From: Mycobacterium sp. Root265
GTDB lineage: Bacteria; Actinomycetota; Actinomycetes; Mycobacteriales; Mycobacteriaceae
Direction: 5' to 3'
NCBI RefSeq assembly: GCF_001428895.1
Contig: NZ_LMJA01000001.1
Span: 63,150-127,149, forward strand
Length of the DNA stretch: 64,000 nt
A program made the position numbers and the translations under genes. Below, one piece after another: positions 1 to 64,000 of the stretch (position 1 is the first letter of the stretch; every line of letters begins with the position of its first letter). The notes under the pieces were generated by a model, which saw only the letters and a program-made list of their open reading frames with translations, did no database searches and had not been told where the DNA came from.

Positions 1-2178
1 TCGGAGATCTACTACGACCGCGGCCCGGAATACGGCATCGAAGGCGGCCCGGAGGCCAACGAGGACCGCTACATCGAGATCTGGAATCTCGTCTTCATGC
101 AGAACGAGCGCGGGGAAGGCACCTCGAAGGACAACTTCGAGATCCTCGGTCCGCTGCCGCGCAAGAACATCGACACCGGCATGGGTGTCGAGCGCATCGC
201 CTGTCTGCTGCAGGACGTGGACAACGTCTACGAGACCGATCTGGTGCGCCCGGTCATCGACCTGGTCGCCGGGATCGCGCCGCGCGGCTACGGGCAGGGC
301 AACCACACCGACGATGTGCGCTACCGCATCATCGGCGATCACAGCCGCACCGCGGCGATCATCATCGGCGACGGGGTCACCCCCGGTAACGAGGGCCGCG
401 GCTACGTGCTGCGCCGGTTGCTGCGCCGGATCATCCGCGCGGCCCGCCTGCTCGGCGTGGAACGGCCCATCATGGCCGAGCTGATGACGACGGTGCGCGA
501 CGAGATGGGGCCTTCCTACCCGGAACTGGTCACCGATTTCGACCGGATCAGCCGCATCGCGGTGGCCGAGGAGACCGCGTTCAACCGCACTCTGCTCTCG
601 GGTTCACGGCTGTTCGAGGATGCTGCCGACGCGACCCGCACCGCCGGAAAGTCCACGCTGTCCGGCAATGACGCGTTCACGCTGCACGACACCTACGGGT
701 TCCCGATCGATCTGACCCTGGAAATGGCCGCCGAGGCCGGCCTGACCGTCGACGAAGAGGGCTTCCGCGGTCTGATGGCCGAACAGCGCCAGCGCGCCAA
801 GGCCGACGCCGCCGCCCGCAAGCAGGCCCACACGGATCTGTCCGCGTACCGGGAGCTCGTCGACGGCGGACCCACCGAGTTCACCGGCTTCGACGAGTTG
901 AGTTCGCAGGCACGCATTCTGGGCATCTTCGTCGACGGTAAACGGGTTCCCGTTGTGTCCCATGAGGGCACCCAGGGTCAGCAGGTCGAGTTGATCCTGG
1001 ACCGCACACCGTTCTACGCCGAATCCGGCGGCCAGATCGCGGATGAGGGTTCCATCACCGGTACCGGTGCCTCGGAGACCGCCAAGGCCGCGGTGACCGA
1101 TGTCCAGAAGATCGCGAAAACCGTGTGGGCGCATCGTGTCTCGGTGGAGTCCGGGGAGTTCGTCGAGGGCGACACCATCACCGCCACGGTCGACGACAAG
1201 TGGCGCCACGGCGCGACCCAGGGGCATTCCGGTACCCACATGGTGCACGCCGCGTTGCGGGAAGTGCTGGGTCCCAACGCGGTTCAGGCAGGCTCGCTGA
1301 ACCGGCCGGGCTACCTGCGCTTCGACTTCAACTGGCAGGGTTCGCTGTCGGACGAGCAGCGCGCACAGATCGAAGAGGTCGCCAACGAAGCGGTGCAGGC
1401 CGACTTCGCGGTGAACACCTTCAACACCGGACTGGATCAGGCCAAAGCCATGGGCGCGATGGCGCTGTTCGGCGAGAACTACCCCGACGAGGTCCGGGTG
1501 GTCGAGATCGGCGGACCGTTCTCCCTGGAGCTGTGCGGCGGTACGCACGTGCGCAGCTCGGCGCAGATCGGACCGGTCACCGTGCTGGGCGAGTCCTCGG
1601 TGGGCTCCGGTGTGCGCCGCGTCGAGGCCTACGTCGGGCTGGAATCGTTCCGGCACCTGTCCAAGGAACGCGCGCTGATGGCGGGCCTGGCGTCGTCGCT
1701 GAAGGTGCCCTCGGAAGAGGTGCCGGCACGGGTGGCCAACCTGGTGGAACGGCTGCGGGCCGCGGAAAAGGAACTGGACAAGGCGCGGCTGGCAAACGCG
1801 CGCGCCGCGGCCGCAAATGCGGCTGCCGGCGCGCAGCTTGTAGGTAAAGTTCGTTTTGTGGCTCAGCGCATGGCCGGGGGAATCACCGCGGGGGATCTGC
1901 GCAGCCTGGTCGGTGACATCAAGGGCAAGCTCGGATCCGATCCGGCCGTGGTGGCCCTGATCGCCGAAGGTGAGGATGACGCGGTGCCGTTCGTGGTCGC
2001 GGTCAATCCCGCCGCACAGGATCTCGGCCTCAGTGCCAACGACCTGGTGAAGACGTTGGGCGCGGCCGTCAACGGCCGCGGGGGTGGCAAGGCTGATCTG
2101 GCCCAGGGTTCCGGTAAGGGGGCGGCGGGTATCGACGCGGCATTGGCCGCGCTGCACGCAGAGATCGCCCGGAGCTAG
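1..2178 (+). CDS. alaS: alanyl-tRNA synthetase, 5'-truncated by window edge
   Basis: Charges tRNA-Ala with alanine in the cytosol. The reading frame is open from base 1, so the N-terminal part of the catalytic core lies outside the window; 725 residues are present. The editing domain is complete: its zinc site shows as HSGTH at 1225-1239 and CGGTH at 1534-1548, and a C-terminal oligomerisation (C-Ala) region follows. The stop (TAG) is 5 bases before the ruvX start, so the two are probably co-transcribed, as in M. tuberculosis (Rv2555c-Rv2554c). Identity is certain from the editing motifs and the neighbours. Nothing looks broken. Confidence 0.98.
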
Positions 2179-2183
2179 CCGCG

Positions 2184-2678
2184 GTGAGTGCTGAGGTCGA
2201 CCGCCTGCCGGACAGGCCGGGTCCCGACGATCCGGGACGGGGTCGCCGGCTCGGCGTCGACGTGGGCACCGTACGGATCGGGGTCGCGGGAAGCGACCCC
2301 GACGGCATTCTGGCCACCCCGCTGGAGACCGTGCAGCGGGACAAATCGGGTCGTCACCTCCGCAGGCTGGTGAAGCTCGCCGAAGAGTTGGAAGCGGTCG
2401 AGGTCGTCGTCGGCCTGCCGCGCACGCTGGCGAACCGCTCCGGTTCCTCAGCACAAGACGCCGTCGAATTGGCCGATGCCCTGGCGGCCCGGATCGCACC
2501 GACACCGGTGCGGCTGGCCGATGAGCGGCTGACCACGGTGACCGCCCAGCGGTCGCTGCGGGAGGCAGGGGTACGCGCCAAGAATCAGCGGGCCATGGTC
2601 GATCAAGTTGCCGCAGTGGGCATTCTGCAGAACTGGTTGGACCAGCGCCGGTCCGCATTAAGGGTTGTTGATGAGTGA
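2184..2678 (+). CDS. ruvX: RuvX/YqgF Holliday junction resolvase-like nuclease
   Basis: An RNase H-fold nuclease of the YqgF/RuvX family, linked to Holliday junction resolution and rRNA maturation. The 164-residue product has the family acidic positions: GVDVGT with its Asp near residue 26, the GLPRTL block, ADERLTT near 112, and VDQVAA near 143. A short charged N-terminal extension (about 22 residues) precedes the fold. GTG at 2184 is used because it is the first start after alaS and gives a family-like length. The last codons overlap the mltG start (ATG at 2671), indicating coupling. The equivalent M. tuberculosis gene is Rv2554c. Confidence 0.93.
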
Positions 2679-3915
2679 TCATTGGAGTCCCGAGCGAAGC
2701 GAGCCGCAGGCGGTCGGTCCACCGCGCCGCCGGCTGAGCCGCGCCGCCCGGGCGCAGGAACGACGTACCGCACGGCGCCGCCGGGTGTTCTCCATCGCTG
2801 CGCTGGTGACGCTCGTCGTCGTCGTCATCGGAGTGGTGTTCGTCGGCTCCAAGATGTGGCACGGCCTGTTCGGTGGCAGCAGCGATTTCGCCGGCGAAGG
2901 CACCGCCGATGTCGTCGTCGAGGTGCACAGCGGAGACTCGACCACGGCGATCGGGCAGACGCTGCAGGAACAGAATGTGGTGTCCTCGTCGAAGGCATTC
3001 GTCGACGCCGCGGCCACCAATTCGGCGATCGCGGCCATCCAGCCCGGTTTCTACAAGCTGCGCACCGAGATCCCGGTGTCCAGCGCCGTGGAGAAGCTTG
3101 CCGACCCGGAGAACCGCGTCGGGCAGATGGTCATCCCCGAGGGCCGCCAGCTCGACGACGTCGCCGACGTCAGGACCAACGCCGTCACCAAGGGCATCCT
3201 GTCGCTCATCTCCGACGCCTCCTGCGTCGACCTCGACGGCACCCGGGCCTGTGTCTCGGCCGACGAATTGAAGCAGGCCGCCAGTACCGCCGAACTCGCC
3301 GCACTGTCGGTGCCCAGCTGGGCGACCTCCGGGGTGACCGAGATGGGCAGCGATCACCGCCGGCTCGAGGGCCTCATCGCGCCGGGCAGCTGGAACGTCG
3401 ACCCGTCCGGCTCGGCCGAGGAGATCCTCGCCGCCCTCATCGGGGCCAGCACCGCTCAGTACGAGGCCAACGGCCTGCTCGCCGCCGCCGAGACCACCCG
3501 GATGTCGCCCTACGAGATCCTGATCGTCGCCTCGTTGGTGCAGCGCGAGTCCAAGCCGCAGGACTTCTCCAAGGTGGCGCGGGTGATCTTCAACCGACTG
3601 GCCGAGAACCGCAAGCTGGAATTCGACTCCACGGTGAACTATTCCCTGGACCGCACCGAGGTGGCCACCACCGACGGCGACCGCGCCCGGGTGACCCCGT
3701 GGAACACCTATGCCTCCCTTGGCCTTCCGAAGACCCCGATCTGCTCGCCCGGGCAGCCCGCGCTGGCTGCGGCGGAGAATCCGGAACCAGGGGACTGGCT
3801 GTACTTCGTCACCATCGACCTGGAGGGCACCACGCTCTTCACCCGTGATTACGAACAGCACCTGGCCAGCATCGAACTGGCCAGACGAAACGGTGTGCTG
3901 GACAGTGCCCGATAG
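2671..3915 (+). CDS. mltG: endolytic transglycosylase MltG
   Basis: An inner-membrane lytic transglycosylase that cleaves nascent peptidoglycan and is thought to terminate glycan strands. The 414-residue product has a basic cytosolic head (residues 15-38), one membrane segment (about 40-60) and a periplasmic YceG domain. The catalytic Glu is E293 in the LVQRES motif, followed by the conserved [10 protein letters not shown] block. The ATG at 2671 lies inside the end of ruvX. An in-frame TTG six bases earlier is possible but less likely. The stop overlaps the aroE start by 11 bases. Counterpart: Rv2553c. Confidence 0.94.
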
Positions 3916-4717
3916 GCGGCGTCCCGCCGCGGAGCCCGTCAGGCGAGCCGGCGTCCTGGGGTCACCGATCTCGCATTCCCGTTCGCCGGACATCCACCTG
4001 GCCGCCTACCGGGAACTGGGCCTGACGTCGTGGACCTATGACCGCATCGAGTGCACGGCCCAGCAGTTGCCGGCACTGGTGGCCGGGCTGGGACCGGAGT
4101 GGGTCGGGCTCTCGGTCACCATGCCGAACAAGTTCGCCGCCCTGGCGGTCGCCTCCGAGCGGACGGCCCGCGCCACCCTGGTGGGCTCGGCGAACACCCT
4201 GGTGCGCACACCGACGGGCTGGCGGGCCGACAACACCGATATCGACGGGGTCATCGGTGCGCTGACGAACGCGTGCGGACCCCGCGCCGCGGTGCTCGGC
4301 TCGGGCGGTACCGCCCCGGCCGCGGTGGTGGGCCTGGCCACTCTCGGTGTCACCGAGATCGCGGTGCTCGCCCGCAACCCGGAGCGGGCGCAACCGTTGG
4401 TCGCCCTGGCCGAACCGCTCGGTGTCGCCATCCGGTGGGTCGAACTCGGCACCCCGGTCGAGGTGGACGTCGCGGTCAACACCCTGCCCGCCGACATCGC
4501 GGCCGGCTACGTCCACACCATCGAAACCGTGCCGGTGCTGCTGGACGCGATCTACGACCCCTGGCCCACCCCGTTGGCCTCCGCGGTGCAGGCCGGCGGC
4601 GGCCGGGTGATCAGCGGGCTGCAGATGCTGCTGCATCAGGCCGTCGCGCAGGTCGAACAGTTCACCGGCTTGCCTGCGCCCAAAGAGGTGATGAGGCGGG
4701 CCCTGCCGGGGTCCTAG
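3905..4717 (+). CDS. aroE: shikimate dehydrogenase
   Basis: Reduces 3-dehydroshikimate to shikimate with NADPH, the fourth step of the shikimate pathway. The 270-residue product shows the substrate-site SHSRSP, the catalytic-lysine motif SVTMPNK (K76), NTDIDG (D112) and the nucleotide-binding GSGGTAPA (132-139). The GTG at 3905 is chosen because it starts 11 bases before the mltG stop and puts a short basic leader before the first strand (AGVLGSPISHS). Other aro genes (aroC, aroK, aroB) follow after a two-gene interval. Counterpart: Rv2552c. Confidence 0.95.
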   Translation: MPDRRRPAAEPVRRAGVLGSPISHSRSPDIHLAAYRELGLTSWTYDRIECTAQQLPALVAGLGPEWVGLSVTMPNKFAALAVASERTARATLVGSANTLVRTPTGWRADNTDIDGVIGALTNACGPRAAVLGSGGTAPAAVVGLATLGVTEIAVLARNPERAQPLVALAEPLGVAIRWVELGTPVEVDVAVNTLPADIAAGYVHTIETVPVLLDAIYDPWPTPLASAVQAGGGRVISGLQMLLHQAVAQVEQFTGLPAPKEVMRRALPGS

Positions 4718-4726
4718 CCTTGGACT

Positions 4727-5146
4727 GTGGGTGTGCTGGTGATCGGTGGCTGGCTGATCGCGCTGAGCATCCATGACCTGCGCCGCCGCCGCCTGCCGAA
4801 CGCGCTGACCCTGCCCGGCGCGGTACTCATCCTCGGGGTGGCCGTGCTGGCGGGCCGGGGAACGCCCGCTGCGCTGGGTGCGCTAGCCCTGAGCCTGCTC
4901 TATCTGATGGTCCACCTGATCGACCCGGCCGCGCTCGGTGCCGGGGACGTGAAACTCGCGATCGGCCTCGGCGCACTCACCGGGGCGTTCGGGGTGGAGG
5001 TGTGGCTGCTCGGTGCCTTCGGTGCGGTGCTGCTGACCGCGCTCGCCGGGATCATCGTCGTGCTGTCGCGGGGCGGATCGACCGTGCCGCACGGCCCATC
5101 GATGTGTGCCGCCAGCGCGGCAGCGGTCGCCCTGGCGTGGTGGTAG
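4727..5146 (+). CDS. A24-family prepilin peptidase (short form)
   Basis: A membrane aspartyl protease of the A24 (TadV/CpaA/PilD catalytic core) family, which cleaves type IV or Flp prepilin leaders. The 139-residue product is almost entirely hydrophobic with about five to six membrane segments. Both catalytic aspartates are visible: D17 in the SIHDLRRRRLPN block and D74 in the GAGD motif (71-74). It lacks the N-terminal methylase domain of full PilD enzymes, as expected for a short form. The GTG is 9 bases after aroE. No pilin or tad gene is in the window, so its substrate is elsewhere. Counterpart: Rv2551c. Confidence 0.85.
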   Translation: MGVLVIGGWLIALSIHDLRRRRLPNALTLPGAVLILGVAVLAGRGTPAALGALALSLLYLMVHLIDPAALGAGDVKLAIGLGALTGAFGVEVWLLGAFGAVLLTALAGIIVVLSRGGSTVPHGPSMCAASAAAVALAWW

Positions 5147-5160
5147 TCCTACGCTGAGCC

Positions 5161-5679
5161 ATGACCGTGCGGCCCGCCACCACCGATGACCTGCCGGTCA
5201 TCGCGGCCATCTACGCCCACTACGTCGCCAGTTCGGTGGCGACCTTCGAGATCGACGCACCCGACGTGGACGAGTGGGCGCGGCGTTTCGCCACCATCAC
5301 CGAACGCGATCTGCCGTTCCTGGTCGCCGAGCGCGACGGCGCCGTGGCCGGATACGCCTATTGCACGCCGTGGAAGGAACGCCCCGCCTACCGGGCCACC
5401 GTGGAGGACTCGGTGTACGTCGCGCCGTGGGCGCTGGGCGCGGGCTGCGGAACCGAACTGCTCACCGCGTTGTTGGAGCGGTGCCGGTCGATCGGGGTGC
5501 GCGAGGTCATCGCGGTGATCGCCGACTCCGGGGATCCGGCCTCGACCGGCCTGCACCGTCGGTTGGGATTTCGGGAGGCCGGACGGCTGGTCCGGGTCGG
5601 CTACAAACACGACCGTTGGATCGACACCGTGCTGCTGCAATGGAGTGCACCCCGGCAACCCGGGCCAGCGACCCGGTGA
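5161..5679 (+). CDS. GNAT acetyltransferase, phosphinothricin/methionine-sulfoximine type
   Basis: A 172-residue GNAT-fold N-acetyltransferase that uses acetyl-CoA. The N-terminal RPATTDDLPVIAAIYAHYV and the central TPWKERPAYRATVEDSVYV pattern belong to the Pat/bar/MddA group, which acetylates phosphinothricin, methionine sulfoximine or sulfone. The acetyl-CoA pyrophosphate loop is ALGAGCGTEL (about 91-100). The C-terminal LHRRLGFREAG strand-helix is typical. It starts 14 bases after the prepilin peptidase gene on the same strand. The exact substrate cannot be read from sequence. It sits where M. tuberculosis has unrelated genes between Rv2551c and aroC. Confidence 0.82.
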   Translation: MTVRPATTDDLPVIAAIYAHYVASSVATFEIDAPDVDEWARRFATITERDLPFLVAERDGAVAGYAYCTPWKERPAYRATVEDSVYVAPWALGAGCGTELLTALLERCRSIGVREVIAVIADSGDPASTGLHRRLGFREAGRLVRVGYKHDRWIDTVLLQWSAPRQPGPATR

Positions 5680-5721
5680 CGGATTCGGTCGCACAGATGA
5701 CCGCATGGGAGAATGTCATCC

Positions 5722-6936
5722 GTGTTGCGATGGACTACCGCAGGTGAATCCCACGGCCGTGCCCTGGTAGCGATGGTCGAAGGCATGGTTGCGGGTTTGT
5801 CCGTCACCTCCGACGACATCGCGGTCCAGTTGCAGCGCCGCCGGCTCGGTTACGGCCGCGGTGCGCGGATGAAGTTCGAGAAGGACCAGGTGACCGTGCT
5901 GGGCGGCGTACGCCACGGCCTCACCCTGGGCGGACCGATCGCCATCGAGATCGGCAACACCGAATGGCCCAAGTGGGAGACCGTGATGGCCTCGGACCCG
6001 GTGCCCGCCGAGCAACTCGACAGCGACGCCGCCCGCAACGCCCCACTGACCCGTCCCCGCCCCGGCCACGCCGACTACGCGGGCATGCTCAAATACGGCT
6101 TCGACGACGCCCGTCCGGTGCTGGAGCGTGCCAGCGCCCGCGAGACCGCGGCCCGCGTCGCCGCCGGCACCGTGGCCCGCGCCTTCCTGCAGCAGGCGCT
6201 CGGCGTCGAGGTGATCTCCCACGTCGTGTCCATCGGTGCCTCGAAGCCCTACGACGGCCCGTCGCCGCAGCAGCAGGATCTGGCCGCCATCGACGACAGC
6301 CCGGTGCGTGCCTTCGACAAGGACGCCGAGCAGCTGATGATCGACGAGATCGAAGCCGCCAAGAAGGACGGTGACACCCTCGGCGGCATCGTCGAGGTTG
6401 TGGTCACCGGGCTGCCCATCGGACTGGGCTCCTTCACCAGTGGTGACAACCGCCTCGACAGCCAGCTGGCCGCGGCGGTGATGGGCATCCAGGCCATCAA
6501 GGGCGTCGAGATCGGCGACGGGTTCGAGACGGCGCGCCGCCGCGGCAGCGTCGCCCACGACGAGATGTACCCGGGCCCGGACGGCATCACCCGGTCGACC
6601 AACCGCGCCGGCGGTCTGGAGGGCGGCATGACCAACGGGCAGCCGCTACGGGTGCGCGCCGCGATGAAGCCGATCTCCACGGTGCCCCGCGCGCTGGCCA
6701 CCGTGGACATGTCGACCGGCGACGAGGCCGTCGCGATCCATCAGCGTTCCGATGTATGCGCGGTGCCGGCCGCCGGCGTCGTCGTCGAGACGATGGTCGC
6801 GCTGGTGCTGGCGCGCGCCGCGCTGCTCAAGTTCGGCGGCGACTCGCTGGCCGAGACCCGCAGGAACGTCGAGAGCTACCTGGCTTCGGTCGCCGAGCAC
6901 GAGCCGTCCACCCCGTCGGTTCCGGCCTCGGGATAG
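5722..6936 (+). CDS. aroC: chorismate synthase
   Basis: Converts EPSP to chorismate in an FMNH2-dependent trans-elimination, the last step of the shikimate pathway. The 404-residue protein carries GESHG at the N terminus, RPGHADYAG, the RASARETA block and the C-terminal [14 protein letters not shown] signature. The GTG at 5722 is chosen because it gives MLRW, the usual mycobacterial N terminus, and lies 9 bases after GGGAGA (5707-5712). An upstream ATG at 5713 would abut that ribosome site. It is followed 3 bases later by aroK. The M. tuberculosis gene is Rv2540c (called aroF there). Confidence 0.96.
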
Positions 6937-6939
6937 CCG

Positions 6940-9165
<2,226 letters not shown>

Positions 9166-9198
9166 GAGGGGACAGCGTAGCGAGTACCGTCAGCGCCT

Positions 9199-10293
9199 GT
9201 GACGATTTCTCAGCGCCGGGACCGGTTACGGCGCCGGCTGGCGGCCGCCGAACTGGACGCCATGTTGGTAACTGACCTGGTCAACGTCCGATATCTGTCC
9301 GGATTCACCGGTTCCAACGCCGCCCTTTTGGTGCGTGCCGACCAGGACACGCCGGTGTTGGCAACGGACGGACGTTATGTAACGCAGGCCGCGGCGCAGT
9401 CGCCCGACGCCGAACTGGTCATCGAACGGGCGGTGGCGCCCCACCTGGCGGGCCGTGCGGCCGCCGACGGCGTGCGCCGGCTCGGATTCGAGAGCCACGT
9501 GGTGACGGTGGACGGTTTCGGTCTGCTGGAGCGTGCGGGAGAGGGTCTGGAGTTCGTCCGCGCCGCCGGCATGGTGGAACGGCTGCGCGAGGTCAAGGAC
9601 GTCGGTGAGATCGCGATTCTGCGGCTGGCCTGCGAGGCGGCCGACGCGGCGCTGCATGATCTGGTGGCCCGCGGTGGGTTGCGCCCCGGACGCACCGAGA
9701 AAGAGGTCGGTCGCGAGCTGGAATCGCTGATGCTCGACCACGGCGCCGACGGGGTGTCCTTCGAAACCATCGTGGCCGCCGGCGCGAACTCGGCGATCCC
9801 GCATCACCGGCCCACCGACGCCGTGCTGGCCGACGGCGATTTCGTGAAGATCGACTTCGGCGCCCTGGTGGCGGGCTATCACTCGGACATGACGCGCACC
9901 TTCGTGCTGGGACACGCCGCGCAGTGGCAGCTGGACCTGTACGAACTCGTGGCGACCAGCCAGGCGGCCGGCCGGAAGGCCCTGGTGGAGGGGGCGATCC
10001 TGAAGGATGTCGACGGCGCCTCGCGGCAGGTGATCGCCGACGCCGGATTCGCCGAGAACTTCGGGCACGGCCTCGGGCACGGGGTCGGACTACAGATCCA
10101 CGAAGCGCCGGGTATCAGCGCGTCAGCCGTCGGTACACTGCTTGCTGGCGCTGCGGTCACCGTGGAGCCCGGCGTCTATCTGCCCGGCCGGGGCGGTGTC
10201 CGCATCGAGGACACCCTGGTTGTCGGCAGCGAGAGCGCACCTACACCCGAGTTACTCACCCGGTTCCCCAAGGAACTGGCTGTTATCACCTGA
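9199..10293 (+). CDS. pepQ: Xaa-Pro aminopeptidase / M24 metallopeptidase
   Basis: Cleaves peptides with proline at the second position (aminopeptidase P or prolidase type). The 364-residue protein has an N-terminal creatinase-like domain (1-125) and a pita-bread C-terminal domain. All five metal ligands are present: D219 and D230 in the KIDFGA to SDMTRTF block, H290 in the GHGLGHG region, E323 in VEPGVY and E337 in RIEDT. GTG at 9199 gives the normal length. It is followed by efp, 19 bases downstream, as in M. tuberculosis (Rv2535c-efp). Whether it is an aminopeptidase or a dipeptidase is not settled by sequence. Confidence 0.92.
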
Positions 10294-10312
10294 TCTAGGA
10301 GCTGTACAGACC

Positions 10313-10876
10313 GTGGCATCAACCGCCGACTTCAAGAATGGGCTCGTTCTGCAGATCGAAAACCAGCTGTGGCAGATCACCGAGTTCCAGCACGTCAAGC
10401 CCGGTAAGGGCCCGGCCTTCGTGCGCACCAAGCTCAAGAACGTGCTGACCGGCAAGGTCGTCGACAAGACGTTCAACGCCGGGGTCAAGGTGGAGACCGC
10501 CACCGTCGACCGGCGTGACGCCACCTACCTGTACCGCGACGGCAGCGACTTCGTCTTCATGGACTCCGAGGACTTCGAGCAGCATCCGCTGTCCGAGGCG
10601 CTGGTGGGCCGGCTGGCCGACTTCCTGCTCGAGGGGATCGGCGTGCAGATCGCCTTCCACGAGGGCGCGCCGCTGTACCTAGAGCTCCCGGTCACCGTCG
10701 AACTCGTCGTCACCCACACGGAGCCGGGCCTACAGGGCGATCGCTCCAGCGCGGGCACCAAGCCCGCCACCGTGGAGACCGGCGCCGAACTCCAGGTGCC
10801 GCTGTTCATCAACACCGGTGACAAGCTGAAGGTTGATTCCCGTGACGGCAGCTACTTGGGAAGGGTCAATGGCTGA
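10313..10876 (+). CDS. efp: translation elongation factor P
   Basis: Relieves ribosome stalling at polyproline by binding between the P and E sites. The 187-residue protein has the usual three OB/KOW-like domains. The tip loop is VKPGKGPAF with Lys at position 32, the residue that is modified in some bacteria. GTG at 10313 is chosen because the AGGAG at 10297-10301 precedes it and because it gives [10 protein letters not shown], the standard start. Its stop overlaps the nusB start by 8 bases. Confidence 0.97.
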
Positions 10877-11348
10877 CCGTCGTGGTGACCGTGGTCGGCA
10901 CCAGGCGCGTAAGCGTGCCGTCGACCTGCTGTTCGAAGCCGAGGCGCGCGGGATCACCGCCGCCGAGGCCGCCGACGGTCGCAACGCGCTGTCCCACACC
11001 CAGGCCGATATCAACGCGCTGAACCCGTACACCGTGACGGTGGCTCATGGTGTCACCGAGCAGGCCGCGCACGTCGACGACCTCATCTCCTCGCACCTGC
11101 AGGGCTGGACGCTGGAGCGGCTGCCCGCCGTGGACCGCGCCATCCTGCGGGTGGCGGTGTGGGAACTGCTGCACGCCGAGGATGTGCCGGAGCCCGTGGC
11201 CGTCGACGAGGCCGTCGAGCTGGCCAAGGAACTGTCCACCGACGAGTCGCCGGGCTTCGTCAACGGCGTGCTCGGTCAGGTGATGCTGGTGACCCCGCAG
11301 ATCCGAGCGGCCGCCGCGGCGTTGCGCCCCTCCGACGCCGGGGAGTGA
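10869..11348 (+). CDS. nusB: transcription antitermination factor NusB
   Basis: An all-helical RNA-binding protein that, with NusE/S10, recognises boxA in rRNA leaders and supports processive antitermination. The 159-residue product begins with a basic helix ([22 protein letters not shown]). It ends with [17 protein letters not shown] and the NGVLGQV helix typical of NusB. ATG at 10869 overlaps the efp stop. The 3' end overlaps or abuts the next gene's start. Counterpart: Rv2533c. Confidence 0.96.
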
Positions 11349-11350
11349 GC

Positions 11351-11872
11351 GTGCCGCAGGACTGGGCGCCCTACACGAGCGTGCAGGATGCGGCGACGGT
11401 TTATCTGCGTGACCCCGAGCTGGCGCTCGAACAGCTGCGGTCGGTCATCGAGTTCCCCGGCATCGCCGCGTTCATCATGTCCCGCGGTGAGACCGAGGAG
11501 ATCGAGGGCACCGCGGTATGGCAGGAAGTGGTGGCCACCGATGGCCTGCGCCTCATCATGTGGCGCGCCGATGACGAATTCGCCGACGACCGTCGGCAAT
11601 TGAACTCCTCGGTGCGCACCATCCTGTTGTCCACCATCAGCGATCACATCCTCAGCACCCAGTTCGAGGTCCTCGGCGACGGCACCCGCAGACTCTCCGA
11701 GGTCCGGCTGCGGATGTATACCCAGCTGGTGACCCGAGCCCGACGTACCTCGGCGACCGACAGCGACCTGTACTGCGAGTCGTTCCGATACACCAAGTCG
11801 GTGGACAACGGCGGCCTGGCTCAGATGGAGCGGCTGCTGCAGTTCGGGCGGGTGCTGTCGCGCTCGATGTAG
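11351..11872 (+). CDS. conserved mycobacterial protein downstream of nusB (Rv2532c-like position)
   Basis: A 173-residue soluble protein with no catalytic motif that I recognise. It is mixed alpha/beta, with an acidic N-terminal half and an amphipathic C-terminal helix ending in LLQFGRVLSRSM. No signal peptide or membrane segment is visible. GTG at 11351 is preferred because GGGGAG lies 5-6 bases upstream; the alternative GTG at 11345 overlaps the nusB stop as GTGA. Position directly after nusB matches Rv2532c of M. tuberculosis, which supports it being real. Function is unknown. Confidence 0.75.
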   Translation: MPQDWAPYTSVQDAATVYLRDPELALEQLRSVIEFPGIAAFIMSRGETEEIEGTAVWQEVVATDGLRLIMWRADDEFADDRRQLNSSVRTILLSTISDHILSTQFEVLGDGTRRLSEVRLRMYTQLVTRARRTSATDSDLYCESFRYTKSVDNGGLAQMERLLQFGRVLSRSM

Positions 11873-12010
11873 CGGACTGTCGGGTGCGAAAGTACCTACC
11901 TCTCAGCGACATCCGGGCGAACGTTGGGTCCCAGGAATTTCTTTGGACTCATTGATCACGGCCGTCACTTTCTGGGCGGTTTTGTCGGTGATCGCACGTA
12001 TGTTCGAAGC

Positions 12011-13459
12011 ATGAGCAGCGACGTGGTGGATGGTCGGGAAGCGGTGCAGCATGCACTCTCCGATCGCGCCGCGTCGGTCAAGGCACTGCTGGACGCCGAT
12101 TTCACCGTCTTCGACACCGCGGAGTTGCTCGGGCTGTTGTCCGAGCGGGAGCACTACGCCCGCGCCGATACCGCGGTCGATCACCGCATCCTGGCCGCCC
12201 TGATGGATCGCGAGGCCGGGCGCCGCATCGCGCAGGCCCGCGACCTCGGACCGCGGCATGCGCTCAATGGTGAGGTGTTGGAGCCACTGCTACCCGCATG
12301 CGCTCACGCGTTGGCAGCCGGGTCCATCAACACCGCCCACATCACGGTGATCCGGTCCGCGCTCAAGCAGGCCTCGGCGTATCTCGATGCCGGCGAGCGG
12401 GCCCAGATGGAGGCCACCCTGGTCGCGGTCGCCGAGGCCAATACTCCCGAGACGCTGGCCGAGCTCGCCGAACAGATGGTGTACGTGCTCAACCAGAACG
12501 GGGACAGCCCGGACCTGACGCGGCACAAGGTGGGCTTGACGATCGGCAAGCCCGATGTCGATGGGCTGGCCAAGGTGTCGGGGCGGGTGGATTCGGAGTT
12601 CGCGGCCTACCTGCGCACGATCCTGGACGTGTGGGCGCGGCCTGGGATCAACAACCCCGACGACGCCGCACCGCAACACAATCCGGTGCCCAACCCGCTC
12701 GAAGAAGAATCCCCGGTGGCACCCGGGCCCGAGGTGGGGGACGAACCTGGGCCTGTCGAGGAGCGCCCACTTCTACGCGACTTCGGCGAGCTGGCTGATC
12801 TCGCTGACACCTTGCCCCCACCGATCAGGCGTGACCTGGAACCGCCCGCCGGCGATCACCGCACCCAAGCCCAACGCAACCACGACGCCATCAAAGCGGT
12901 GCTGCGCGACACCCTGATGTCCCACCGCCTCGGCCAACACAACGGGCTACCCGTCACCGTCGTGGTCTCCACCACGCTGGCCGAACTCGAAGCCGGGGCC
13001 GGGATCGCGGTCACCGGCTCCGGAACCCGCATGCCCATGCGCGATCTGATCCGCCTCGCCGAACACGCACATCACTATCTGATCGTCTACCGCCACCACA
13101 CCGCCGAACCGCTCTACCTGGGGCGTTCGAAACGCCTGGCCACCAAGGCTCAACGCCTACTGCTCTACAACCGCGACCGTGGCTGCACCCGCCCCGGCTG
13201 CACCCAAGGTGCCTGTCACTGCCAGGCCCATCACGCCCACCCCAGCTGGCATCACGGCGGGTACACCGACGCCCCGGACCTCGCACTCGGCTGCGGACCG
13301 GACAACCGGCTCGCCGAACTGGGCTGGACCAACACCATCGACCCCGCCACCGGCCGCGTGCACTGGCACCCACCACCACTCATGGACACCGGTGGGGACA
13401 CCCTCAACCACCACTACCACCGGCGAAGAGCTCCTCCCACCCGATCCCGACGAGGATGA
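12011..13459 (+). CDS. DUF222 / HNH-nuclease domain protein (13E12-repeat family)
   Basis: A 482-residue member of the multi-copy actinobacterial DUF222 family (13E12 repeat proteins in M. tuberculosis). Residues 1-210 are the helical DUF222 domain. A Pro/acid-rich linker (about 215-265) follows, and the C-terminal HNH region (about 388-440) shows the paired cysteines of CTRPGCTQGACHC, the HAHPSWHHGG block and CGPDNR. Nuclease activity is inferred from the fold, not shown. ATG at 12011 follows 138 non-coding bases. These genes are often repeated across a genome and can be associated with recombination. It sits at the junction between the nusB block and the accessory cassette. Confidence 0.85.
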   Translation: MSSDVVDGREAVQHALSDRAASVKALLDADFTVFDTAELLGLLSEREHYARADTAVDHRILAALMDREAGRRIAQARDLGPRHALNGEVLEPLLPACAHALAAGSINTAHITVIRSALKQASAYLDAGERAQMEATLVAVAEANTPETLAELAEQMVYVLNQNGDSPDLTRHKVGLTIGKPDVDGLAKVSGRVDSEFAAYLRTILDVWARPGINNPDDAAPQHNPVPNPLEEESPVAPGPEVGDEPGPVEERPLLRDFGELADLADTLPPPIRRDLEPPAGDHRTQAQRNHDAIKAVLRDTLMSHRLGQHNGLPVTVVVSTTLAELEAGAGIAVTGSGTRMPMRDLIRLAEHAHHYLIVYRHHTAEPLYLGRSKRLATKAQRLLLYNRDRGCTRPGCTQGACHCQAHHAHPSWHHGGYTDAPDLALGCGPDNRLAELGWTNTIDPATGRVHWHPPPLMDTGGDTLNHHYHRRRAPPTRSRRG

Positions 13460-13507
13460 CTGAGCTTTTGACTCACCGCGATTGGAATATCTGCCTGCTC
13501 TGAGGTA

Positions 13508-13522
13508 GTGGCGTAATACCAC
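13508..13522. promoter_or_regulatory. imperfect palindrome, candidate GntR operator
   Basis: GTGGCGTAATACCAC is a 15-base partial dyad (GTGG/CCAC arms plus an inner T/A pair). It lies 118 bases upstream of the GntR regulator in the 180-base gap after the HNH gene. HutC/UTRA-type regulators often bind GT-N-TA-N-AC-like dyads close to their own gene, so autoregulation is plausible. This rests on position and symmetry only. Confidence 0.3.
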
Positions 13523-13639
13523 AATGCCCCGGCTTTTTGGCTGGTCCCTCGGTTGGGGCAGCGGCGCAATCGACCATCGCGGCACACCGGGCCTGCGCAG
13601 AAGCCGGAGGGCACCCGGCAACGGTTTTACGGTGATCAG

Positions 13640-14377
13640 GTGCCAGCCCCCGATCCAACCCCCATCCGACGGCCCCGCGCGGACCAGGCGCGCCAGGTCG
13701 CGGACCTGTTGCGGCACCAGATCCACGCCGGCGGATACCCGGACGGGCTGCCCAGCGAGGCCGACCTGATCGAGGAGTTCACGGTATCGCGCAACACCAT
13801 CCGGGAAGCGCTGGCCGTCCTCAAGACCGAGGGGCTGATTGACCGCGGCACCCGGGTCGGCACCCACGTCGCGGTCCGCAAATACGACCACGGTCTCGAT
13901 GCGCTCACCGGTCTCAAGGAGACGTTCAAGGACTACGGCGAGGTGCGCAACGAGGTCCGGGCGGTGCTGCAGATGGCCGCCCCGCCCGCGGTCGCCCGCA
14001 AGCTCGAACTCGATCCCGGCACCCAGGTGGTCTACATCGAACGGTTGCGCTACCTCGGTGATCTGCCGCTGTCCCTGGATCTCACCTACCTGGCCCCCGA
14101 CATCGGCGAACAGGTGATCGCGCACCCACTGGAAACCAACGACGTGTTCGCGCTCATCGAGCAGGTCAGCGGCCAGCGGCTGGGATCGGCCACCCTCGCG
14201 CTGGAGGCCATCGCGGCGGACCCGCACTCCGCGGCCACCCTGCAGGTGCCCGACGGCGCCGCCCTGCTGATGCTGGAACGACTGACCAGCCTCGGCGACG
14301 GGCGCCCCGTCGACCTCGAATACATCCGCATGCGTGGTGACCGGATCACCATGCGCGGCAACCTTTTCCGAAACTGA
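13640..14377 (+). CDS. GntR-family regulator, HutC/UTRA subfamily
   Basis: A 245-residue transcription factor. The N-terminal winged helix (about 12-78) carries the GntR signature LPSEADLIEEFTVSRNTIREAL. The C-terminal UTRA ligand domain (about 95-240) is recognisable from LDPGTQVVYIERLRYLGDLPLSLDLTYL. GTG at 13640 gives a short leader before the DNA-binding domain. It is the first gene of the cassette and is followed 16 bases later by the ferredoxin gene, so it most likely controls the transporter/flavoprotein genes. The effector is unknown; the UTRA pocket usually binds a small metabolite related to the cassette's substrate. Confidence 0.88.
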   Translation: MPAPDPTPIRRPRADQARQVADLLRHQIHAGGYPDGLPSEADLIEEFTVSRNTIREALAVLKTEGLIDRGTRVGTHVAVRKYDHGLDALTGLKETFKDYGEVRNEVRAVLQMAAPPAVARKLELDPGTQVVYIERLRYLGDLPLSLDLTYLAPDIGEQVIAHPLETNDVFALIEQVSGQRLGSATLALEAIAADPHSAATLQVPDGAALLMLERLTSLGDGRPVDLEYIRMRGDRITMRGNLFRN

Positions 14378-14393
14378 CCCGTCAGGAGCTGAC

Positions 14394-14621
14394 ATGACAC
14401 TGGTTAACAACCGCGTCGACGTACCGGTGACCATTGATGAGTCGCTGTGTATCGAGGGCTGCACGCTGTGCGTGGAGATCTGCCCACTGGACTCGCTGGC
14501 GATCAACCCCGAGAACGGCAAGGCGTTCATGCACGTCGACGAATGTTGGTACTGCGGACCGTGCGCCGCGCGCTGTCCCACCGGCGCCGTCACCGTCAAC
14601 ATGCCCTTCCTGATCCGCTGA
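14394..14621 (+). CDS. two [4Fe-4S] ferredoxin, AprB-like small electron carrier
   Basis: A 75-residue ferredoxin with two Cx2Cx2-4CxxxCP-type clusters. The first is CIEGCTLCVEICP and the second CWYCGPCAARCP. The spacing and the short length resemble the beta subunit of APS reductase (AprB) and its relatives, which pass electrons to or from a flavoprotein alpha subunit. ATG at 14394 has a clear AGGAG at 14384-14388. The gene sits directly before the ABC importer and four genes before the AprA-like flavoprotein, so it is the likely redox partner of that enzyme (inference). Confidence 0.9.
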   Translation: MTLVNNRVDVPVTIDESLCIEGCTLCVEICPLDSLAINPENGKAFMHVDECWYCGPCAARCPTGAVTVNMPFLIR

Positions 14622-14637
14622 CCTCTAAGGCACTCCC

Positions 14638-16002
14638 GTGAAGAAAACGCTCGTTGCGCTGCTTGCTGCCCTCACCGCGTCGGTCACCGCCTGCTCACTG
14701 GATTCGGCAGCCGGGTCCGATGACGTCGTCAACGTCGTCATCGGCTACCAGTCCAAGACCATCAACACCGTCACCGCGGGAACACTGCTGCGCGCCAAGG
14801 GATTCCTGGAGCAGCGACTCGCCGACATCACCACCGACACCGGCACCGAATACAACGTGACCTGGCAGGACTACGACACGGGCGCACCGATCACCGCGCA
14901 GATGGTCGCCGAGAAAATCGACATCGGCTCCATGGGTGACTACCCGATGCTGATCAACGGCTCCAAGACCCAGTCCAACGACCGCGCCCGCACCGATATC
15001 GTCTCCGTCACCGGCTACCACCCCAAGGGTGCGCTCAACATGGTCGTGGTGGACCCGGACTCGCCGGCCCAGACGCTGCCCGACCTGGCCGGTCAGAAGG
15101 TGTCGGCGAGCGTCGGGTCGGCCGGACACGGCACCCTGGTGCGCGCGCTGGAACGGGCCGGCCTCGACCCCAAGACCGGTGTCGAGGTCCTCAACCAGCA
15201 ACCGCAGGTCGGTGCGTCGGCACTGGAATCCGGACAGGTGCAGGGCCTTTCGCAGTTCGTGGCATGGCCGGGGCTGCTGGTCTTCCAGGACAAGGCCCGG
15301 CTGCTCTACGACGGGGCCGAACTGGACTACCCGACGCTGCACGGGGTGGTGGTGCGCCAGGCCTACTCCGCGCAGCACCCCGAGGTGCTCGACGCCTTCC
15401 TGCAGGCACAACTCGATGCCACCGAGTTCCTGAACACCGAACCGCTGGAGGCCGCCCGCATCGTCGCCGAGGGCAGCGGCCTGCCGCAGGAAGTCGTCTA
15501 CCTCTACAACGGTCCCGGTGGCACCTCGTTCGACACGACGCTGAAGCCCTCGCTGGTCGAGGCGCTCAAAGGTGATGTGCCCTACCTGAAGTCGATCGGC
15601 GATCTCGCCGATCTCGACGTCGCCGGCTTCGTCGACGACGGTCCGCTTCGGAAGGCCTTCCAGGAACGAGGCCAGGACTATGACACCGCGTTGGCGGCCA
15701 CCAGCGCACCGGCCGCTGGAGAACTCTGGTTGCAGGGCTCCGATAGCACCACACCGGCGGCCACCCCGAACGAGTTGCTGCGAGCGGTCCGCGAAGCCGA
15801 AGCCGGGGGAGCCACCGTGCGCGCGGCCTACGTGCCCGACACCGAACTCGGCACCCGCTGGTTCGCCGATAAAGCTGTGTGGGTCCGTGACGGTGCGCAG
15901 TACCTGCCGTTCGGCACCTCGGCCGGTGCGCAGCGGCACGTCGCCGCGCACCCGGGCACCGAGATCGTGGACTACCGCCAGGCACTGGTCGGTGCCGTAT
16001 GA
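14638..16002 (+). CDS. ABC-importer substrate-binding lipoprotein with NosL-like C-terminal tail
   Basis: A 454-residue periplasmic binding lipoprotein of the nitrate/sulfonate/taurine (SsuA/TauA-like) group. A signal peptide ends at a lipobox (VTAC, Cys19). Residues 30-345 form the binding-protein fold, with the typical IGSMGDYPML and PDLAGQKVSASVGSAGHG blocks. Residues about 350-454 are an extra domain whose end (RWFADKAVWVRDGAQYLPFG, then HVAAHPG and EIVDYRQAL) resembles the C-terminal half of NosL, a copper chaperone-like family; this assignment is by eye. GTG at 14638 is 16 bases after the ferredoxin. Its stop overlaps the permease ATG (ATGA). The substrate is unknown. Confidence 0.85.
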   Translation: MKKTLVALLAALTASVTACSLDSAAGSDDVVNVVIGYQSKTINTVTAGTLLRAKGFLEQRLADITTDTGTEYNVTWQDYDTGAPITAQMVAEKIDIGSMGDYPMLINGSKTQSNDRARTDIVSVTGYHPKGALNMVVVDPDSPAQTLPDLAGQKVSASVGSAGHGTLVRALERAGLDPKTGVEVLNQQPQVGASALESGQVQGLSQFVAWPGLLVFQDKARLLYDGAELDYPTLHGVVVRQAYSAQHPEVLDAFLQAQLDATEFLNTEPLEAARIVAEGSGLPQEVVYLYNGPGGTSFDTTLKPSLVEALKGDVPYLKSIGDLADLDVAGFVDDGPLRKAFQERGQDYDTALAATSAPAAGELWLQGSDSTTPAATPNELLRAVREAEAGGATVRAAYVPDTELGTRWFADKAVWVRDGAQYLPFGTSAGAQRHVAAHPGTEIVDYRQALVGAV

Positions 16003-16841
16003 CCGCCCTGCTCGATCCGCCGCAGACCACGACACCGACAGCGCGTCCGGCCCGCAAGCCGGGCACGTGGCGGCACCGGCTGCTGCGGGTGGCCTCGGTG
16101 CTGGCAGCCATCGGCCTGTGGGAAGTGTTGACTGCCAACGGTGTTCGGTTGTGGTTGCGCTTCGACACGCTGCCGACCGTCACCGAGATCGCCGCGGCGC
16201 TGGCCGCCCGCGTCGGCACCGGTGAGTACTGGCTGGATCTGGGGCAGTCGTTGATCCGCATCCTGACCGGGTTCGGCCTGGCGGCGCTCATCGGCGTCAT
16301 CACCGGCATCCTGCTGGGCCGGTCGCGGCTGTTCGCCGACGTCGTCGGCCCGCTGACCGAGCTGGTGCGACCCATCCCGGCGATCGCCGTCGTCCCGGTC
16401 GCGATCCTGCTGTTCCCGTCCGATGAGGCGGGCATCGTCTCCATCACCTTCCTGGCCGCGTACTTCCCGATCATGGTCAGCACCCGGCACGCGGTGCGCG
16501 CGCTGCCGACCATCTGGGAGGACTCGGTGCGCACGCTCGGTGGCGGTCGCCTCGACGTGCTGCGCCAGGTGGTGCTGCCCGGCATCCTGCCCGGACTGTT
16601 CGGCGGACTGTCGGTGGGCATGGGGGTGGCCTGGATCTGTGTCATCTCCGCGGAGATGATCTCGGGCCGGCTGGGCGTCGGCTACCGCACCTGGCAGGCC
16701 TACACGGTGCTCGACTATCCCGGTGTATTCGTCGGCATCATCACCATCGGCGTACTCGGATTCGCCACCGCGGCAGCCATCGAACTGATCGGCCGGCGGG
16801 CCACCCGCTGGCTGCCCCGCGGTGAGGAGAACATCCGATGA
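15999..16841 (+). CDS. ABC transporter permease, nitrate/sulfonate type
   Basis: A 280-residue inner-membrane permease with about six hydrophobic segments. The cytosolic EAA loop that docks the ATPase is visible as EDSVRTLGGGRLDVLRQVVL with the conserved G near residue 183, followed by PGILPGL. The type is the SsuC/TauC/NrtB group (BPD_transp_1). The gene is coupled by 4-base ATGA overlaps to both the binding-protein gene upstream and the ATPase gene downstream, so the three form one importer. Confidence 0.93.
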   Translation: MTALLDPPQTTTPTARPARKPGTWRHRLLRVASVLAAIGLWEVLTANGVRLWLRFDTLPTVTEIAAALAARVGTGEYWLDLGQSLIRILTGFGLAALIGVITGILLGRSRLFADVVGPLTELVRPIPAIAVVPVAILLFPSDEAGIVSITFLAAYFPIMVSTRHAVRALPTIWEDSVRTLGGGRLDVLRQVVLPGILPGLFGGLSVGMGVAWICVISAEMISGRLGVGYRTWQAYTVLDYPGVFVGIITIGVLGFATAAAIELIGRRATRWLPRGEENIR

Positions 16842-17620
16842 GCACCGCCATCGCGACCGGCATGAAACTCGAACTCGACGAGGTCACGCTGTCCTACACC
16901 GGCACCCCGGTGGTGGACGGGCTGAGCCTGACGGTGCAGCCCGGCGAGATCCTGGTGCTGACCGGACCGTCCGGCTGCGGCAAGTCCACCGTGCTGCGGG
17001 CGCTGGCCGGGCTGCTGGCCCCCGATGCCGGCCGGGTGCTGGCCGACGGCGATCCGGTGACCACCACCTCGCGGGACCGCGGCATGGTGTTCCAGGACAG
17101 CGCGCTGCTGCCCTGGCGCAGCGTGCGCTCGAACATCGAACTGGCGCTGAAGCTCCGGGGTGAACCGCGGGCCGGGCGCCGTGCCCGGGCGGAACGCTGG
17201 ATCGAGGAGGTCAACCTCACCGGTTACGCCGACTACCTGCCCAAGAGCCTGTCCGGCGGCATGCGCCAGCGCGTGCAGCTGGCCCGCGGTCTGGCCGGGG
17301 CGCCGCGCGCGGTGATGATGGACGAACCGTTCGGCGCGCTGGATGCCCAGACCCGCGCGGCGATGCAGCGTCTGCTCATCGACACCTGGCGCGCCCATCC
17401 CACCACCATCGTCTTTGTCACCCACGACGTCGACGAGGCACTGACCCTCGGCGACCGGGTGGCCGTTCTCGGCCGCTCCCAGCCATCTCCCGTCGCTACG
17501 CTCGCCCCTGAGCCCTCGCTGCGCGTTCTCGTCGAGGTGCCGCAGCCCCGCAGCGAATCCACCCAGCCCGGGCGCGCCGCGTTGCGCGCCGAAATCCTTG
17601 CAGCACTGGATAACACATGA
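16838..17620 (+). CDS. ABC transporter ATPase, nitrate/sulfonate type
   Basis: A 260-residue nucleotide-binding subunit. Motifs are complete: Walker A GPSGCGKST (43-51), Q-loop in VFQDSALLPW, signature LSGGMRQ (about 137-143), Walker B VMMDEPFGALD and the H-loop VTHDVDEAL. It energises the import permease encoded just upstream. The C-terminal 40 residues are Pro/Ser-rich and end just before the flavoprotein start (ATGA overlap at 17617-17620). This tight coupling ties the importer to the flavoprotein. Confidence 0.94.
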   Translation: MSTAIATGMKLELDEVTLSYTGTPVVDGLSLTVQPGEILVLTGPSGCGKSTVLRALAGLLAPDAGRVLADGDPVTTTSRDRGMVFQDSALLPWRSVRSNIELALKLRGEPRAGRRARAERWIEEVNLTGYADYLPKSLSGGMRQRVQLARGLAGAPRAVMMDEPFGALDAQTRAAMQRLLIDTWRAHPTTIVFVTHDVDEALTLGDRVAVLGRSQPSPVATLAPEPSLRVLVEVPQPRSESTQPGRAALRAEILAALDNT

Positions 17621-20298
17621 CTGAAATCCCCGACCTTTCCGACACCATCCGGATGGAATGCGATGTCCTGGTGATCGGCGGCGGCACCGCGGGCACCATG
17701 GCCGCGCTGACCGCCGCCGAGAACGGCGCGCAGGTGCTGCTGCTGGAGAAGGCGCATGTCCGTCACTCCGGCGCACTGGCCATGGGCATGGACGGCGTGA
17801 ACAACGCGGTCATCCCTGGCAAGGCCGAACCGGAGGACTACGTCGCCGAGATCACCCGCGCCAACGACGGAATCGTCAATCAGCGCACCATCTATCAGAC
17901 CGCCACCCGCGGCTTCGCCATGGTGCAGCGACTGGAACGCTACGGCGTCAAGTTCGAGAAGGACGAGCACGGCGAGTACGCGGTGCGCCGGGTGCACCGG
18001 TCCGGGTCCTACGTGCTGCCGATGCCCGAGGGCAAGGACGTCAAGAAGGCGCTGTACCGGGTCATGCGGCAGCGCTCGATGCGCGAGAAGATCCAGATCG
18101 AGAACCGGCTGATGCCGGTCCGGGTGCTCGTCGACGAGGATGGTCGAGCGGTCGGCGCGGCCGCACTGAACACCCGCACCGGTGAGTTCGTGGCCGTCGC
18201 GGCCAAGGCCGTCATCCTGGCCACCGGCCCGTGCGGGCGCCTCGGCCTGCCCGCCTCGGGCTACCTGTACGGCACCTACGAGAACCCGACGAACGCCGGC
18301 GACGGCTATTCGATGGCGTATCACGCCGGCGCCGAACTCTCCGGAATCGAGTGCTTCCAGGTCAATCCGCTGATCAAGGACTACAACGGGCCCGCCTGCG
18401 CGTACGTGGCCAATCCGTTCGGCGGGTATCAGGTCAACGCGCACGGCGAGCGCTTCGTGGACTCCGATTACTGGTCCGGTCAGATGATGTCGGAGGTGCA
18501 CAGCGAGATCGAATCCGCGCGCGGCCCGATCTACCTAAAGGTGTCCCACCTACCCGATGAGACGCTCACCGCGCTGGAGAACATCCTGCACACCACCGAG
18601 CGGCCCACCCGGGGCACGTTCCACGCCAACCGCGGCCACGATTACCGGACCCACGATATCGAGATGCACATCTCCGAGATCGGCCTGTGCAGTGGCCATT
18701 CGGCATCGGGGGTCTGGGTCGACGAGCATGCCCGGACCACTGTGCCCGGGCTGTACGCCGCCGGTGACCTGGCGTGTGTCCCGCACAACTACATGATCGG
18801 CGCCTTCGTCTACGGTGACCTCGCGGGCGAACACGCGGCCGGTACGCTGTCCGAAACCGCTGCGCCGGTGGATCTTCCGGCCGATCAGCTGGCCGAGGCG
18901 CACGAACTCGTCTACCGGCCGCTGCGCCAGCCCGACGGGCCACCGCAGCCACAGGTGGAATACAAGTTGCGGCGCTTCGTCAACGACTATGTGGCGCCAC
19001 CCAAGACGGCCGCCAAGCTGTCCATCGCGGTGCAGACCTTCGACCGGATGCGCGATGAGGTGGAGGGTATCGGGGCGCGCACCCCGCACGAGTTGATGCG
19101 GGCCGTGGAGGTGTCATTCATCCGGGACTGCGCGGAGATGGCGGCGCGGTCCTCGTTGACGCGGACCGAATCCCGCTGGGGGCTCTACCACGAACGGGCC
19201 GATGTGCCGCTGCGCGACGACACGGAGTGGGGTTTCCACCTGAACCTGCGCAAGGCGGCCGACGGCAGCATGCACTTCCTGAAGCGGCCCGTCGCGCCCT
19301 ATCTGGTGCCGGTACCCGGTCTGGACCATGTGCCCTCCGATGCCGCGGTGGTCGATGTCGAGCAACCGCCGCTGTTCGGTGGCCGGGCGCCGGCGAGCGT
19401 CGTCTCGCGGGTGGCCACCCCGCCCGCCCAACCCCCGTCCCCGCGTATCGCTGCAGTGCTGGCCCTGGAAGAACCCGCGCTGGACGTGCTCACCGACTAC
19501 CTCGCCGATGAGGATCCCGGCGTCCGCCGCACCGCGGTGGCCACCCTGGTGGAGAACCTGCCCGACGGATACCCGGCCGCGCTGCTGCACGCGCTGGGTG
19601 ACGCCGACCGGGAGGTGCGCCTGCAGGCCGCCGAATCGGTGCGTGAACTCGTCGAGGTTCTTCCCGGTCCGGAAGCCATTGCAGAACATCTGGATTCGGT
19701 TGACCCGGTGGTCCGTGCCGCGACGGTGTACGTGCTCAGTTCGCGGCGGGCCGGGGCGGCAGCCGACTATCGGCAGGCGCTGACCGACGCCGATCAGCGG
19801 GTGCGCATCGAGGCGGTGCGGGCACTGGTGTCGGTCGACGATGCCGACGGTGTCGCGGCGGCGGCCGGCGACGACAGCCGTGAGGTGCGCATCGCGGTGG
19901 CCAATGCGCTGGGGACCCTGCGCGCCGGCGCCACGACGGTGCGCACCCTGCTCGCCGACCGGGACCCACTGGTGCGGGCCGCCGCGCTGGCGGCGCTGGG
20001 ATCACTGGGCGATGCCGACGGCGACGTGACCGCGATCGAACGCGCGCTCGTCGAACCGGCCTGGCAGGTGCGGGTCGGCGCGGCCAGGGCATTGTCCGGG
20101 GCGTCGGCTGCGGTGGCGGTGCCGCCGCTGTCGCGGGCGCTGGCCGACGCCCACCTCGACGTGCGCAAGGCGGCGGTGCTGAGCCTGACCCGTTGGGCGG
20201 AGTCGGAGGCGGCGGCCCGGGATGCGCTGGGCCTGGCGCTCAAGGACGCCGACGCCGACGTCCGGGCCTACGCGCGCCGCGCCCTGGAACCGGCCTAG
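17617..20298 (+). CDS. APS-reductase/fumarate-reductase-like flavoprotein fused to HEAT repeats
   Basis: An 893-residue two-part protein. Residues 1-about 560 are an FAD-binding oxidoreductase of the succinate dehydrogenase/fumarate reductase family, with the dinucleotide motif GGGTAG (21-26), EKAHVRHSGALAMG near 44-57 (very like APS reductase alpha) and the second FAD block VPGLYAAGDLACVPHN near 373. Residues about 608-892 are eight or nine HEAT/PBS-lyase-type repeats with the recurrent pattern (D)xxVRxAAxxAL. The gene is translationally coupled to an importer and shares a cassette with an AprB-like ferredoxin. Likely role: reduction or oxidation of the imported substrate with the ferredoxin as partner. 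Whether it acts on APS, a sulfonate or something else is not decidable here. The HEAT tail may be a docking platform. Confidence 0.88.
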   Translation: MTEIPDLSDTIRMECDVLVIGGGTAGTMAALTAAENGAQVLLLEKAHVRHSGALAMGMDGVNNAVIPGKAEPEDYVAEITRANDGIVNQRTIYQTATRGFAMVQRLERYGVKFEKDEHGEYAVRRVHRSGSYVLPMPEGKDVKKALYRVMRQRSMREKIQIENRLMPVRVLVDEDGRAVGAAALNTRTGEFVAVAAKAVILATGPCGRLGLPASGYLYGTYENPTNAGDGYSMAYHAGAELSGIECFQVNPLIKDYNGPACAYVANPFGGYQVNAHGERFVDSDYWSGQMMSEVHSEIESARGPIYLKVSHLPDETLTALENILHTTERPTRGTFHANRGHDYRTHDIEMHISEIGLCSGHSASGVWVDEHARTTVPGLYAAGDLACVPHNYMIGAFVYGDLAGEHAAGTLSETAAPVDLPADQLAEAHELVYRPLRQPDGPPQPQVEYKLRRFVNDYVAPPKTAAKLSIAVQTFDRMRDEVEGIGARTPHELMRAVEVSFIRDCAEMAARSSLTRTESRWGLYHERADVPLRDDTEWGFHLNLRKAADGSMHFLKRPVAPYLVPVPGLDHVPSDAAVVDVEQPPLFGGRAPASVVSRVATPPAQPPSPRIAAVLALEEPALDVLTDYLADEDPGVRRTAVATLVENLPDGYPAALLHALGDADREVRLQAAESVRELVEVLPGPEAIAEHLDSVDPVVRAATVYVLSSRRAGAAADYRQALTDADQRVRIEAVRALVSVDDADGVAAAAGDDSREVRIAVANALGTLRAGATTVRTLLADRDPLVRAAALAALGSLGDADGDVTAIERALVEPAWQVRVGAARALSGASAAVAVPPLSRALADAHLDVRKAAVLSLTRWAESEAAARDALGLALKDADADVRAYARRALEPA

Positions 20299-21497
20299 AG
20301 TCCCAGTCCCTGATAGGTGCGCCGGACGAATTTCGGTTGCGCCATCCGCAATTTGGCCATCGAGGTGTTACCGGCGACCTGCGCGACGTCGGCGGTCAGA
20401 TCCGGATAATTCTGGATCAGGTAGAGCACGATGACGTCATTGGCAGGGTCGGCCTGCCACCAGGTGCCGAAGGCGCCGGGCCAGCCGAACGTGCCGAGCC
20501 CGCCGGGGCCGAAGAACCGCTCGGACTGGGCGGGATCGGTGACCACCGACATGCTCAGGCCGAACCCGCGGCCGATCCAGAACGGCACCCCCAGGAAGTT
20601 CTGTTCCTTCTGGTCGGCGGTCAGTCGGTCGGTGCGCATCAACCGCACCGATTCCGGGGAGAGCACGCGCACCCCGTCGACCGTGCCCTCACCCAGCAGC
20701 ATCCGGGCGAACGCCAGGTAGTCGTCGGCGGTCGACATCAAACCCGCACCGCCGGCGCAGAATTCGGGCGGCGTCAGCGCCGGGGGACCCATCACATCGT
20801 CGCGTAATTCTTCGTTTTCCCCGAGTCCGTACATGGTGGCCATCCGGCGGCGCTGTTGCAGGCTGACCGCAAAACCGGTGTCGGACATGCCCAGTGGTCC
20901 GAAGATGCGCTCGGCCAGCAGTTCGTGCAGCGGCTTGCCCGCCATCCGCGAGATCGCGATGCCCAGCACATCGGTGCCGTGGCTGTAGGTGATCCGGGCC
21001 CCGGGCTGATGCGCCAGCGGCAACTGGGCCAGTTCGGTGAGCCAGCGCTCCTCGTTCTGCCGGAACGAGAGCCGGCCATAGGCCTTGGCCAGCGGCCCGG
21101 TGATGGAGAACGGGTAGGCGAAGCCGGCGCGGTGGGTCATCAGATCGTCGAAGGTGATGGGCCGGCGCAGGGCAGTGGTGTCGTCCAGCGCGCTGCGCGG
21201 TTCGATCAGCACCCGCAGCCCGGCGATCTCGGGCAGCCACCGGGCCACCGGATCGTCGAGCGCGAACAGCCCTTCTTCGGCCAGGGTCATCGCGGCCGCC
21301 ACCGTCACCGGCTTGGTCATCGAGGCGATTCGGAAGATGGTGTCGCGCTGCATCGGCAGGCCGGCCGCGATATCGCGGTGACCCAACTCATTGACCTGCA
21401 CCACCTGCCCGGCATGCCAGACCAGGGTGACGGCACCGGCGAGCAGGCCTCCGTCGATGGCCTCGGAGATGGACGCGCGGTTGTTGTCGAGATTCAC
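20295..21497 (-). CDS. serine hydrolase of the beta-lactamase / class C esterase family
   Basis: A 400-residue protein of the beta-lactamase-like (family VIII esterase, PBP-like) superfamily. The nucleophile motif SMTK places Ser59 and Lys62, the second motif is YSH (Tyr171) and a GWPGAFGT block near the C terminus takes the place of KTG. No signal peptide is visible, so a cytosolic esterase is more likely than a secreted beta-lactamase. GTG at 21497 is the start consistent with the homologous region. Its stop overlaps the flavoprotein stop by 4 bases, and it is divergent from the MFS gene with only 24 bases between the starts. Confidence 0.85.
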   Translation of the reverse strand: MNLDNNRASISEAIDGGLLAGAVTLVWHAGQVVQVNELGHRDIAAGLPMQRDTIFRIASMTKPVTVAAAMTLAEEGLFALDDPVARWLPEIAGLRVLIEPRSALDDTTALRRPITFDDLMTHRAGFAYPFSITGPLAKAYGRLSFRQNEERWLTELAQLPLAHQPGARITYSHGTDVLGIAISRMAGKPLHELLAERIFGPLGMSDTGFAVSLQQRRRMATMYGLGENEELRDDVMGPPALTPPEFCAGGAGLMSTADDYLAFARMLLGEGTVDGVRVLSPESVRLMRTDRLTADQKEQNFLGVPFWIGRGFGLSMSVVTDPAQSERFFGPGGLGTFGWPGAFGTWWQADPANDVIVLYLIQNYPDLTADVAQVAGNTSMAKLRMAQPKFVRRTYQGLGL

Positions 21498-21504
21498 CCG
21501 GCTG

Positions 21505-21514
21505 ACGTTAACGT
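21505..21514. promoter_or_regulatory. 10-bp perfect palindrome between divergent starts
   Basis: ACGTTAACGT is a perfect palindrome in the 24-base gap (21498-21521) between the hydrolase (minus) and MFS (plus) start codons. It is placed where one bound protein could affect both genes. No regulator can be named, and in such a short gap both mRNAs would be leaderless or start inside the opposite gene. Confidence 0.25.
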
Positions 21515-21521
21515 GTGCGAC

Positions 21522-22808
21522 ATGCAGATGCGGAAGGTGGCTTTCGCGAGCTTCGTGGGCACCGCCATCGAGTTCTACGACTTCTACATCTACGGGACCG
21601 CCGCGGCGCTGATCTTCCCGCACGTGTTCTTCCCGAACATGAGCCCGGCCCTGGCCACCGTGTCGTCGCTGGCCACCTTCGCCGCGGCCTTCTTCTCCCG
21701 CCCCGTCGGCGCGGCGGTGTTCGGGCATTTCGGAGATCGACTGGGCCGCAAGAAGACCCTGGTCGCCACCCTGCTGATCATGGGCGTCTCGACGGTCGGG
21801 GTGGGCCTGGTGCCCAGCGCCGCGTCCATCGGGGTCGCGGCGCCGATCCTGCTGTTGTGCCTTCGGCTGTGCCAGGGGTTCGCCGTCGGCGGGGAGTGGG
21901 CCGGTTCGGCGCTGCTGTCGGCCGAGTACGCGCCCGCCGCGCAGCGCGGCCGCTACGGCATGTTCACCCAACTCGGTGCGGGCGCCGGGCTGGCGGTCAG
22001 CAACCTGGTCTTCCTCATCGCCAACGTCACGATCGGGGAGAAGAGCGAGGTGTTCCTGAACTGGGGCTGGCGGGTGCCGTTCCTGTTCAGCGGGCTGCTG
22101 GTGATCGTGGCGCTCTACATCCGGCTGACCATCGAGGAAACCCCGGTGTTCCGGGAGGAGCGCGACCGCGACGCCACACCCCGGGCGCCGCTGGCCGAAC
22201 TGCTGCGCACCCAGCTGCGGCAGGTACTGCTGGCCGCGGGCTGCATGGTGGGCATCTTCACCATGAGCTTCCTGGGCGGTACCTACCTGTTGAGTTACGC
22301 CAGCACCCAGATCGGGCATCCGCGCGGCCTCATCCTCGCCGTCGGGGTGCTGGCCGGCGTGGCGCTGATGACCACCACCGCGATCTCGGCCGTCCTGTCC
22401 GACCGGTACGGACGGCGCCGGATCATCCTCACCGGGTTTGGCGTCGCCCTGCCATGGTCGTTCCTGGTGATGCCGATGATCGACACCGGATCCCCGGTGC
22501 TGTTCGCGGTCGCGATCGGTGGCACGTTCTGCGTCTTCGGGATCTCCTACGGACCGATCGCCTCGTTCCTTCCGGAGACCTTCGCCACCCGCTACCGCTA
22601 CACCGGTGCGGGGCTGGCGTTCAACCTGGCCGGGATCGTCGGCGGGGCGCTGCCGCCGCTGGTCGCCGGGCTGCTGGTCGACGACGTCGGCGGCTGGGCG
22701 GTGGGCCTGATGATGGCGGTGTTTGTCGCGGTCAGCGTGCTGTCCACCTGGGCGCTGCCCGAGACGAAGGGCACATCGCTGCGCGACGGGGTCGCCTCGC
22801 CGGCCTGA
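21522..22808 (+). CDS. MFS transporter, metabolite:H+ symporter (MHS) subfamily
   Basis: A 428-residue polytopic protein with about 12 membrane segments. The MHS signature is visible: the N-terminal GTAIEFYDFYIYG, the loop 2-3 motif GDRLGRKK, and LCQGFAVGGEWAGSALLSAEY. Members carry shikimate, proline/betaine, alpha-ketoglutarate or other small acids with protons; the substrate is not readable here. The matching loop in the second half is DRYGRRR. ATG at 21522 starts the family-typical MRKVAFASF block. It ends 72 bases before pyrR and is not part of that operon's control. Confidence 0.9.
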   Translation: MQMRKVAFASFVGTAIEFYDFYIYGTAAALIFPHVFFPNMSPALATVSSLATFAAAFFSRPVGAAVFGHFGDRLGRKKTLVATLLIMGVSTVGVGLVPSAASIGVAAPILLLCLRLCQGFAVGGEWAGSALLSAEYAPAAQRGRYGMFTQLGAGAGLAVSNLVFLIANVTIGEKSEVFLNWGWRVPFLFSGLLVIVALYIRLTIEETPVFREERDRDATPRAPLAELLRTQLRQVLLAAGCMVGIFTMSFLGGTYLLSYASTQIGHPRGLILAVGVLAGVALMTTTAISAVLSDRYGRRRIILTGFGVALPWSFLVMPMIDTGSPVLFAVAIGGTFCVFGISYGPIASFLPETFATRYRYTGAGLAFNLAGIVGGALPPLVAGLLVDDVGGWAVGLMMAVFVAVSVLSTWALPETKGTSLRDGVASPA

Positions 22809-22828
22809 TAGGCTGACCGGCAGTTCGA

Positions 22829-22868
22829 CGTCCTTTAACGATCCGTCCCGAGAGGCGGAGAAGGAGGT
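22829..22868 (+). promoter_or_regulatory. PyrR-binding leader hairpin (translational attenuator)
   Basis: The 5' leader of pyrR folds into a two-part stem: TCCTT (22831-22835) pairs with AAGGA (22861-22865), and CCG (22843-22845) with CGG (22856-22858). The loop TCCCGAGAGG matches the PyrR-binding consensus UCCNGNGAGG seen in Bacillus anti-antiterminators. The 3' strand contains the pyrR ribosome site AAGGAGG (22861-22867). UMP-bound PyrR stabilising this stem would block translation of the operon's first gene when pyrimidines are plentiful. A TANNNT -10 (TAGGCT, 22809-22814) just upstream is a possible promoter. Confidence 0.78.
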
Positions 22869-22880
22869 CCGGGTTTACTC

Positions 22881-23462
22881 GTGGCTGCCGCAAACCCTGC
22901 CAGTCCCGACCGGGAATTGATGTCCGCCGCCGATGTGAGCCGGACGATCTCGCGCATCGCGCACCAGATCATCGAAAAGACCGCGCTCGACGCGCCGGAC
23001 GCCCCGCGCGTCGTGCTGCTGGGCATCCCCACCCGCGGGGTGACGCTGGCGGCCAGGCTCGCGGAGAAGGTCAAGGAGTTCGCCGATGTCACGCTGCCGT
23101 ATGGCGCGCTGGACATCACGCTCTACCGCGACGACCTGAACTCCAAACCCCCGCGGCCGCTGGAGTCGACCTCCATCCCGGCCGGCGGTATCGACGGCGC
23201 GCTGGTGATCCTGGTCGACGACGTGCTTTATTCCGGTCGTTCGGTGCGCTCGGCGCTGGATGCGCTCCGTGATATCGGGCGGCCCCGCATCGTGCAGCTG
23301 GCGGTGCTCGTCGACCGCGGCCACCGCGAGCTGCCGGTCCGCGCCGACTACGTCGGCAAGAACGTGCCCACGTCGCGGTCGGAGAACGTCAAGGTACGGC
23401 TGCAGGAGCCCGATGGGGAGGACAGCGTGAGGATCGCACCGTACGGAGGACCTCGCCGATGA
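22881..23462 (+). CDS. pyrR: bifunctional pyr operon regulator / uracil phosphoribosyltransferase PyrR
   Basis: A 193-residue PRTase-fold RNA-binding regulator that senses UMP/PRPP and binds pyr leader RNA; it also has weak UPRTase activity. The PRPP loop is [37 protein letters not shown] at the N terminus is the PyrR signature. GTG at 22881 is the only fitting start; it lies 13 bases from AAGGAGG, a slightly long spacing within a structured leader. It heads the operon pyrR-pyrB-pyrC-(Rv1382-like)-carA-carB-pyrF, where each junction downstream is overlapped or very short. Counterpart: Rv1379. Confidence 0.95.
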
Positions 23463-23490
23463 GCGCTTGCGCGAAGAGGGATCAGTCACG

Positions 23491-24438
23491 ATGAAGCATC
23501 TACTCACCGCCGCGGACCTGTCGCGCGATGAGGCGGTCGCGCTGCTCGACGACGCCGACCGGTTCCGGGAGGCGCTGCTCGGCCGCGAGGTCAAGAAATT
23601 GCCCACCCTGCGCGGGCGCACCATCATCACCATGTTCTACGAGAACTCCACCCGGACCCGGGTGTCATTCGAGGTCGCGGGCAAGTGGATGAGTGCCGAC
23701 GTCATCAACGTCAGCGCCTCGGGATCCTCGATGGCCAAGGGCGAATCGCTGCGCGACACCGCGCTGACCCTGCGGGCCGCCGGCGCCGACGCGCTGATCA
23801 TCCGGCACCCGGCTTCCGGTGCGGCTCAACAACTCTCCGAGTGGACCGTGGAGCCGGACGGCTCCGGTCCCGCGGTGATCAATGCCGGCGACGGCACCCA
23901 CGAACACCCCACCCAGGCGTTGCTCGACGCGCTGACGCTGCGCCAGCGCCTCGGCTCCATCGAGGGCAGGCGGGTGGTGATCGTCGGTGACGTGCTGCAC
24001 AGCCGGGTGGCGCGCTCCAATGTCGAGTTGCTCGCCACCCTGGGAGCCGAGGTGGTGCTGGTGGCCCCGCCCACCCTGCTGCCGGTCGGGGTGTCCGGGT
24101 GGCCGGTGACGGTGTCCCACGATCTGGACGCAGAACTGCCCGCCGCCGACGCGGTGCTGATGCTGCGGGTGCAGGCCGAACGGATGAACGGCGGTTTCTT
24201 TCCCTCGGCGCGGGAGTACTCGGTGCTCTACGGCCTCTCCGAGAAGCGGCAGACCAAGCTCGCCGAGCACGCCGTGGTGCTGCACCCCGGCCCGATGCTG
24301 CGCGGTATGGAGATCGCCTACTCGGTGGCGGATTCATCGCAATCGGCGGTGCTGCAACAGGTTTCCAACGGAGTTCATGTACGGATGGCGGTGCTGTTCC
24401 ACCTGCTGGTCGGCGCCGGGACAGAGGTGACGGTGTGA
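23491..24438 (+). CDS. pyrB: aspartate carbamoyltransferase catalytic subunit
   Basis: Condenses carbamoyl phosphate with aspartate, the committed step of pyrimidine synthesis. The 315-residue protein has the carbamoyl-phosphate motif STRTR (53-57), the HPTQALLD block and the C-terminal HPGPMLRG. No regulatory pyrI gene is nearby, as expected for this group. ATG at 23491 is used; an earlier in-frame codon at 23467 would add eight non-conserved residues. It starts 28 bases after pyrR. Its stop overlaps the pyrC GTG (GTGA). Confidence 0.97.
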
Positions 24439-25724
24439 GTGTGCTGATCAGGGGCGTGCGGCTCTACGGTGAAGGCGATCCCGTCGATGTGCGCGTGGTC
24501 GACGGTCAGATCGCCGAGATCGGCTCCGGTATCGAGGCCGAGGTCGCCGAGGTCATCGACGCGGCCGGTCAGATTCTGCTGCCCGGTTTCGTCGATTTGC
24601 ACACCCACCTGCGCGAGCCGGGCCGCGAGTACGCGGAGGACATCGAAACCGGCTCGGCGGCAGCAGCTCTCGGTGGCTACACCGCGGTCTTCGCCATGGC
24701 CAACACCGACCCGGTCGCGGACAGCCCGGTGGTCACCGATCACGTCTGGCACCGTGGCCAACAGGTCGGCCTGGTCGATGTGCACCCGGTCGGTGCGGTC
24801 ACCGTGGGTCTGGAAGGCAAGCAGCTGACCGAGATGGGCCTGATGGCCGCCGGTGTGGGTCAGGTCCGGATGTTCTCCGATGACGGCATCTGCGTGCACG
24901 ATCCGCTCATCATGCGCCGCGCGCTGGAGTACGCGAGCGGACTCGGTGTGCTCATCGCCCAGCACGCCGAAGAGCCGCGGCTCACCGTCGGCGCCGTCGC
25001 ACACGAGGGCCCCAACGCGGCCAAGCTCGGGTTGGCCGGTTGGCCGCGGTCGGCCGAGGAGTCCATCGTCGCGCGCGACGCGATCCTGGCCCGCGATGCC
25101 GGTGCCCGGGTCCACATTTGCCACGCCTCCACGGCCGGCACCGTCGAGCTGCTGAAATGGGCCAAGGGGCAAGGTATTTCGATCACCGCCGAGGTCACCC
25201 CGCACCACCTGCTGCTCGACGACGGCAGGCTGAGCAGCTACGACGGCCGCAACCGGGTCAACCCGCCGCTGCGCGAAGCCAGCGATGTGGAGGCGCTGCG
25301 GCGCGCCCTCGCCGACGGCGTCATCGACTGTGTCGCCACCGATCACGCGCCGCACGCCGAGCAGGAGAAGTGCTGCGAATTCGCCAACGCACGTCCCGGC
25401 ATGCTGGGGCTGGAGACCGCCCTGTCGGTGGTCGTCGCCACCATGGTGAAGACCGGCCTGCTGACCTGGCGCGATGTCGCCAGGGTGATGAGCGAGGCGC
25501 CGGCGGCGATCGTCGGTCTGCCGGATCAGGGTCGCCCGCTGGAGGTGGGGGAGCCGGCCAACCTCACCGTCGTCGATCCCGAAACCACCTGGACGGTGAC
25601 CGGATCGAAGCTGGCCAGCCGATCGGACAACACCCCGTTCGAGTCGATGGAACTGCCGGCGACGGTGACGCTGACCCTGCTGCGGGGCAAGGTCACCGCG
25701 CGCAACGGAGTGTCTGCACAGTGA
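24435..25724 (+). CDS. pyrC: dihydroorotase, type I
   Basis: Cyclises carbamoyl aspartate to dihydroorotate. The 429-residue amidohydrolase shows the metal-binding [11 protein letters not shown], the ICHAS and EVTPHHLLL histidines, and the catalytic Asp in ATDHAPH. The long form fits the type I (Aquifex/Bacillus-like) class. GTG at 24435 overlaps the pyrB stop by 4 bases, and its own stop overlaps the next GTG, so it is embedded in a chain of coupled genes. Counterpart: Rv1381. Confidence 0.97.
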
Positions 25725-26224
25725 ACGACCAGACGTTGATCGGATCGCTGGTGGTGGCCGCGGTGATCGCGCTGCTGATCGGGTTCTTCATCCGCCGGCT
25801 GCTCACCGGCTGGCGCCACCGGATGGCCCGGCAGGCCGAACTGATCGGCAACCTGCCGGCGCTGCCCGACTCCGTCGGGCCGGTGCTGACCGGCCCCACC
25901 AAGGGCCTCTATGTCGGCAGCACCATCGCCCCGCACTGGAACGACAAGGTCGCCGCGGCGGCACTGGGATTCCGCGCGAAGGCGGTGCTGACCCGGTACC
26001 CCGAGGGGATCATGTTGCAGCGCACCGGTATCGGACCGATCTGGATCCCCGACGAGTCGATCGTGGCGATACGCAGCGAACGCGCCATCGCCGGCAAGGC
26101 ACTGACCTTCGACGGCATCGTCGCGATCCGTTGGAAACTGCCGTCGAGCACCGAGATCGACACCGGCTTCCGCGCCGATGACCGCGGTGAAATCAGTAAA
26201 TGGGTCAATGAGGAGGACGTGTGA
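25721..26224 (+). CDS. PH-like domain membrane-anchored protein in the pyr operon (Rv1382-like)
   Basis: A 167-residue protein with one N-terminal membrane segment (about 6-26) followed by a basic [14 protein letters not shown] stretch and a soluble domain rich in beta strands that looks PH-like. No enzyme motif is present. It is translationally coupled on both sides (GTGA after pyrC, stop overlapping the carA start), and the equivalent gene (Rv1382) occupies the same place in M. tuberculosis. The conserved location inside a pyrimidine operon suggests a linked or structural role, but none is known to me. Confidence 0.8.
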
Positions 26225-27350
26225 TGGCCAGCGAGAAGGCAGTCCTGGTTCTGGAGGACGGCCGGACCTTCACCGGTACGCCGTTCGGCGCGACCGGTCA
26301 GACACTCGGTGAGGCGGTGTTCTCCACCGGGATGTCCGGCTACCAAGAGACATTGACCGATCCGAGCTATCACGGCCAGATCGTGGTGGCGACGGCGCCG
26401 CAGATCGGCAACACCGGGTGGAACGGTGAGGACGGCGAGAGCCGGGGCGACAAGATCTGGGTGGCCGGATACGCGGTGCGCGACCCCTCGCCGCGCGCCT
26501 CGAACTGGCGTGCCACCGGAACCCTCGACGACGAGTTGGTACGCCAGGGCATCGTCGGTATCGCGGGCATCGACACCCGCGCGGTGGTGCGGCATCTGCG
26601 CACGGCCGGTTCGATGAAGGCCGGCGTGTTCTCCGGTGACGCCCTCGCCGACACCGCCACGCTGGTGGACCGGGTGCGCAGCCAGCCCTCGATGCTCGGC
26701 GCCGATCTGGCCGGCCAGGTCAGCACGCAGGCGCGCTATGTGGTGGATCCCGAGGGCGAGCCGCGCTTCACGGTCGCCGCCATCGACCTCGGCATCAAGA
26801 CCAACACGCCACGCAACTTCGCCCGCCGCGGGGTGCGCAGCCACGTGTTGCCCTCGGCGACCACCTTCGACGAGATCACCGAGCTCAAGCCCGACGGGGT
26901 GTTTCTCTCCAACGGGCCCGGCGACCCGGCCACCGCCGACCACATCGTGGAGGTCACCCGGGCTGTGCTTAGCGCCGGTATTCCGTTGTTCGGCATCTGC
27001 TTCGGCAACCAGATCCTGGGCCGGGCGCTCGGCCGGTCCACCTACAAGATGACCTTCGGGCACCGCGGTATCAACATCCCGGTGATGGACCACGTCACCG
27101 GCCGGGTCGCCGTCACCGCGCAGAACCACGGGTTCGCCCTCGAAGGCGAGGCCGGCGAGGAGTTCGACACCCCGTTCGGGCGCGGGATCGTCAGCCACAC
27201 CTGCGCCAACGACGGCGTCGTGGAGGGCATCAAACTCGTTGACGGGCGCGCCTTCTCGGTGCAGTACCACCCCGAGGCCGCCGCCGGCCCGCATGATGCC
27301 GAGTACCTGTTCGACCAGTTCATCGACCTTCTGTCCGGGGAGAGCAAGTA

Positions 27351-27351
<1 letters not shown>
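26224..27351 (+). CDS. carA: carbamoyl-phosphate synthase small subunit (glutaminase)
   Basis: Hydrolyses glutamine and passes ammonia to CarB. The 375-residue protein has the N-terminal CPSase small-chain domain and a class I glutamine amidotransferase domain with the nucleophile Cys in GICFGNQ and the His/Glu pair in YHPEA. ATG at 26224 follows GAGGAGG (26210-26216). The GTG at 26221 is a possible alternative. The stop overlaps carB in TAATG. Product feeds both pyrimidines and arginine. Confidence 0.97.
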
Positions 27352-30694
<3,343 letters not shown>

Positions 30695-30698
<4 letters not shown>

Positions 30699-31495
30699 CG
30701 GGCTTCGGGGCGCGCCTGGCCGACGCCGTTGCCGCCAGGGGGCCGCTGTGCCCCGGCATCGACCCGCACCCCGAACTGCTGTCGTCATGGGGTCTGCCCG
30801 CGGACGTCGCGGGGCTGCGCGCGTTCAGTGAGATCTGTGTGGAGGCCTTCGCAGAGTTCGCCATCGTCAAGCCGCAGGTGGCCTTCTTCGAGGCCTACGG
30901 CTCCGCCGGATTCGCGGTCCTGGAGCAGACCATCGCGGGACTGAAAGCGGCCGGCGTGCTGGTGCTCGCCGACGCCAAACGTGGCGATATCGGCTCCACC
31001 ATGGCTGCCTACGCGCAGGCCTGGGCGGGGGAGTCACCGCTGGCCGCCGACGCGGTCACCGCCTCGCCGTACCTGGGCTTCGAATCGCTGCGACCACTGC
31101 TGGATGTCGCCGCGGAGCACGGGCGCGGCGTGTTCGTGCTGGCGGCCACATCGAACCCCGAGGGCGCGAGCGTGCAGCGGGCCACTGCGGACGGGCGCAC
31201 CGTCGCGCAGTCGATCGTCGACGCGGCCGGTGCCGAAAACCGTTCCACCGCATCGGGTTCGGTCGGGGTGGTGATCGGCGCGACGCTGCAAGAGTTACCG
31301 GACCTCGCGGCGCTCGACGGTCCGGTGCTGGCGCCCGGTGTGGGCGCCCAGGGCGGGCGCGCCGGGGATCTCGGCAGGCTCGGCGCCAGGGTGCTGCCCG
31401 CGGTGTCCCGCGAGATCCTGCGCGCCGGACCCGATATCGGTGCGCTGCGGGCCGCCGCGGCCACGCTGCGCGACCAGGTCGCCTATCTGGCCTGA
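30695..31495 (+). CDS. pyrF: orotidine 5'-phosphate decarboxylase, type 2
   Basis: Decarboxylates OMP to UMP, the last de novo step. The 266-residue TIM-barrel protein has the catalytic motif [12 protein letters not shown] (Lys95), the phosphate-binding loop near GVVIGAT and the longer layout of the type 2 (mycobacterial/myxobacterial) group. GTG at 30695 overlaps the carB stop (GTGA). The end overlaps the convergent DUF2330 gene by 13 bases. Counterpart: Rv1385. pyrD and pyrE are not in this window. Confidence 0.96.
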
Positions 31496-32541
31496 CGGGC
31501 CCGTCGCAGCACCAGGAACATCGTGGTGAGCAGCCCCGCCACGACGGCCAGGATCAGCACCGCGCCGGTGAGATCACCGCGATCGCGGGTGCGGTGGACG
31601 ACCTGTTGATACGTGGTGTCCGCACCGGCGCGGGTGAAGACATAGTCGTGCTCGATCTGCGCCGGTTCTCCGATGAAGTCGGTCCAACTCGTCAGGAAGG
31701 CACCGGACTCCAGATAGGGCGCCAGCGCCTCGGGTGCCGTCTGCTCATCGAGGTGCCCGGCGTACCGCAAGGTCGGTTCGGCACCGTCGACCGGCACGGT
31801 GCTCGGGTCCATCCGATGCTCGGCGAGCACCGACAGCTCCACCGACTGCGGCACGGTGGCCGCCCGCGACAACCGCATCGGATAGACCACGGTGTCGGTG
31901 GCGAAGGACAGCCGCAACGGCTGCAGCGCACCGGTCAACGAGCCGGTGCCGTCCGGCGCGAGCTGGATGGCGACGATCTCCCAGCCCTGCTCCACGTAGG
32001 GCGCGAGGTTGTCGTCGAGGGTGGTGGGCCGGGGAAACCCGTTGTCGCCCAGCCAGGCGGCCAGTGCGGCCGAGTTGTCACCGGCCAGCCGGGTCACCTC
32101 GAACGGACCGATGCGCTGGGTGTCCAGCACGCTGACCCCGCCCGGCGGGAGGGCGCCCACCCCCTCCTGTGGGCCGCTGGAGCTCTGCGTCAGCCAGCTG
32201 AAGGTCGGCCACCAGCTGTCGCGGTATTCGATGCGTGGCGCGGTCAGCGTGGCGAGGTCGTCGAACACCGCGTGGTCACCGAGGGTCACCCGGGCCGCCG
32301 ACGGCGCCGGCATCACCCAGGCGGCCCGCTCGGAGCTGCCGGTGACCCCGAAGGACATCAGGATGTCCTCGGTGCTGCCGTCCCAGGCAATGAGGGCCCG
32401 CTCGTCGACGACGGTCGCGCCGGCCCGGTCGGGGATGTACGCCCCGCAACCGCACGCCCACGCCGGTGCGGCGACGTTGGTCAGCAGTCCGGCGAACAGC
32501 AGCACGAGGACGGCGCAGACCGGCCGGTACGCACGACGCAT
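31483..32541 (-). CDS. DUF2330 exported membrane-anchored protein
   Basis: A 352-residue protein with an N-terminal signal peptide (about 1-29), cleaved before a conserved CGCG cluster (30-33), a large extracytoplasmic domain, and one C-terminal membrane segment (about 325-345) followed by basic residues. The [10 protein letters not shown] start of the mature part and the WVMPAP block are hallmarks of DUF2330. Function of the family is unknown; cysteines right after the cleavage site hint at metal or disulfide chemistry. It is convergent with pyrF and divergent from mihF. Confidence 0.82.
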
Positions 32542-33004
32542 CGGTCGACCGTACCGGCCGCAGCTCGGGAAAGGCGCAGATCATACGCCGTGCGGGCGCC
32601 CAGTTGTTCAAGTCGGTCAGGTATCTGCCGGCGCCGCTCGCGAGACGGGTGTCCGGGCGGCCGACGACACGCCCGACACGCCATGACCAGCGAAAATTTC
32701 TCATTCGACCGCCAGGATTCGCGATTCAGCGAACTTGCGGCAGGCCGACGGAAACCCCCGCCGACCTGCCCGAGCGCCGAAAACCCTTGATATGCAGGGA
32801 GATCAGAAATCCAGGTCGCGCAAACGGTGCCGACACGCGGGAAACCGGCATTGCGCACACATGCCGTACACGCTGGCCTTTTGACGGCATAACCCGGGGG
32901 TGGGGTTAGCTTTCGTCAGGATGCGTGGGTACGGTCGTCGTCGCTGGCTGGTTACGTGATCCAGCCGTGATGAAACAACAGATGGCGAGAGACGGAGGAA
33001 CCCC
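32542..33004. other. 463-base gene-free stretch upstream of mihF
   Basis: No convincing gene is seen; the long reading frames crossing it are antisense or out of frame with their neighbours. It holds the divergent control region for the DUF2330 gene (minus) and mihF (plus). The middle part (about 32690-32810) is richer in A+T than its surroundings. The mihF ribosome site GGAGG is at 32994-32998. Confidence 0.6.
32881..32912 (+). promoter_or_regulatory. candidate sigma-A-type promoter of mihF
   Basis: TTGACG at 32881-32886 is a near-consensus -35. A TANNNT-type -10 (TAGCTT, 32907-32912, or TTAGCT one base earlier) follows after 19-20 bases, slightly long. A start near 32920 would give a leader of about 85 bases before mihF. 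Called by eye only. Confidence 0.4.
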
Positions 33005-33328
33005 GTGGCCCTTCCCCAGTTGACCGACGAACAGCGCGCGGCAGCGTTGGAGAAGGCTGCTGCCGCACGTCGAGCGCGTGCCGAGCTCAAAGATCGGCTC
33101 AAGCGTGGCGGCACCAACCTCAAGCAGGTCCTCAAGGACGCAGAGTCCGATGAGGTCCTCGGCAAGATGAAGGTCTCCGCATTGCTGGAGGCACTGCCCA
33201 AGGTCGGCAAGGTCAAGGCGCAGGAGATCATGACCGAGCTGGAGATCGCTCCGACCCGCCGCTTGCGCGGCCTCGGTGATCGTCAGCGCAAGGCACTCCT
33301 GGAGAAGTTCGACTTCACCGCCGACTAA
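33005..33328 (+). CDS. mihF: mycobacterial integration host factor (nucleoid protein)
   Basis: A small, abundant, basic nucleoid-associated protein, essential in studied mycobacteria and first found as a cofactor of phage L5 integration. The 107-residue product is helical and basic: a [20 protein letters not shown] helix, then a helix-two-turn-helix-like DNA-binding block around [23 protein letters not shown] at 33005 has GGAGG six bases upstream and gives the short form known for mIHF. It is followed by gmk, as in M. tuberculosis (Rv1388-Rv1389). Confidence 0.96.
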
Positions 33329-33344
33329 AACGCAGTACATACAA

Positions 33345-33923
33345 GTGAAGACTGGTGGTGGGCCGGACAAGGCTGCAGTGGTGGTCCTGTCCGGCCCGTC
33401 CGCCGTCGGGAAGTCCACAGTGGTGCGCTGTCTGCGCGACCGGATCCCCGACCTGCATTTCAGCGTGTCGGTGACGACACGTGCGCCGCGACCCGGTGAG
33501 GTCGACGGCGTGGACTACAGCTTCGTCTCCGCCGAGCAGTTCCAGCGGCTGATCGACGAGGGCGAACTCCTCGAATGGGCCGATATCCACGGCGGCCTGC
33601 ACCGCTCGGGAACCCCGGCAGCACCGGTGCGCTCCGCGACCAGCCAGGGCGTCCCGGTACTCATCGAGGTCGATCTGGCCGGTGCCCGCGCCGTGAAGGC
33701 CGCGATGCCCGAGGTGACGACGGTCTTCCTCGCCCCGCCCAGTTGGGCGGTGCTGGAGGAGCGACTGGTCGGCCGCGGGACCGAAAGCCCGGAGGTACAG
33801 GCCCGGCGACTGAGCACCGCGCGCGAGGAGATGGCCGCCCAGGGCGACTTCGATGTCGTGGTGGTCAACACTCAATTGGAGTCGGCGTGCGCAGAATTGG
33901 TATCCTTGCTGGTGGCCCGTTAG
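33345..33923 (+). CDS. gmk: guanylate kinase
   Basis: Phosphorylates GMP to GDP. The 192-residue protein has the P-loop GPSAVGKST (17-25), the GMP-binding [18 protein letters not shown] block and the lid region with [16 protein letters not shown] at 33345 starts 16 bases after mihF; a second in-frame GTG nine bases on is possible. It is a normal-length enzyme. rpoZ follows after a 97-base gap. Confidence 0.95.
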
Positions 33924-34002
33924 CCGGTTCGATCCGACAGCTGCCTCAACCTCACCAACAGCAACGTCTTTAACACTTGCCTGATAACCACGTAGTTCGT
34001 AA

Positions 34003-34320
<318 letters not shown>

Positions 34321-34349
34321 CCTGTGAGGCTCCCGGCCGAAGGGCGGAT

Positions 34350-35591
34350 ATGACCGACAAAAAGCGCATCATCGTCGGCGTCGCCGGTGGCATCGCCGCC
34401 TACAAGGCATGCACCGTCGTCCGTCAGCTCACCGAGGCGGGCCACGAGGTCCGGGTGGTGCCCACCGAGTCGGCACTGAAGTTCGTCGGCGCCGCGACTT
34501 TCGAGGCGCTGTCCGGACAGCCGGTGCACACCGGTGTCTTCGAATCCGTTCCCGAGGTTCCCCATGTCCGGATCGGCCAGCAGGCCGATCTGGTGGTGGT
34601 GGCGCCCGCGACCGCCGACCTGCTGGCGCGCGCCGTCGCCGGCCGCGCCGATGATCTGCTGACCGCGACGCTGCTGACCGCCCGCTGTCCGGTGCTGTTC
34701 GCCCCCGCCATGCACACGGAGATGTGGTTCCACCCGGCCACCGTCGAGAACGTCGCGACGCTGCGGCGCCGCGGTGCCATCGTGCTGGAGCCCGCATCCG
34801 GGCGCCTCACCGGCGCCGACACCGGTCCGGGACGGCTGCCCGAGGCCGAGGAGATCACCACCCTGGCCGGGTTGCTGCTGGAACGCGGCGACGCCCTGCC
34901 CTACGACATGGCCGGGGTGAAAGTCCTGGTCACCGCGGGCGGCACCCGGGAGCCGCTGGACCCGGTGCGCTTCATCGGCAACCGGAGTTCGGGCAAGCAG
35001 GGATATGCGGTCGCGCGGGTGATGGCCCAGCGCGGCGCCGAGGTCACCCTGGTCGCCGGGAACACCGCCGGCCTGATCGATCCGGCCGGGGTCAACGTCG
35101 TGCACATCGGCTCGGCCGCCCAGCTCGGAGACGCGGTGTCCAAACACGCGCCCGATGCCAACGTCCTGGTGATGGCTGCCGCCGTCGCCGATTTCCGGCC
35201 CGCCCACGTGGCCACCGCGAAGATCAAGAAGAGTGCCGACGAGAAAGACGCGCCGTCGGTCGAACTCGTCCGCAATGACGATGTGCTCGCCGGAGCTGTC
35301 CGCGCCCGTGCCGACGGTCAGCTGCCCAATATGCGCGCGATCGTCGGATTCGCCGCCGAGACCGGCGATGCCAATGGCGATGTGTTGTTCCACGCCAGGG
35401 CCAAGCTCAAGCGCAAGGGCTGCGAGATGCTGGTGGTCAATGCGGTCGGTGAGGGCCGGGCATTCGAGGTCGATCACAACGACGGTTGGATGCTGGCCGC
35501 CGACGGCACCGAGACCGCGCTGGAGCACGGTTCGAAGACTTTGATGGCCAGCCGTATCGTGGACGCGATCGGGGCACTCCTGCAGGGGTGA
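34350..35591 (+). CDS. coaBC: bifunctional phosphopantothenoylcysteine decarboxylase / phosphopantothenate-cysteine ligase
   Basis: Two consecutive CoA-pathway enzymes in one 413-residue chain. CoaC (1-about 185) is an FMN flavoprotein with GVAGGIAAYKA and active-site His72 in PHVRIG. CoaB (about 190-413) starts KVLVTAGGTREPLDPVRFIGN and has RSSGKQG at 212-218. Two family residues differ in CoaC: the PxMNxxMW motif reads PAMHTEMW (His122 for Asn), and the flap cysteine of the E. coli-type CGxxGxGR motif is Gly155 (TGADTGPGR). From memory the M. tuberculosis protein shares this, so it looks clade-wide rather than a defect. Confidence 0.94.
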   Translation: MTDKKRIIVGVAGGIAAYKACTVVRQLTEAGHEVRVVPTESALKFVGAATFEALSGQPVHTGVFESVPEVPHVRIGQQADLVVVAPATADLLARAVAGRADDLLTATLLTARCPVLFAPAMHTEMWFHPATVENVATLRRRGAIVLEPASGRLTGADTGPGRLPEAEEITTLAGLLLERGDALPYDMAGVKVLVTAGGTREPLDPVRFIGNRSSGKQGYAVARVMAQRGAEVTLVAGNTAGLIDPAGVNVVHIGSAAQLGDAVSKHAPDANVLVMAAAVADFRPAHVATAKIKKSADEKDAPSVELVRNDDVLAGAVRARADGQLPNMRAIVGFAAETGDANGDVLFHARAKLKRKGCEMLVVNAVGEGRAFEVDHNDGWMLAADGTETALEHGSKTLMASRIVDAIGALLQG

Positions 35592-35689
35592 AACCGCGTG
35601 CAGGTAACTGTTGCGTCATGGGCGTTTACACGGTTGGCTGCCAGTGAGCACAACAATAATTCGTCTACCTAACTAATGGAGGATGCCAC

Positions 35690-36889
35690 GTGAGCGCAGG
35701 TCGGCTGTTTACCAGTGAGTCGGTCACCGAAGGTCACCCCGACAAGATCTGTGATGCGATCAGCGACTCGGTGCTCGACGCGCTGCTGGAGCAGGATCCC
35801 GCATCGCGGGTCGCGGTGGAGACGTTGGTCACCACCGGCCAGGTGCATGTCGCCGGCGAGGTCACCACATCGGCCTACGCCGATATCCCCAAGATCGTGC
35901 GCGAGCGCATCTTGGAGATCGGCTACGACTCGTCGACCAAGGGCTTCGACGGTGCGTCCTGCGGCGTGAACGTCGCCATCGGCGCGCAGTCCCCGGACAT
36001 CGCCCAGGGCGTCGACAAGGCGCACGAGGCGCGGGTCGAGGGTGCGGGTGATCCGCTGGACTCCCAGGGTGCCGGTGATCAGGGCCTGATGTTCGGCTAC
36101 GCCATCGGCGACACCCCCGAACTCATGCCGCTGCCGATCGCGCTGGCGCACCGGCTGGCCCGCCGCCTCACCGAGGTCCGCAAGAACGGCGTGCTGCCCT
36201 ACCTGCGACCGGACGGCAAGACCCAGGTCACCATCCAGTACGACGGCACGACGCCGGTGCGCCTCGACACCGTGGTGCTCTCGACCCAGCACGCCGCCGA
36301 TATCGACCTGGAAAGCCTGCTGACCCCCGACATCCGCGAGAAGGTCGTCAACACCGTCCTGGAGGATCTCGGCCACGAGACCCTGGACACCTCCGACTAC
36401 CGCCTGCTGGTCAACCCGACCGGCAAGTTCGTGCTCGGTGGCCCGATGGGTGACGCCGGCTTGACCGGTCGCAAGATCATCGTCGACACCTACGGTGGCT
36501 GGGCCCGCCATGGTGGCGGTGCGTTCTCGGGCAAGGATCCGTCAAAGGTGGACCGCTCGGCGGCCTACGCGATGCGTTGGGTGGCCAAGAACGTGGTCGC
36601 CGCCGGGCTCGCGGAGCGTGTCGAGGTGCAGGTCGCCTACGCCATCGGCAAGGCCGCCCCGGTCGGGCTGTTCGTCGAGACGTTCGGCACCGAGACCGTC
36701 GACCCGGCCCGCATCGAGAAGGCCATCAGCAGCGTGTTCGATCTGCGTCCGGGTGCGATCGTGCGCGACCTGGACCTGCTGCGCCCGATCTACGCGCAGA
36801 CCGCGGCCTACGGTCACTTCGGCCGCACCGACATCGAGCTGCCGTGGGAACAGACGAACAAGGTCGACGACCTGAAGGCGTCCGTCTAG
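35690..36889 (+). CDS. metK: S-adenosylmethionine synthetase
   Basis: Makes SAM from methionine and ATP. The 399-residue protein has the N-terminal [12 protein letters not shown] (His16, Asp18), the ATP motif [12 protein letters not shown] and the P-loop-like [13 protein letters not shown] at 35690 has GGAGGA at 35678-35683, an ideal spacing. A 98-base gap after coaBC may hold its own promoter; no SAM riboswitch is seen there. A strong hairpin follows the gene. Counterpart: Rv1392. Confidence 0.97.
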
Positions 36890-36898
36890 CTTTTCACT

Positions 36899-36962
36899 GC
36901 GCGAGCAGTCGCAAATGGCCCCGATTCCGGATGGAATCGGGGCCATTTGTGTCTGCTCGCGC
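36899..36962. terminator. nested perfect inverted repeat, bidirectional terminator
   Basis: Two stacked perfect dyads lie between metK (stop 36889) and the convergent monooxygenase gene (stop at 36964-36966). The inner arms are 16 bases each (36913-36928 and 36933-36948) with a GGAT loop. The outer arms are 10 bases each (36899-36908 and 36953-36962), separated from the inner stem by four unpaired bases on each side. TTTT precedes the structure, which on the minus strand reads as a trailing A run rather than U, so termination relies mainly on the stem. Confidence 0.85.
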
Positions 36963-36963
36963 G

Positions 36964-38436
36964 TTATGGGGTGAATTCGTAGTCACTGAGCGGGAAGCTG
37001 CGGCTGCGCCAGTACGCCTCGGGCGTGCTGGCCGGTCGCAGCGGCACGTCACCGTTCTTGTCGAAGTAGTAACTGTTGGCCGACGCGCAACTGTCCTGCC
37101 AGAAGATCTGACGGTGCCGTTTGCGCATCATCTCGTCGAAGTAGCGGGCGTTGGCCTCCTGGCGTATCTCGACGCGGGCCGCGCCCGTACGGTCCGCCTG
37201 CTGCAGGCAGCGCACGATATGGCGGGTCTGCGTCTCGATCAATGCGAAATACGATGAGCCCACGTACCCGTAGGGCCCGCAGATGTTGAAGAAGTTCGGG
37301 AAGCCGGGCACGCTGACCCCCTCATAGGCCTGCATCCGGTTGCGGGTCCAGAAATCGGCCAGCGACTGGCCGCCGGGGCCGATCAGCGGGAAGGTCCCCG
37401 AATCGACGTCCATCACCTTGAAACCCGTGGCCAGCACCAGCACGTCGACATCGTGGGCGACGCCGTCCGCGGTGACCACGCCGGCCGGGGTGATCCGCTC
37501 GATTGCCTCGGTGACCAGGCTGACGTTGTCCCGGTTGAAGGTGTCCAGGTAGCTGTTGTGGAAGGCCGGGCGTTTACAGCCGACCGCGTAGCGCGGAGTC
37601 AGCTTGTCCCGCAACGCCGGATCCTTGACCTCGCGCCGCAGATAGTTCCTGGCCATCCGCTCGGCGCCCCCACTGAGGGGCAGCACGCTGTGATACTGCG
37701 CGGACAGCGGGAAGGTCACCTCCACATAGGCCTGACTGAGCAGCCGCTGCGCGGTGCTGCCGAACGGTAGGCGCATCGCCCACCGGGCCGGGGCGGGCAG
37801 TGGCACATCGAGTTTGGGGAAACACCAGATGGGGGTGCGTTGGAACACGCTGAGGTGTGCCACCTTTGGGGCGATCTCCGGGATGAGTTGCACCGCCGAG
37901 GCCCCGGTGCCGATCACTGCGACCCGCTTCCCGGTGAGGTCGGCGCCGTGATCCCAGCGCGCGGTGTGCAGGGTGGTGCTCGCGAAGGTGTCCACGCCCG
38001 GGATGTCGGGCAGCTTCGGCACATTGAGCACACCCGCGGCATTGATCAGATGCCGCGCGGTGATGGTCGAATCCTTGGTGCTCAGCCGCCACAGGTCGGC
38101 GTCCGCGTCGAAATGGGCCCCGATGACCTCGGTGCCGAACCGGATCCGGGAGGCGATCCCGTACTTGGCCACGCAGTGATCGGCATAGGCCTTCAGTTCG
38201 TGACCCGGGGCGTAGGTGCGTGACCAGTCCGGGCTCTGCTCGAACGAGAACTGGTAGGAGAACGACGGGATGTCCACGGCGATACCGGGATAGGTGTTCC
38301 AGTACCAGGTGCCGCCGGCCTCCGCGCCCGCCTCCACGATGAGGTAGTCGCTCAGGCCGGCCTTGTCCAGCGCGATCGCCGCACCGATGCCGGAGAACCC
38401 GGCGCCGATGATGACGGTGTGGAATTCCGGCGTCAT
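36964..38436 (-). CDS. flavin-containing (Baeyer-Villiger-like) monooxygenase
   Basis: A 490-residue FAD/NADPH monooxygenase. The FAD motif GAGFSG is at 11-16 with the EAGAEAGGTWYWNTYPG block typical of Baeyer-Villiger enzymes. The second dinucleotide motif is VIGTGASAVQ. The BVMO fingerprint FxGxxxHxxxW appears as FASTTLHTARW, with Ser in place of Gly, so it is an atypical member. ATG at 38436 is chosen; longer in-frame extension upstream runs into the esterase gene and is not conserved in type. It is the last gene of a minus-strand operon with two esterases, as expected for a ketone-to-ester-to-alcohol/acid pathway. Equivalent position: Rv1393c. Confidence 0.88.
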   Translation of the reverse strand: MTPEFHTVIIGAGFSGIGAAIALDKAGLSDYLIVEAGAEAGGTWYWNTYPGIAVDIPSFSYQFSFEQSPDWSRTYAPGHELKAYADHCVAKYGIASRIRFGTEVIGAHFDADADLWRLSTKDSTITARHLINAAGVLNVPKLPDIPGVDTFASTTLHTARWDHGADLTGKRVAVIGTGASAVQLIPEIAPKVAHLSVFQRTPIWCFPKLDVPLPAPARWAMRLPFGSTAQRLLSQAYVEVTFPLSAQYHSVLPLSGGAERMARNYLRREVKDPALRDKLTPRYAVGCKRPAFHNSYLDTFNRDNVSLVTEAIERITPAGVVTADGVAHDVDVLVLATGFKVMDVDSGTFPLIGPGGQSLADFWTRNRMQAYEGVSVPGFPNFFNICGPYGYVGSSYFALIETQTRHIVRCLQQADRTGAARVEIRQEANARYFDEMMRKRHRQIFWQDSCASANSYYFDKNGDVPLRPASTPEAYWRSRSFPLSDYEFTP

Positions 38437-38446
38437 GAGCGGATCC

Positions 38447-39424
38447 TCAGGGGTGCAGTGCGGCGCGAAGGGCAGCGATGCCGCGTTCGGTGGCCTCGGT
38501 GGCCGCGGGGGAGGCCAGCGCGAGACTGACGTAGCCGTGCACCATCGTCGGTTCGTTGCTGTGCTGCACCGCAACTCCGGCCGCGGTGAGCAGTTGGGCG
38601 TACTTGCCGCCGTCGTCGCGCAGCGGGTCGTGTTCGGCGGTGCCGATGAAGGCCGGCGGCAGCCCGCTCAGCGAGTCGGCATTCGCTGGTGCGACATCGG
38701 TGGGCAGCGAGCCGGGATCGTCGAGATCGACACCGGGCAGGTACCAAGTCAGGAAGGCGTTGGTGACGTCCCGGTTGAGGATGTAGGCGTCGGCGTTCTC
38801 GATGAACGATGGCGCCTTGATGTCGCCGACGGCCACCGGGTACCACAACAACTGGAACACCAGTGGCGGCCCGCCGGCGTCACGGGCGCGCAAGGCCATC
38901 ACCGCCGAGAGGTTGCCGCCCGCCGAATCCCCGGCCACCGCAATCCGTGTCGGGTCACCACCCAGTTCGGCGGCATGCTCGCCCACCCAGCGCAGCGCCG
39001 CCCATGCGTCCTCGACGCCGGCGGGGAAGGGATGCTCGGGGGCGAGCCGGTAGTCCACCGACACCACGATGGCCTCGGCGCCCACCGCATGTGCGCGGGC
39101 CACGTGGTCATGGGTGTCCAGATCGCCGATCGCCCAGCCACCACCGTGGTAGTAGACGAGCACCGGCAGATTGTCGTGCTGTTCGACCGGCGGCCAGTAG
39201 ATCCGCGCCGGGATGTCGGTGAGGTCGCCGTACCCGATGGTGCGCTCCTCGACCCGCAGCTGCGGGAGCATCTCCGGCGGCGGCCTGAGCGCACGGAACT
39301 TCTCGCGGGCCACATCGACACCGTCCTCGGCGGTGAATTCCAGTGGTACGGCGTCCAACAGGGCCTTGAGGTTGGGGTCGACATCCGGCCTGGTCGTGGG
39401 AGAAGAGGGCGAGGGGTGAGCCAT
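38447..39424 (-). CDS. HSL-family alpha/beta hydrolase (NlhH/LipH-like esterase)
   Basis: A 325-residue carboxylesterase of the hormone-sensitive-lipase family. The oxyanion motif is YYHGGGWAIGDLDTHD, the nucleophile elbow GDSAGG, and the catalytic Asp/His lie in the C-terminal EHDPLRDDG and MVHGYVS blocks. ATG at 39424 starts just 4 bases after the upstream paralogue's stop. It is followed 10 bases later by the monooxygenase. It may hydrolyse the ester made by that enzyme (inference). In M. tuberculosis the matching genes are Rv1399c/Rv1400c. Confidence 0.9.
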   Translation of the reverse strand: MAHPSPSSPTTRPDVDPNLKALLDAVPLEFTAEDGVDVAREKFRALRPPPEMLPQLRVEERTIGYGDLTDIPARIYWPPVEQHDNLPVLVYYHGGGWAIGDLDTHDHVARAHAVGAEAIVVSVDYRLAPEHPFPAGVEDAWAALRWVGEHAAELGGDPTRIAVAGDSAGGNLSAVMALRARDAGGPPLVFQLLWYPVAVGDIKAPSFIENADAYILNRDVTNAFLTWYLPGVDLDDPGSLPTDVAPANADSLSGLPPAFIGTAEHDPLRDDGGKYAQLLTAAGVAVQHSNEPTMVHGYVSLALASPAATEATERGIAALRAALHP

Positions 39425-39428
39425 GACG

Positions 39429-40358
39429 TCAGGCTAACGCGCCCCGCAGTGCGGCAAAGGCGAGATCGGCCGCCTCGGTGGCCGCCGGCACGACGCCGTG
39501 ATAACCCAGATAGCCGTGGACCAGCGTGTCTGCGTTGTGGACCTGCGCGGGCACACCGGCGGCGGCCAGCAGTTCCGCATAGCGGATGCCGTCGTCGCGC
39601 AGCGGGTCGTATCCGGCCACCGCGATATAGGCCGGGGCAACGTCGGCCAGCGATGCGGCGCGGGCAGGCACCAGGGTGGCCGGCGGATCGCTCAGATCGG
39701 TGTCACCGGCGTACAGCTTGGAGAACCCGGCGACCGAACCGCGGTCCAGGATCGGTGCGTCGGCGTTCTCGGTGAACGACGGCAGCCTGGTGTCCCACGT
39801 GGTTGCCGGGTACCAGAGCAGCTGGGCGCGCAGGCCCAGCCCGGCGTCACGGGCCAGCTGGGCCACCACCGCGGCCAGGTTGCCGCCGGCAGAGTCCCCG
39901 GCCACCGCGATGCGGGCGGGGTCCGCGCCCAGTTCATCGGCGTGGGCGGCGACCCACCGGGTCACGGCCCAGACGTCCTCGACCGCCGCCGGATAGGGAT
40001 GTTCGGGGGCCAGCCGGTAGTCCACCGACACCACCACCGCACCCACGCCGACCGCATGCTCGCGGGCGGTGCCGTCATAGGTGTCCAGATCGCCGACGAC
40101 CCAGCCGCCGCCGTGGAAGAACAGCAGCACCGGCGGCTTCTCCGCAGGTTCCGACGGCCAGTAGATCCGCACCGGCACGCCGCCGACGGTGCGGTCCTCG
40201 ACGCGCAGTTCCGGGTGCACCTCGCGGCGCGGCAGTGCGCGGAAACGCTCCCGCGCGGCGTCGGGACCACCCTCCATCGTCAATTGGAACGGCACCGCTT
40301 CCAGTACCTTCTCCAGGATGGCGTCCAAGGCGGGTCTGTCGGTACCGGATTCAGGCAT
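39429..40358 (-). CDS. HSL-family alpha/beta hydrolase (LipI-like esterase)
   Basis: A 309-residue paralogue of the gene downstream of it, with FFHGGGWVVGDLDTYD, GDSAGG and the C-terminal GYDPLRDDG and LVHGYLG catalytic blocks. It is the first gene of the three-gene minus-strand operon. ATG at 40358 overlaps the divergent YhhN start codon inside the four bases CATG (40356-40359). The two esterases appear to be an old tandem duplication. No signal peptide is seen. Confidence 0.9.
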   Translation of the reverse strand: MPESGTDRPALDAILEKVLEAVPFQLTMEGGPDAARERFRALPRREVHPELRVEDRTVGGVPVRIYWPSEPAEKPPVLLFFHGGGWVVGDLDTYDGTAREHAVGVGAVVVSVDYRLAPEHPYPAAVEDVWAVTRWVAAHADELGADPARIAVAGDSAGGNLAAVVAQLARDAGLGLRAQLLWYPATTWDTRLPSFTENADAPILDRGSVAGFSKLYAGDTDLSDPPATLVPARAASLADVAPAYIAVAGYDPLRDDGIRYAELLAAAGVPAQVHNADTLVHGYLGYHGVVPAATEAADLAFAALRGALA

Positions 40359-41082
40359 GGGTTCACCGTACGCAGCGCGCTGGACCGTGCTGTTCTGGGC
40401 ACTCGCGGTGGCCGTCGGCGCCGGCTACGGCATCTTTCTGATCACCGTCGCGCTGCGGGTGCCCTCCGGCGCCGAACTCACCGGGCAGTTCGCCCTGCAG
40501 CCCGCCCTGAAGGCCGCCGCCGCGGTGCTGCTGGCGGTCGCCGCGCTGCGTCACCCGGTCGCCCGGGAACGACGCTGGCTCATCGCGGCGCTGATCGGGT
40601 CCGCCGCCGGTGACTATCTGCTCGCCATGCCGTGGTGGGAGCCGTCCTTCGTGCTGGGCCTGGCCTCGTTCCTGATCGCCCACCTGTGCTTCCTTGCCGC
40701 CCTGGTCCCATTGGTGGCCCGGCGCACCGCGCGGCTGGTTGCGGCCGCGGTCGTGGTTCTGGCCTGCGTGGCAATGCTGATGTGGTTCTGGCCGGCCCTG
40801 CTCGAGCAGGGCATGGCGCTGCCGGTCACCGTGTACATGGCCGTACTCGGCGCGATGGTGTGTGCGGCACTGCTCGCCGAGCTGCCGACGCCGTGGACTG
40901 CCCTGGGTGCGGTGTGTTTCGCGGTCTCGGATTCGATGATCGGCATCAGCAAGTTCGTGCTCGGGTCGGAGGCGTTGGCGGTACCTATCTGGTGGGCGTA
41001 TGCGGCATCGCTGTTCCTGATCACCGCCGGCTTCTTCTTCGGGCGGCAGCGCACGACCGGCGTCCGGTGGCAGCAGGGGTGA
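40357..41082 (+). CDS. YhhN/TMEM86-family membrane protein (lysoplasmalogenase-like)
   Basis: A 241-residue protein with about seven to eight membrane segments from residue 8 onward, ending in a short basic tail. The family pattern is visible in LIGSAAGDYLL and in FAVSDSMIGISKFV, where conserved acidic residues sit within membrane helices. The family includes lysoplasmalogenases, though the substrate here is unproved. The start is uncertain: ATG at 40357 overlaps the divergent esterase start; GTG at 40387 would give MLFWALAV. The stop overlaps the priA GTG. Equivalent: Rv1401. Confidence 0.8.
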   Translation: MGSPYAARWTVLFWALAVAVGAGYGIFLITVALRVPSGAELTGQFALQPALKAAAAVLLAVAALRHPVARERRWLIAALIGSAAGDYLLAMPWWEPSFVLGLASFLIAHLCFLAALVPLVARRTARLVAAAVVVLACVAMLMWFWPALLEQGMALPVTVYMAVLGAMVCAALLAELPTPWTALGAVCFAVSDSMIGISKFVLGSEALAVPIWWAYAASLFLITAGFFFGRQRTTGVRWQQG

Positions 41083-43079
41083 CGCAGACCCGTCGCGCCG
41101 CCGAGCACGAGCCGATAGCGCGTGTGCTGCCGATGCTGTCCGTGCCGCACCTGGACCGCGAGTTCGACTACCTCGTCTCGGCCGAACAATCCGACGACGC
41201 CCAGCCCGGGGTGCGGGTCCGGGTGCGTTTCCACGGCAGGCTGGTGGACGCCTTCATCCTGGAAAGGCGTTCGGACACCGATCATTCGGGCAAACTCGGC
41301 TGGCTGGACCGGGTGGTGTCCGCCGAGCCGGTGCTGACCCCCGAGATCCGCAGGCTGACGGACGCGGTCGCGGCCCGCTACGTCGGCACCCGACCCGACG
41401 TGCTGCGGCTGGCGATACCGCCGCGGCACGCGGGTGTGGAGAAGAAGCCGCAGGCCGAGCTGCCGCGGCTGGCGCACCAGCCGGTCGACGAGTCGGGATG
41501 GGCGCAATACGGGCGCGGCGAACAGTTCCTGGCCGCGATCCGGGAGGGCCGGGCGGCGCGGGCGGTGTGGCAGGCACTGCCCGGCGAGCACTGGGCGTTG
41601 CGGCTCGCCGAGGCCGCGGCGGCCACCGTGCATGCCGGGCGCGGTGCGCTGATCGTGGTGCCCGACCAAGGGGACGTCGACGCCGTGCATGCGGCCGCGG
41701 TGAGCTGTGTGGACGAATCCCGGGTGGTGGCGCTGTCGGCCGGGCTGGGGCCCTCGCAGCGCTACCGGCGCTGGCTGGCGGTGCTGCGCGGTCAGGCCCG
41801 GCTGGTGATCGGCACCCGCAGTGCCGTGTTCGCGCCCATCGCCGACCTCGGTCTGGTCATCGTCTGGGACGACGGTGACGACAACCTCGCCGAACCCCGG
41901 GCGCCGTACCCGCATGCCCGAGAGGTGGCCATGCTGCGGGCACACCAATCGCGTTGTGCCGCAATCATCGGCGGGTATGCCAGGACCGCCGAGGCGCACG
42001 CACTGGTGCGCAGCCGGTGGGCCCATGATCTCGTCGCGGCCCGGCCGGTGGTGCGTAACCACGCGCCGCGGGTGGTGGCATTGGACGACAACGCCTTCGA
42101 CCAGGAACGCGACCCGGCGGCACATACGGCGCGGCTGCCGTCGATGGCACTGCGCGCCGCGCGCGCCGCGCTGGAGGCCGGGCACCCGGTACTCGTGCAG
42201 GTGCCGCGGCGCGGATACGTCCCGGCCCTGGCCTGTGCCCGCTGCCGCACCGTGGCCCGGTGCAGGCACTGCACCGGGCCGCTGTCGCTGCCGGACCGTG
42301 ACACGCACGGCGCGGTGTGCCGCTGGTGCGCCCGCGCCGAACTGACGTTGCGATGCGTGAGCTGCGGATCTGATGCGGTGCGCGCGGTGGTGGTCGGTGC
42401 GCGACGGACCGCCGAGGAGCTCGGGCGGGCGCTGCCGGGCGCCACCGTCATCACCTCGGGCGGTGAGTCGGTGCTGTCCACGGTGGGTCCGAAACCGGCG
42501 GTGGTGGTCGCGACCCCCGGCGCCGAGCCGGTGGCCGAGGGCGGCTATGGTGCCGCGCTGCTGCTCGACAGCTGGGCGCTGCTGGGCCGTCAGGATCTGC
42601 GGGCGGCCGAGGACACGTTGCGGCGCTGGATGGCCGCGGCGGCTCTGGTCCGCAGCCGCGCCGACGGTGGCTCGGTGGCGGTGATCGCCGAGTCGGCGAT
42701 TCCGACCGTGCAATCGCTGATCCGCTGGGACCCGGTCGGCCATGCCGAATCCGAACTGAACGGCCGCGACGAGGTGGCGCTGCCCCCGGCGGTGCATCTC
42801 GCGGTGCTCGACGGGGTGCCCGAGGCGGTCACCGCGCTGCTGGAGGCCGCCGAGTTGCCACCCGAGGCCGAACCGCTGGGGCCGGTGGACCTGCCGCCCG
42901 GGGCGCGCAGACCTCCCGGTGTCGCGGTCGACAGCGTGGTGAGCCGGATGCTGGTGCGGGTGCCCCGCACCGGTGGCCTGGACCTGGCTGCGGCCCTGCG
43001 GCGCGCGGTGAACTCGATGAGCGCCCGTCACGACCAGCAGCCGGTTCGTGTGCAAATGGATCCCTTGCACATAGGGTAA
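41079..43079 (+). CDS. priA: PriA-like primosomal protein N', helicase motifs degenerate
   Basis: A 666-residue protein related to the replication-restart helicase PriA. The N-terminal DNA-binding domain (1-about 110) and the zinc cysteine array (CARC, CRHC, CRWC, CVSC near residues 385-430) are kept. The ATPase motifs are not. Where PriA has GxTGSGKTE, this chain reads LPGEHWALRL; where it has DEEH, it reads WDDGDD. It is therefore unlikely to be an ATP-driven helicase. This degeneration is known for actinobacterial PriA. GTG at 41079 overlaps the previous stop (GTGA). Counterpart: Rv1402. Confidence 0.92.
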   Translation: MTQTRRAAEHEPIARVLPMLSVPHLDREFDYLVSAEQSDDAQPGVRVRVRFHGRLVDAFILERRSDTDHSGKLGWLDRVVSAEPVLTPEIRRLTDAVAARYVGTRPDVLRLAIPPRHAGVEKKPQAELPRLAHQPVDESGWAQYGRGEQFLAAIREGRAARAVWQALPGEHWALRLAEAAAATVHAGRGALIVVPDQGDVDAVHAAAVSCVDESRVVALSAGLGPSQRYRRWLAVLRGQARLVIGTRSAVFAPIADLGLVIVWDDGDDNLAEPRAPYPHAREVAMLRAHQSRCAAIIGGYARTAEAHALVRSRWAHDLVAARPVVRNHAPRVVALDDNAFDQERDPAAHTARLPSMALRAARAALEAGHPVLVQVPRRGYVPALACARCRTVARCRHCTGPLSLPDRDTHGAVCRWCARAELTLRCVSCGSDAVRAVVVGARRTAEELGRALPGATVITSGGESVLSTVGPKPAVVVATPGAEPVAEGGYGAALLLDSWALLGRQDLRAAEDTLRRWMAAAALVRSRADGGSVAVIAESAIPTVQSLIRWDPVGHAESELNGRDEVALPPAVHLAVLDGVPEAVTALLEAAELPPEAEPLGPVDLPPGARRPPGVAVDSVVSRMLVRVPRTGGLDLAAALRRAVNSMSARHDQQPVRVQMDPLHIG

Positions 43080-43105
43080 GCAACGTAACCGGTGCGGAGG
43101 TGGGT

Positions 43106-44917
43106 ATGGGGCGGCTGTTCAAGCTGTTGATCCCGTTGGTGCTCATCGCGTTTGGCGTGCTGTGGCCGCTGGTGTTCAGCGCCACCCCCACCGGTGGTGG
43201 CGACGCCGCCGCGGATCCGGTGGTCATCAGCGACTACACCGCCCACTACACGGTGAACGCCGACGGTGATCTGGATGCGGTCGAGACCATCACCGGTGAG
43301 TTCCCCGTCGGACGGCACGGCATCTTCCGGCACTGGGATGTGACGAACCAGAACAGTCCCAAGGTCCGGCAGGTGCCCGAACTCCGGTCGATCCTGTGGG
43401 ACGGCGAGCCGGCGCCCTACCAGTTGCTCTGGGAGGGCCGGGAACGGTTCCGGGTGGCCAAGATCGGCAGCCCGGACAGCACCCTGGCCCCTGGGCCGCA
43501 CGTGTTCGAGATCCGGTACACCATCCCCGGTGTGCTCGATCCCGGAACCACCGGCGCCGGTAAACAATTCGGCGAATCGACGGGCGACGCGAACGCGCCC
43601 ACGGTGTTCTTCTGGAACGTCATCGCACCCGCCTGGAACAACGAGATCGAGAACGTCGACATCACGGTGACGCTGCCCGAACCGGTGCTCGGCGCCCAGT
43701 GTTCGGTCGGATTCGGTCGCGGCACCGCCTGCAGCGACCTCACCGTCGACGGCAACACCGTGCGACTGGGCGCGCAGGGATTGGCGCCACACACCCCGGT
43801 CACCCTGCGGGCGGGCGTGGACATGCCGACGCCGCCGCGCGCAGAGCTGCCGTGGACCTACCACTGGGACCGGGTGCTGGGGCAGTCGACGACCCGGGTG
43901 GTGGTGCTGCTGGCGCTGACCCTGCTCGGCGCCGCCGTGGCCATCCTGTGGGCGCGCAGCACCTTCGAACGTCCCCCGGGTTTCCCGATCCAGTACGCCC
44001 CGCCGCCCGGGCTGGGACCGGTGCAGACCGAGTACATCCGCACCGAGGCGGTCCCGAAGAACGGCCTCACCGCCACACTGTTCCACCTGGCCGAACGCAA
44101 ACTGGTCGAGCTGCGCCAGATCAGCAAGGACGACTGGAACGTCACCGGGACCGCCCAGCCGGGCGCCTGGGCCGATATCGACCCGGTGGGTGTCGCCGTC
44201 GGTTCGGCGCTGAAGGTCATCGGCCCCGGCGCCGAGTTCAAGGCCAGGAAGTCCGCCAAGGCGGGGGAGAAGCTCAGCGCGGCCAAGACCGACATGACCG
44301 CCGCGGTGCAGAAATGGGCCATCGACGAGGGCCTGATGGTCAAGCGCCGCAAGGAACTGTGGTTGCGCGCGGCCAATGCCGTCGCGGCGATCCTGATGGT
44401 GTGCGGCTTCTTCCGCTGGGGTTTCCCGATCACCCTGTGGGCGTTGCCGTTCGCGGCCTTCTTCCTGTTCTCCACCGTGTCCTGGCGTGACGGTGTCGGT
44501 ACCCGGCGCACCGAGGCCGGTCGCGAACTGTGGTCACGGGCAGGCGGATTCCACCGGCTGCTGTCCACCGACTCGGCGGAGAGCCGCTTCGATTTCGGGG
44601 CCCGCAAGGATCTCTACGCGGCCTACGTCCCGTTCGCGGTGGCTGCGGGCAGCGCGGCCCTGTGGGCGCAGAAGTATCGCGACGCCACCGGCGCCGTTGC
44701 GCCGCAACCGGAGTGGTACTACTCCTCGTCCACGACATCCTGGGGCCTGGCCGGAGGCTCCGACGTGGCGGGGTTCGACAGTTTCGAATCGGCGCTGTCG
44801 TCATCGATCGGCGCCTACACCGCGTCGCAGGCCTCCTCCTCGAGCGGCGGCAGCAGTAGCAGCGGTGGGGGCGGCGGCGGTGGCGGTGGCGGAGGAGGTG
44901 GAGGCGGATCATGGTGA
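43106..44917 (+). CDS. DUF2207 membrane protein with polyglycine C terminus
   Basis: A 603-residue protein: N-terminal membrane segment (about 4-24), extracytoplasmic DUF2207 domain (about 35-255), a second segment (about 265-285), a cytosolic stretch with the AEFKARKSAKAG region, two more hydrophobic segments near 430-460, then a Ser/Gly tail ending in about 15 consecutive glycines and SW. ATG at 43106 has CGGAGG five bases upstream; GTG at 43100 would overlap that site. The end overlaps lemA. DUF2207 and LemA genes are commonly adjacent in bacteria; their shared function is not established. Confidence 0.87.
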   Translation: MGRLFKLLIPLVLIAFGVLWPLVFSATPTGGGDAAADPVVISDYTAHYTVNADGDLDAVETITGEFPVGRHGIFRHWDVTNQNSPKVRQVPELRSILWDGEPAPYQLLWEGRERFRVAKIGSPDSTLAPGPHVFEIRYTIPGVLDPGTTGAGKQFGESTGDANAPTVFFWNVIAPAWNNEIENVDITVTLPEPVLGAQCSVGFGRGTACSDLTVDGNTVRLGAQGLAPHTPVTLRAGVDMPTPPRAELPWTYHWDRVLGQSTTRVVVLLALTLLGAAVAILWARSTFERPPGFPIQYAPPPGLGPVQTEYIRTEAVPKNGLTATLFHLAERKLVELRQISKDDWNVTGTAQPGAWADIDPVGVAVGSALKVIGPGAEFKARKSAKAGEKLSAAKTDMTAAVQKWAIDEGLMVKRRKELWLRAANAVAAILMVCGFFRWGFPITLWALPFAAFFLFSTVSWRDGVGTRRTEAGRELWSRAGGFHRLLSTDSAESRFDFGARKDLYAAYVPFAVAAGSAALWAQKYRDATGAVAPQPEWYYSSSTTSWGLAGGSDVAGFDSFESALSSSIGAYTASQASSSSGGSSSSGGGGGGGGGGGGGGGSW

Positions 44918-45447
44918 GGTTCTTGCTGATTCTGGTGCTCGCGATCGCGGTGCTGGTGCTGATCGGGCTGGTGGCCGGTTACAACAAGCTCAAAACCGCC
45001 GACGTGCGGGTGTCCGAGGCACTGTCCGGGATCGATGTCGAACTGACCCGGCGGGCGGCGCTGATCCCCAGCCTGGTGCACGCGGTGGGAACGTTCGCCA
45101 CCCACGAGAAGGCGATCCTCGATCACGTCACCGACGCCCGGGCCGCACTCAACGCGGCCACCGGCGGTGAATCGGTGGCCCGGCGCAGCGCCGCGGAGGG
45201 CGAACTGGACACCGCGCTCGGCCGGGTGCTGGCACTCGGGCAGAGCTACCCGCAGCTCAATTCGTCGAACAACTTCCTGAACCTGCAGGAGAACCTCGCC
45301 GACACCGAGAACAAGCTGGCCTTCGCCCGCCAGTACTACAACGATGCGGTGGCCGGGGTGAACCGGTTGATCACCACGATGCCGTGGATGTTCGTGGCGC
45401 CGATCGCCGGTGTGCAGGAACGCGAGTTCTATCAAACCCCGCGCTGA
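44911..45447 (+). CDS. lemA: LemA family protein
   Basis: A 178-residue protein with one N-terminal membrane segment (about 3-22) and a long three-helix bundle outside. The family signature is YNKLKTADVRVSEALSGIDV, then RRAALIPSLV and YPQLNSSNNFLNLQENLADTENKLAFARQYYNDAV. ATG at 44911 overlaps the polyglycine tail of the DUF2207 gene by 7 bases, so the two are coupled. Role unknown; partners in other species suggest an envelope-associated scaffold. Confidence 0.92.
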   Translation: MVRFLLILVLAIAVLVLIGLVAGYNKLKTADVRVSEALSGIDVELTRRAALIPSLVHAVGTFATHEKAILDHVTDARAALNAATGGESVARRSAAEGELDTALGRVLALGQSYPQLNSSNNFLNLQENLADTENKLAFARQYYNDAVAGVNRLITTMPWMFVAPIAGVQEREFYQTPR

Positions 45448-45458
45448 TCCGGCCGTTG

Positions 45459-46301
45459 ATGCTTCCCGAATCATTGGCCGGAGTACCGGTCACCGCGCTG
45501 GGCGTGGCGCTCATCCGCGCCGGCGAAACGCAGCGACCGGATCGGCTGTTCGACGATCCCTATGCCGAGTTGTTCGTCCGCGCCGCCGAACCCGAGTTCA
45601 CCGGCCCTGATGCGTCACCGCAAGCCCGCGCGACATGGGAGACGCTGCAACGGCTCGCCCCGGCCATGACCGCCCGCGCGGTGTCGGTGCGCCGCCTGCA
45701 GGATTACCTGCTCGGGGCGGTCAGCGCCGGGTGCACACAGATCGTCGAACTGGGTGCAGGTCTGGACACCTACGCGTTTCGGCTGCCGTGGGCAGAGCCG
45801 TGCCGCTACTTCGAGATCGACCTGCCGCAGATGTTCGGTTTCAAGGAGCAGGTGCTGGCCTCCCATACCGCGTCCGCCGACCGGCGGGTGGTCCCCGCCG
45901 ACATCGAGGCGGACTGGTGGGAACGGCTGACCGCCGCCGGATTCGACGACCGGGAATCCACCGCCTGGCTCGACGGAGGCGTCCTCGACTACCTTCCCCG
46001 CCGCCGAGTGCACGCCGTCCTGAACCGAATCGTCGCGGCAGCCGCACCGGGCAGCCGCTATGCCTGCGTGCTGCCGGCCCAGGTGACCGGCGCGACCGGT
46101 TCCGGGATCGCAGCGATCACCGGTGCATCGAAGGCGGCACAACGGCCGGCGACCGGGTTCGGCCCGGACCTCGCGGACTGGCTGTCCGAACGGGGCTGGC
46201 AGGTCGAGGTGCAGTCGCAAGCCGATGCCGCGGCGTACTATCGGCGGTCGCTGCCGGAGGACGGGTCGGGCGGGGGCTACCTCACCGCGCGCCTTCCCTA
46301 G
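45459..46301 (+). CDS. class I SAM-dependent methyltransferase (mycobacterial TIGR00027/LCMT-like)
   Basis: A 280-residue member of the leucine-carboxyl-methyltransferase-like group that is expanded in mycobacteria. The SAM motif I is IVELGAGLDTYAFRL and the acidic residue after strand 2 is in YFEIDLPQ. The N-terminal VTALGVALIRAGETQRPDRLFDDPYAE is the hallmark of the group. ATG at 45459 is 11 bases after lemA. The methyl acceptor is unknown. fmt follows 9 bases later. Confidence 0.88.
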   Translation: MLPESLAGVPVTALGVALIRAGETQRPDRLFDDPYAELFVRAAEPEFTGPDASPQARATWETLQRLAPAMTARAVSVRRLQDYLLGAVSAGCTQIVELGAGLDTYAFRLPWAEPCRYFEIDLPQMFGFKEQVLASHTASADRRVVPADIEADWWERLTAAGFDDRESTAWLDGGVLDYLPRRRVHAVLNRIVAAAAPGSRYACVLPAQVTGATGSGIAAITGASKAAQRPATGFGPDLADWLSERGWQVEVQSQADAAAYYRRSLPEDGSGGGYLTARLP

Positions 46302-46310
46302 ACTGTCTCG

Positions 46311-47237
46311 GTGCGACTCGTCTTTGCCGGAACACCGGAGCCTGCGCTGCCCTCGCTGCGTCGACTCATCGAATCCGAAAACCATGACGTCGTCGCGGTG
46401 CTGACCCGGCCCGATGCCGCGGCGGGCCGGCGCGGAAAACCGGCGCCGTCCCCGGTGGCCCAGCTGGCCGCCGAGCACGGCATCCCGGTGCTCAAACCCG
46501 AGCGGCCCAACACCGCGGAGTTCGTTGCCGAACTGACCGCCCTGGCACCCGACGCCTGCGCGGTGGTCGCCTACGGAGCGCTGCTGCGTGCGGATCTGCT
46601 GGCGGTACCCGAGCACGGCTGGGTGAATCTGCACTTCTCGCTGCTGCCGGCCTGGCGCGGCGCCGCCCCGGTGCAGGCCGCGATCGCCGCAGGAGACGAG
46701 GTGACCGGGGCCACCACCTTCCAGATCGAACTGGACCTGGACTCCGGACCCGTCTACGGCGTCGTCACCGAAACCATCCGCCCGACCGACACCGCCGGGG
46801 ATCTGCTTGAGCGGCTGTCTGTTTCGGGTGCAGGATTATTGGAGGCCACCATGGACGGTATCGCCGACGGTTCGTTGAACCCGGTACCCCAGCCCGCCGA
46901 CGGGGTCACCGTCGCGCCCAAGATCACCGTCGAGGAGGCGCGGGTGCGCTGGGAACTGCCCGCGCACGCGGTCGATCGCCGGGTCCGTGCGGTCACCCCG
47001 AATCCCGGCGCCTGGACGATGATCGGCGACGTCCGCGTCAAGGTGGGACCGGTGCGTCCCGATGACACCAAGGCGCTCGCAGTCGGTGAGATCGAGGTCG
47101 GCAGGCGTGACGTGTGGGTCGGCACCGGTTCGCATGCGGTCACCCTGAGCTGGGTGCAGCCGCCCGGGAAGAAGCCGATGAACGCCGCCGACTGGGCACG
47201 CGGCGCACGTCCGGACGCATCGGTGCGCGCGCTGTGA
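46311..47237 (+). CDS. fmt: methionyl-tRNA formyltransferase
   Basis: Formylates initiator Met-tRNA using 10-formyl-THF. The 308-residue protein has the folate/catalytic block [15 protein letters not shown] (Asn, His) and the catalytic Asp in DLDSGPV, followed by the C-terminal OB-like tRNA-binding domain (about 205-308). GTG at 46311 gives the usual [10 protein letters not shown] start. It overlaps rsmB by 4 bases (GTGA). Counterpart: Rv1406. Confidence 0.97.
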
Positions 47238-48658
47238 GCCGGCCCTCGTCACCGGGGCGTGGTGGGCGCCCGTCGCGCCACCACTCCAACAACGCACCGC
47301 AGCGCAAGGGTCCGCCGCGCAAGCCGCTGGACCCGGCCCGGCGCGCGGCGTTCGACGTGTTGCGCGCGGTCAGCGAACGCGACGCCTACGCCAACCTCAC
47401 CCTGCCGGCGTTACTGCGCGAACGGGGGATCAAAGGCCTCGACGCCGCCTTCGCCACCGAACTGGCCTACGGCACCTGTCGCACCCGGGGTCTGCTCGAC
47501 GCCGTGATCAGCTCCGCGGCCGACCGGCCCGTGGACCAGATCGACTCGGTCCTGCTGGACCTGCTGCGGCTGGGCAGCTACCAATTGCTGCGCACCAGGG
47601 TGGACGCGCACGCCGCCCTCGACACCACCGTCGATCAGGCCGGCATCGAATTCGATTCGGTACGCGCAGGTTTCGTCAATGGTGTGCTGCGAAAGATCGC
47701 CGGCCAGGATGAGCAGGCCTGGGTTGCCGAACTGGCACCCCCGCAGGCCACCGATCCCATCGGGCACGCCGCCTTCGTCAACGCGCACCCGCGGTGGGTG
47801 GCCCAGGCCTTCGTCGACGCCCTCGGCGCCGGCGCCGGCCAACTCGGCGCGCTGCTCGCCAGCGACGACGAGCGCCCGGTCGTGCACCTGGCGGCCCGAC
47901 CCGGTGTGCTGACCGCCACGGACCTGGCCGCCCAGGTCGACGGCACCGTCGGCCGGTTCTCGCCGTATGCGGTCTATCTGTCCGGCGGTGACCCGGGTGA
48001 CCTGGCCGCCGTGCGCGAAGGTGCCGCACTGGTGCAGGACGAGGGATCGCAGCTGGTCGCCCGGGCACTCACCCTGGCGACCGTGGACGGCCCCGACAAC
48101 GGGCGGTGGCTGGACCTGTGTTCGGGACCGGGCGGCAAGACCGCGCTGATCGCGGCGCTGGCCGGGGATGCCCGTGTCACCGCGGTGGAGCCCGCCGAGC
48201 ACCGGGCCGATTTCGTGGAACGGAACACCGCCGGACTGCCCGTCGACGTGTTGCGGGTGGACGGGCGGGAGTCCGGTCTGGAACCGGCAAGCTTCGACCG
48301 CGTGCTGGTCGACGCGCCGTGCACCGGGCTGGGCGCACTGCGCCGCAGGCCCGAGGCGCGCTGGCGGCGCCAACCCGGCGACGTGCCCACGCTGGCCAAG
48401 TTGCAGCGTGAGCTGCTGGCCTCGGCGATCGGACTGACCAGGCCCGGTGGTGTGGTGCTCTACGCCACGTGTTCGCCGCATCTGGCCGAGACCGTCGGGG
48501 TGGTGGCCGACGCGCTGCGCAGGCAACCGGTGACGGCGCTGGACACCCGGGAGTTCTTCCCCGGTGTCGATCAGCTCGGCGACGGACCCTACGTGCAGTT
48601 GTGGCCGCACCTGCACGGCACCGATGCGATGTTCGCCGCCGCCCTGAAAGTAGGCTGA
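47234..48658 (+). CDS. rsmB: 16S rRNA m5C methyltransferase RsmB/Fmu
   Basis: Methylates C967 (E. coli numbering) of 16S rRNA. The 474-residue protein has a basic N-terminal leader (about 1-30), the NusB-like RNA-binding domain (about 35-165) and the methyltransferase domain with SAM motif [30 protein letters not shown] and the nucleophile Cys in YATCSP. GTG at 47234 overlaps the fmt stop. rpe follows 5 bases after its stop. Counterpart: Rv1407. Confidence 0.95.
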
Positions 48659-48663
48659 CCGGC

Positions 48664-49371
48664 ATGGCTGGTCAATCTCCCGTCCCTCGGCTCGCCCCGG
48701 CCCCACTCATTGCGCCGTCGATTCTCGCCGCCGACTTCGCCAGGCTGTCCGACGAAGTCGCGGCCGTCGCAGGCGCGGACTGGTTACACGTCGACGTGAT
48801 GGACAACCACTTCGTGCCGAACCTCACGCTGGGGCTGCCGGTGGTGGAGAGCCTGCTCAAGGTCACCGACATCCCGATGGACTGTCATCTGATGATCGAC
48901 GACCCGGAACGGTGGGCACCGCCGTATGCGGAGGCCGGCGCCTACAACGTCACCTTCCACGCCGAGGCGACCGACAACCCGGTCGGTGTCGCGCGCGATA
49001 TCCGCGCCGCCGGGGCCAAGGCGGGACTCTCGGTGAAGCCGGGCACCCCGCTGGAGCCCTACCTGGAGATCCTGCGGGAGTTCGACACCCTGCTGGTGAT
49101 GTCGGTGGAGCCCGGCTTCGGTGGCCAGAAGTTCATCCCCGAGGTTCTCGCCAAGGTGTCCACCGTGCGCCGCCTGGTGGATGCCGGGGAGCTGACGATC
49201 GTGGTGGAGATCGACGGTGGCATCAACGCCGACACCATCGAGGCCGCCGCGGAGGCCGGGGTGGACTGTTTCGTCGCAGGATCCGCGGTGTACAGCGCCG
49301 AGGATCCGGCCGAGGCGGTGCGACGGCTGCGCAGGCAGGCCGCCGCGGTGTCACCACACCTGACGCTATGA
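48664..49371 (+). CDS. rpe: ribulose-phosphate 3-epimerase
   Basis: Interconverts ribulose-5-P and xylulose-5-P. The 235-residue TIM-barrel protein has [10 protein letters not shown], the metal site [12 protein letters not shown] with its His and Asp, the CHLMI block, the EPGFGGQKF phosphate loop and the catalytic Asp in EIDGGI. ATG at 48664 follows rsmB by 5 bases. Its stop overlaps the ribD ATG (ATGA). Counterpart: Rv1408. Confidence 0.97.
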
Positions 49372-50396
49372 CCTCCGAGGCAGCCAAGCGGCCGGTCAGC
49401 CCGGAAGCCGCGATGCGGCTCGCCGTCGAGCAGGCCGATCGGGTGAAGGGCGCCACCTATCCGAATCCGCCCGTGGGCGCGGTGATCCTGGACGCCGCCG
49501 GCGAGGTGGTCGGCGTCGGTGCGACCGAGCCGACCGGGGGAGCGCACGCCGAGGTGGTGGCGCTGCGCCGCGCGGGTGAGCTGGCACGCGGGGGTACCGC
49601 GGTGGTGACCCTGGAACCGTGCAACCACCATGGACGAACACCCCCGTGCGTGGACGGCCTTTTGGCAGCCGGGGTTTCGCGGGTGGTGTACGCCGTCTCG
49701 GATCCCAACCCGGTGGCCGCGGGTGGGGCGTCGCGTCTGGGTGAGGCCGGTGTCGAGGTCAGGGCCGGGGTGCTCGGCACCGAGGTCGCCGGCGGTCCGT
49801 TGCGCGAATGGCTGCACAAGCAGCGCACCGGGCTTCCGCATGTCACGTGGAAATTTGCCACCAGCGTGGACGGGCGCAGCGCCGCCGCCGACGGCAGCAG
49901 CCAGTGGATCACCAGTGAGGCCGCCCGCGCCGACGTGCACCGCCGCCGCGGCGTGGCGGAGGCCATCGTGGTCGGCACCGGCACGGTGCTCTTCGACGAC
50001 CCGACGCTGACCGCGCGACTGCCCGACGGCAGCCTCGCCGGCCGTCAGCCGTTGCGGGTGGTGGTCGGGCAGCGGGAGATCTCGCCGGATTCCAACGTGC
50101 TCAACGACGACTCGCGCACCATGGTGATCCGGACCCGCGATCCGCATGAGGTGATGCGTGCCCTTTCCGACCGGACGGCGGTGCTGCTCGAGGGTGGGCC
50201 GACCCTGGCCGGCGCGTTTCTGCGTGCCGGGGTGATCGACCGGATTCTCGCCTACGTGGCGCCGATGTTGCTCGGCGGTCCGATCACGGCGGTCGACGAT
50301 GTCGGGGTGCTCAGCATGGCCGGCGCGCAACGCTGGCGCTTCGACGGAATCGAGGCCATCGGCCCGGATGTGCGGCTCAGTCTGGTGCCGAACTGA
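49368..50396 (+). CDS. ribD: bifunctional riboflavin deaminase/reductase
   Basis: Two steps of riboflavin synthesis in one 342-residue protein: pyrimidine deamination and ribosyl reduction. The N-terminal deaminase domain shows the zinc site GAHAEV with [11 protein letters not shown]. The C-terminal reductase domain starts near residue 160 with [14 protein letters not shown] and has the [18 protein letters not shown] block. ATG at 49368 overlaps rpe. It is the last gene before the synteny with M. tuberculosis (where Rv1410c/P55 follows ribG) breaks. No FMN riboswitch is seen upstream. Confidence 0.96.
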
Positions 50397-50567
50397 GCTG
50401 TGACCGCAGCCACAGTTCCGCCGCCGGTGTGACGTTCAATCCTGTTGCCCGCGTGGCCTTTGCCGGGTGTTGTAACCGGGTGCCGGGATCGGTGCGCCGG
50501 TAGACTCGGATCAAAGCGCCTTCACCGACGAGTCGCTCGGGGATTGCACTAACAAAGGACGACGAGC

Positions 50568-50717
50568 ATGACTGCCTTGCAGGACTGGCTCAACAGCGGG
50601 CCGGTCAACCCGCAGAACTTCAGGTCACTGGTGTTCGGTGTACTGCGGATGGGACCTCAGCAGGCGCACTATCCGCGCGCCCCCAAGATCATGCAGCGCG
50701 GTCTCGAGCGGTGCTGA
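50568..50717 (+). CDS. small ORF, 49 residues, unknown
   Basis: A short frame from ATG to TGA with a purine-rich site (AAAGGA, 50554-50559) at a good distance of 8 bases. The product is mixed and mildly basic (MTALQDWLNSGP at the start, a central NFRSLVFGVLRMG, ending in LERC). No membrane segment or known motif is seen. It stands alone, 171 bases after ribD and 147 bases before the TIM-barrel gene. A TANNNT element (TAGACT, 50501-50506) upstream could be a -10. It may be a real small protein, a regulatory leader peptide or a gene remnant. Confidence 0.45.
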   Translation: MTALQDWLNSGPVNPQNFRSLVFGVLRMGPQQAHYPRAPKIMQRGLERC

Positions 50718-50864
50718 TTTGCTGAAATTGCCATCCAGGTAGCGCAACCACCCGACCTGGCCGGCTGGCCTGGGCAACGTAGCCCCCAAAATCTCGCATC
50801 GATCGGCGATGATGTTCCACGGAGCGGTTTTTCCGCAAATCCGGCGGGCGGCGAGGAGATGGTG

Positions 50865-51734
50865 ATGGGCACGGCGGCAGAGTCGCAGGGTCTCGGCGAA
50901 GGACGGATTCTTTCGCTGGCACCGCTGACTGTGCTCGAACTCGACCCGGCCGGGCTCGTGGCTTGCGCTGCCGAGGCCGGGTACGACGCCGTCGGGCTAC
51001 GGCTGATCCGCGCGACCGAACAAGAGCCGCTGCGGCCCACCGTCGGCCGGACCCCGTTGATCCTGGAAACCAAGCGCCGCCTTGATGATTCGGGATTGCG
51101 TTTGGTGGATATCGAGGTGCTGCGGTTGCGTCCAGAGACCCGGGTGCGCGCAGATTTCGAGGCGTTCCTGGAGACCGGTGCGTTTCTCGGCGCCACCGAG
51201 GTCCTGGTGACGGGCAATGACCCCGACCACTGCCGGACCGCCGACAACCTCGCCGAGTTGGCTTTGCTGGCAGCCGAATTCGGGCTGACCCCCAACCTCG
51301 AGCCCATGCCGTGGACCGATGTCAAGGATCTGCACCAGGGCATCACCATTCTGTCGGCGTGCCAGCTGAACGTCGGTCTGCTGGTGGACGCCATCCACTA
51401 TGACCGTGCCATGAACTCGCCCGCCGAACTGGCGGCCCTGCCGCGGGACTGGATTCGCTATGCGCAGATCTGTGACGCGCCTGCCGAACGGCCCGGCACG
51501 GTGGAAGAAATGATGTATCAGGGCCGCAGTGCGCGGTTGCTTCCCGGTGCGGGAGGTATCGATTTGGTCTCGATGTTGCGCGCGCTGCCCGCGGGAATCC
51601 CGATCAGTGTGGAGGCTCCGCTGCAGAGCGATGCCCCGGCGGTGGTCCGGGCCACGGCTGCCGCGCGCGCGGCACGCGAGGTGCTCAAGCTGGCCGACGA
51701 CACGACATGGTCACCGCTCGTCCGTACTGCCTGA
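50865..51734 (+). CDS. TIM-barrel sugar-phosphate isomerase/epimerase-like protein
   Basis: A 289-residue protein of the xylose isomerase-like TIM-barrel (AP endonuclease 2) superfamily. The usual elements are visible: an early AAEAGYDAVGLRL strand-helix, ETKRRLDDSGLRLVDIEV, the NLEPMPWTDV and LLVDAIHYDRA metal-site strands, and QICDAPAE. The set of Glu/Asp/His residues is consistent with one divalent metal. ATG at 50865 is preferred since GAGGAG (50853-50858) is 6 bases upstream; ATG at 50859 abuts it. The substrate (a sugar, polyol or keto acid) is unknown. The next gene starts 13 bases later. Confidence 0.85.
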   Translation: MGTAAESQGLGEGRILSLAPLTVLELDPAGLVACAAEAGYDAVGLRLIRATEQEPLRPTVGRTPLILETKRRLDDSGLRLVDIEVLRLRPETRVRADFEAFLETGAFLGATEVLVTGNDPDHCRTADNLAELALLAAEFGLTPNLEPMPWTDVKDLHQGITILSACQLNVGLLVDAIHYDRAMNSPAELAALPRDWIRYAQICDAPAERPGTVEEMMYQGRSARLLPGAGGIDLVSMLRALPAGIPISVEAPLQSDAPAVVRATAAARAAREVLKLADDTTWSPLVRTA

Positions 51735-51747
51735 CACGCTGTCGACG

Positions 51748-52728
51748 GTGCCTGGTTCTCGTGCGGTGATCGGCGCGGTCGGTGGCCTGTTCCTTGCGAT
51801 CGGCTCGGCGGGCATCGGCGCGCACTTCGTCGGGCTGACCAGCACCGCGGTGGCCTGGATCGCCTCGTTCACCCCGTTGGCGATCATTGTCTCGGCGGTT
51901 GCGCTGGTGCTCTTGCTGCTGGGCCGTCGTCGATGGCCCGCCGTCATCGCTACCGTCGTGGTGACCGTCGGTGTGTTGACGCAGGCCCCGCTCTACCGCG
52001 GTGGCGCGGGGGACGAGTCCGCGGCCCGGTCGGTGCGGATCATGCAGGCCAACATCCGGCTGGGTGAGGCGGACCTCGATGCGCTGGTGCGCTCGGTGCG
52101 CGACCGCGACATCGATCTGCTGACCGTGATCGAGCTGACCGAGTCCGCGGTGGATGGAATGGCTGCCACCGGAATCGGCGAAGTGCTGCCCTACACGTGC
52201 GGACGTCCTCGCGCCGGTGGCGGCGGTGCCGGAATCTACTCGCGCTACCCGCTGCACGAGTGCGCACAGCTGGACGGGTTCGTGCTGAACAATCTGCGGG
52301 CCGTCGCTGCGATCCCGGCTTCCGCACCGACCGCGGTGTATGCGCTGCATCCGCTACCGCCGTATCCCGAACCGGCGTGGAAGTGGGTGTACGAGTTGAA
52401 GCGGCTGCGGCCGATCTTCGAGGCGGAACGTCACCCGATGATCGTCGGTGCCGATTTCAACTCGACGTACGACCACCGGCAATACCGCGAGCTGCTGGAG
52501 AACTCGACGCCGGCCGGCACCGCACGGTTGGTCGACGCCGCCGAATATGTCGGTGCCGGAGTGGTTCCCACCTTTCCCGCCGATAGCATCGTTCCGCCGT
52601 TGCTGGCCATCGACCGAATACTGGCTCGCGGACCGGTGCCGGTCTCATTCGAGCGGTTCGATTTGCCCGGGTCCGACCACCTCGGTGTCATCGGCAATCT
52701 TGCTATCCCAGAGATGAATTCAAACTGA
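51748..52728 (+). CDS. membrane-anchored endonuclease/exonuclease/phosphatase-fold protein
   Basis: A 326-residue protein with three N-terminal membrane segments (about 6-28, 35-58, 64-82) and a DNase I-like EEP domain (about 95-318). Metal and catalytic residues are present: N102 in QANIR, E129 in TVIELTES, H201, D236/N238 in GADFNST and D310/H311 in GSDHLG. The catalytic domain should face the periplasm given the helix count. Such proteins act on phosphodiesters or phosphomonoesters. The role is unknown; in a glycan-like locus a lipid- or nucleotide-sugar phosphate is a reasonable guess. A 13-base inverted repeat spans its stop codon. Confidence 0.86.
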   Translation: MPGSRAVIGAVGGLFLAIGSAGIGAHFVGLTSTAVAWIASFTPLAIIVSAVALVLLLLGRRRWPAVIATVVVTVGVLTQAPLYRGGAGDESAARSVRIMQANIRLGEADLDALVRSVRDRDIDLLTVIELTESAVDGMAATGIGEVLPYTCGRPRAGGGGAGIYSRYPLHECAQLDGFVLNNLRAVAAIPASAPTAVYALHPLPPYPEPAWKWVYELKRLRPIFEAERHPMIVGADFNSTYDHRQYRELLENSTPAGTARLVDAAEYVGAGVVPTFPADSIVPPLLAIDRILARGPVPVSFERFDLPGSDHLGVIGNLAIPEMNSN

Positions 52729-52747
52729 TCTGGTTTTGAATTCATCT
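52712..52747. terminator. A/T-rich 13-bp inverted repeat spanning a stop codon
   Basis: AGATGAATTCAAA (52712-52724) and TTTGAATTCATCT (52735-52747) are perfect complements around a 10-base loop that contains the TGA stop of the EEP gene (52726-52728). It could end transcription or protect the 3' end, but there is no downstream T run. Its low GC differs strongly from the surrounding coding DNA. The 217 bases from here to the next start are also A/T-rich and hold no gene that I can support. Confidence 0.5.
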
Positions 52748-52945
52748 GATCCTTTGCTGCGCATGGGATTTCATTCCCAGATCGAGGCCCCTGAGGTGTG
52801 GGCTGCGTCATATCCTTCGATGTAGCTGACAATTATCTGTGAATTCTCGCTAATGTAATTCTCGCAACCAAATTCACCAGCGGCAGGCCGCACGTGGACG
52901 CATGTCCGCGATCGCATACCCGGTGCCTTCCAGCCATGAAAGGTA

Positions 52946-53845
52946 ATGACTCCCTTGACAGATACCGTGGAGGGTACGGGTGTAGAGCGAATGGCGAAGG
53001 CCATCGACATCGTGGTCGGCGCTATTGCCAGCAAACAGAATGATCATCGCGAGAACTGTGATTGTGTGCGCGAAGCGGATATCGGTAGCGCGGTGGAGGG
53101 TACGGCTCGGCCGACCGTGACCGTCGTGATCCCGACCCGCAACGAGGCGCGGAACCTGCCCTATGTCGCAAAACGGATGCCCCCGGTCGACCAGATCATC
53201 GTCGTCGACGGTTCATCGGTCGACAATACGATCGAGGTTGCCCGCCAATTGTGGCCGGATGCGCTGATCATCAACCAGTCCCGACGCGGCAAGGGCAATG
53301 CACTGGCATGCGCCTTCGAGGTGAGCACGTGCGACATCGTGGTGATGATCGATGCCGACGGGTCCACCGACCCGGCCGAGATCCCGGATTTCGTTGCGGC
53401 ACTGGTGTCGGGCGCCGACTTCGCGAAAGGCAGCCGCTTCACGAGCTCCGGTGGCAGCGATGACATCACCCAGCTGCGGCGGCTCGGGAACAAGGGTCTC
53501 AACTGGCTGGTGAACCAGCTGTTTGCCACGAAATTCACCGATCTTTGCTACGGGTACAACGCTTTCTGGCGCGAGCACCTCACGGTGCTCGATCTGCCCC
53601 GCACGGATGTCCAGGAAGCGCAATGGGGTGACGGGTTCGAGATCGAGACCGTCATCAACGTCCGCGTCGCCCGCAACGGACTGAAGATCAAAGAGGTCAG
53701 CAGTTTCGAGGGAAAGCGCATCTACGGGCGCAGCAACCTCAATGCGGTGACCGACGGTCTGCGGGTGCTGCGCACGATAGGTCGCGAACGTCGACTGCAT
53801 CGTTCTGCCACCGCGCCGGCAAAAGCGCCGGCGACATCGCGATGA
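52946..53845 (+). CDS. family 2 glycosyltransferase (GT-A fold)
   Basis: A 299-residue inverting-type glycosyltransferase. Residues about 56-250 carry the GT-A fold: VTVVIPTRNEARNL, IIVVDGSSVDNT, the SRRGKGNAL motif and the metal-binding DxD in MIDADGSTDP. It resembles polyprenyl-phosphate sugar transferases but lacks C-terminal membrane helices. The first 50 residues are unlike the family and more A/T-rich, so the true start may be later. It ends overlapping the FkbM gene by 4 bases (ATGA), so the two work together, probably on one glycan or glycolipid. Confidence 0.87.
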   Translation: MTPLTDTVEGTGVERMAKAIDIVVGAIASKQNDHRENCDCVREADIGSAVEGTARPTVTVVIPTRNEARNLPYVAKRMPPVDQIIVVDGSSVDNTIEVARQLWPDALIINQSRRGKGNALACAFEVSTCDIVVMIDADGSTDPAEIPDFVAALVSGADFAKGSRFTSSGGSDDITQLRRLGNKGLNWLVNQLFATKFTDLCYGYNAFWREHLTVLDLPRTDVQEAQWGDGFEIETVINVRVARNGLKIKEVSSFEGKRIYGRSNLNAVTDGLRVLRTIGRERRLHRSATAPAKAPATSR

Positions 53846-54663
53846 CGAAATTCCGTGAAAAGCTGGGGCACACGCTGTCGCTCGCGCAGAGCATCGGCAC
53901 CCTGTCCGCGCTGAATCTCGTGGCGCGACGCTCACTCGGCATGGCCAAACCCGTTGCGGTCACCTGCGGTGCGCATCGGCTGACGGTTCGCCCGCTGGAC
54001 AGTGACCCGTTCGTGCTCGCCCAGATCTTCACCGAGCGTGAGTATGACGCACGCCCGTTCTGGATGGAGCGGCTGAACGCCGTGGCGGCACAGTTGCGGC
54101 AGGCCGGACAGGTCCCGCTGATCATCGATGCCGGCGCGAATGTCGGCTACTCCGCGCTGTATCTGGCCGAACACTTCCCGGACGCCGTCATCCTCGCGGT
54201 GGAGCCGGACCGCCACTGCGTCGATCTCATCGAACGCAACTGTGCAGGCAACCCCAGGATCAGGCCCGTTCATGCGGCGGTGTGGAGCCACGAGAACGGC
54301 GTCGACCTGACAACGCGGGACGAGGGCTCCTGGGCCAACCGGGTGACCGATATCGGGACGACGCCCTCGGTGACGCTCGAGACGCTGATCGCCGAGATCC
54401 CGGACGCCGCGCCTTTCATCGTGAAGCTCGACATCGAGGGCGCGGAATCCGAGGTCTGCCAGGCCTCCCCGGGGGCCGTGGCGTCCTTCGCGTGCATCAT
54501 GATCGAGCCCCACGACTGGATGCTGCCGGGATCAGGCGGCCTTGCCCCGCTCTATGAAGCGGTCGCGGGTAAGAAGATGGACACCCTCATCCGGGACGAA
54601 ACCCTGATGCTCTTCGACTGTGCCGTGCTGGAACAGTTCAGTGCGGTGACGATCACTCACTGA
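53842..54663 (+). CDS. FkbM-family SAM-dependent methyltransferase
   Basis: A 273-residue methyltransferase. SAM motif I is IIDAGANVGYSALYLAE, followed by AVEPDRHCVDLIERN and the FkbM block FIVKLDIEGAESEV. FkbM enzymes O-methylate sugars or polyketide hydroxyls, for example in glycopeptidolipids. ATG at 53842 overlaps the preceding glycosyltransferase stop. The likely job is methylation of a sugar added by its partner (inference from pairing). Confidence 0.88.
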   Translation: MTKFREKLGHTLSLAQSIGTLSALNLVARRSLGMAKPVAVTCGAHRLTVRPLDSDPFVLAQIFTEREYDARPFWMERLNAVAAQLRQAGQVPLIIDAGANVGYSALYLAEHFPDAVILAVEPDRHCVDLIERNCAGNPRIRPVHAAVWSHENGVDLTTRDEGSWANRVTDIGTTPSVTLETLIAEIPDAAPFIVKLDIEGAESEVCQASPGAVASFACIMIEPHDWMLPGSGGLAPLYEAVAGKKMDTLIRDETLMLFDCAVLEQFSAVTITH

Positions 54664-54666
54664 CAC

Positions 54667-54686
54667 TGTCCGGAGTTTGCCGGACA
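54667..54686 (+). terminator. short hairpin after the FkbM gene
   Basis: TGTCCGG (54667-54673) and CCGGACA (54680-54686) form a 7-bp stem with the loop AGTTTG, 3 bases after the FkbM stop. The stem is GC-rich but short and is followed by TTGTG rather than a T run, so this is a weak terminator candidate. Confidence 0.4.
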
Positions 54687-54798
54687 TTGTGCGAAACACG
54701 CTGCGTTGCAGCGTTAATTGGCCATAGCGGCCGCCGCCGGGTAGAAGCACGTCCGTTCGGAACCACCACGAAGCGTGTCTTCGGCGTGCGTAATGACG

Positions 54799-54812
54799 GT
54801 TCCTGAAGGAAC
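54799..54812. promoter_or_regulatory. 14-base dyad and candidate promoter upstream of the secreted repeat protein
   Basis: GTTCCTGAAGGAAC is symmetric except for its central GA. Just downstream, GTGACG (54823-54828) and TATTGT (54845-54850) could be -35 and -10 elements with a 16-base spacer, which would place transcription start about 70 bases before the gene at 54927. The dyad would then lie just upstream of the promoter, where an activator or repressor could bind. All by eye. Confidence 0.3.
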
Positions 54813-54926
54813 TTTCAGCAAAGTGACGCGTGCGCAGGGGTAGGTATTGTCACCTGCTCTGCGCTGCAATAACATTCGCGACAGCCACATATGGCTAATC
54901 ACCCCTCAAGTTAATTTAGGAGAACC

Positions 54927-56486
54927 GTGTCACTCGCTGTTCACGCGGACTCGGGGCGCGACTTCTGGTCTGCACCTTCGTCATCCGCACCTCTCAAGAA
55001 GAGGTTGCTACTCGCCTCGGTGGCGATGACGGGGGCGTCGGTCATCGCCGTTTCGCCCGTGGCATCCAACCTGCCGGCACTGGAAATCGCCCAGCAGCGC
55101 GCTGTCGATCTCGTTGCCTTCGAGAACCCGTTCGCGGTGCTGGCCGGCACGGTCTCGAACACGTTCAAGAACCTCAGTGCCCGCGGTGGCGAGATCAACG
55201 CCACCCTGATCCCCAACCTGTCGGCGATCCTGGGTAACAAGGAACTGCAGCGCGAACTCTCGGTCATCCTGTTCCGGCCGGAGACCGTGGCGCAACAGCT
55301 GCAGGACCGGTTGGCGGAGCATCAGGAGACCCTGCGGCTGGGTTATGAGCAGTCGCAGGCGGGTTGGGCGGCGCATACCGAGCTGCTCCCCGGGGTGATG
55401 GAGCGTGCGCAGGCCGAACTGCTGGCCGGACATTTCACCGAGGCGTTCGCTCATATCAACGACTGGTTCATCTTCGGTCTGGGCGCGGCCGGCTGGCCGC
55501 TGTACCCGAGCTTCGCGGTCCCGGGCCAGGTCGCCCGTGACGTCGGCGGCCCGGCCATCGGCGCCATCCTGGACGCCATGCTCGTCGGTGACACCACGCT
55601 GGCCGGCTACCCGCACGCCATCCTGGTTCCGTTCGTCAGCGCAATCTTCCGGTTCACCGACAGCCTCGACGAGATCCAGGTGGCGACCCAGGCCGGTGAC
55701 GTGGTGACCGCTCTCAGTCACATGATCAACCTGCCGGTGAAGGTGTTGGGCGCGTTCCTCAATGGATACACCCCGAGCATTGCGCCGGAGTGGTCGGTCT
55801 TCCCCGGGTTCCTGACCCCCGGCGGGCCGATCGACTCGTTCTTCGTGCAGTACCCGACGCTGATCGCCAAGGCGCTTGGGCTCATCCCGAAGACGACCAC
55901 TCAGACGGTCCAGGAGCCCACCGCGGCACTGGCCAAGGTGTCGTCGACCGACACGGTCGCCGATTCCGATCTGGTGACGCTGAGCGTCGAGACGGCCGCC
56001 GGCGGGGCCACCCCGGTCGAGTCGGTGGCAGTGAGTACCGAGACCGAGGAATCGGCCGAAACCACCGAGGAGACCGCGGTTTCCGAGGACGTCGTCACCG
56101 AGGACGTCGTCACCGAGGACGAGGTCGAGACGGTCGGCGAGGCCCCGGCCGAGACCGCGGTCGATCCGGTCGTCACCGAGACGGCCCCCGAGGCAGCAGC
56201 CGACGAGGCCGCCACGGAGACCCCGGACGCCAAGACCGACGCCAAGACGGACACCAAGGCGGATGCCAAGGATGACGCCGCTTGGGACAGCACGCCCGAT
56301 GCGAAGGCGGACAAGGCCGACGCCAAGGCTGACAAGGCGGACAAGGCCGACGCCAAGGCTGACAAGGCCGACAAGGCTGACGCCAAGTCGGACAAGAAGG
56401 CCGACAGCGCGTCGAGCAGCACCAGCTCGGACAGCAAGTCCAGCAGCAGCTCCTCGGGCAACTCCGGAAGCAGCAGCAGCGACTAG
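54927..56486 (+). CDS. secreted mycobacterial protein with acidic, Lys/Ala-repeat and Ser-rich tail
   Basis: A 519-residue exported protein. A long N-region (24 residues with basic LKKR) and hydrophobic core end at a VAS signal cleavage site near residue 47. Residues about 50-320 are a helical domain (ALEIAQQRAVDLVAFENPFAVL; NDWFIFGLGAAGWPLYPSFAVPG) like the mycobacterial family sometimes named outer-membrane porin GjpA; that link is from memory. Residues about 345-427 are Thr/Glu/Val-rich and acidic. Residues about 428-492 are Asp/Lys/Ala repeats and the last 27 are Ser/Gly. GTG at 54927 has AGGAG at 54918-54922. It stands alone between two hairpins. A cell-wall-spanning or surface role is plausible. 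Confidence 0.8.
   Translation: MSLAVHADSGRDFWSAPSSSAPLKKRLLLASVAMTGASVIAVSPVASNLPALEIAQQRAVDLVAFENPFAVLAGTVSNTFKNLSARGGEINATLIPNLSAILGNKELQRELSVILFRPETVAQQLQDRLAEHQETLRLGYEQSQAGWAAHTELLPGVMERAQAELLAGHFTEAFAHINDWFIFGLGAAGWPLYPSFAVPGQVARDVGGPAIGAILDAMLVGDTTLAGYPHAILVPFVSAIFRFTDSLDEIQVATQAGDVVTALSHMINLPVKVLGAFLNGYTPSIAPEWSVFPGFLTPGGPIDSFFVQYPTLIAKALGLIPKTTTQTVQEPTAALAKVSSTDTVADSDLVTLSVETAAGGATPVESVAVSTETEESAETTEETAVSEDVVTEDVVTEDEVETVGEAPAETAVDPVVTETAPEAAADEAATETPDAKTDAKTDTKADAKDDAAWDSTPDAKADKADAKADKADKADAKADKADKADAKSDKKADSASSSTSSDSKSSSSSSGNSGSSSSD
56311..56400 (+). repeat. 30-bp tandem repeat, three units, coding for DKADAKADKA
   Basis: The units 56311-56340 and 56341-56370 differ by a single base, and 56371-56400 is a diverged third copy. 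They encode ten-residue blocks of Asp, Lys and Ala in the tail of the secreted protein. The near identity suggests recent slippage or recombination, so unit number probably varies between strains. Confidence 0.85.
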
Positions 56487-56501
56487 TCTCCGCTGATCGC
56501 A

Positions 56502-56531
56502 GTACGGCCCCCTCTCCGGAGGGGGCCGTAC
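56502..56531. terminator. 13-bp perfect GC-rich hairpin between convergent genes
   Basis: GTACGGCCCCCTC (56502-56514) and GAGGGGGCCGTAC (56519-56531) pair perfectly around the loop TCCG. It begins 16 bases after the stop of the secreted-protein gene and ends 41 bases before the stop of the minus-strand fusion gene, so it can serve both. No long T run follows. Confidence 0.8.
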
Positions 56532-56571
56532 GTCGTTTCGGGGGCAGTGCGCCCGGGGGAGTCCTCAGCGG

Positions 56572-59500
56572 TCAGAGCTGGTTCTGCTCCGCGGTGATCA
56601 TGTCGACGACCCGGCCGACATGCGGTTCACGCACCACCGAGTCGTGGTCACAGTTGATCCGCTGAACCGTGAGTGCGCCGGTGAGCACCTGCGGCCACAC
56701 CCGGTCGTCATCGCGGTTGAAGCTGCTGAGCACCAGCAGAGTTCGGCCCGGATACGGCTTCGGCCGGTGCAGTCGGCCCACCCGGACACCGACCTCCCGT
56801 AGCGCGGCGACCTTCTCCTCGGGTGTGCCGTCGATGATGCCGGCCATCGGCAGCCACAGCCGCTGACGCCACAGCACGGCCGCGGCCGCCGGCGGCTGCT
56901 CCAGCAGTGTCGATCCGACATCGGGCAGCTCACGCCGTGCGGCGCGGACCGTACGAGGCGGCAGGAAGGGATCGAGCAGGGTGACCAGTTCCACCTCGTG
57001 ACCCAGCGCCCTCAGCCGGTTCGCGATGTCGATCGCGATGAAAGCGCCCAGGGAGTGCCCGGCCAGGGTGTAGGGCCCTGTCGGCTGCAGCGCCAACAGA
57101 TCCCGCAGATGGCGCCGGGCTGCGCGACCGATCGTCCAGTCGGGGAACGCCCGGTTCTCCAGCCCCTGCGCCTGGAAGGCGACGACGGCGGTGTCCCGGT
57201 CCAGGCGGTCGGTCAGCGGTACGAACGACAGTGCCGAGGCGCCCGCACCCGCGAAGCAGAACAAGGTCTTTCGGGTGCTGTCGGTCGGGGGGCGCAGCAG
57301 CACCGTTGTCGGCGCGATCCGCTTGTCCCGGCCGACGGCATCGCCGGCCAGGCGTCCCGCCACGACCTCGGTGAACTTCGCGACGGTCGGTGCGACCGCC
57401 AGGTCCGAGGAGGCCAGCCGCACGCCGTGCTGCTCGCCGACCAGGCTGATCATCTGCTGGACGTTCAGCGAATCCCCGCCCAGCGCATAGAAATTCTCGT
57501 CGCGTCCGACCTGACTCAGGCGCAGGACATCCGACCACGCGGTGGCGACCTCGGTCTCCAGACCGGGTTCGGCGGGCACGATCGGCCCGCGGGTCGGCGC
57601 GGGCAGTGCTCTGCGGTCGACCTTTCCGCGTTCGTTGCGGGGCAGGGCCTCCAGCATCACGACATGCGTCGGAACCATCCAGGCGGGCAGCCTGGTGTGC
57701 AACTGGGCACGCACGTCGGCCACCGCGGGGCTGCGGATCTCGGGATCGGGCGCCACATACGCGGTCAGTACCGGTGTCTCGGCGAGTTGGTCGGCGACCA
57801 CCAGCGCCTCCCGGATCCCGGGGCAGTCGAGCAGGGCGGCCTCCACCTCGGCCGGTTCGACCAGGTACCCGCGGATCTTCACCGCGGCATCCACCCGCCC
57901 GAGCACCACGAGCACGCCGTCATCGGTGATGCGGGCGCGGTCGTTGGTGACGAATGTGCGGCTGCCGTCCGGGTTCTCGGTGAAGGTCGTGGAGGCGCTG
58001 TCGGGTTTGAGGTAGCCGGCGGCCAGGTACGGCGAGGTGACCGTCAACTGGCCGTGATCGTCGATGCCGAGTTGCTTGTGCGGTACCGCGACGCCGGCCG
58101 GGATGACACCGGCCGGGATCTCGTCGCCCGGCCAGATGTCGAAGTGCGCGATGCCCAGTGTCTCCGACGAGCCCGCCCAGTTGGTGAGCCCGGCATGGGG
58201 CGCGAGCTCGCGGGCCCGGCGGACCACGTTGCTGTAGATGGGTTCCCCGGTGGTGACGATGCGCTGCACCCGGTGCAGGACGCGATCGCCGGCGGCCTCG
58301 GTCAGCGACTGCAGGAACGACGGCGTGCACATCACGATATCGGTGTCGGCGAGCCGGTCGATCGCGGCTTCGGGGGTGCAGTTGCGGGGATCGATGGCGA
58401 TGATCTCGGCACCCGACAGCAATGCCCCCACCAGCACGTTGAGCCCGGCCGCGAAACTCACCGGCATGCACAGTGCGACCTTGCTGTCCTCGACGATGCC
58501 GAACCGGTCGCGATGCAGAATCCAGTCGCTCAACCAGGTTCCGTGCACATGCAGCACGGCCTTGGGCTCACCGGAGGATCCGGAGGTGAACTGGATGCTG
58601 GTCACCGTCTGCCTGCCGAGGACAGGCGCGGCTGTGGACGGTCCGGTCGGTTGCGGCGGCCTGGCGGCCGGCCACACCGTGTGGTCCTTGCCGAGTTCGT
58701 GTCCCAGCGGGTTGCCGGCGTCGTCCATGACGATGGTGTCGAGTCGGTAGCCCTGCTCCCGCAGCGCGTCGAAGATGTGCGTCATCCGGTCCTGCGGCAG
58801 TGCGGGATCCAGCGGGACCAGCGGTGCGCCGGCGGCGAAACTGCCGAGGACCACCGCGGTGGTGTGCGGGTTCAGATCGCCCACCATGGCCAGGGCGGAC
58901 CCGGCCTCGTCACGCGCACGCAGCGCCGACGTCCACGCCGCGGCGGCCGATCGCAGCGCACCGTAGGTGATCGATCCGTGCTCGGTGCGCAGCGCCACCT
59001 GGTTGTGCTTCTGCTCGGCGATCTGCTCGAAACGCTGGCTCACCGAATCGAATTCGATCGGAGCTACATGCGAGAGATCGGGCCGGACGACGGCCCGCAC
59101 CGGACTGTCGAGGGTCTGCCCGCGCGGGGTCGCCGCAACCTTGCGCAGCAGCGCCACGGTGGGGAGCAGGACGACCAGCGTGATGAGCAGCTCGCCGGCG
59201 ACGTAGGTGTATCCGACCGCGTTGATACCCCAGCGCGGCGTGGTGAGAATGACGCCGACGACCACCAGCACACCCAGCAGCACCTGCGAGATGACGGCCA
59301 GCCGCAGTGTGCGTTGCAGGCGCGCCAGCGCGGTGTAGATCGTGGTCAGCGCGACGGCGGGCAGCACCAGCGCCATGATCCTGATCAGCGTGGTCCCGTT
59401 CTCCGCGTACCGCGGACCCAGGATGCCCAGGATGAACGGCGCCAACACCATCAGCGTCACACAGCCCGCCACCGCAGATCCGCCACACAGCAGGACGAAT

Positions 59501-60486
59501 CGCTTGGTGCAGGCCCGCACATCGGCTCCGGGCGTCGATGCCGCGGCGATGAACGGGGCCGACGTCGCGACGATCAGGGCGCCGAGGGTGTTGACCACCA
59601 ACCAGCACATCGAGAAATAGGCGTTCATCTCGGTGCCCAGTTGCGCGACGACGATGAGCGGCACCAGGAGCGGGACGATCACGTTGATGGCGTTGATGGC
59701 ATAGGAGCTGGCGAAGAAGGTGAACAGCTCGCGGCGGGCCGGCAGGTTCGGCGTCCCGGTCCGGGTGCCGGTCTCGCGGCGGATGATGACGACCGCGATG
59801 ACGGCCGTGATGGCGGCCGCCGGCAGCACCCAGGACCAGACGATCGCGGCGCCGGTCGCCAGCGGGATGAGCGCGGCGACGACAATCAGCTTTACCGTGG
59901 ACTGACTGATGTTCTTGATCGCGATCGTGCGCGCCCGGCTCAACCCGATCAGGATCTGATCCTGCAGGGCGTAGATCGCCAGGACCGCGACGAACAGCGG
60001 GAAGAGCAGCATCTCAACCCAATTCGGGAAGAGCTGTGTCCGCGGCCCCACGCCGAGGAAGATGACTCCGAACAGCAGCGCGGCGCAGGCGACGAACGCG
60101 GTGCCCTCGTGCACCAGGCGCTGGGTGCGTGCCCCTGCCAGGGGCAGAAACCGCTCGTAGAGGCTGCCGAGGCTGAAGTTCGCGAGGATGGCGATCAGGG
60201 TCGCCGAGGAGATGATGGCCGAGGCGCGGCCGACCTCCGCGGTGTCATAGCCGCGCGCTGCCACCGTCCAGAAGACGAACCCGAGGATGCCGGTCGCTGC
60301 GCTCGATGTCATCACCGCGACGATGTCGATACCGAGACCGCCGCCCTTGTCGTGTGGGCCCGGATTCCGTGGCAGCACGGGGTCGGCTCCGGAACCCGTC
60401 ACCGCGGCGACCGGCGCCCCCAGTTCGTCAGCCAGAGTGGGTTTTTGCTGCGTGCGCAGGGCGTCGGGGCTGCCAGTGGTCGGCAT
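56572..60486 (-). CDS. flippase fused to NRPS-like adenylation-carrier-thioesterase module
   Basis: A single 1304-residue frame with two unrelated halves. Residues about 51-450 have about 12-14 membrane segments in the pattern of MOP/Wzx-type polysaccharide flippases (GIDIVAVMTSSAATGILGFV at the start). Residues about 480-960 are an AMP-binding domain: P-loop FTSGSSGEPKA (633-643), GRVDAAVKIRGY (863-874) and catalytic Lys955 in RNERGKVDRR. A carrier domain (about 975-1045) has GGDSL with Ser1006 for phosphopantetheine. A thioesterase domain (about 1073-1300) has GHSLG (Ser1145), D1172 and H1281. There is no condensation domain. The usual substrate-anchoring Asp of amino-acid adenylation domains is Ala679. 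An iron-box-like site lies upstream. Likely role: activate, tether and release a small acyl unit at the membrane, linked to export (inference). Confidence 0.88.
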   Translation of the reverse strand: MPTTGSPDALRTQQKPTLADELGAPVAAVTGSGADPVLPRNPGPHDKGGGLGIDIVAVMTSSAATGILGFVFWTVAARGYDTAEVGRASAIISSATLIAILANFSLGSLYERFLPLAGARTQRLVHEGTAFVACAALLFGVIFLGVGPRTQLFPNWVEMLLFPLFVAVLAIYALQDQILIGLSRARTIAIKNISQSTVKLIVVAALIPLATGAAIVWSWVLPAAAITAVIAVVIIRRETGTRTGTPNLPARRELFTFFASSYAINAINVIVPLLVPLIVVAQLGTEMNAYFSMCWLVVNTLGALIVATSAPFIAAASTPGADVRACTKRFVLLCGGSAVAGCVTLMVLAPFILGILGPRYAENGTTLIRIMALVLPAVALTTIYTALARLQRTLRLAVISQVLLGVLVVVGVILTTPRWGINAVGYTYVAGELLITLVVLLPTVALLRKVAATPRGQTLDSPVRAVVRPDLSHVAPIEFDSVSQRFEQIAEQKHNQVALRTEHGSITYGALRSAAAAWTSALRARDEAGSALAMVGDLNPHTTAVVLGSFAAGAPLVPLDPALPQDRMTHIFDALREQGYRLDTIVMDDAGNPLGHELGKDHTVWPAARPPQPTGPSTAAPVLGRQTVTSIQFTSGSSGEPKAVLHVHGTWLSDWILHRDRFGIVEDSKVALCMPVSFAAGLNVLVGALLSGAEIIAIDPRNCTPEAAIDRLADTDIVMCTPSFLQSLTEAAGDRVLHRVQRIVTTGEPIYSNVVRRARELAPHAGLTNWAGSSETLGIAHFDIWPGDEIPAGVIPAGVAVPHKQLGIDDHGQLTVTSPYLAAGYLKPDSASTTFTENPDGSRTFVTNDRARITDDGVLVVLGRVDAAVKIRGYLVEPAEVEAALLDCPGIREALVVADQLAETPVLTAYVAPDPEIRSPAVADVRAQLHTRLPAWMVPTHVVMLEALPRNERGKVDRRALPAPTRGPIVPAEPGLETEVATAWSDVLRLSQVGRDENFYALGGDSLNVQQMISLVGEQHGVRLASSDLAVAPTVAKFTEVVAGRLAGDAVGRDKRIAPTTVLLRPPTDSTRKTLFCFAGAGASALSFVPLTDRLDRDTAVVAFQAQGLENRAFPDWTIGRAARRHLRDLLALQPTGPYTLAGHSLGAFIAIDIANRLRALGHEVELVTLLDPFLPPRTVRAARRELPDVGSTLLEQPPAAAAVLWRQRLWLPMAGIIDGTPEEKVAALREVGVRVGRLHRPKPYPGRTLLVLSSFNRDDDRVWPQVLTGALTVQRINCDHDSVVREPHVGRVVDMITAEQNQL

Positions 60487-60561
60487 GGGGGTGTGGTCCT
60501 AGCGGGAGGTGTGAGAGGGCGGGGAGTGCCGCCGAAAAGGAGAATACTGACTCGACGCAGA

Positions 60562-60580
60562 ATTGGTTAGCCTACCCAAA
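60562..60580. promoter_or_regulatory. IdeR/DtxR-type iron box
   Basis: ATTGGTTAGCCTACCCAAA matches 15 of 19 positions of the mycobacterial IdeR consensus TTAGGTTAGCCTAACCTAA (a palindrome, so orientation does not matter). It lies 76 bases upstream of the fusion-gene ATG (60486) and 178 bases upstream of the DUF998 gene on the other strand. IdeR with Fe2+ represses siderophore and iron-uptake genes through such boxes, so the fusion gene is probably induced by iron limitation. The match was scored by hand. Confidence 0.6.
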
Positions 60581-60757
60581 TCAGTGATGCGCATCATACT
60601 GGTAGAGGTAGCTGCCCAAACGGCGTCAGGTGTTGCTAATCTCCGGTGCAGTCGAGTCGAACTGCGTTGCGCTGACGGTTTTTCCGTTGCCCGGATGGCG
60701 AGCAACGCGTTTTGTGAGTCGTCTCTTGGTGATCAGGGAAAGCCTCCGCATCGGAGG

Positions 60758-61423
60758 ATGGTGAGATACGTGCGTCCGTTAGTTCCAGCCCGGCTCACCG
60801 GGTGGGTATCGCTGGTACCGCTGGTGTACTTCGCCGCCGAGTGGGTGGTCTCGGCTTCGTGGCGCGGTCTCTACGGCTACCGCGACGATCTGGTCGGGCC
60901 GCTGGGAATCGCGTTCTGCGGACCGGTGGGCAACTGGCCGTGCAGCGAGTTGTACCGGGTGATGAATGTCGGCTTGGTGGCAACGGGTTCGGCCATCGCC
61001 TTTGTCGCGGCCGGCCTGTTCGCACAACGTCTGACCGACCGCGGCACCGCCCTGCTGCTGCTGGTGTCGGGACTGGCCCTGGCCGCCGGTGGCGTGATCA
61101 CCCAGAACGTGAGCTACGCCTGGAACATCACCGCCACGGTGGTGTTCATGACGCTGGGATCGGTGAGCGCGCTGTTGATCGCGGTGACCTCGCCGGCCGA
61201 GATGTCGGGGGAGCGCCGCGGCATCGCGGTGGTCGCCGGCCTGACCGGACTGTTCGGATACCTCGTGTACGCGGGTGGGCAGGACATCTTCGGCCCCGGT
61301 GGGGCCCAGCGGCTGTGCATCTACGGAATTCTGGTCGTCGTCATCACCGTCGGGACCGCGGGATTCGTGACGGCACCGGTCCGGGACGGCGGCATGCGTG
61401 AGCTCGTCGAGCAAACACGATGA
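60758..61423 (+). CDS. DUF998-family membrane protein
   Basis: A polytopic protein of about 221 residues with six membrane segments. The YRDDLVGPLGIAFCG region followed by a cysteine and YRVMNVGLVATG is the pattern of DUF998, a family without known function. The start is uncertain: GGAGG (60753-60757) abuts ATG 60758, so GTG at 60761 or 60770 may be the true start. It is divergent from the flippase fusion gene and shares a 271-base control region with it. The next gene starts 19 bases after its stop, so they are likely co-transcribed. Confidence 0.75.
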   Translation: MVRYVRPLVPARLTGWVSLVPLVYFAAEWVVSASWRGLYGYRDDLVGPLGIAFCGPVGNWPCSELYRVMNVGLVATGSAIAFVAAGLFAQRLTDRGTALLLLVSGLALAAGGVITQNVSYAWNITATVVFMTLGSVSALLIAVTSPAEMSGERRGIAVVAGLTGLFGYLVYAGGQDIFGPGGAQRLCIYGILVVVITVGTAGFVTAPVRDGGMRELVEQTR

Positions 61424-61442
61424 ACGACAGGCGGTTCCGGCC

Positions 61443-63638
61443 ATGACCGCGACGCTCGAGCCGACCGTCGGCGATATCGCTTCCGAGACCGCGGCTCAGC
61501 CCGTCCGGTACCGGGTGCCGGTGCTGCGGTTGCGGCAGGCCGATCTCGCGGTCGTCGGCGCGCTCGCCGGCGTGCTCGCGCTGACCGGTCTTCCGGACGG
61601 GGTGCGCGCGCTGGGGCTGATGGTGTTCATCGCCGTCGGTCCCGGTGCGGCGGTGCTCACCTGGGTGCGTATCCCGCGGCGGGCCCTGTTGTCCACGGTG
61701 CCGTTGCTGGGGGCGGCCATCACCACGTTGGTGGCGATGGCCGCGATGTGGTCATACCGGTGGAGCCCGCCCGAGATCCTGTGGGTGCAGATCGTCGCGG
61801 TGTGCGGCAGTAGCGCCTACTGGTACCACCGCAACCGCGATACGCCGCTGACTGCCATGCGCCGGGTGCGGTGGCGGCTGGTCGCCGCTGCGGGGCCGGC
61901 CGGCGAGTCTGTTGTCCGCAAACACCTTTCGCTGCTGCTGAGCGTGGTGGCCCTGGCGATCTGGCTGGCCGCCGTGCCCGGACTGCCCGGGGTGGAGGCC
62001 AGCTACTACGGCCTGCTGTTCTCCGGGACGGGCCCGTTGCTGGCGGTGTGCATCGTGCTGTGCGCGTGGGCGTTGCTGGTGGCGGTGCGTGACCGCCGGC
62101 TGATTCCGGCGGCGGTCGCGGTCGGGGCGGCGATCATCGTCTCCCGGGGCACCACCGTGGTGGCCACTGAGGTTCCACTCTATGACTGGACCTACAAGCA
62201 TCTCGCGGTGGTCGACTACATCCTGGTGAACGGCCGCATCGCGCCGGACGGCACCGACATCTACGCCCAATGGTCGGCCTTCTTCGTGATGTTCGCCTGG
62301 TTCAGTGACGTCACCGGCATCGCCCCGATGACCATCGCCCATGTCTTCGCTCCGGTCATCCACGTGCTCATCGCACTTGCCGTGTACTGCGCGGCGCGGG
62401 TCCTCGGACGCTCGCGGCGCACCGCGATCACGGCGGCCTTCCTGGCCGAGGTGTTCAACTGGGTGGGCCAGGACTACTTTTCGCCGCAGGCATGGTCGTT
62501 GGCACTGGCCTTCGGCATGATCGTGCTGCTGCTGGCATCACCACGCAGCCGTGCCAGCGGTGTGCTGGCCATCGTGGTGTTCGCCGCGACGGTGCCCACC
62601 CACCAGCTGACCCCGTTCTGGGCGGTCGCGGTGGCGTGCCTGCTGTGCGTGTTCAGGCGTGCCCGGCCCTGGTGGATCTCGGTGGTCATGGTGACGATCG
62701 TCGGCAGCTATCTGTTGCTCAACCTGGAGGCGGTGTTGCCCTACGGTGTGTTCTCCGGCAGCAGCGTGGTGAGCAACGCCACCAGCAACGTGGTGAGTTC
62801 CGGTATGCCCGCCAAGGATTTCACCTCGGCAGTGGTGCGCGCGTTGTCCCTGACGGTGGTGGCGACGGCCTTCTGCAGCGCGATCTGGTTGTGGCGGCGC
62901 AAGCGTCCGATGGTCGGCCTGTCCATCGTGGCGTTCTCGTCGTTCGGTCTGCTGCTGGGACAGAACTACGGCGGTGAGGCGATCTTCCGGGTGTATCTGT
63001 ACGCCCTGCTCGGTTGCGCGATCCTGATCGCACCCGCGGTGGTGGCCGGCGTGGACCGGAATCGGGTCGGCCCGCGCGCCGCCCTCACCCGGGTGATCGC
63101 GGTGCTCGGACTGAGCGGGGTGTCACTGGCCGGCCTGCACGGCTACGTCGCGCTGTGGCCGATGGTGCTGGAAACCCGCGCCCAGGTCGACCTGATGAAC
63201 TCGATCACCACCGACGCGGATCTGCGCACCCGCCTGGTGATGATGCGTCTCGGCGGGATGCCCACCCGGCTGAACGCCGACTACGCCGACGTGGTGTATT
63301 TCAACCCGTACTTCGACGAGACGATCGCCTACGACCTGTGGGACGGCCAGGACCCGAATCTCGCGGAGCGCAAGAAGAACTTCCCCGCCGACAACGACAT
63401 CGACATGCTCAACGACAACGCCACCCGCGAGGCGTACATGGCGTACCTGATGTTCAGCGAGCAGTCGAACAAGGCCCTGCGGTACTACGGCGACTACCGT
63501 CCCGAGGCGATCGAGATCCTGCAGGACGCGCTCCGCAGCTCGCCGAACTGGTCGGTGTTCTACGAGGACGGCGCCACGCTGGTGTTCCGCAGTGTCAACC
63601 ACGAGAACGCGGCCGAAGGAGAGTCGGACGGTGGCTGA
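61443..63638 (+). CDS. large polytopic membrane protein, GT-C-like
   Basis: A protein of about 731 residues with roughly 13-15 membrane segments between residues 35 and 580 and an extracytoplasmic C-terminal part (about 585-731) containing a MRLGGMPTRLNADYADVVYF block and many aromatic and charged residues. The layout, with an early loop carrying acidic residues, resembles lipid-linked sugar-dependent (GT-C) glycosyltransferases, but no diagnostic motif lets me be sure. ATG at 61443 is preferred; GTG at 61398 would overlap the DUF998 gene. Its stop is inside the next gene's start region (8-base overlap), which ties it to that glycosyltransferase. Confidence 0.75.
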   Translation: MTATLEPTVGDIASETAAQPVRYRVPVLRLRQADLAVVGALAGVLALTGLPDGVRALGLMVFIAVGPGAAVLTWVRIPRRALLSTVPLLGAAITTLVAMAAMWSYRWSPPEILWVQIVAVCGSSAYWYHRNRDTPLTAMRRVRWRLVAAAGPAGESVVRKHLSLLLSVVALAIWLAAVPGLPGVEASYYGLLFSGTGPLLAVCIVLCAWALLVAVRDRRLIPAAVAVGAAIIVSRGTTVVATEVPLYDWTYKHLAVVDYILVNGRIAPDGTDIYAQWSAFFVMFAWFSDVTGIAPMTIAHVFAPVIHVLIALAVYCAARVLGRSRRTAITAAFLAEVFNWVGQDYFSPQAWSLALAFGMIVLLLASPRSRASGVLAIVVFAATVPTHQLTPFWAVAVACLLCVFRRARPWWISVVMVTIVGSYLLLNLEAVLPYGVFSGSSVVSNATSNVVSSGMPAKDFTSAVVRALSLTVVATAFCSAIWLWRRKRPMVGLSIVAFSSFGLLLGQNYGGEAIFRVYLYALLGCAILIAPAVVAGVDRNRVGPRAALTRVIAVLGLSGVSLAGLHGYVALWPMVLETRAQVDLMNSITTDADLRTRLVMMRLGGMPTRLNADYADVVYFNPYFDETIAYDLWDGQDPNLAERKKNFPADNDIDMLNDNATREAYMAYLMFSEQSNKALRYYGDYRPEAIEILQDALRSSPNWSVFYEDGATLVFRSVNHENAAEGESDGG

Positions 63639-64000
63639 CACCCTGCCGGTCACCGCTACCCGGCTGTCGGTCGTGGTGTGTTGCTACACCGCGGCACGGC
63701 GGGCGCAGGTGCTGCGTGTCGTCGAATCGGCGCTGAACCAGGTCGCCGGCAACGGGGACGAGATCATTGTCGTCGTCGACCACAACGACGAGCTGCGCGA
63801 CGATCTGTCGACCGCACTACCGGAGTCGATCATCCTCATTCCGAACACCTTTGAACGTGGACTGTCCGGTGCCCGCAACACCGGGGTGGGGCGTGCGGGC
63901 AATGAGGTCGTGGTGTTCGTCGACGATGACGCGGTGCTCACCCCGGGTGCACTCGACGGCGCGCGGCAGGCGTTCGACGATCCGTCGATCGTCGCGATCG
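63631..64000 (+). CDS. family 2 glycosyltransferase, 3' end outside window
   Basis: The first 123 residues of a GT-A glycosyltransferase, open to the end of the window. LSVVVCCYTAARRAQVLRVV starts the fold, followed by EIIVVVDHNDELRDDL, the acceptor-site-like RGLSGARNTGVGRA and the metal-binding FVDDDAVLTP. GTG at 63631 overlaps the membrane-protein gene by 8 bases and has AAGGAGA at 63616-63622. Family assignment is firm; the sugar and acceptor are unknown. Confidence 0.88.
   Translation, partial: MADTLPVTATRLSVVVCCYTAARRAQVLRVVESALNQVAGNGDEIIVVVDHNDELRDDLSTALPESIILIPNTFERGLSGARNTGVGRAGNEVVVFVDDDAVLTPGALDGARQAFDDPSIVAI

Follow-up and report, generated by a model that had tools for sequence, protein, structure and literature searches.

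A conserved fusion of a predicted Wzx-type flippase with an adenylation–carrier–thioesterase module in environmental mycobacteria

A single gene of Mycobacterium sp. Root265 encodes a MOP/Wzx-type flippase joined to an adenylation (A), carrier (PCP) and thioesterase (TE) module. Such a fused protein occurs in a group of environmental mycobacteria, and the joining of its two halves suggests that one machine both decorates a cell-surface sugar and flips it across the membrane. The gene lies in the window, i.e. the 64,000-nucleotide stretch of contig NZ_LMJA01000001.1 (positions 63,150 to 127,149) that was analysed here. Its domains and neighbours, in window coordinates, are as follows.

52991..53845, plus strand: GT2 glycosyltransferase, scoring best with the AglJ model (TIGR04182, 129.6 of 325 bits)
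53842..54663, plus strand: FkbM-family methyltransferase, seen only next to the closest fusion relatives
56572..60486, minus strand: fused gene, 1304 aa, MOP/Wzx-type flippase plus A-PCP-TE
56593..57267, minus strand: thioesterase, residues 1074-1298, Ser1145/Asp1172/His1281 (triad by position and conservation)
57367..57552, minus strand: carrier (PCP) domain, residues 979-1040, GGDS with Ser1006 (domain search, alignment)
57622..59031, minus strand: adenylation domain, residues 486-955, A4 FAAG rather than FD.S, A10 Lys955 kept (domain search, alignment)
59032..59130, minus strand: linker, residues 453-485, variable in sequence
59131..60348, minus strand: predicted flippase domain, residues ~47-452, 12 TM helices read from the AF2 model (WzxE/MurJ/MATE fold)
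60487..60823: stretch separating the fusion from the divergent gene set
60824..61423, plus strand: membrane protein, DUF998-like (25.4 bits, below the 30-bit cut-off), adjoining the fusion in relatives
61443..63638, plus strand: multi-spanning protein of 731 aa with a GT-C fold; by VIA Z closest to oligosaccharyltransferases
63631..64000, plus strand: start of a GT2 glycosyltransferase that runs past the window end

The fused gene and its conservation

The initial annotation had proposed that a transporter and an NRPS-like module share one polypeptide, and the ORF and domain searches of the window indeed returned a single uninterrupted 1304-codon frame. The fusion is present in 12 of the 198 genus genomes searched; ten of these twelve copies are intact, and the eleven besides that of the window share 55-93% identity with it. 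For two of the fusions (L037, L038) the gene finder had clipped the starts, and the longer frames were aligned instead (that of L038 starts one codon past the ATG). Comparison with four relatives indicated purifying selection on flippase, linker, A, PCP and TE alike, with the junction (residues 451-480, dN/dS 0.10-0.24) constrained as strongly as the flanking domains. No stop or frameshift occurs near residue 460, where a break had been considered at the outset, and the linker is in frame in all aligned copies. A chance ORF or an assembly error is ruled out by the recurrence of the fusion together with the codon statistics; the fused gene is not an artefact, and the original observation is confirmed. 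A similar flippase/A-PCP-TE fusion was not reported in the open-access literature searched (titles and abstract starts). The strand opposite the fused gene carries a 1190-codon open frame, which is absent from the frames listed by codon-position statistics.

Outside the genus, flippase and A-PCP-TE are separate genes that often lie near each other. Among 298 genomes of the order, 34 were flippase-positive, and tracing all 34 to their loci gave five fusions, all five in the genus and none outside it; in the phylum sample (n=396, whole protein, E<=1e-60) six genomes were positive, with a full-length match only in the window's own genome and in G049. Both searches were samples which diverged fusions would escape. 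Where an unfused flippase and a family A-PCP(-TE) match (E<=1e-100) occurred in one genome, the two lay within 10 kb in 6/7 cases. In five of these six, the nearby A-PCP(-TE) was the genome's sole such match (chance 0.3-0.5% each), three of the five genomes belonging to one genus. The family tree (FastTree, 34 sequences) contains some weak nodes (0.42-0.85). In Rhodococcus RD6.2, an A-PCP-TE, a Branch glycosyltransferase and the flippase form one operon with 4-base overlaps each, although such few-base overlaps are approximate throughout because the start positions given by our home-made gene finder (codon log-odds, greedy choice) are approximate.

Domain functions and putative substrate class

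That the N-terminal part is a MOP/Wzx-like transporter was borne out by the AF2 model, a predicted MOP fold with a helix count in the 12-14 TM range. The domain reached 22.7 bits with Pfam Polysacc_synt, under the curated cut-off of 28.2, and its profile had no match among PDB sequences at E<=10, so the assignment relies on the predicted fold plus the sub-threshold Pfam match. Mean K+R counts were 18.5 on the N-terminal side versus 2.8 on the opposite side; thus, both ends are probably cytosolic, and this positive-inside count would also place the C-terminal half in the cytosol. Flippase relatives that are not fused to A-PCP-TE adjoin homologues of the cluster glycosyltransferases or of the GT-C protein in 29/35 loci, and from this gene context the domain is best read as flipping a lipid-linked oligosaccharide in the manner of Wzx. 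The protein is ~15% identical to Wzx/MOP flippases (WzxE), from which it differs by its 850-residue A-PCP-TE tail.

The A, carrier and TE domains all scored over their cut-offs with catalytic residues present, and no condensation family was found among the window-protein domain matches at E<=1, as had been annotated. However, the label "NRPS-like" needs refining. The Asp of the A4 motif of NRPS A domains anchors the alpha-amino group of the substrate. All 33 family sequences covering the motif have lost it; they read FAAG (17), FAGG (8), FGAG (6), FGGG (1) or FALG (1), i.e. Ala or Gly at the Asp position and FD in none. As a control, a pattern search of the same genome yielded 13 distinct A domains; read by eye, Asp was kept in 12/12 of the NRPS type, while the remaining one, of the CoA-ligase type, was without it. 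The A domain would most likely take a carboxylic acid other than an alpha-amino acid, namely an aryl acid of the hydroxy- or aminobenzoate type, and an aryl acid may be the substrate of the window's own protein. The benzoate-CoA-ligase model TIGR02262 was uninformative here (91 matches in the window's own genome, none over the cut-off).

It has to be weighed against this whether an alpha-amino acid is activated after all and a lipid-linked glycan aminoacylated before flipping, in a Dlt-like manner. The best sequence matches of the A domain are indeed amino-acid NRPS A domains (LgrA), and DltA models match too, yet the score with TIGR01734 (130.2 bits of 559.85) is far from DltA level. With the A4 Asp lost throughout the family, and with precursor genes of the aryl-acid type near some relatives, we regard an aminoacylating flippase as improbable.

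Neighbouring genes in the window and in relatives

The remainder of the cluster looks like one for lipid-linked-oligosaccharide assembly. The stretch at 60487..60823 may be a shared promoter region. Beyond the window end, locus L035 continues downstream of the GT2 gene with a gene of 175 aa, then a GH16-like one and another, longer GT2 gene, in successive 4-base overlaps. AglJ, AglG and AglB of haloarchaea belong to an N-glycosylation pathway. The two cluster GT2 enzymes match the AglJ and AglG models best, the latter scored on the M. frederiksbergense-type copy of the 63631 gene (L036; 151.4 of 440 bits), and the GT-C fold comes nearest to oligosaccharyltransferases by VIA, but both GT2 scores lie far under the equivalog cut-offs.

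This neighbourhood bears on how the fusion was first interpreted. Of the two outcomes that had been envisaged, it agrees best with a release, during flipping, onto a lipid- or glycan-linked acceptor, whereas the frame of secondary-metabolite synthesis and export fared poorly. For the latter, a small acyl product would be released and the MOP domain would act as a MATE-like exporter; the position of flippase relatives beside GT2/GT-C genes, the loss of the A4 Asp, and scanned neighbours of the fusion without a second assembly-line enzyme make this unlikely.

Indications of the acyl group come from relatives. In four of them, the gene directly upstream of the fusion codes for a DHQ synthase II nearest the 3-amino-4-hydroxybenzoate (3,4-AHBA) synthases BagC/FevH; it is preceded by a DhnA-type aldolase in L043 and L044 (by Pfam) and in L045 (by cluster assignment). 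The same pair occurs in the Rhodococcus operon with split A-PCP-TE and flippase. It consists of the two kinds of enzyme, GriI and GriH, by which 3,4-AHBA is made according to the consulted parts of PMC6692506 and PMC8697445; in contrast to the grixazone and bagremycin/ferroverdin pathways, though, the window has A, PCP and TE in one chain with a flippase. Within the genus, DHQ synthase II is found in 5/198 genomes, all of which belong to the 24 that carry a family A-PCP-TE (Fisher 1.8e-5, a value that weighs less because the genomes are related), and in 4/15 fused genomes. DHQ synthase II accompanies the pocket class FGAG/SSEA in 6/6 genus genomes and in 0/21 of the other module-bearing ones; the Rhodococcus protein has 3,4-AHBA-type genes beside it, yet not this pocket class. 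Of the 27 genus genomes that form the "without module" set in the DHQ synthase II comparison, 25 were searched for the module and had no match at E<=1e-100, with G382 and G397 left out of the search. The window's own genome contains neither a DHQ synthase II of the 3,4-AHBA-synthase family nor an Rv2949c-type chorismate lyase; in G310, a weak, partial Rv2949c-like match overlaps a flippase-linked A-PCP by 4 bases.

Proposed mechanism and known systems

Taken together, we favour, with modest confidence, a flippase that tailors its cargo, i.e. one chain that loads an aryl-type acid, attaches it to a polyprenyl-linked glycan and flips the product. The cluster GT2 enzymes would build a polyprenyl-phosphate-linked oligosaccharide on the cytosolic side, where the A domain would activate the aryl acid and load it onto Ser1006 of the carrier. 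The TE would then transfer the acyl group to a hydroxyl or amine on a sugar of the lipid-linked glycan. Next, the fused flippase would carry this acylated lipid to the outer side, and the glycan would be handed on by the GT-C protein. The glycan as acceptor, acylation before flipping and a hand-over between module and flippase are all presumed steps of this scheme. A more specific version, in which putting the tethered phosphopantetheine aryl group on the lipid-linked glycan licenses flipping and yields an (amino)hydroxybenzoyl envelope glycan, is put forward only tentatively. In the open-access literature searched (titles and abstract starts), we found neither a mycobacterial envelope glycan decorated with aminohydroxybenzoyl or hydroxybenzoyl groups nor any aminohydroxybenzoyl or 3-amino-4-hydroxybenzoate compound in mycobacteria.

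Elements of this scheme have precedents. Epsilon-poly-lysine synthetase likewise carries A-PCP and membrane helices in one chain, but there the helices are C-terminal and form peptide bonds, whereas in the window protein the MOP flippase is N-terminal and a TE is present. MmpL7 is an RND transporter with a polyketide product, and Pks13 is a polyketide synthase with a fatty substrate whose chain, to our knowledge, lacks a transporter. MmpL7 couples lipid synthesis to export in a mycobacterium (Jain and Cox 2005, as cited in PMC1885439), comparable to our reading of the fused protein, but by interaction rather than within one polypeptide. As described in an excerpt of PMC9210659, the Pks13 TE releases its acyl chain on polyols, preferably trehalose, so TE transfer to a sugar does exist in mycobacteria.

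Alternatively, the fusion may only fix a 1:1 ratio of two glycan-cluster enzymes at the membrane, with no hand-over and with flipping independent of acylation. We consider such co-regulation possible but the less likely case; its odds overlap with those of the tailoring flippase since the biochemistry is common to both and only the coupling differs. In line with it, stand-alone A-PCP-TEs occur in 12/198 genus genomes without the fusion. If the tailoring reading is true, carrier-protein chemistry is covalently tied to a lipid flippase, and aryl-acylated envelope glycans are to be expected in environmental mycobacteria. The fusion also offers a system for asking whether glycan tailoring gates flipping, since two or more further enzymes occur as fusion partners of flippase relatives, among them a C-methyltransferase in L109 and a PIG-L de-N-acetylase in L134, partners that would suit co-regulation as well.

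The flippase-module fusion and its conservation

The fusion of a MOP/Wzx-type flippase with an adenylation-carrier-thioesterase (A-PCP-TE) module in one chain is a real, conserved architecture and no artefact. The initial annotation had described a single uninterrupted frame, and this was borne out.

Fused gene and Pfam domains of its product
56572-60486, minus strand: fused flippase/A-PCP-TE gene, 1304 residues, unbroken frame
Residues 486-826: AMP-binding
Residues 880-955: AMP-binding_C
Residues 979-1040: PP-binding
Residues 1074-1298: Thioesterase

The carrier and thioesterase serines had been correctly placed at Ser1006 (within GGDS) and Ser1145 (within GHSLG), and the reported lack of a condensation domain held as well, no condensation family matching the whole protein at E<=1 in Pfam. 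Asp1172 and His1281 plausibly complete the thioesterase triad with Ser1145, while the alignment shows Lys642 and Lys955 retained in the A domain. Over residues 55-292, the Pfam family Polysacc_synt scored 22.7 bits, under its 28.2-bit cut-off.

Whole-protein matches (E<=1e-100) occurred in 24 of 198 genomes of the genus and the fusion in 12, with the 11 non-window copies being 55-93% identical to that of the window. Ten of the 12 are intact; the others carry an early stop (G160, locus L037) or a frameshift (G056, locus L046) within the thioesterase domain. In G056, a stand-alone A-PCP-TE lies ∼12 kb from the broken fusion. A scan of named genomes found fused loci at 15 of 21 sites, namely in M. 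frederiksbergense, bacteremicum, neoaurum, hippocampi, vanbaalenii, vaccae, pyrenivorans, austroafricanum, iranicum, fortunisiensis, and palauense, plus four strains without a species name; at the remaining six (Lolliginicoccus, Rhodococcus, three in Pseudonocardia, Frankia), the flippase is not fused to A-PCP-TE. Comparing the window's copy with four relatives gave dN/dS values of 0.07-0.22 in the flippase part, 0.10-0.24 in the linker, a stretch of 30 codons, and 0.08-0.41 across the A, PCP, and TE domains, constraint being loose only in the first 46 residues (0.31-1.37). Each component is of a known kind and the novelty lies in their combination, the same fusion not having been found in the literature searched.

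Split relatives and stand-alone modules

Across the order, the flippase profile was positive in 34 of 298 genomes, all traced to loci, and the five A-PCP-TE-fused flippases among them all fall within the genus. Among 35 neighbourhoods of flippases unfused to A-PCP-TE, 29 encode a protein homologous to one of the cluster's GT2s or to its GT-C protein, and seven contain a strong match to the family module (L077, L107, L108, L114, L120, L121, L122). Conversely, when 32 flippase-positive genomes were searched with the A-PCP-TE profile (E<=1e-100), 22 gave no match and ten did, three of these being fused. In six of the seven unfused genomes having both, flippase and module are no more than 10 kb apart (G142 is the exception). 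Five of these six have no other module in the genome, and for each of them such linkage has a chance of 0.3-0.5%, although three of the five represent one genus. G310 harbours four more module copies at other sites, and its flippase-linked copy is an A-PCP without TE. Rhodococcus RD6.2 encodes, in this order, an FAD monooxygenase, a DhnA aldolase, a DHQ synthase II, a luciferase-like protein, an A-PCP-TE, a Branch glycosyltransferase, and the flippase, the last three each overlapping by 4 bases. The fused gene thus unites parts that in some other Mycobacteriales are separate, neighbouring genes.

The 198 genomes of the genus also contain stand-alone A-PCP-TEs, 14 in all, of which two occur in fusion-bearing genomes. 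These form one clade (support 0.97; FastTree, several nodes weak) nested in the fused ones, so that, on this tree, the fusion looks old within the genus and the stand-alone modules seem to have arisen from it. Around 13 of the 14 loci, the cluster's GT2s and GT-C protein have no homologue, and the stand-alone branch may thus serve another role.

Aryl-acid-type genes and the adenylation motif

Directly 5' of the fusion, four relatives (L043, L044, L045, L126) encode a DHQ synthase II, which overlaps the fused gene by 14 bases in L043 and L126 (starts as set by the gene finder used). In L043, L044, and, by cluster, L045, the DHQ synthase II is itself preceded by a DhnA-type aldolase; in the genome of L126, the aldolase lies farther upstream, next to a second DHQ synthase. 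These proteins exceed the NCBIfam subfamily cut-offs PRK07226 and PRK02290 but fall short of the exception cut-offs set for BagB/FevI and BagC/FevH. With BagC/FevH, the DHQ synthases reach about 390-426 bits versus at most about 248 with archaeal equivalogs; for the aldolases, BagB/FevI and the archaeal ADH synthase give similar scores. Enzymes of the same kinds, GriI and GriH, are described in PMC8697445 and PMC6692506 as producing 3-amino-4-hydroxybenzoate.

DHQ synthase II occurs in 5 of the 198 genomes, all within the 24 having the family A-PCP-TE. In 60 chosen genomes, it was present in 4/15 fused and 2/12 stand-alone cases, in 0/27 other genomes of the genus (25 known to be without the module), and in 0/6 split genomes of other genera. 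In both stand-alone cases, a monooxygenase-aldolase-DHQ synthase II triad and the A-PCP-TE are on different contigs, as at L152 and L153 (G014, G052), where the triad is followed by genes resembling, by eye in size and order, the fusion flank of other species. Independently of this, the A-PCP of G310 shares a 4-base overlap with a gene that weakly and partly matches the Rv2949c-like chorismate-lyase family (28 bits, the cut-off being 22; positions 74-145 of 149), a family present in 4 of 63 genomes and linked to the module in G310 only. Together, the aldolase/DHQ synthase II and lyase-like neighbours suggest that part of the family uses aryl substrates, as it appears from gene content. Neither DHQ synthase II nor the Rv2949c-like family was found in a search of the window's genome. 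A related cluster in G404 holds a second fusion, a 684-aa protein (L126:811-2865) that joins DHQ synthase II to an AglG-like GT2, again connecting aryl-acid-type genes with glycan assembly.

The Asp of motif A4 anchors the alpha-amino group. Motif A4 reads FAAG in the window's protein versus FD in LgrA, and the 33 family sequences spanning it have FAAG (17), FAGG (8), FGAG (6), FGGG (1), or FALG (1). As a control, loci from the window's genome were pattern-scanned, yielding 13 distinct A domains that were judged by eye: all 12 NRPS-type domains, 11 of which belong to two large loci, C12 and C27, have Asp at A4, and one CoA-ligase-type domain does not. This genome encodes a very large NRPS at C12:230868-259040, an open frame of 10316 codons with eight AMP-binding matches.

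Proposed coupling and other flippase fusions

We infer a scheme in which the A domain and PCP would load an acid, the TE would move the acyl group onto a glycan, the MOP domain would flip this glycan, and the GT-C protein would hand it on; acceptor, bond, and coupling are all inferred. Mycobacteria offer a precedent for TE acyl transfer to sugar in Pks13 (PMC9210659) and one for synthase-exporter coupling in MmpL7 (cited in PMC1885439).

The GT-C protein (61443-63638; 731 aa) has a GT-C fold, perhaps one of oligosaccharyltransferase-like kind, and had no match among PDB sequences; its homologues lie close to many flippase relatives. Two other long open frames of flippase relatives, L176:6884-10966 (G216; 1361 aa) and L136:9446-12652 (G200; 1068 aa), have long C-terminal parts without an A-PCP-TE profile match, the latter protein giving no Pfam match at E<=0.001. 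Further flippase relatives share one chain with a C-methyltransferase (PF08421/PF13489/PF08484; L109:9388-12015 in G385; 875 aa) or a PIG-L de-N-acetylase (L134:9328-11505 in G216; 725 aa).
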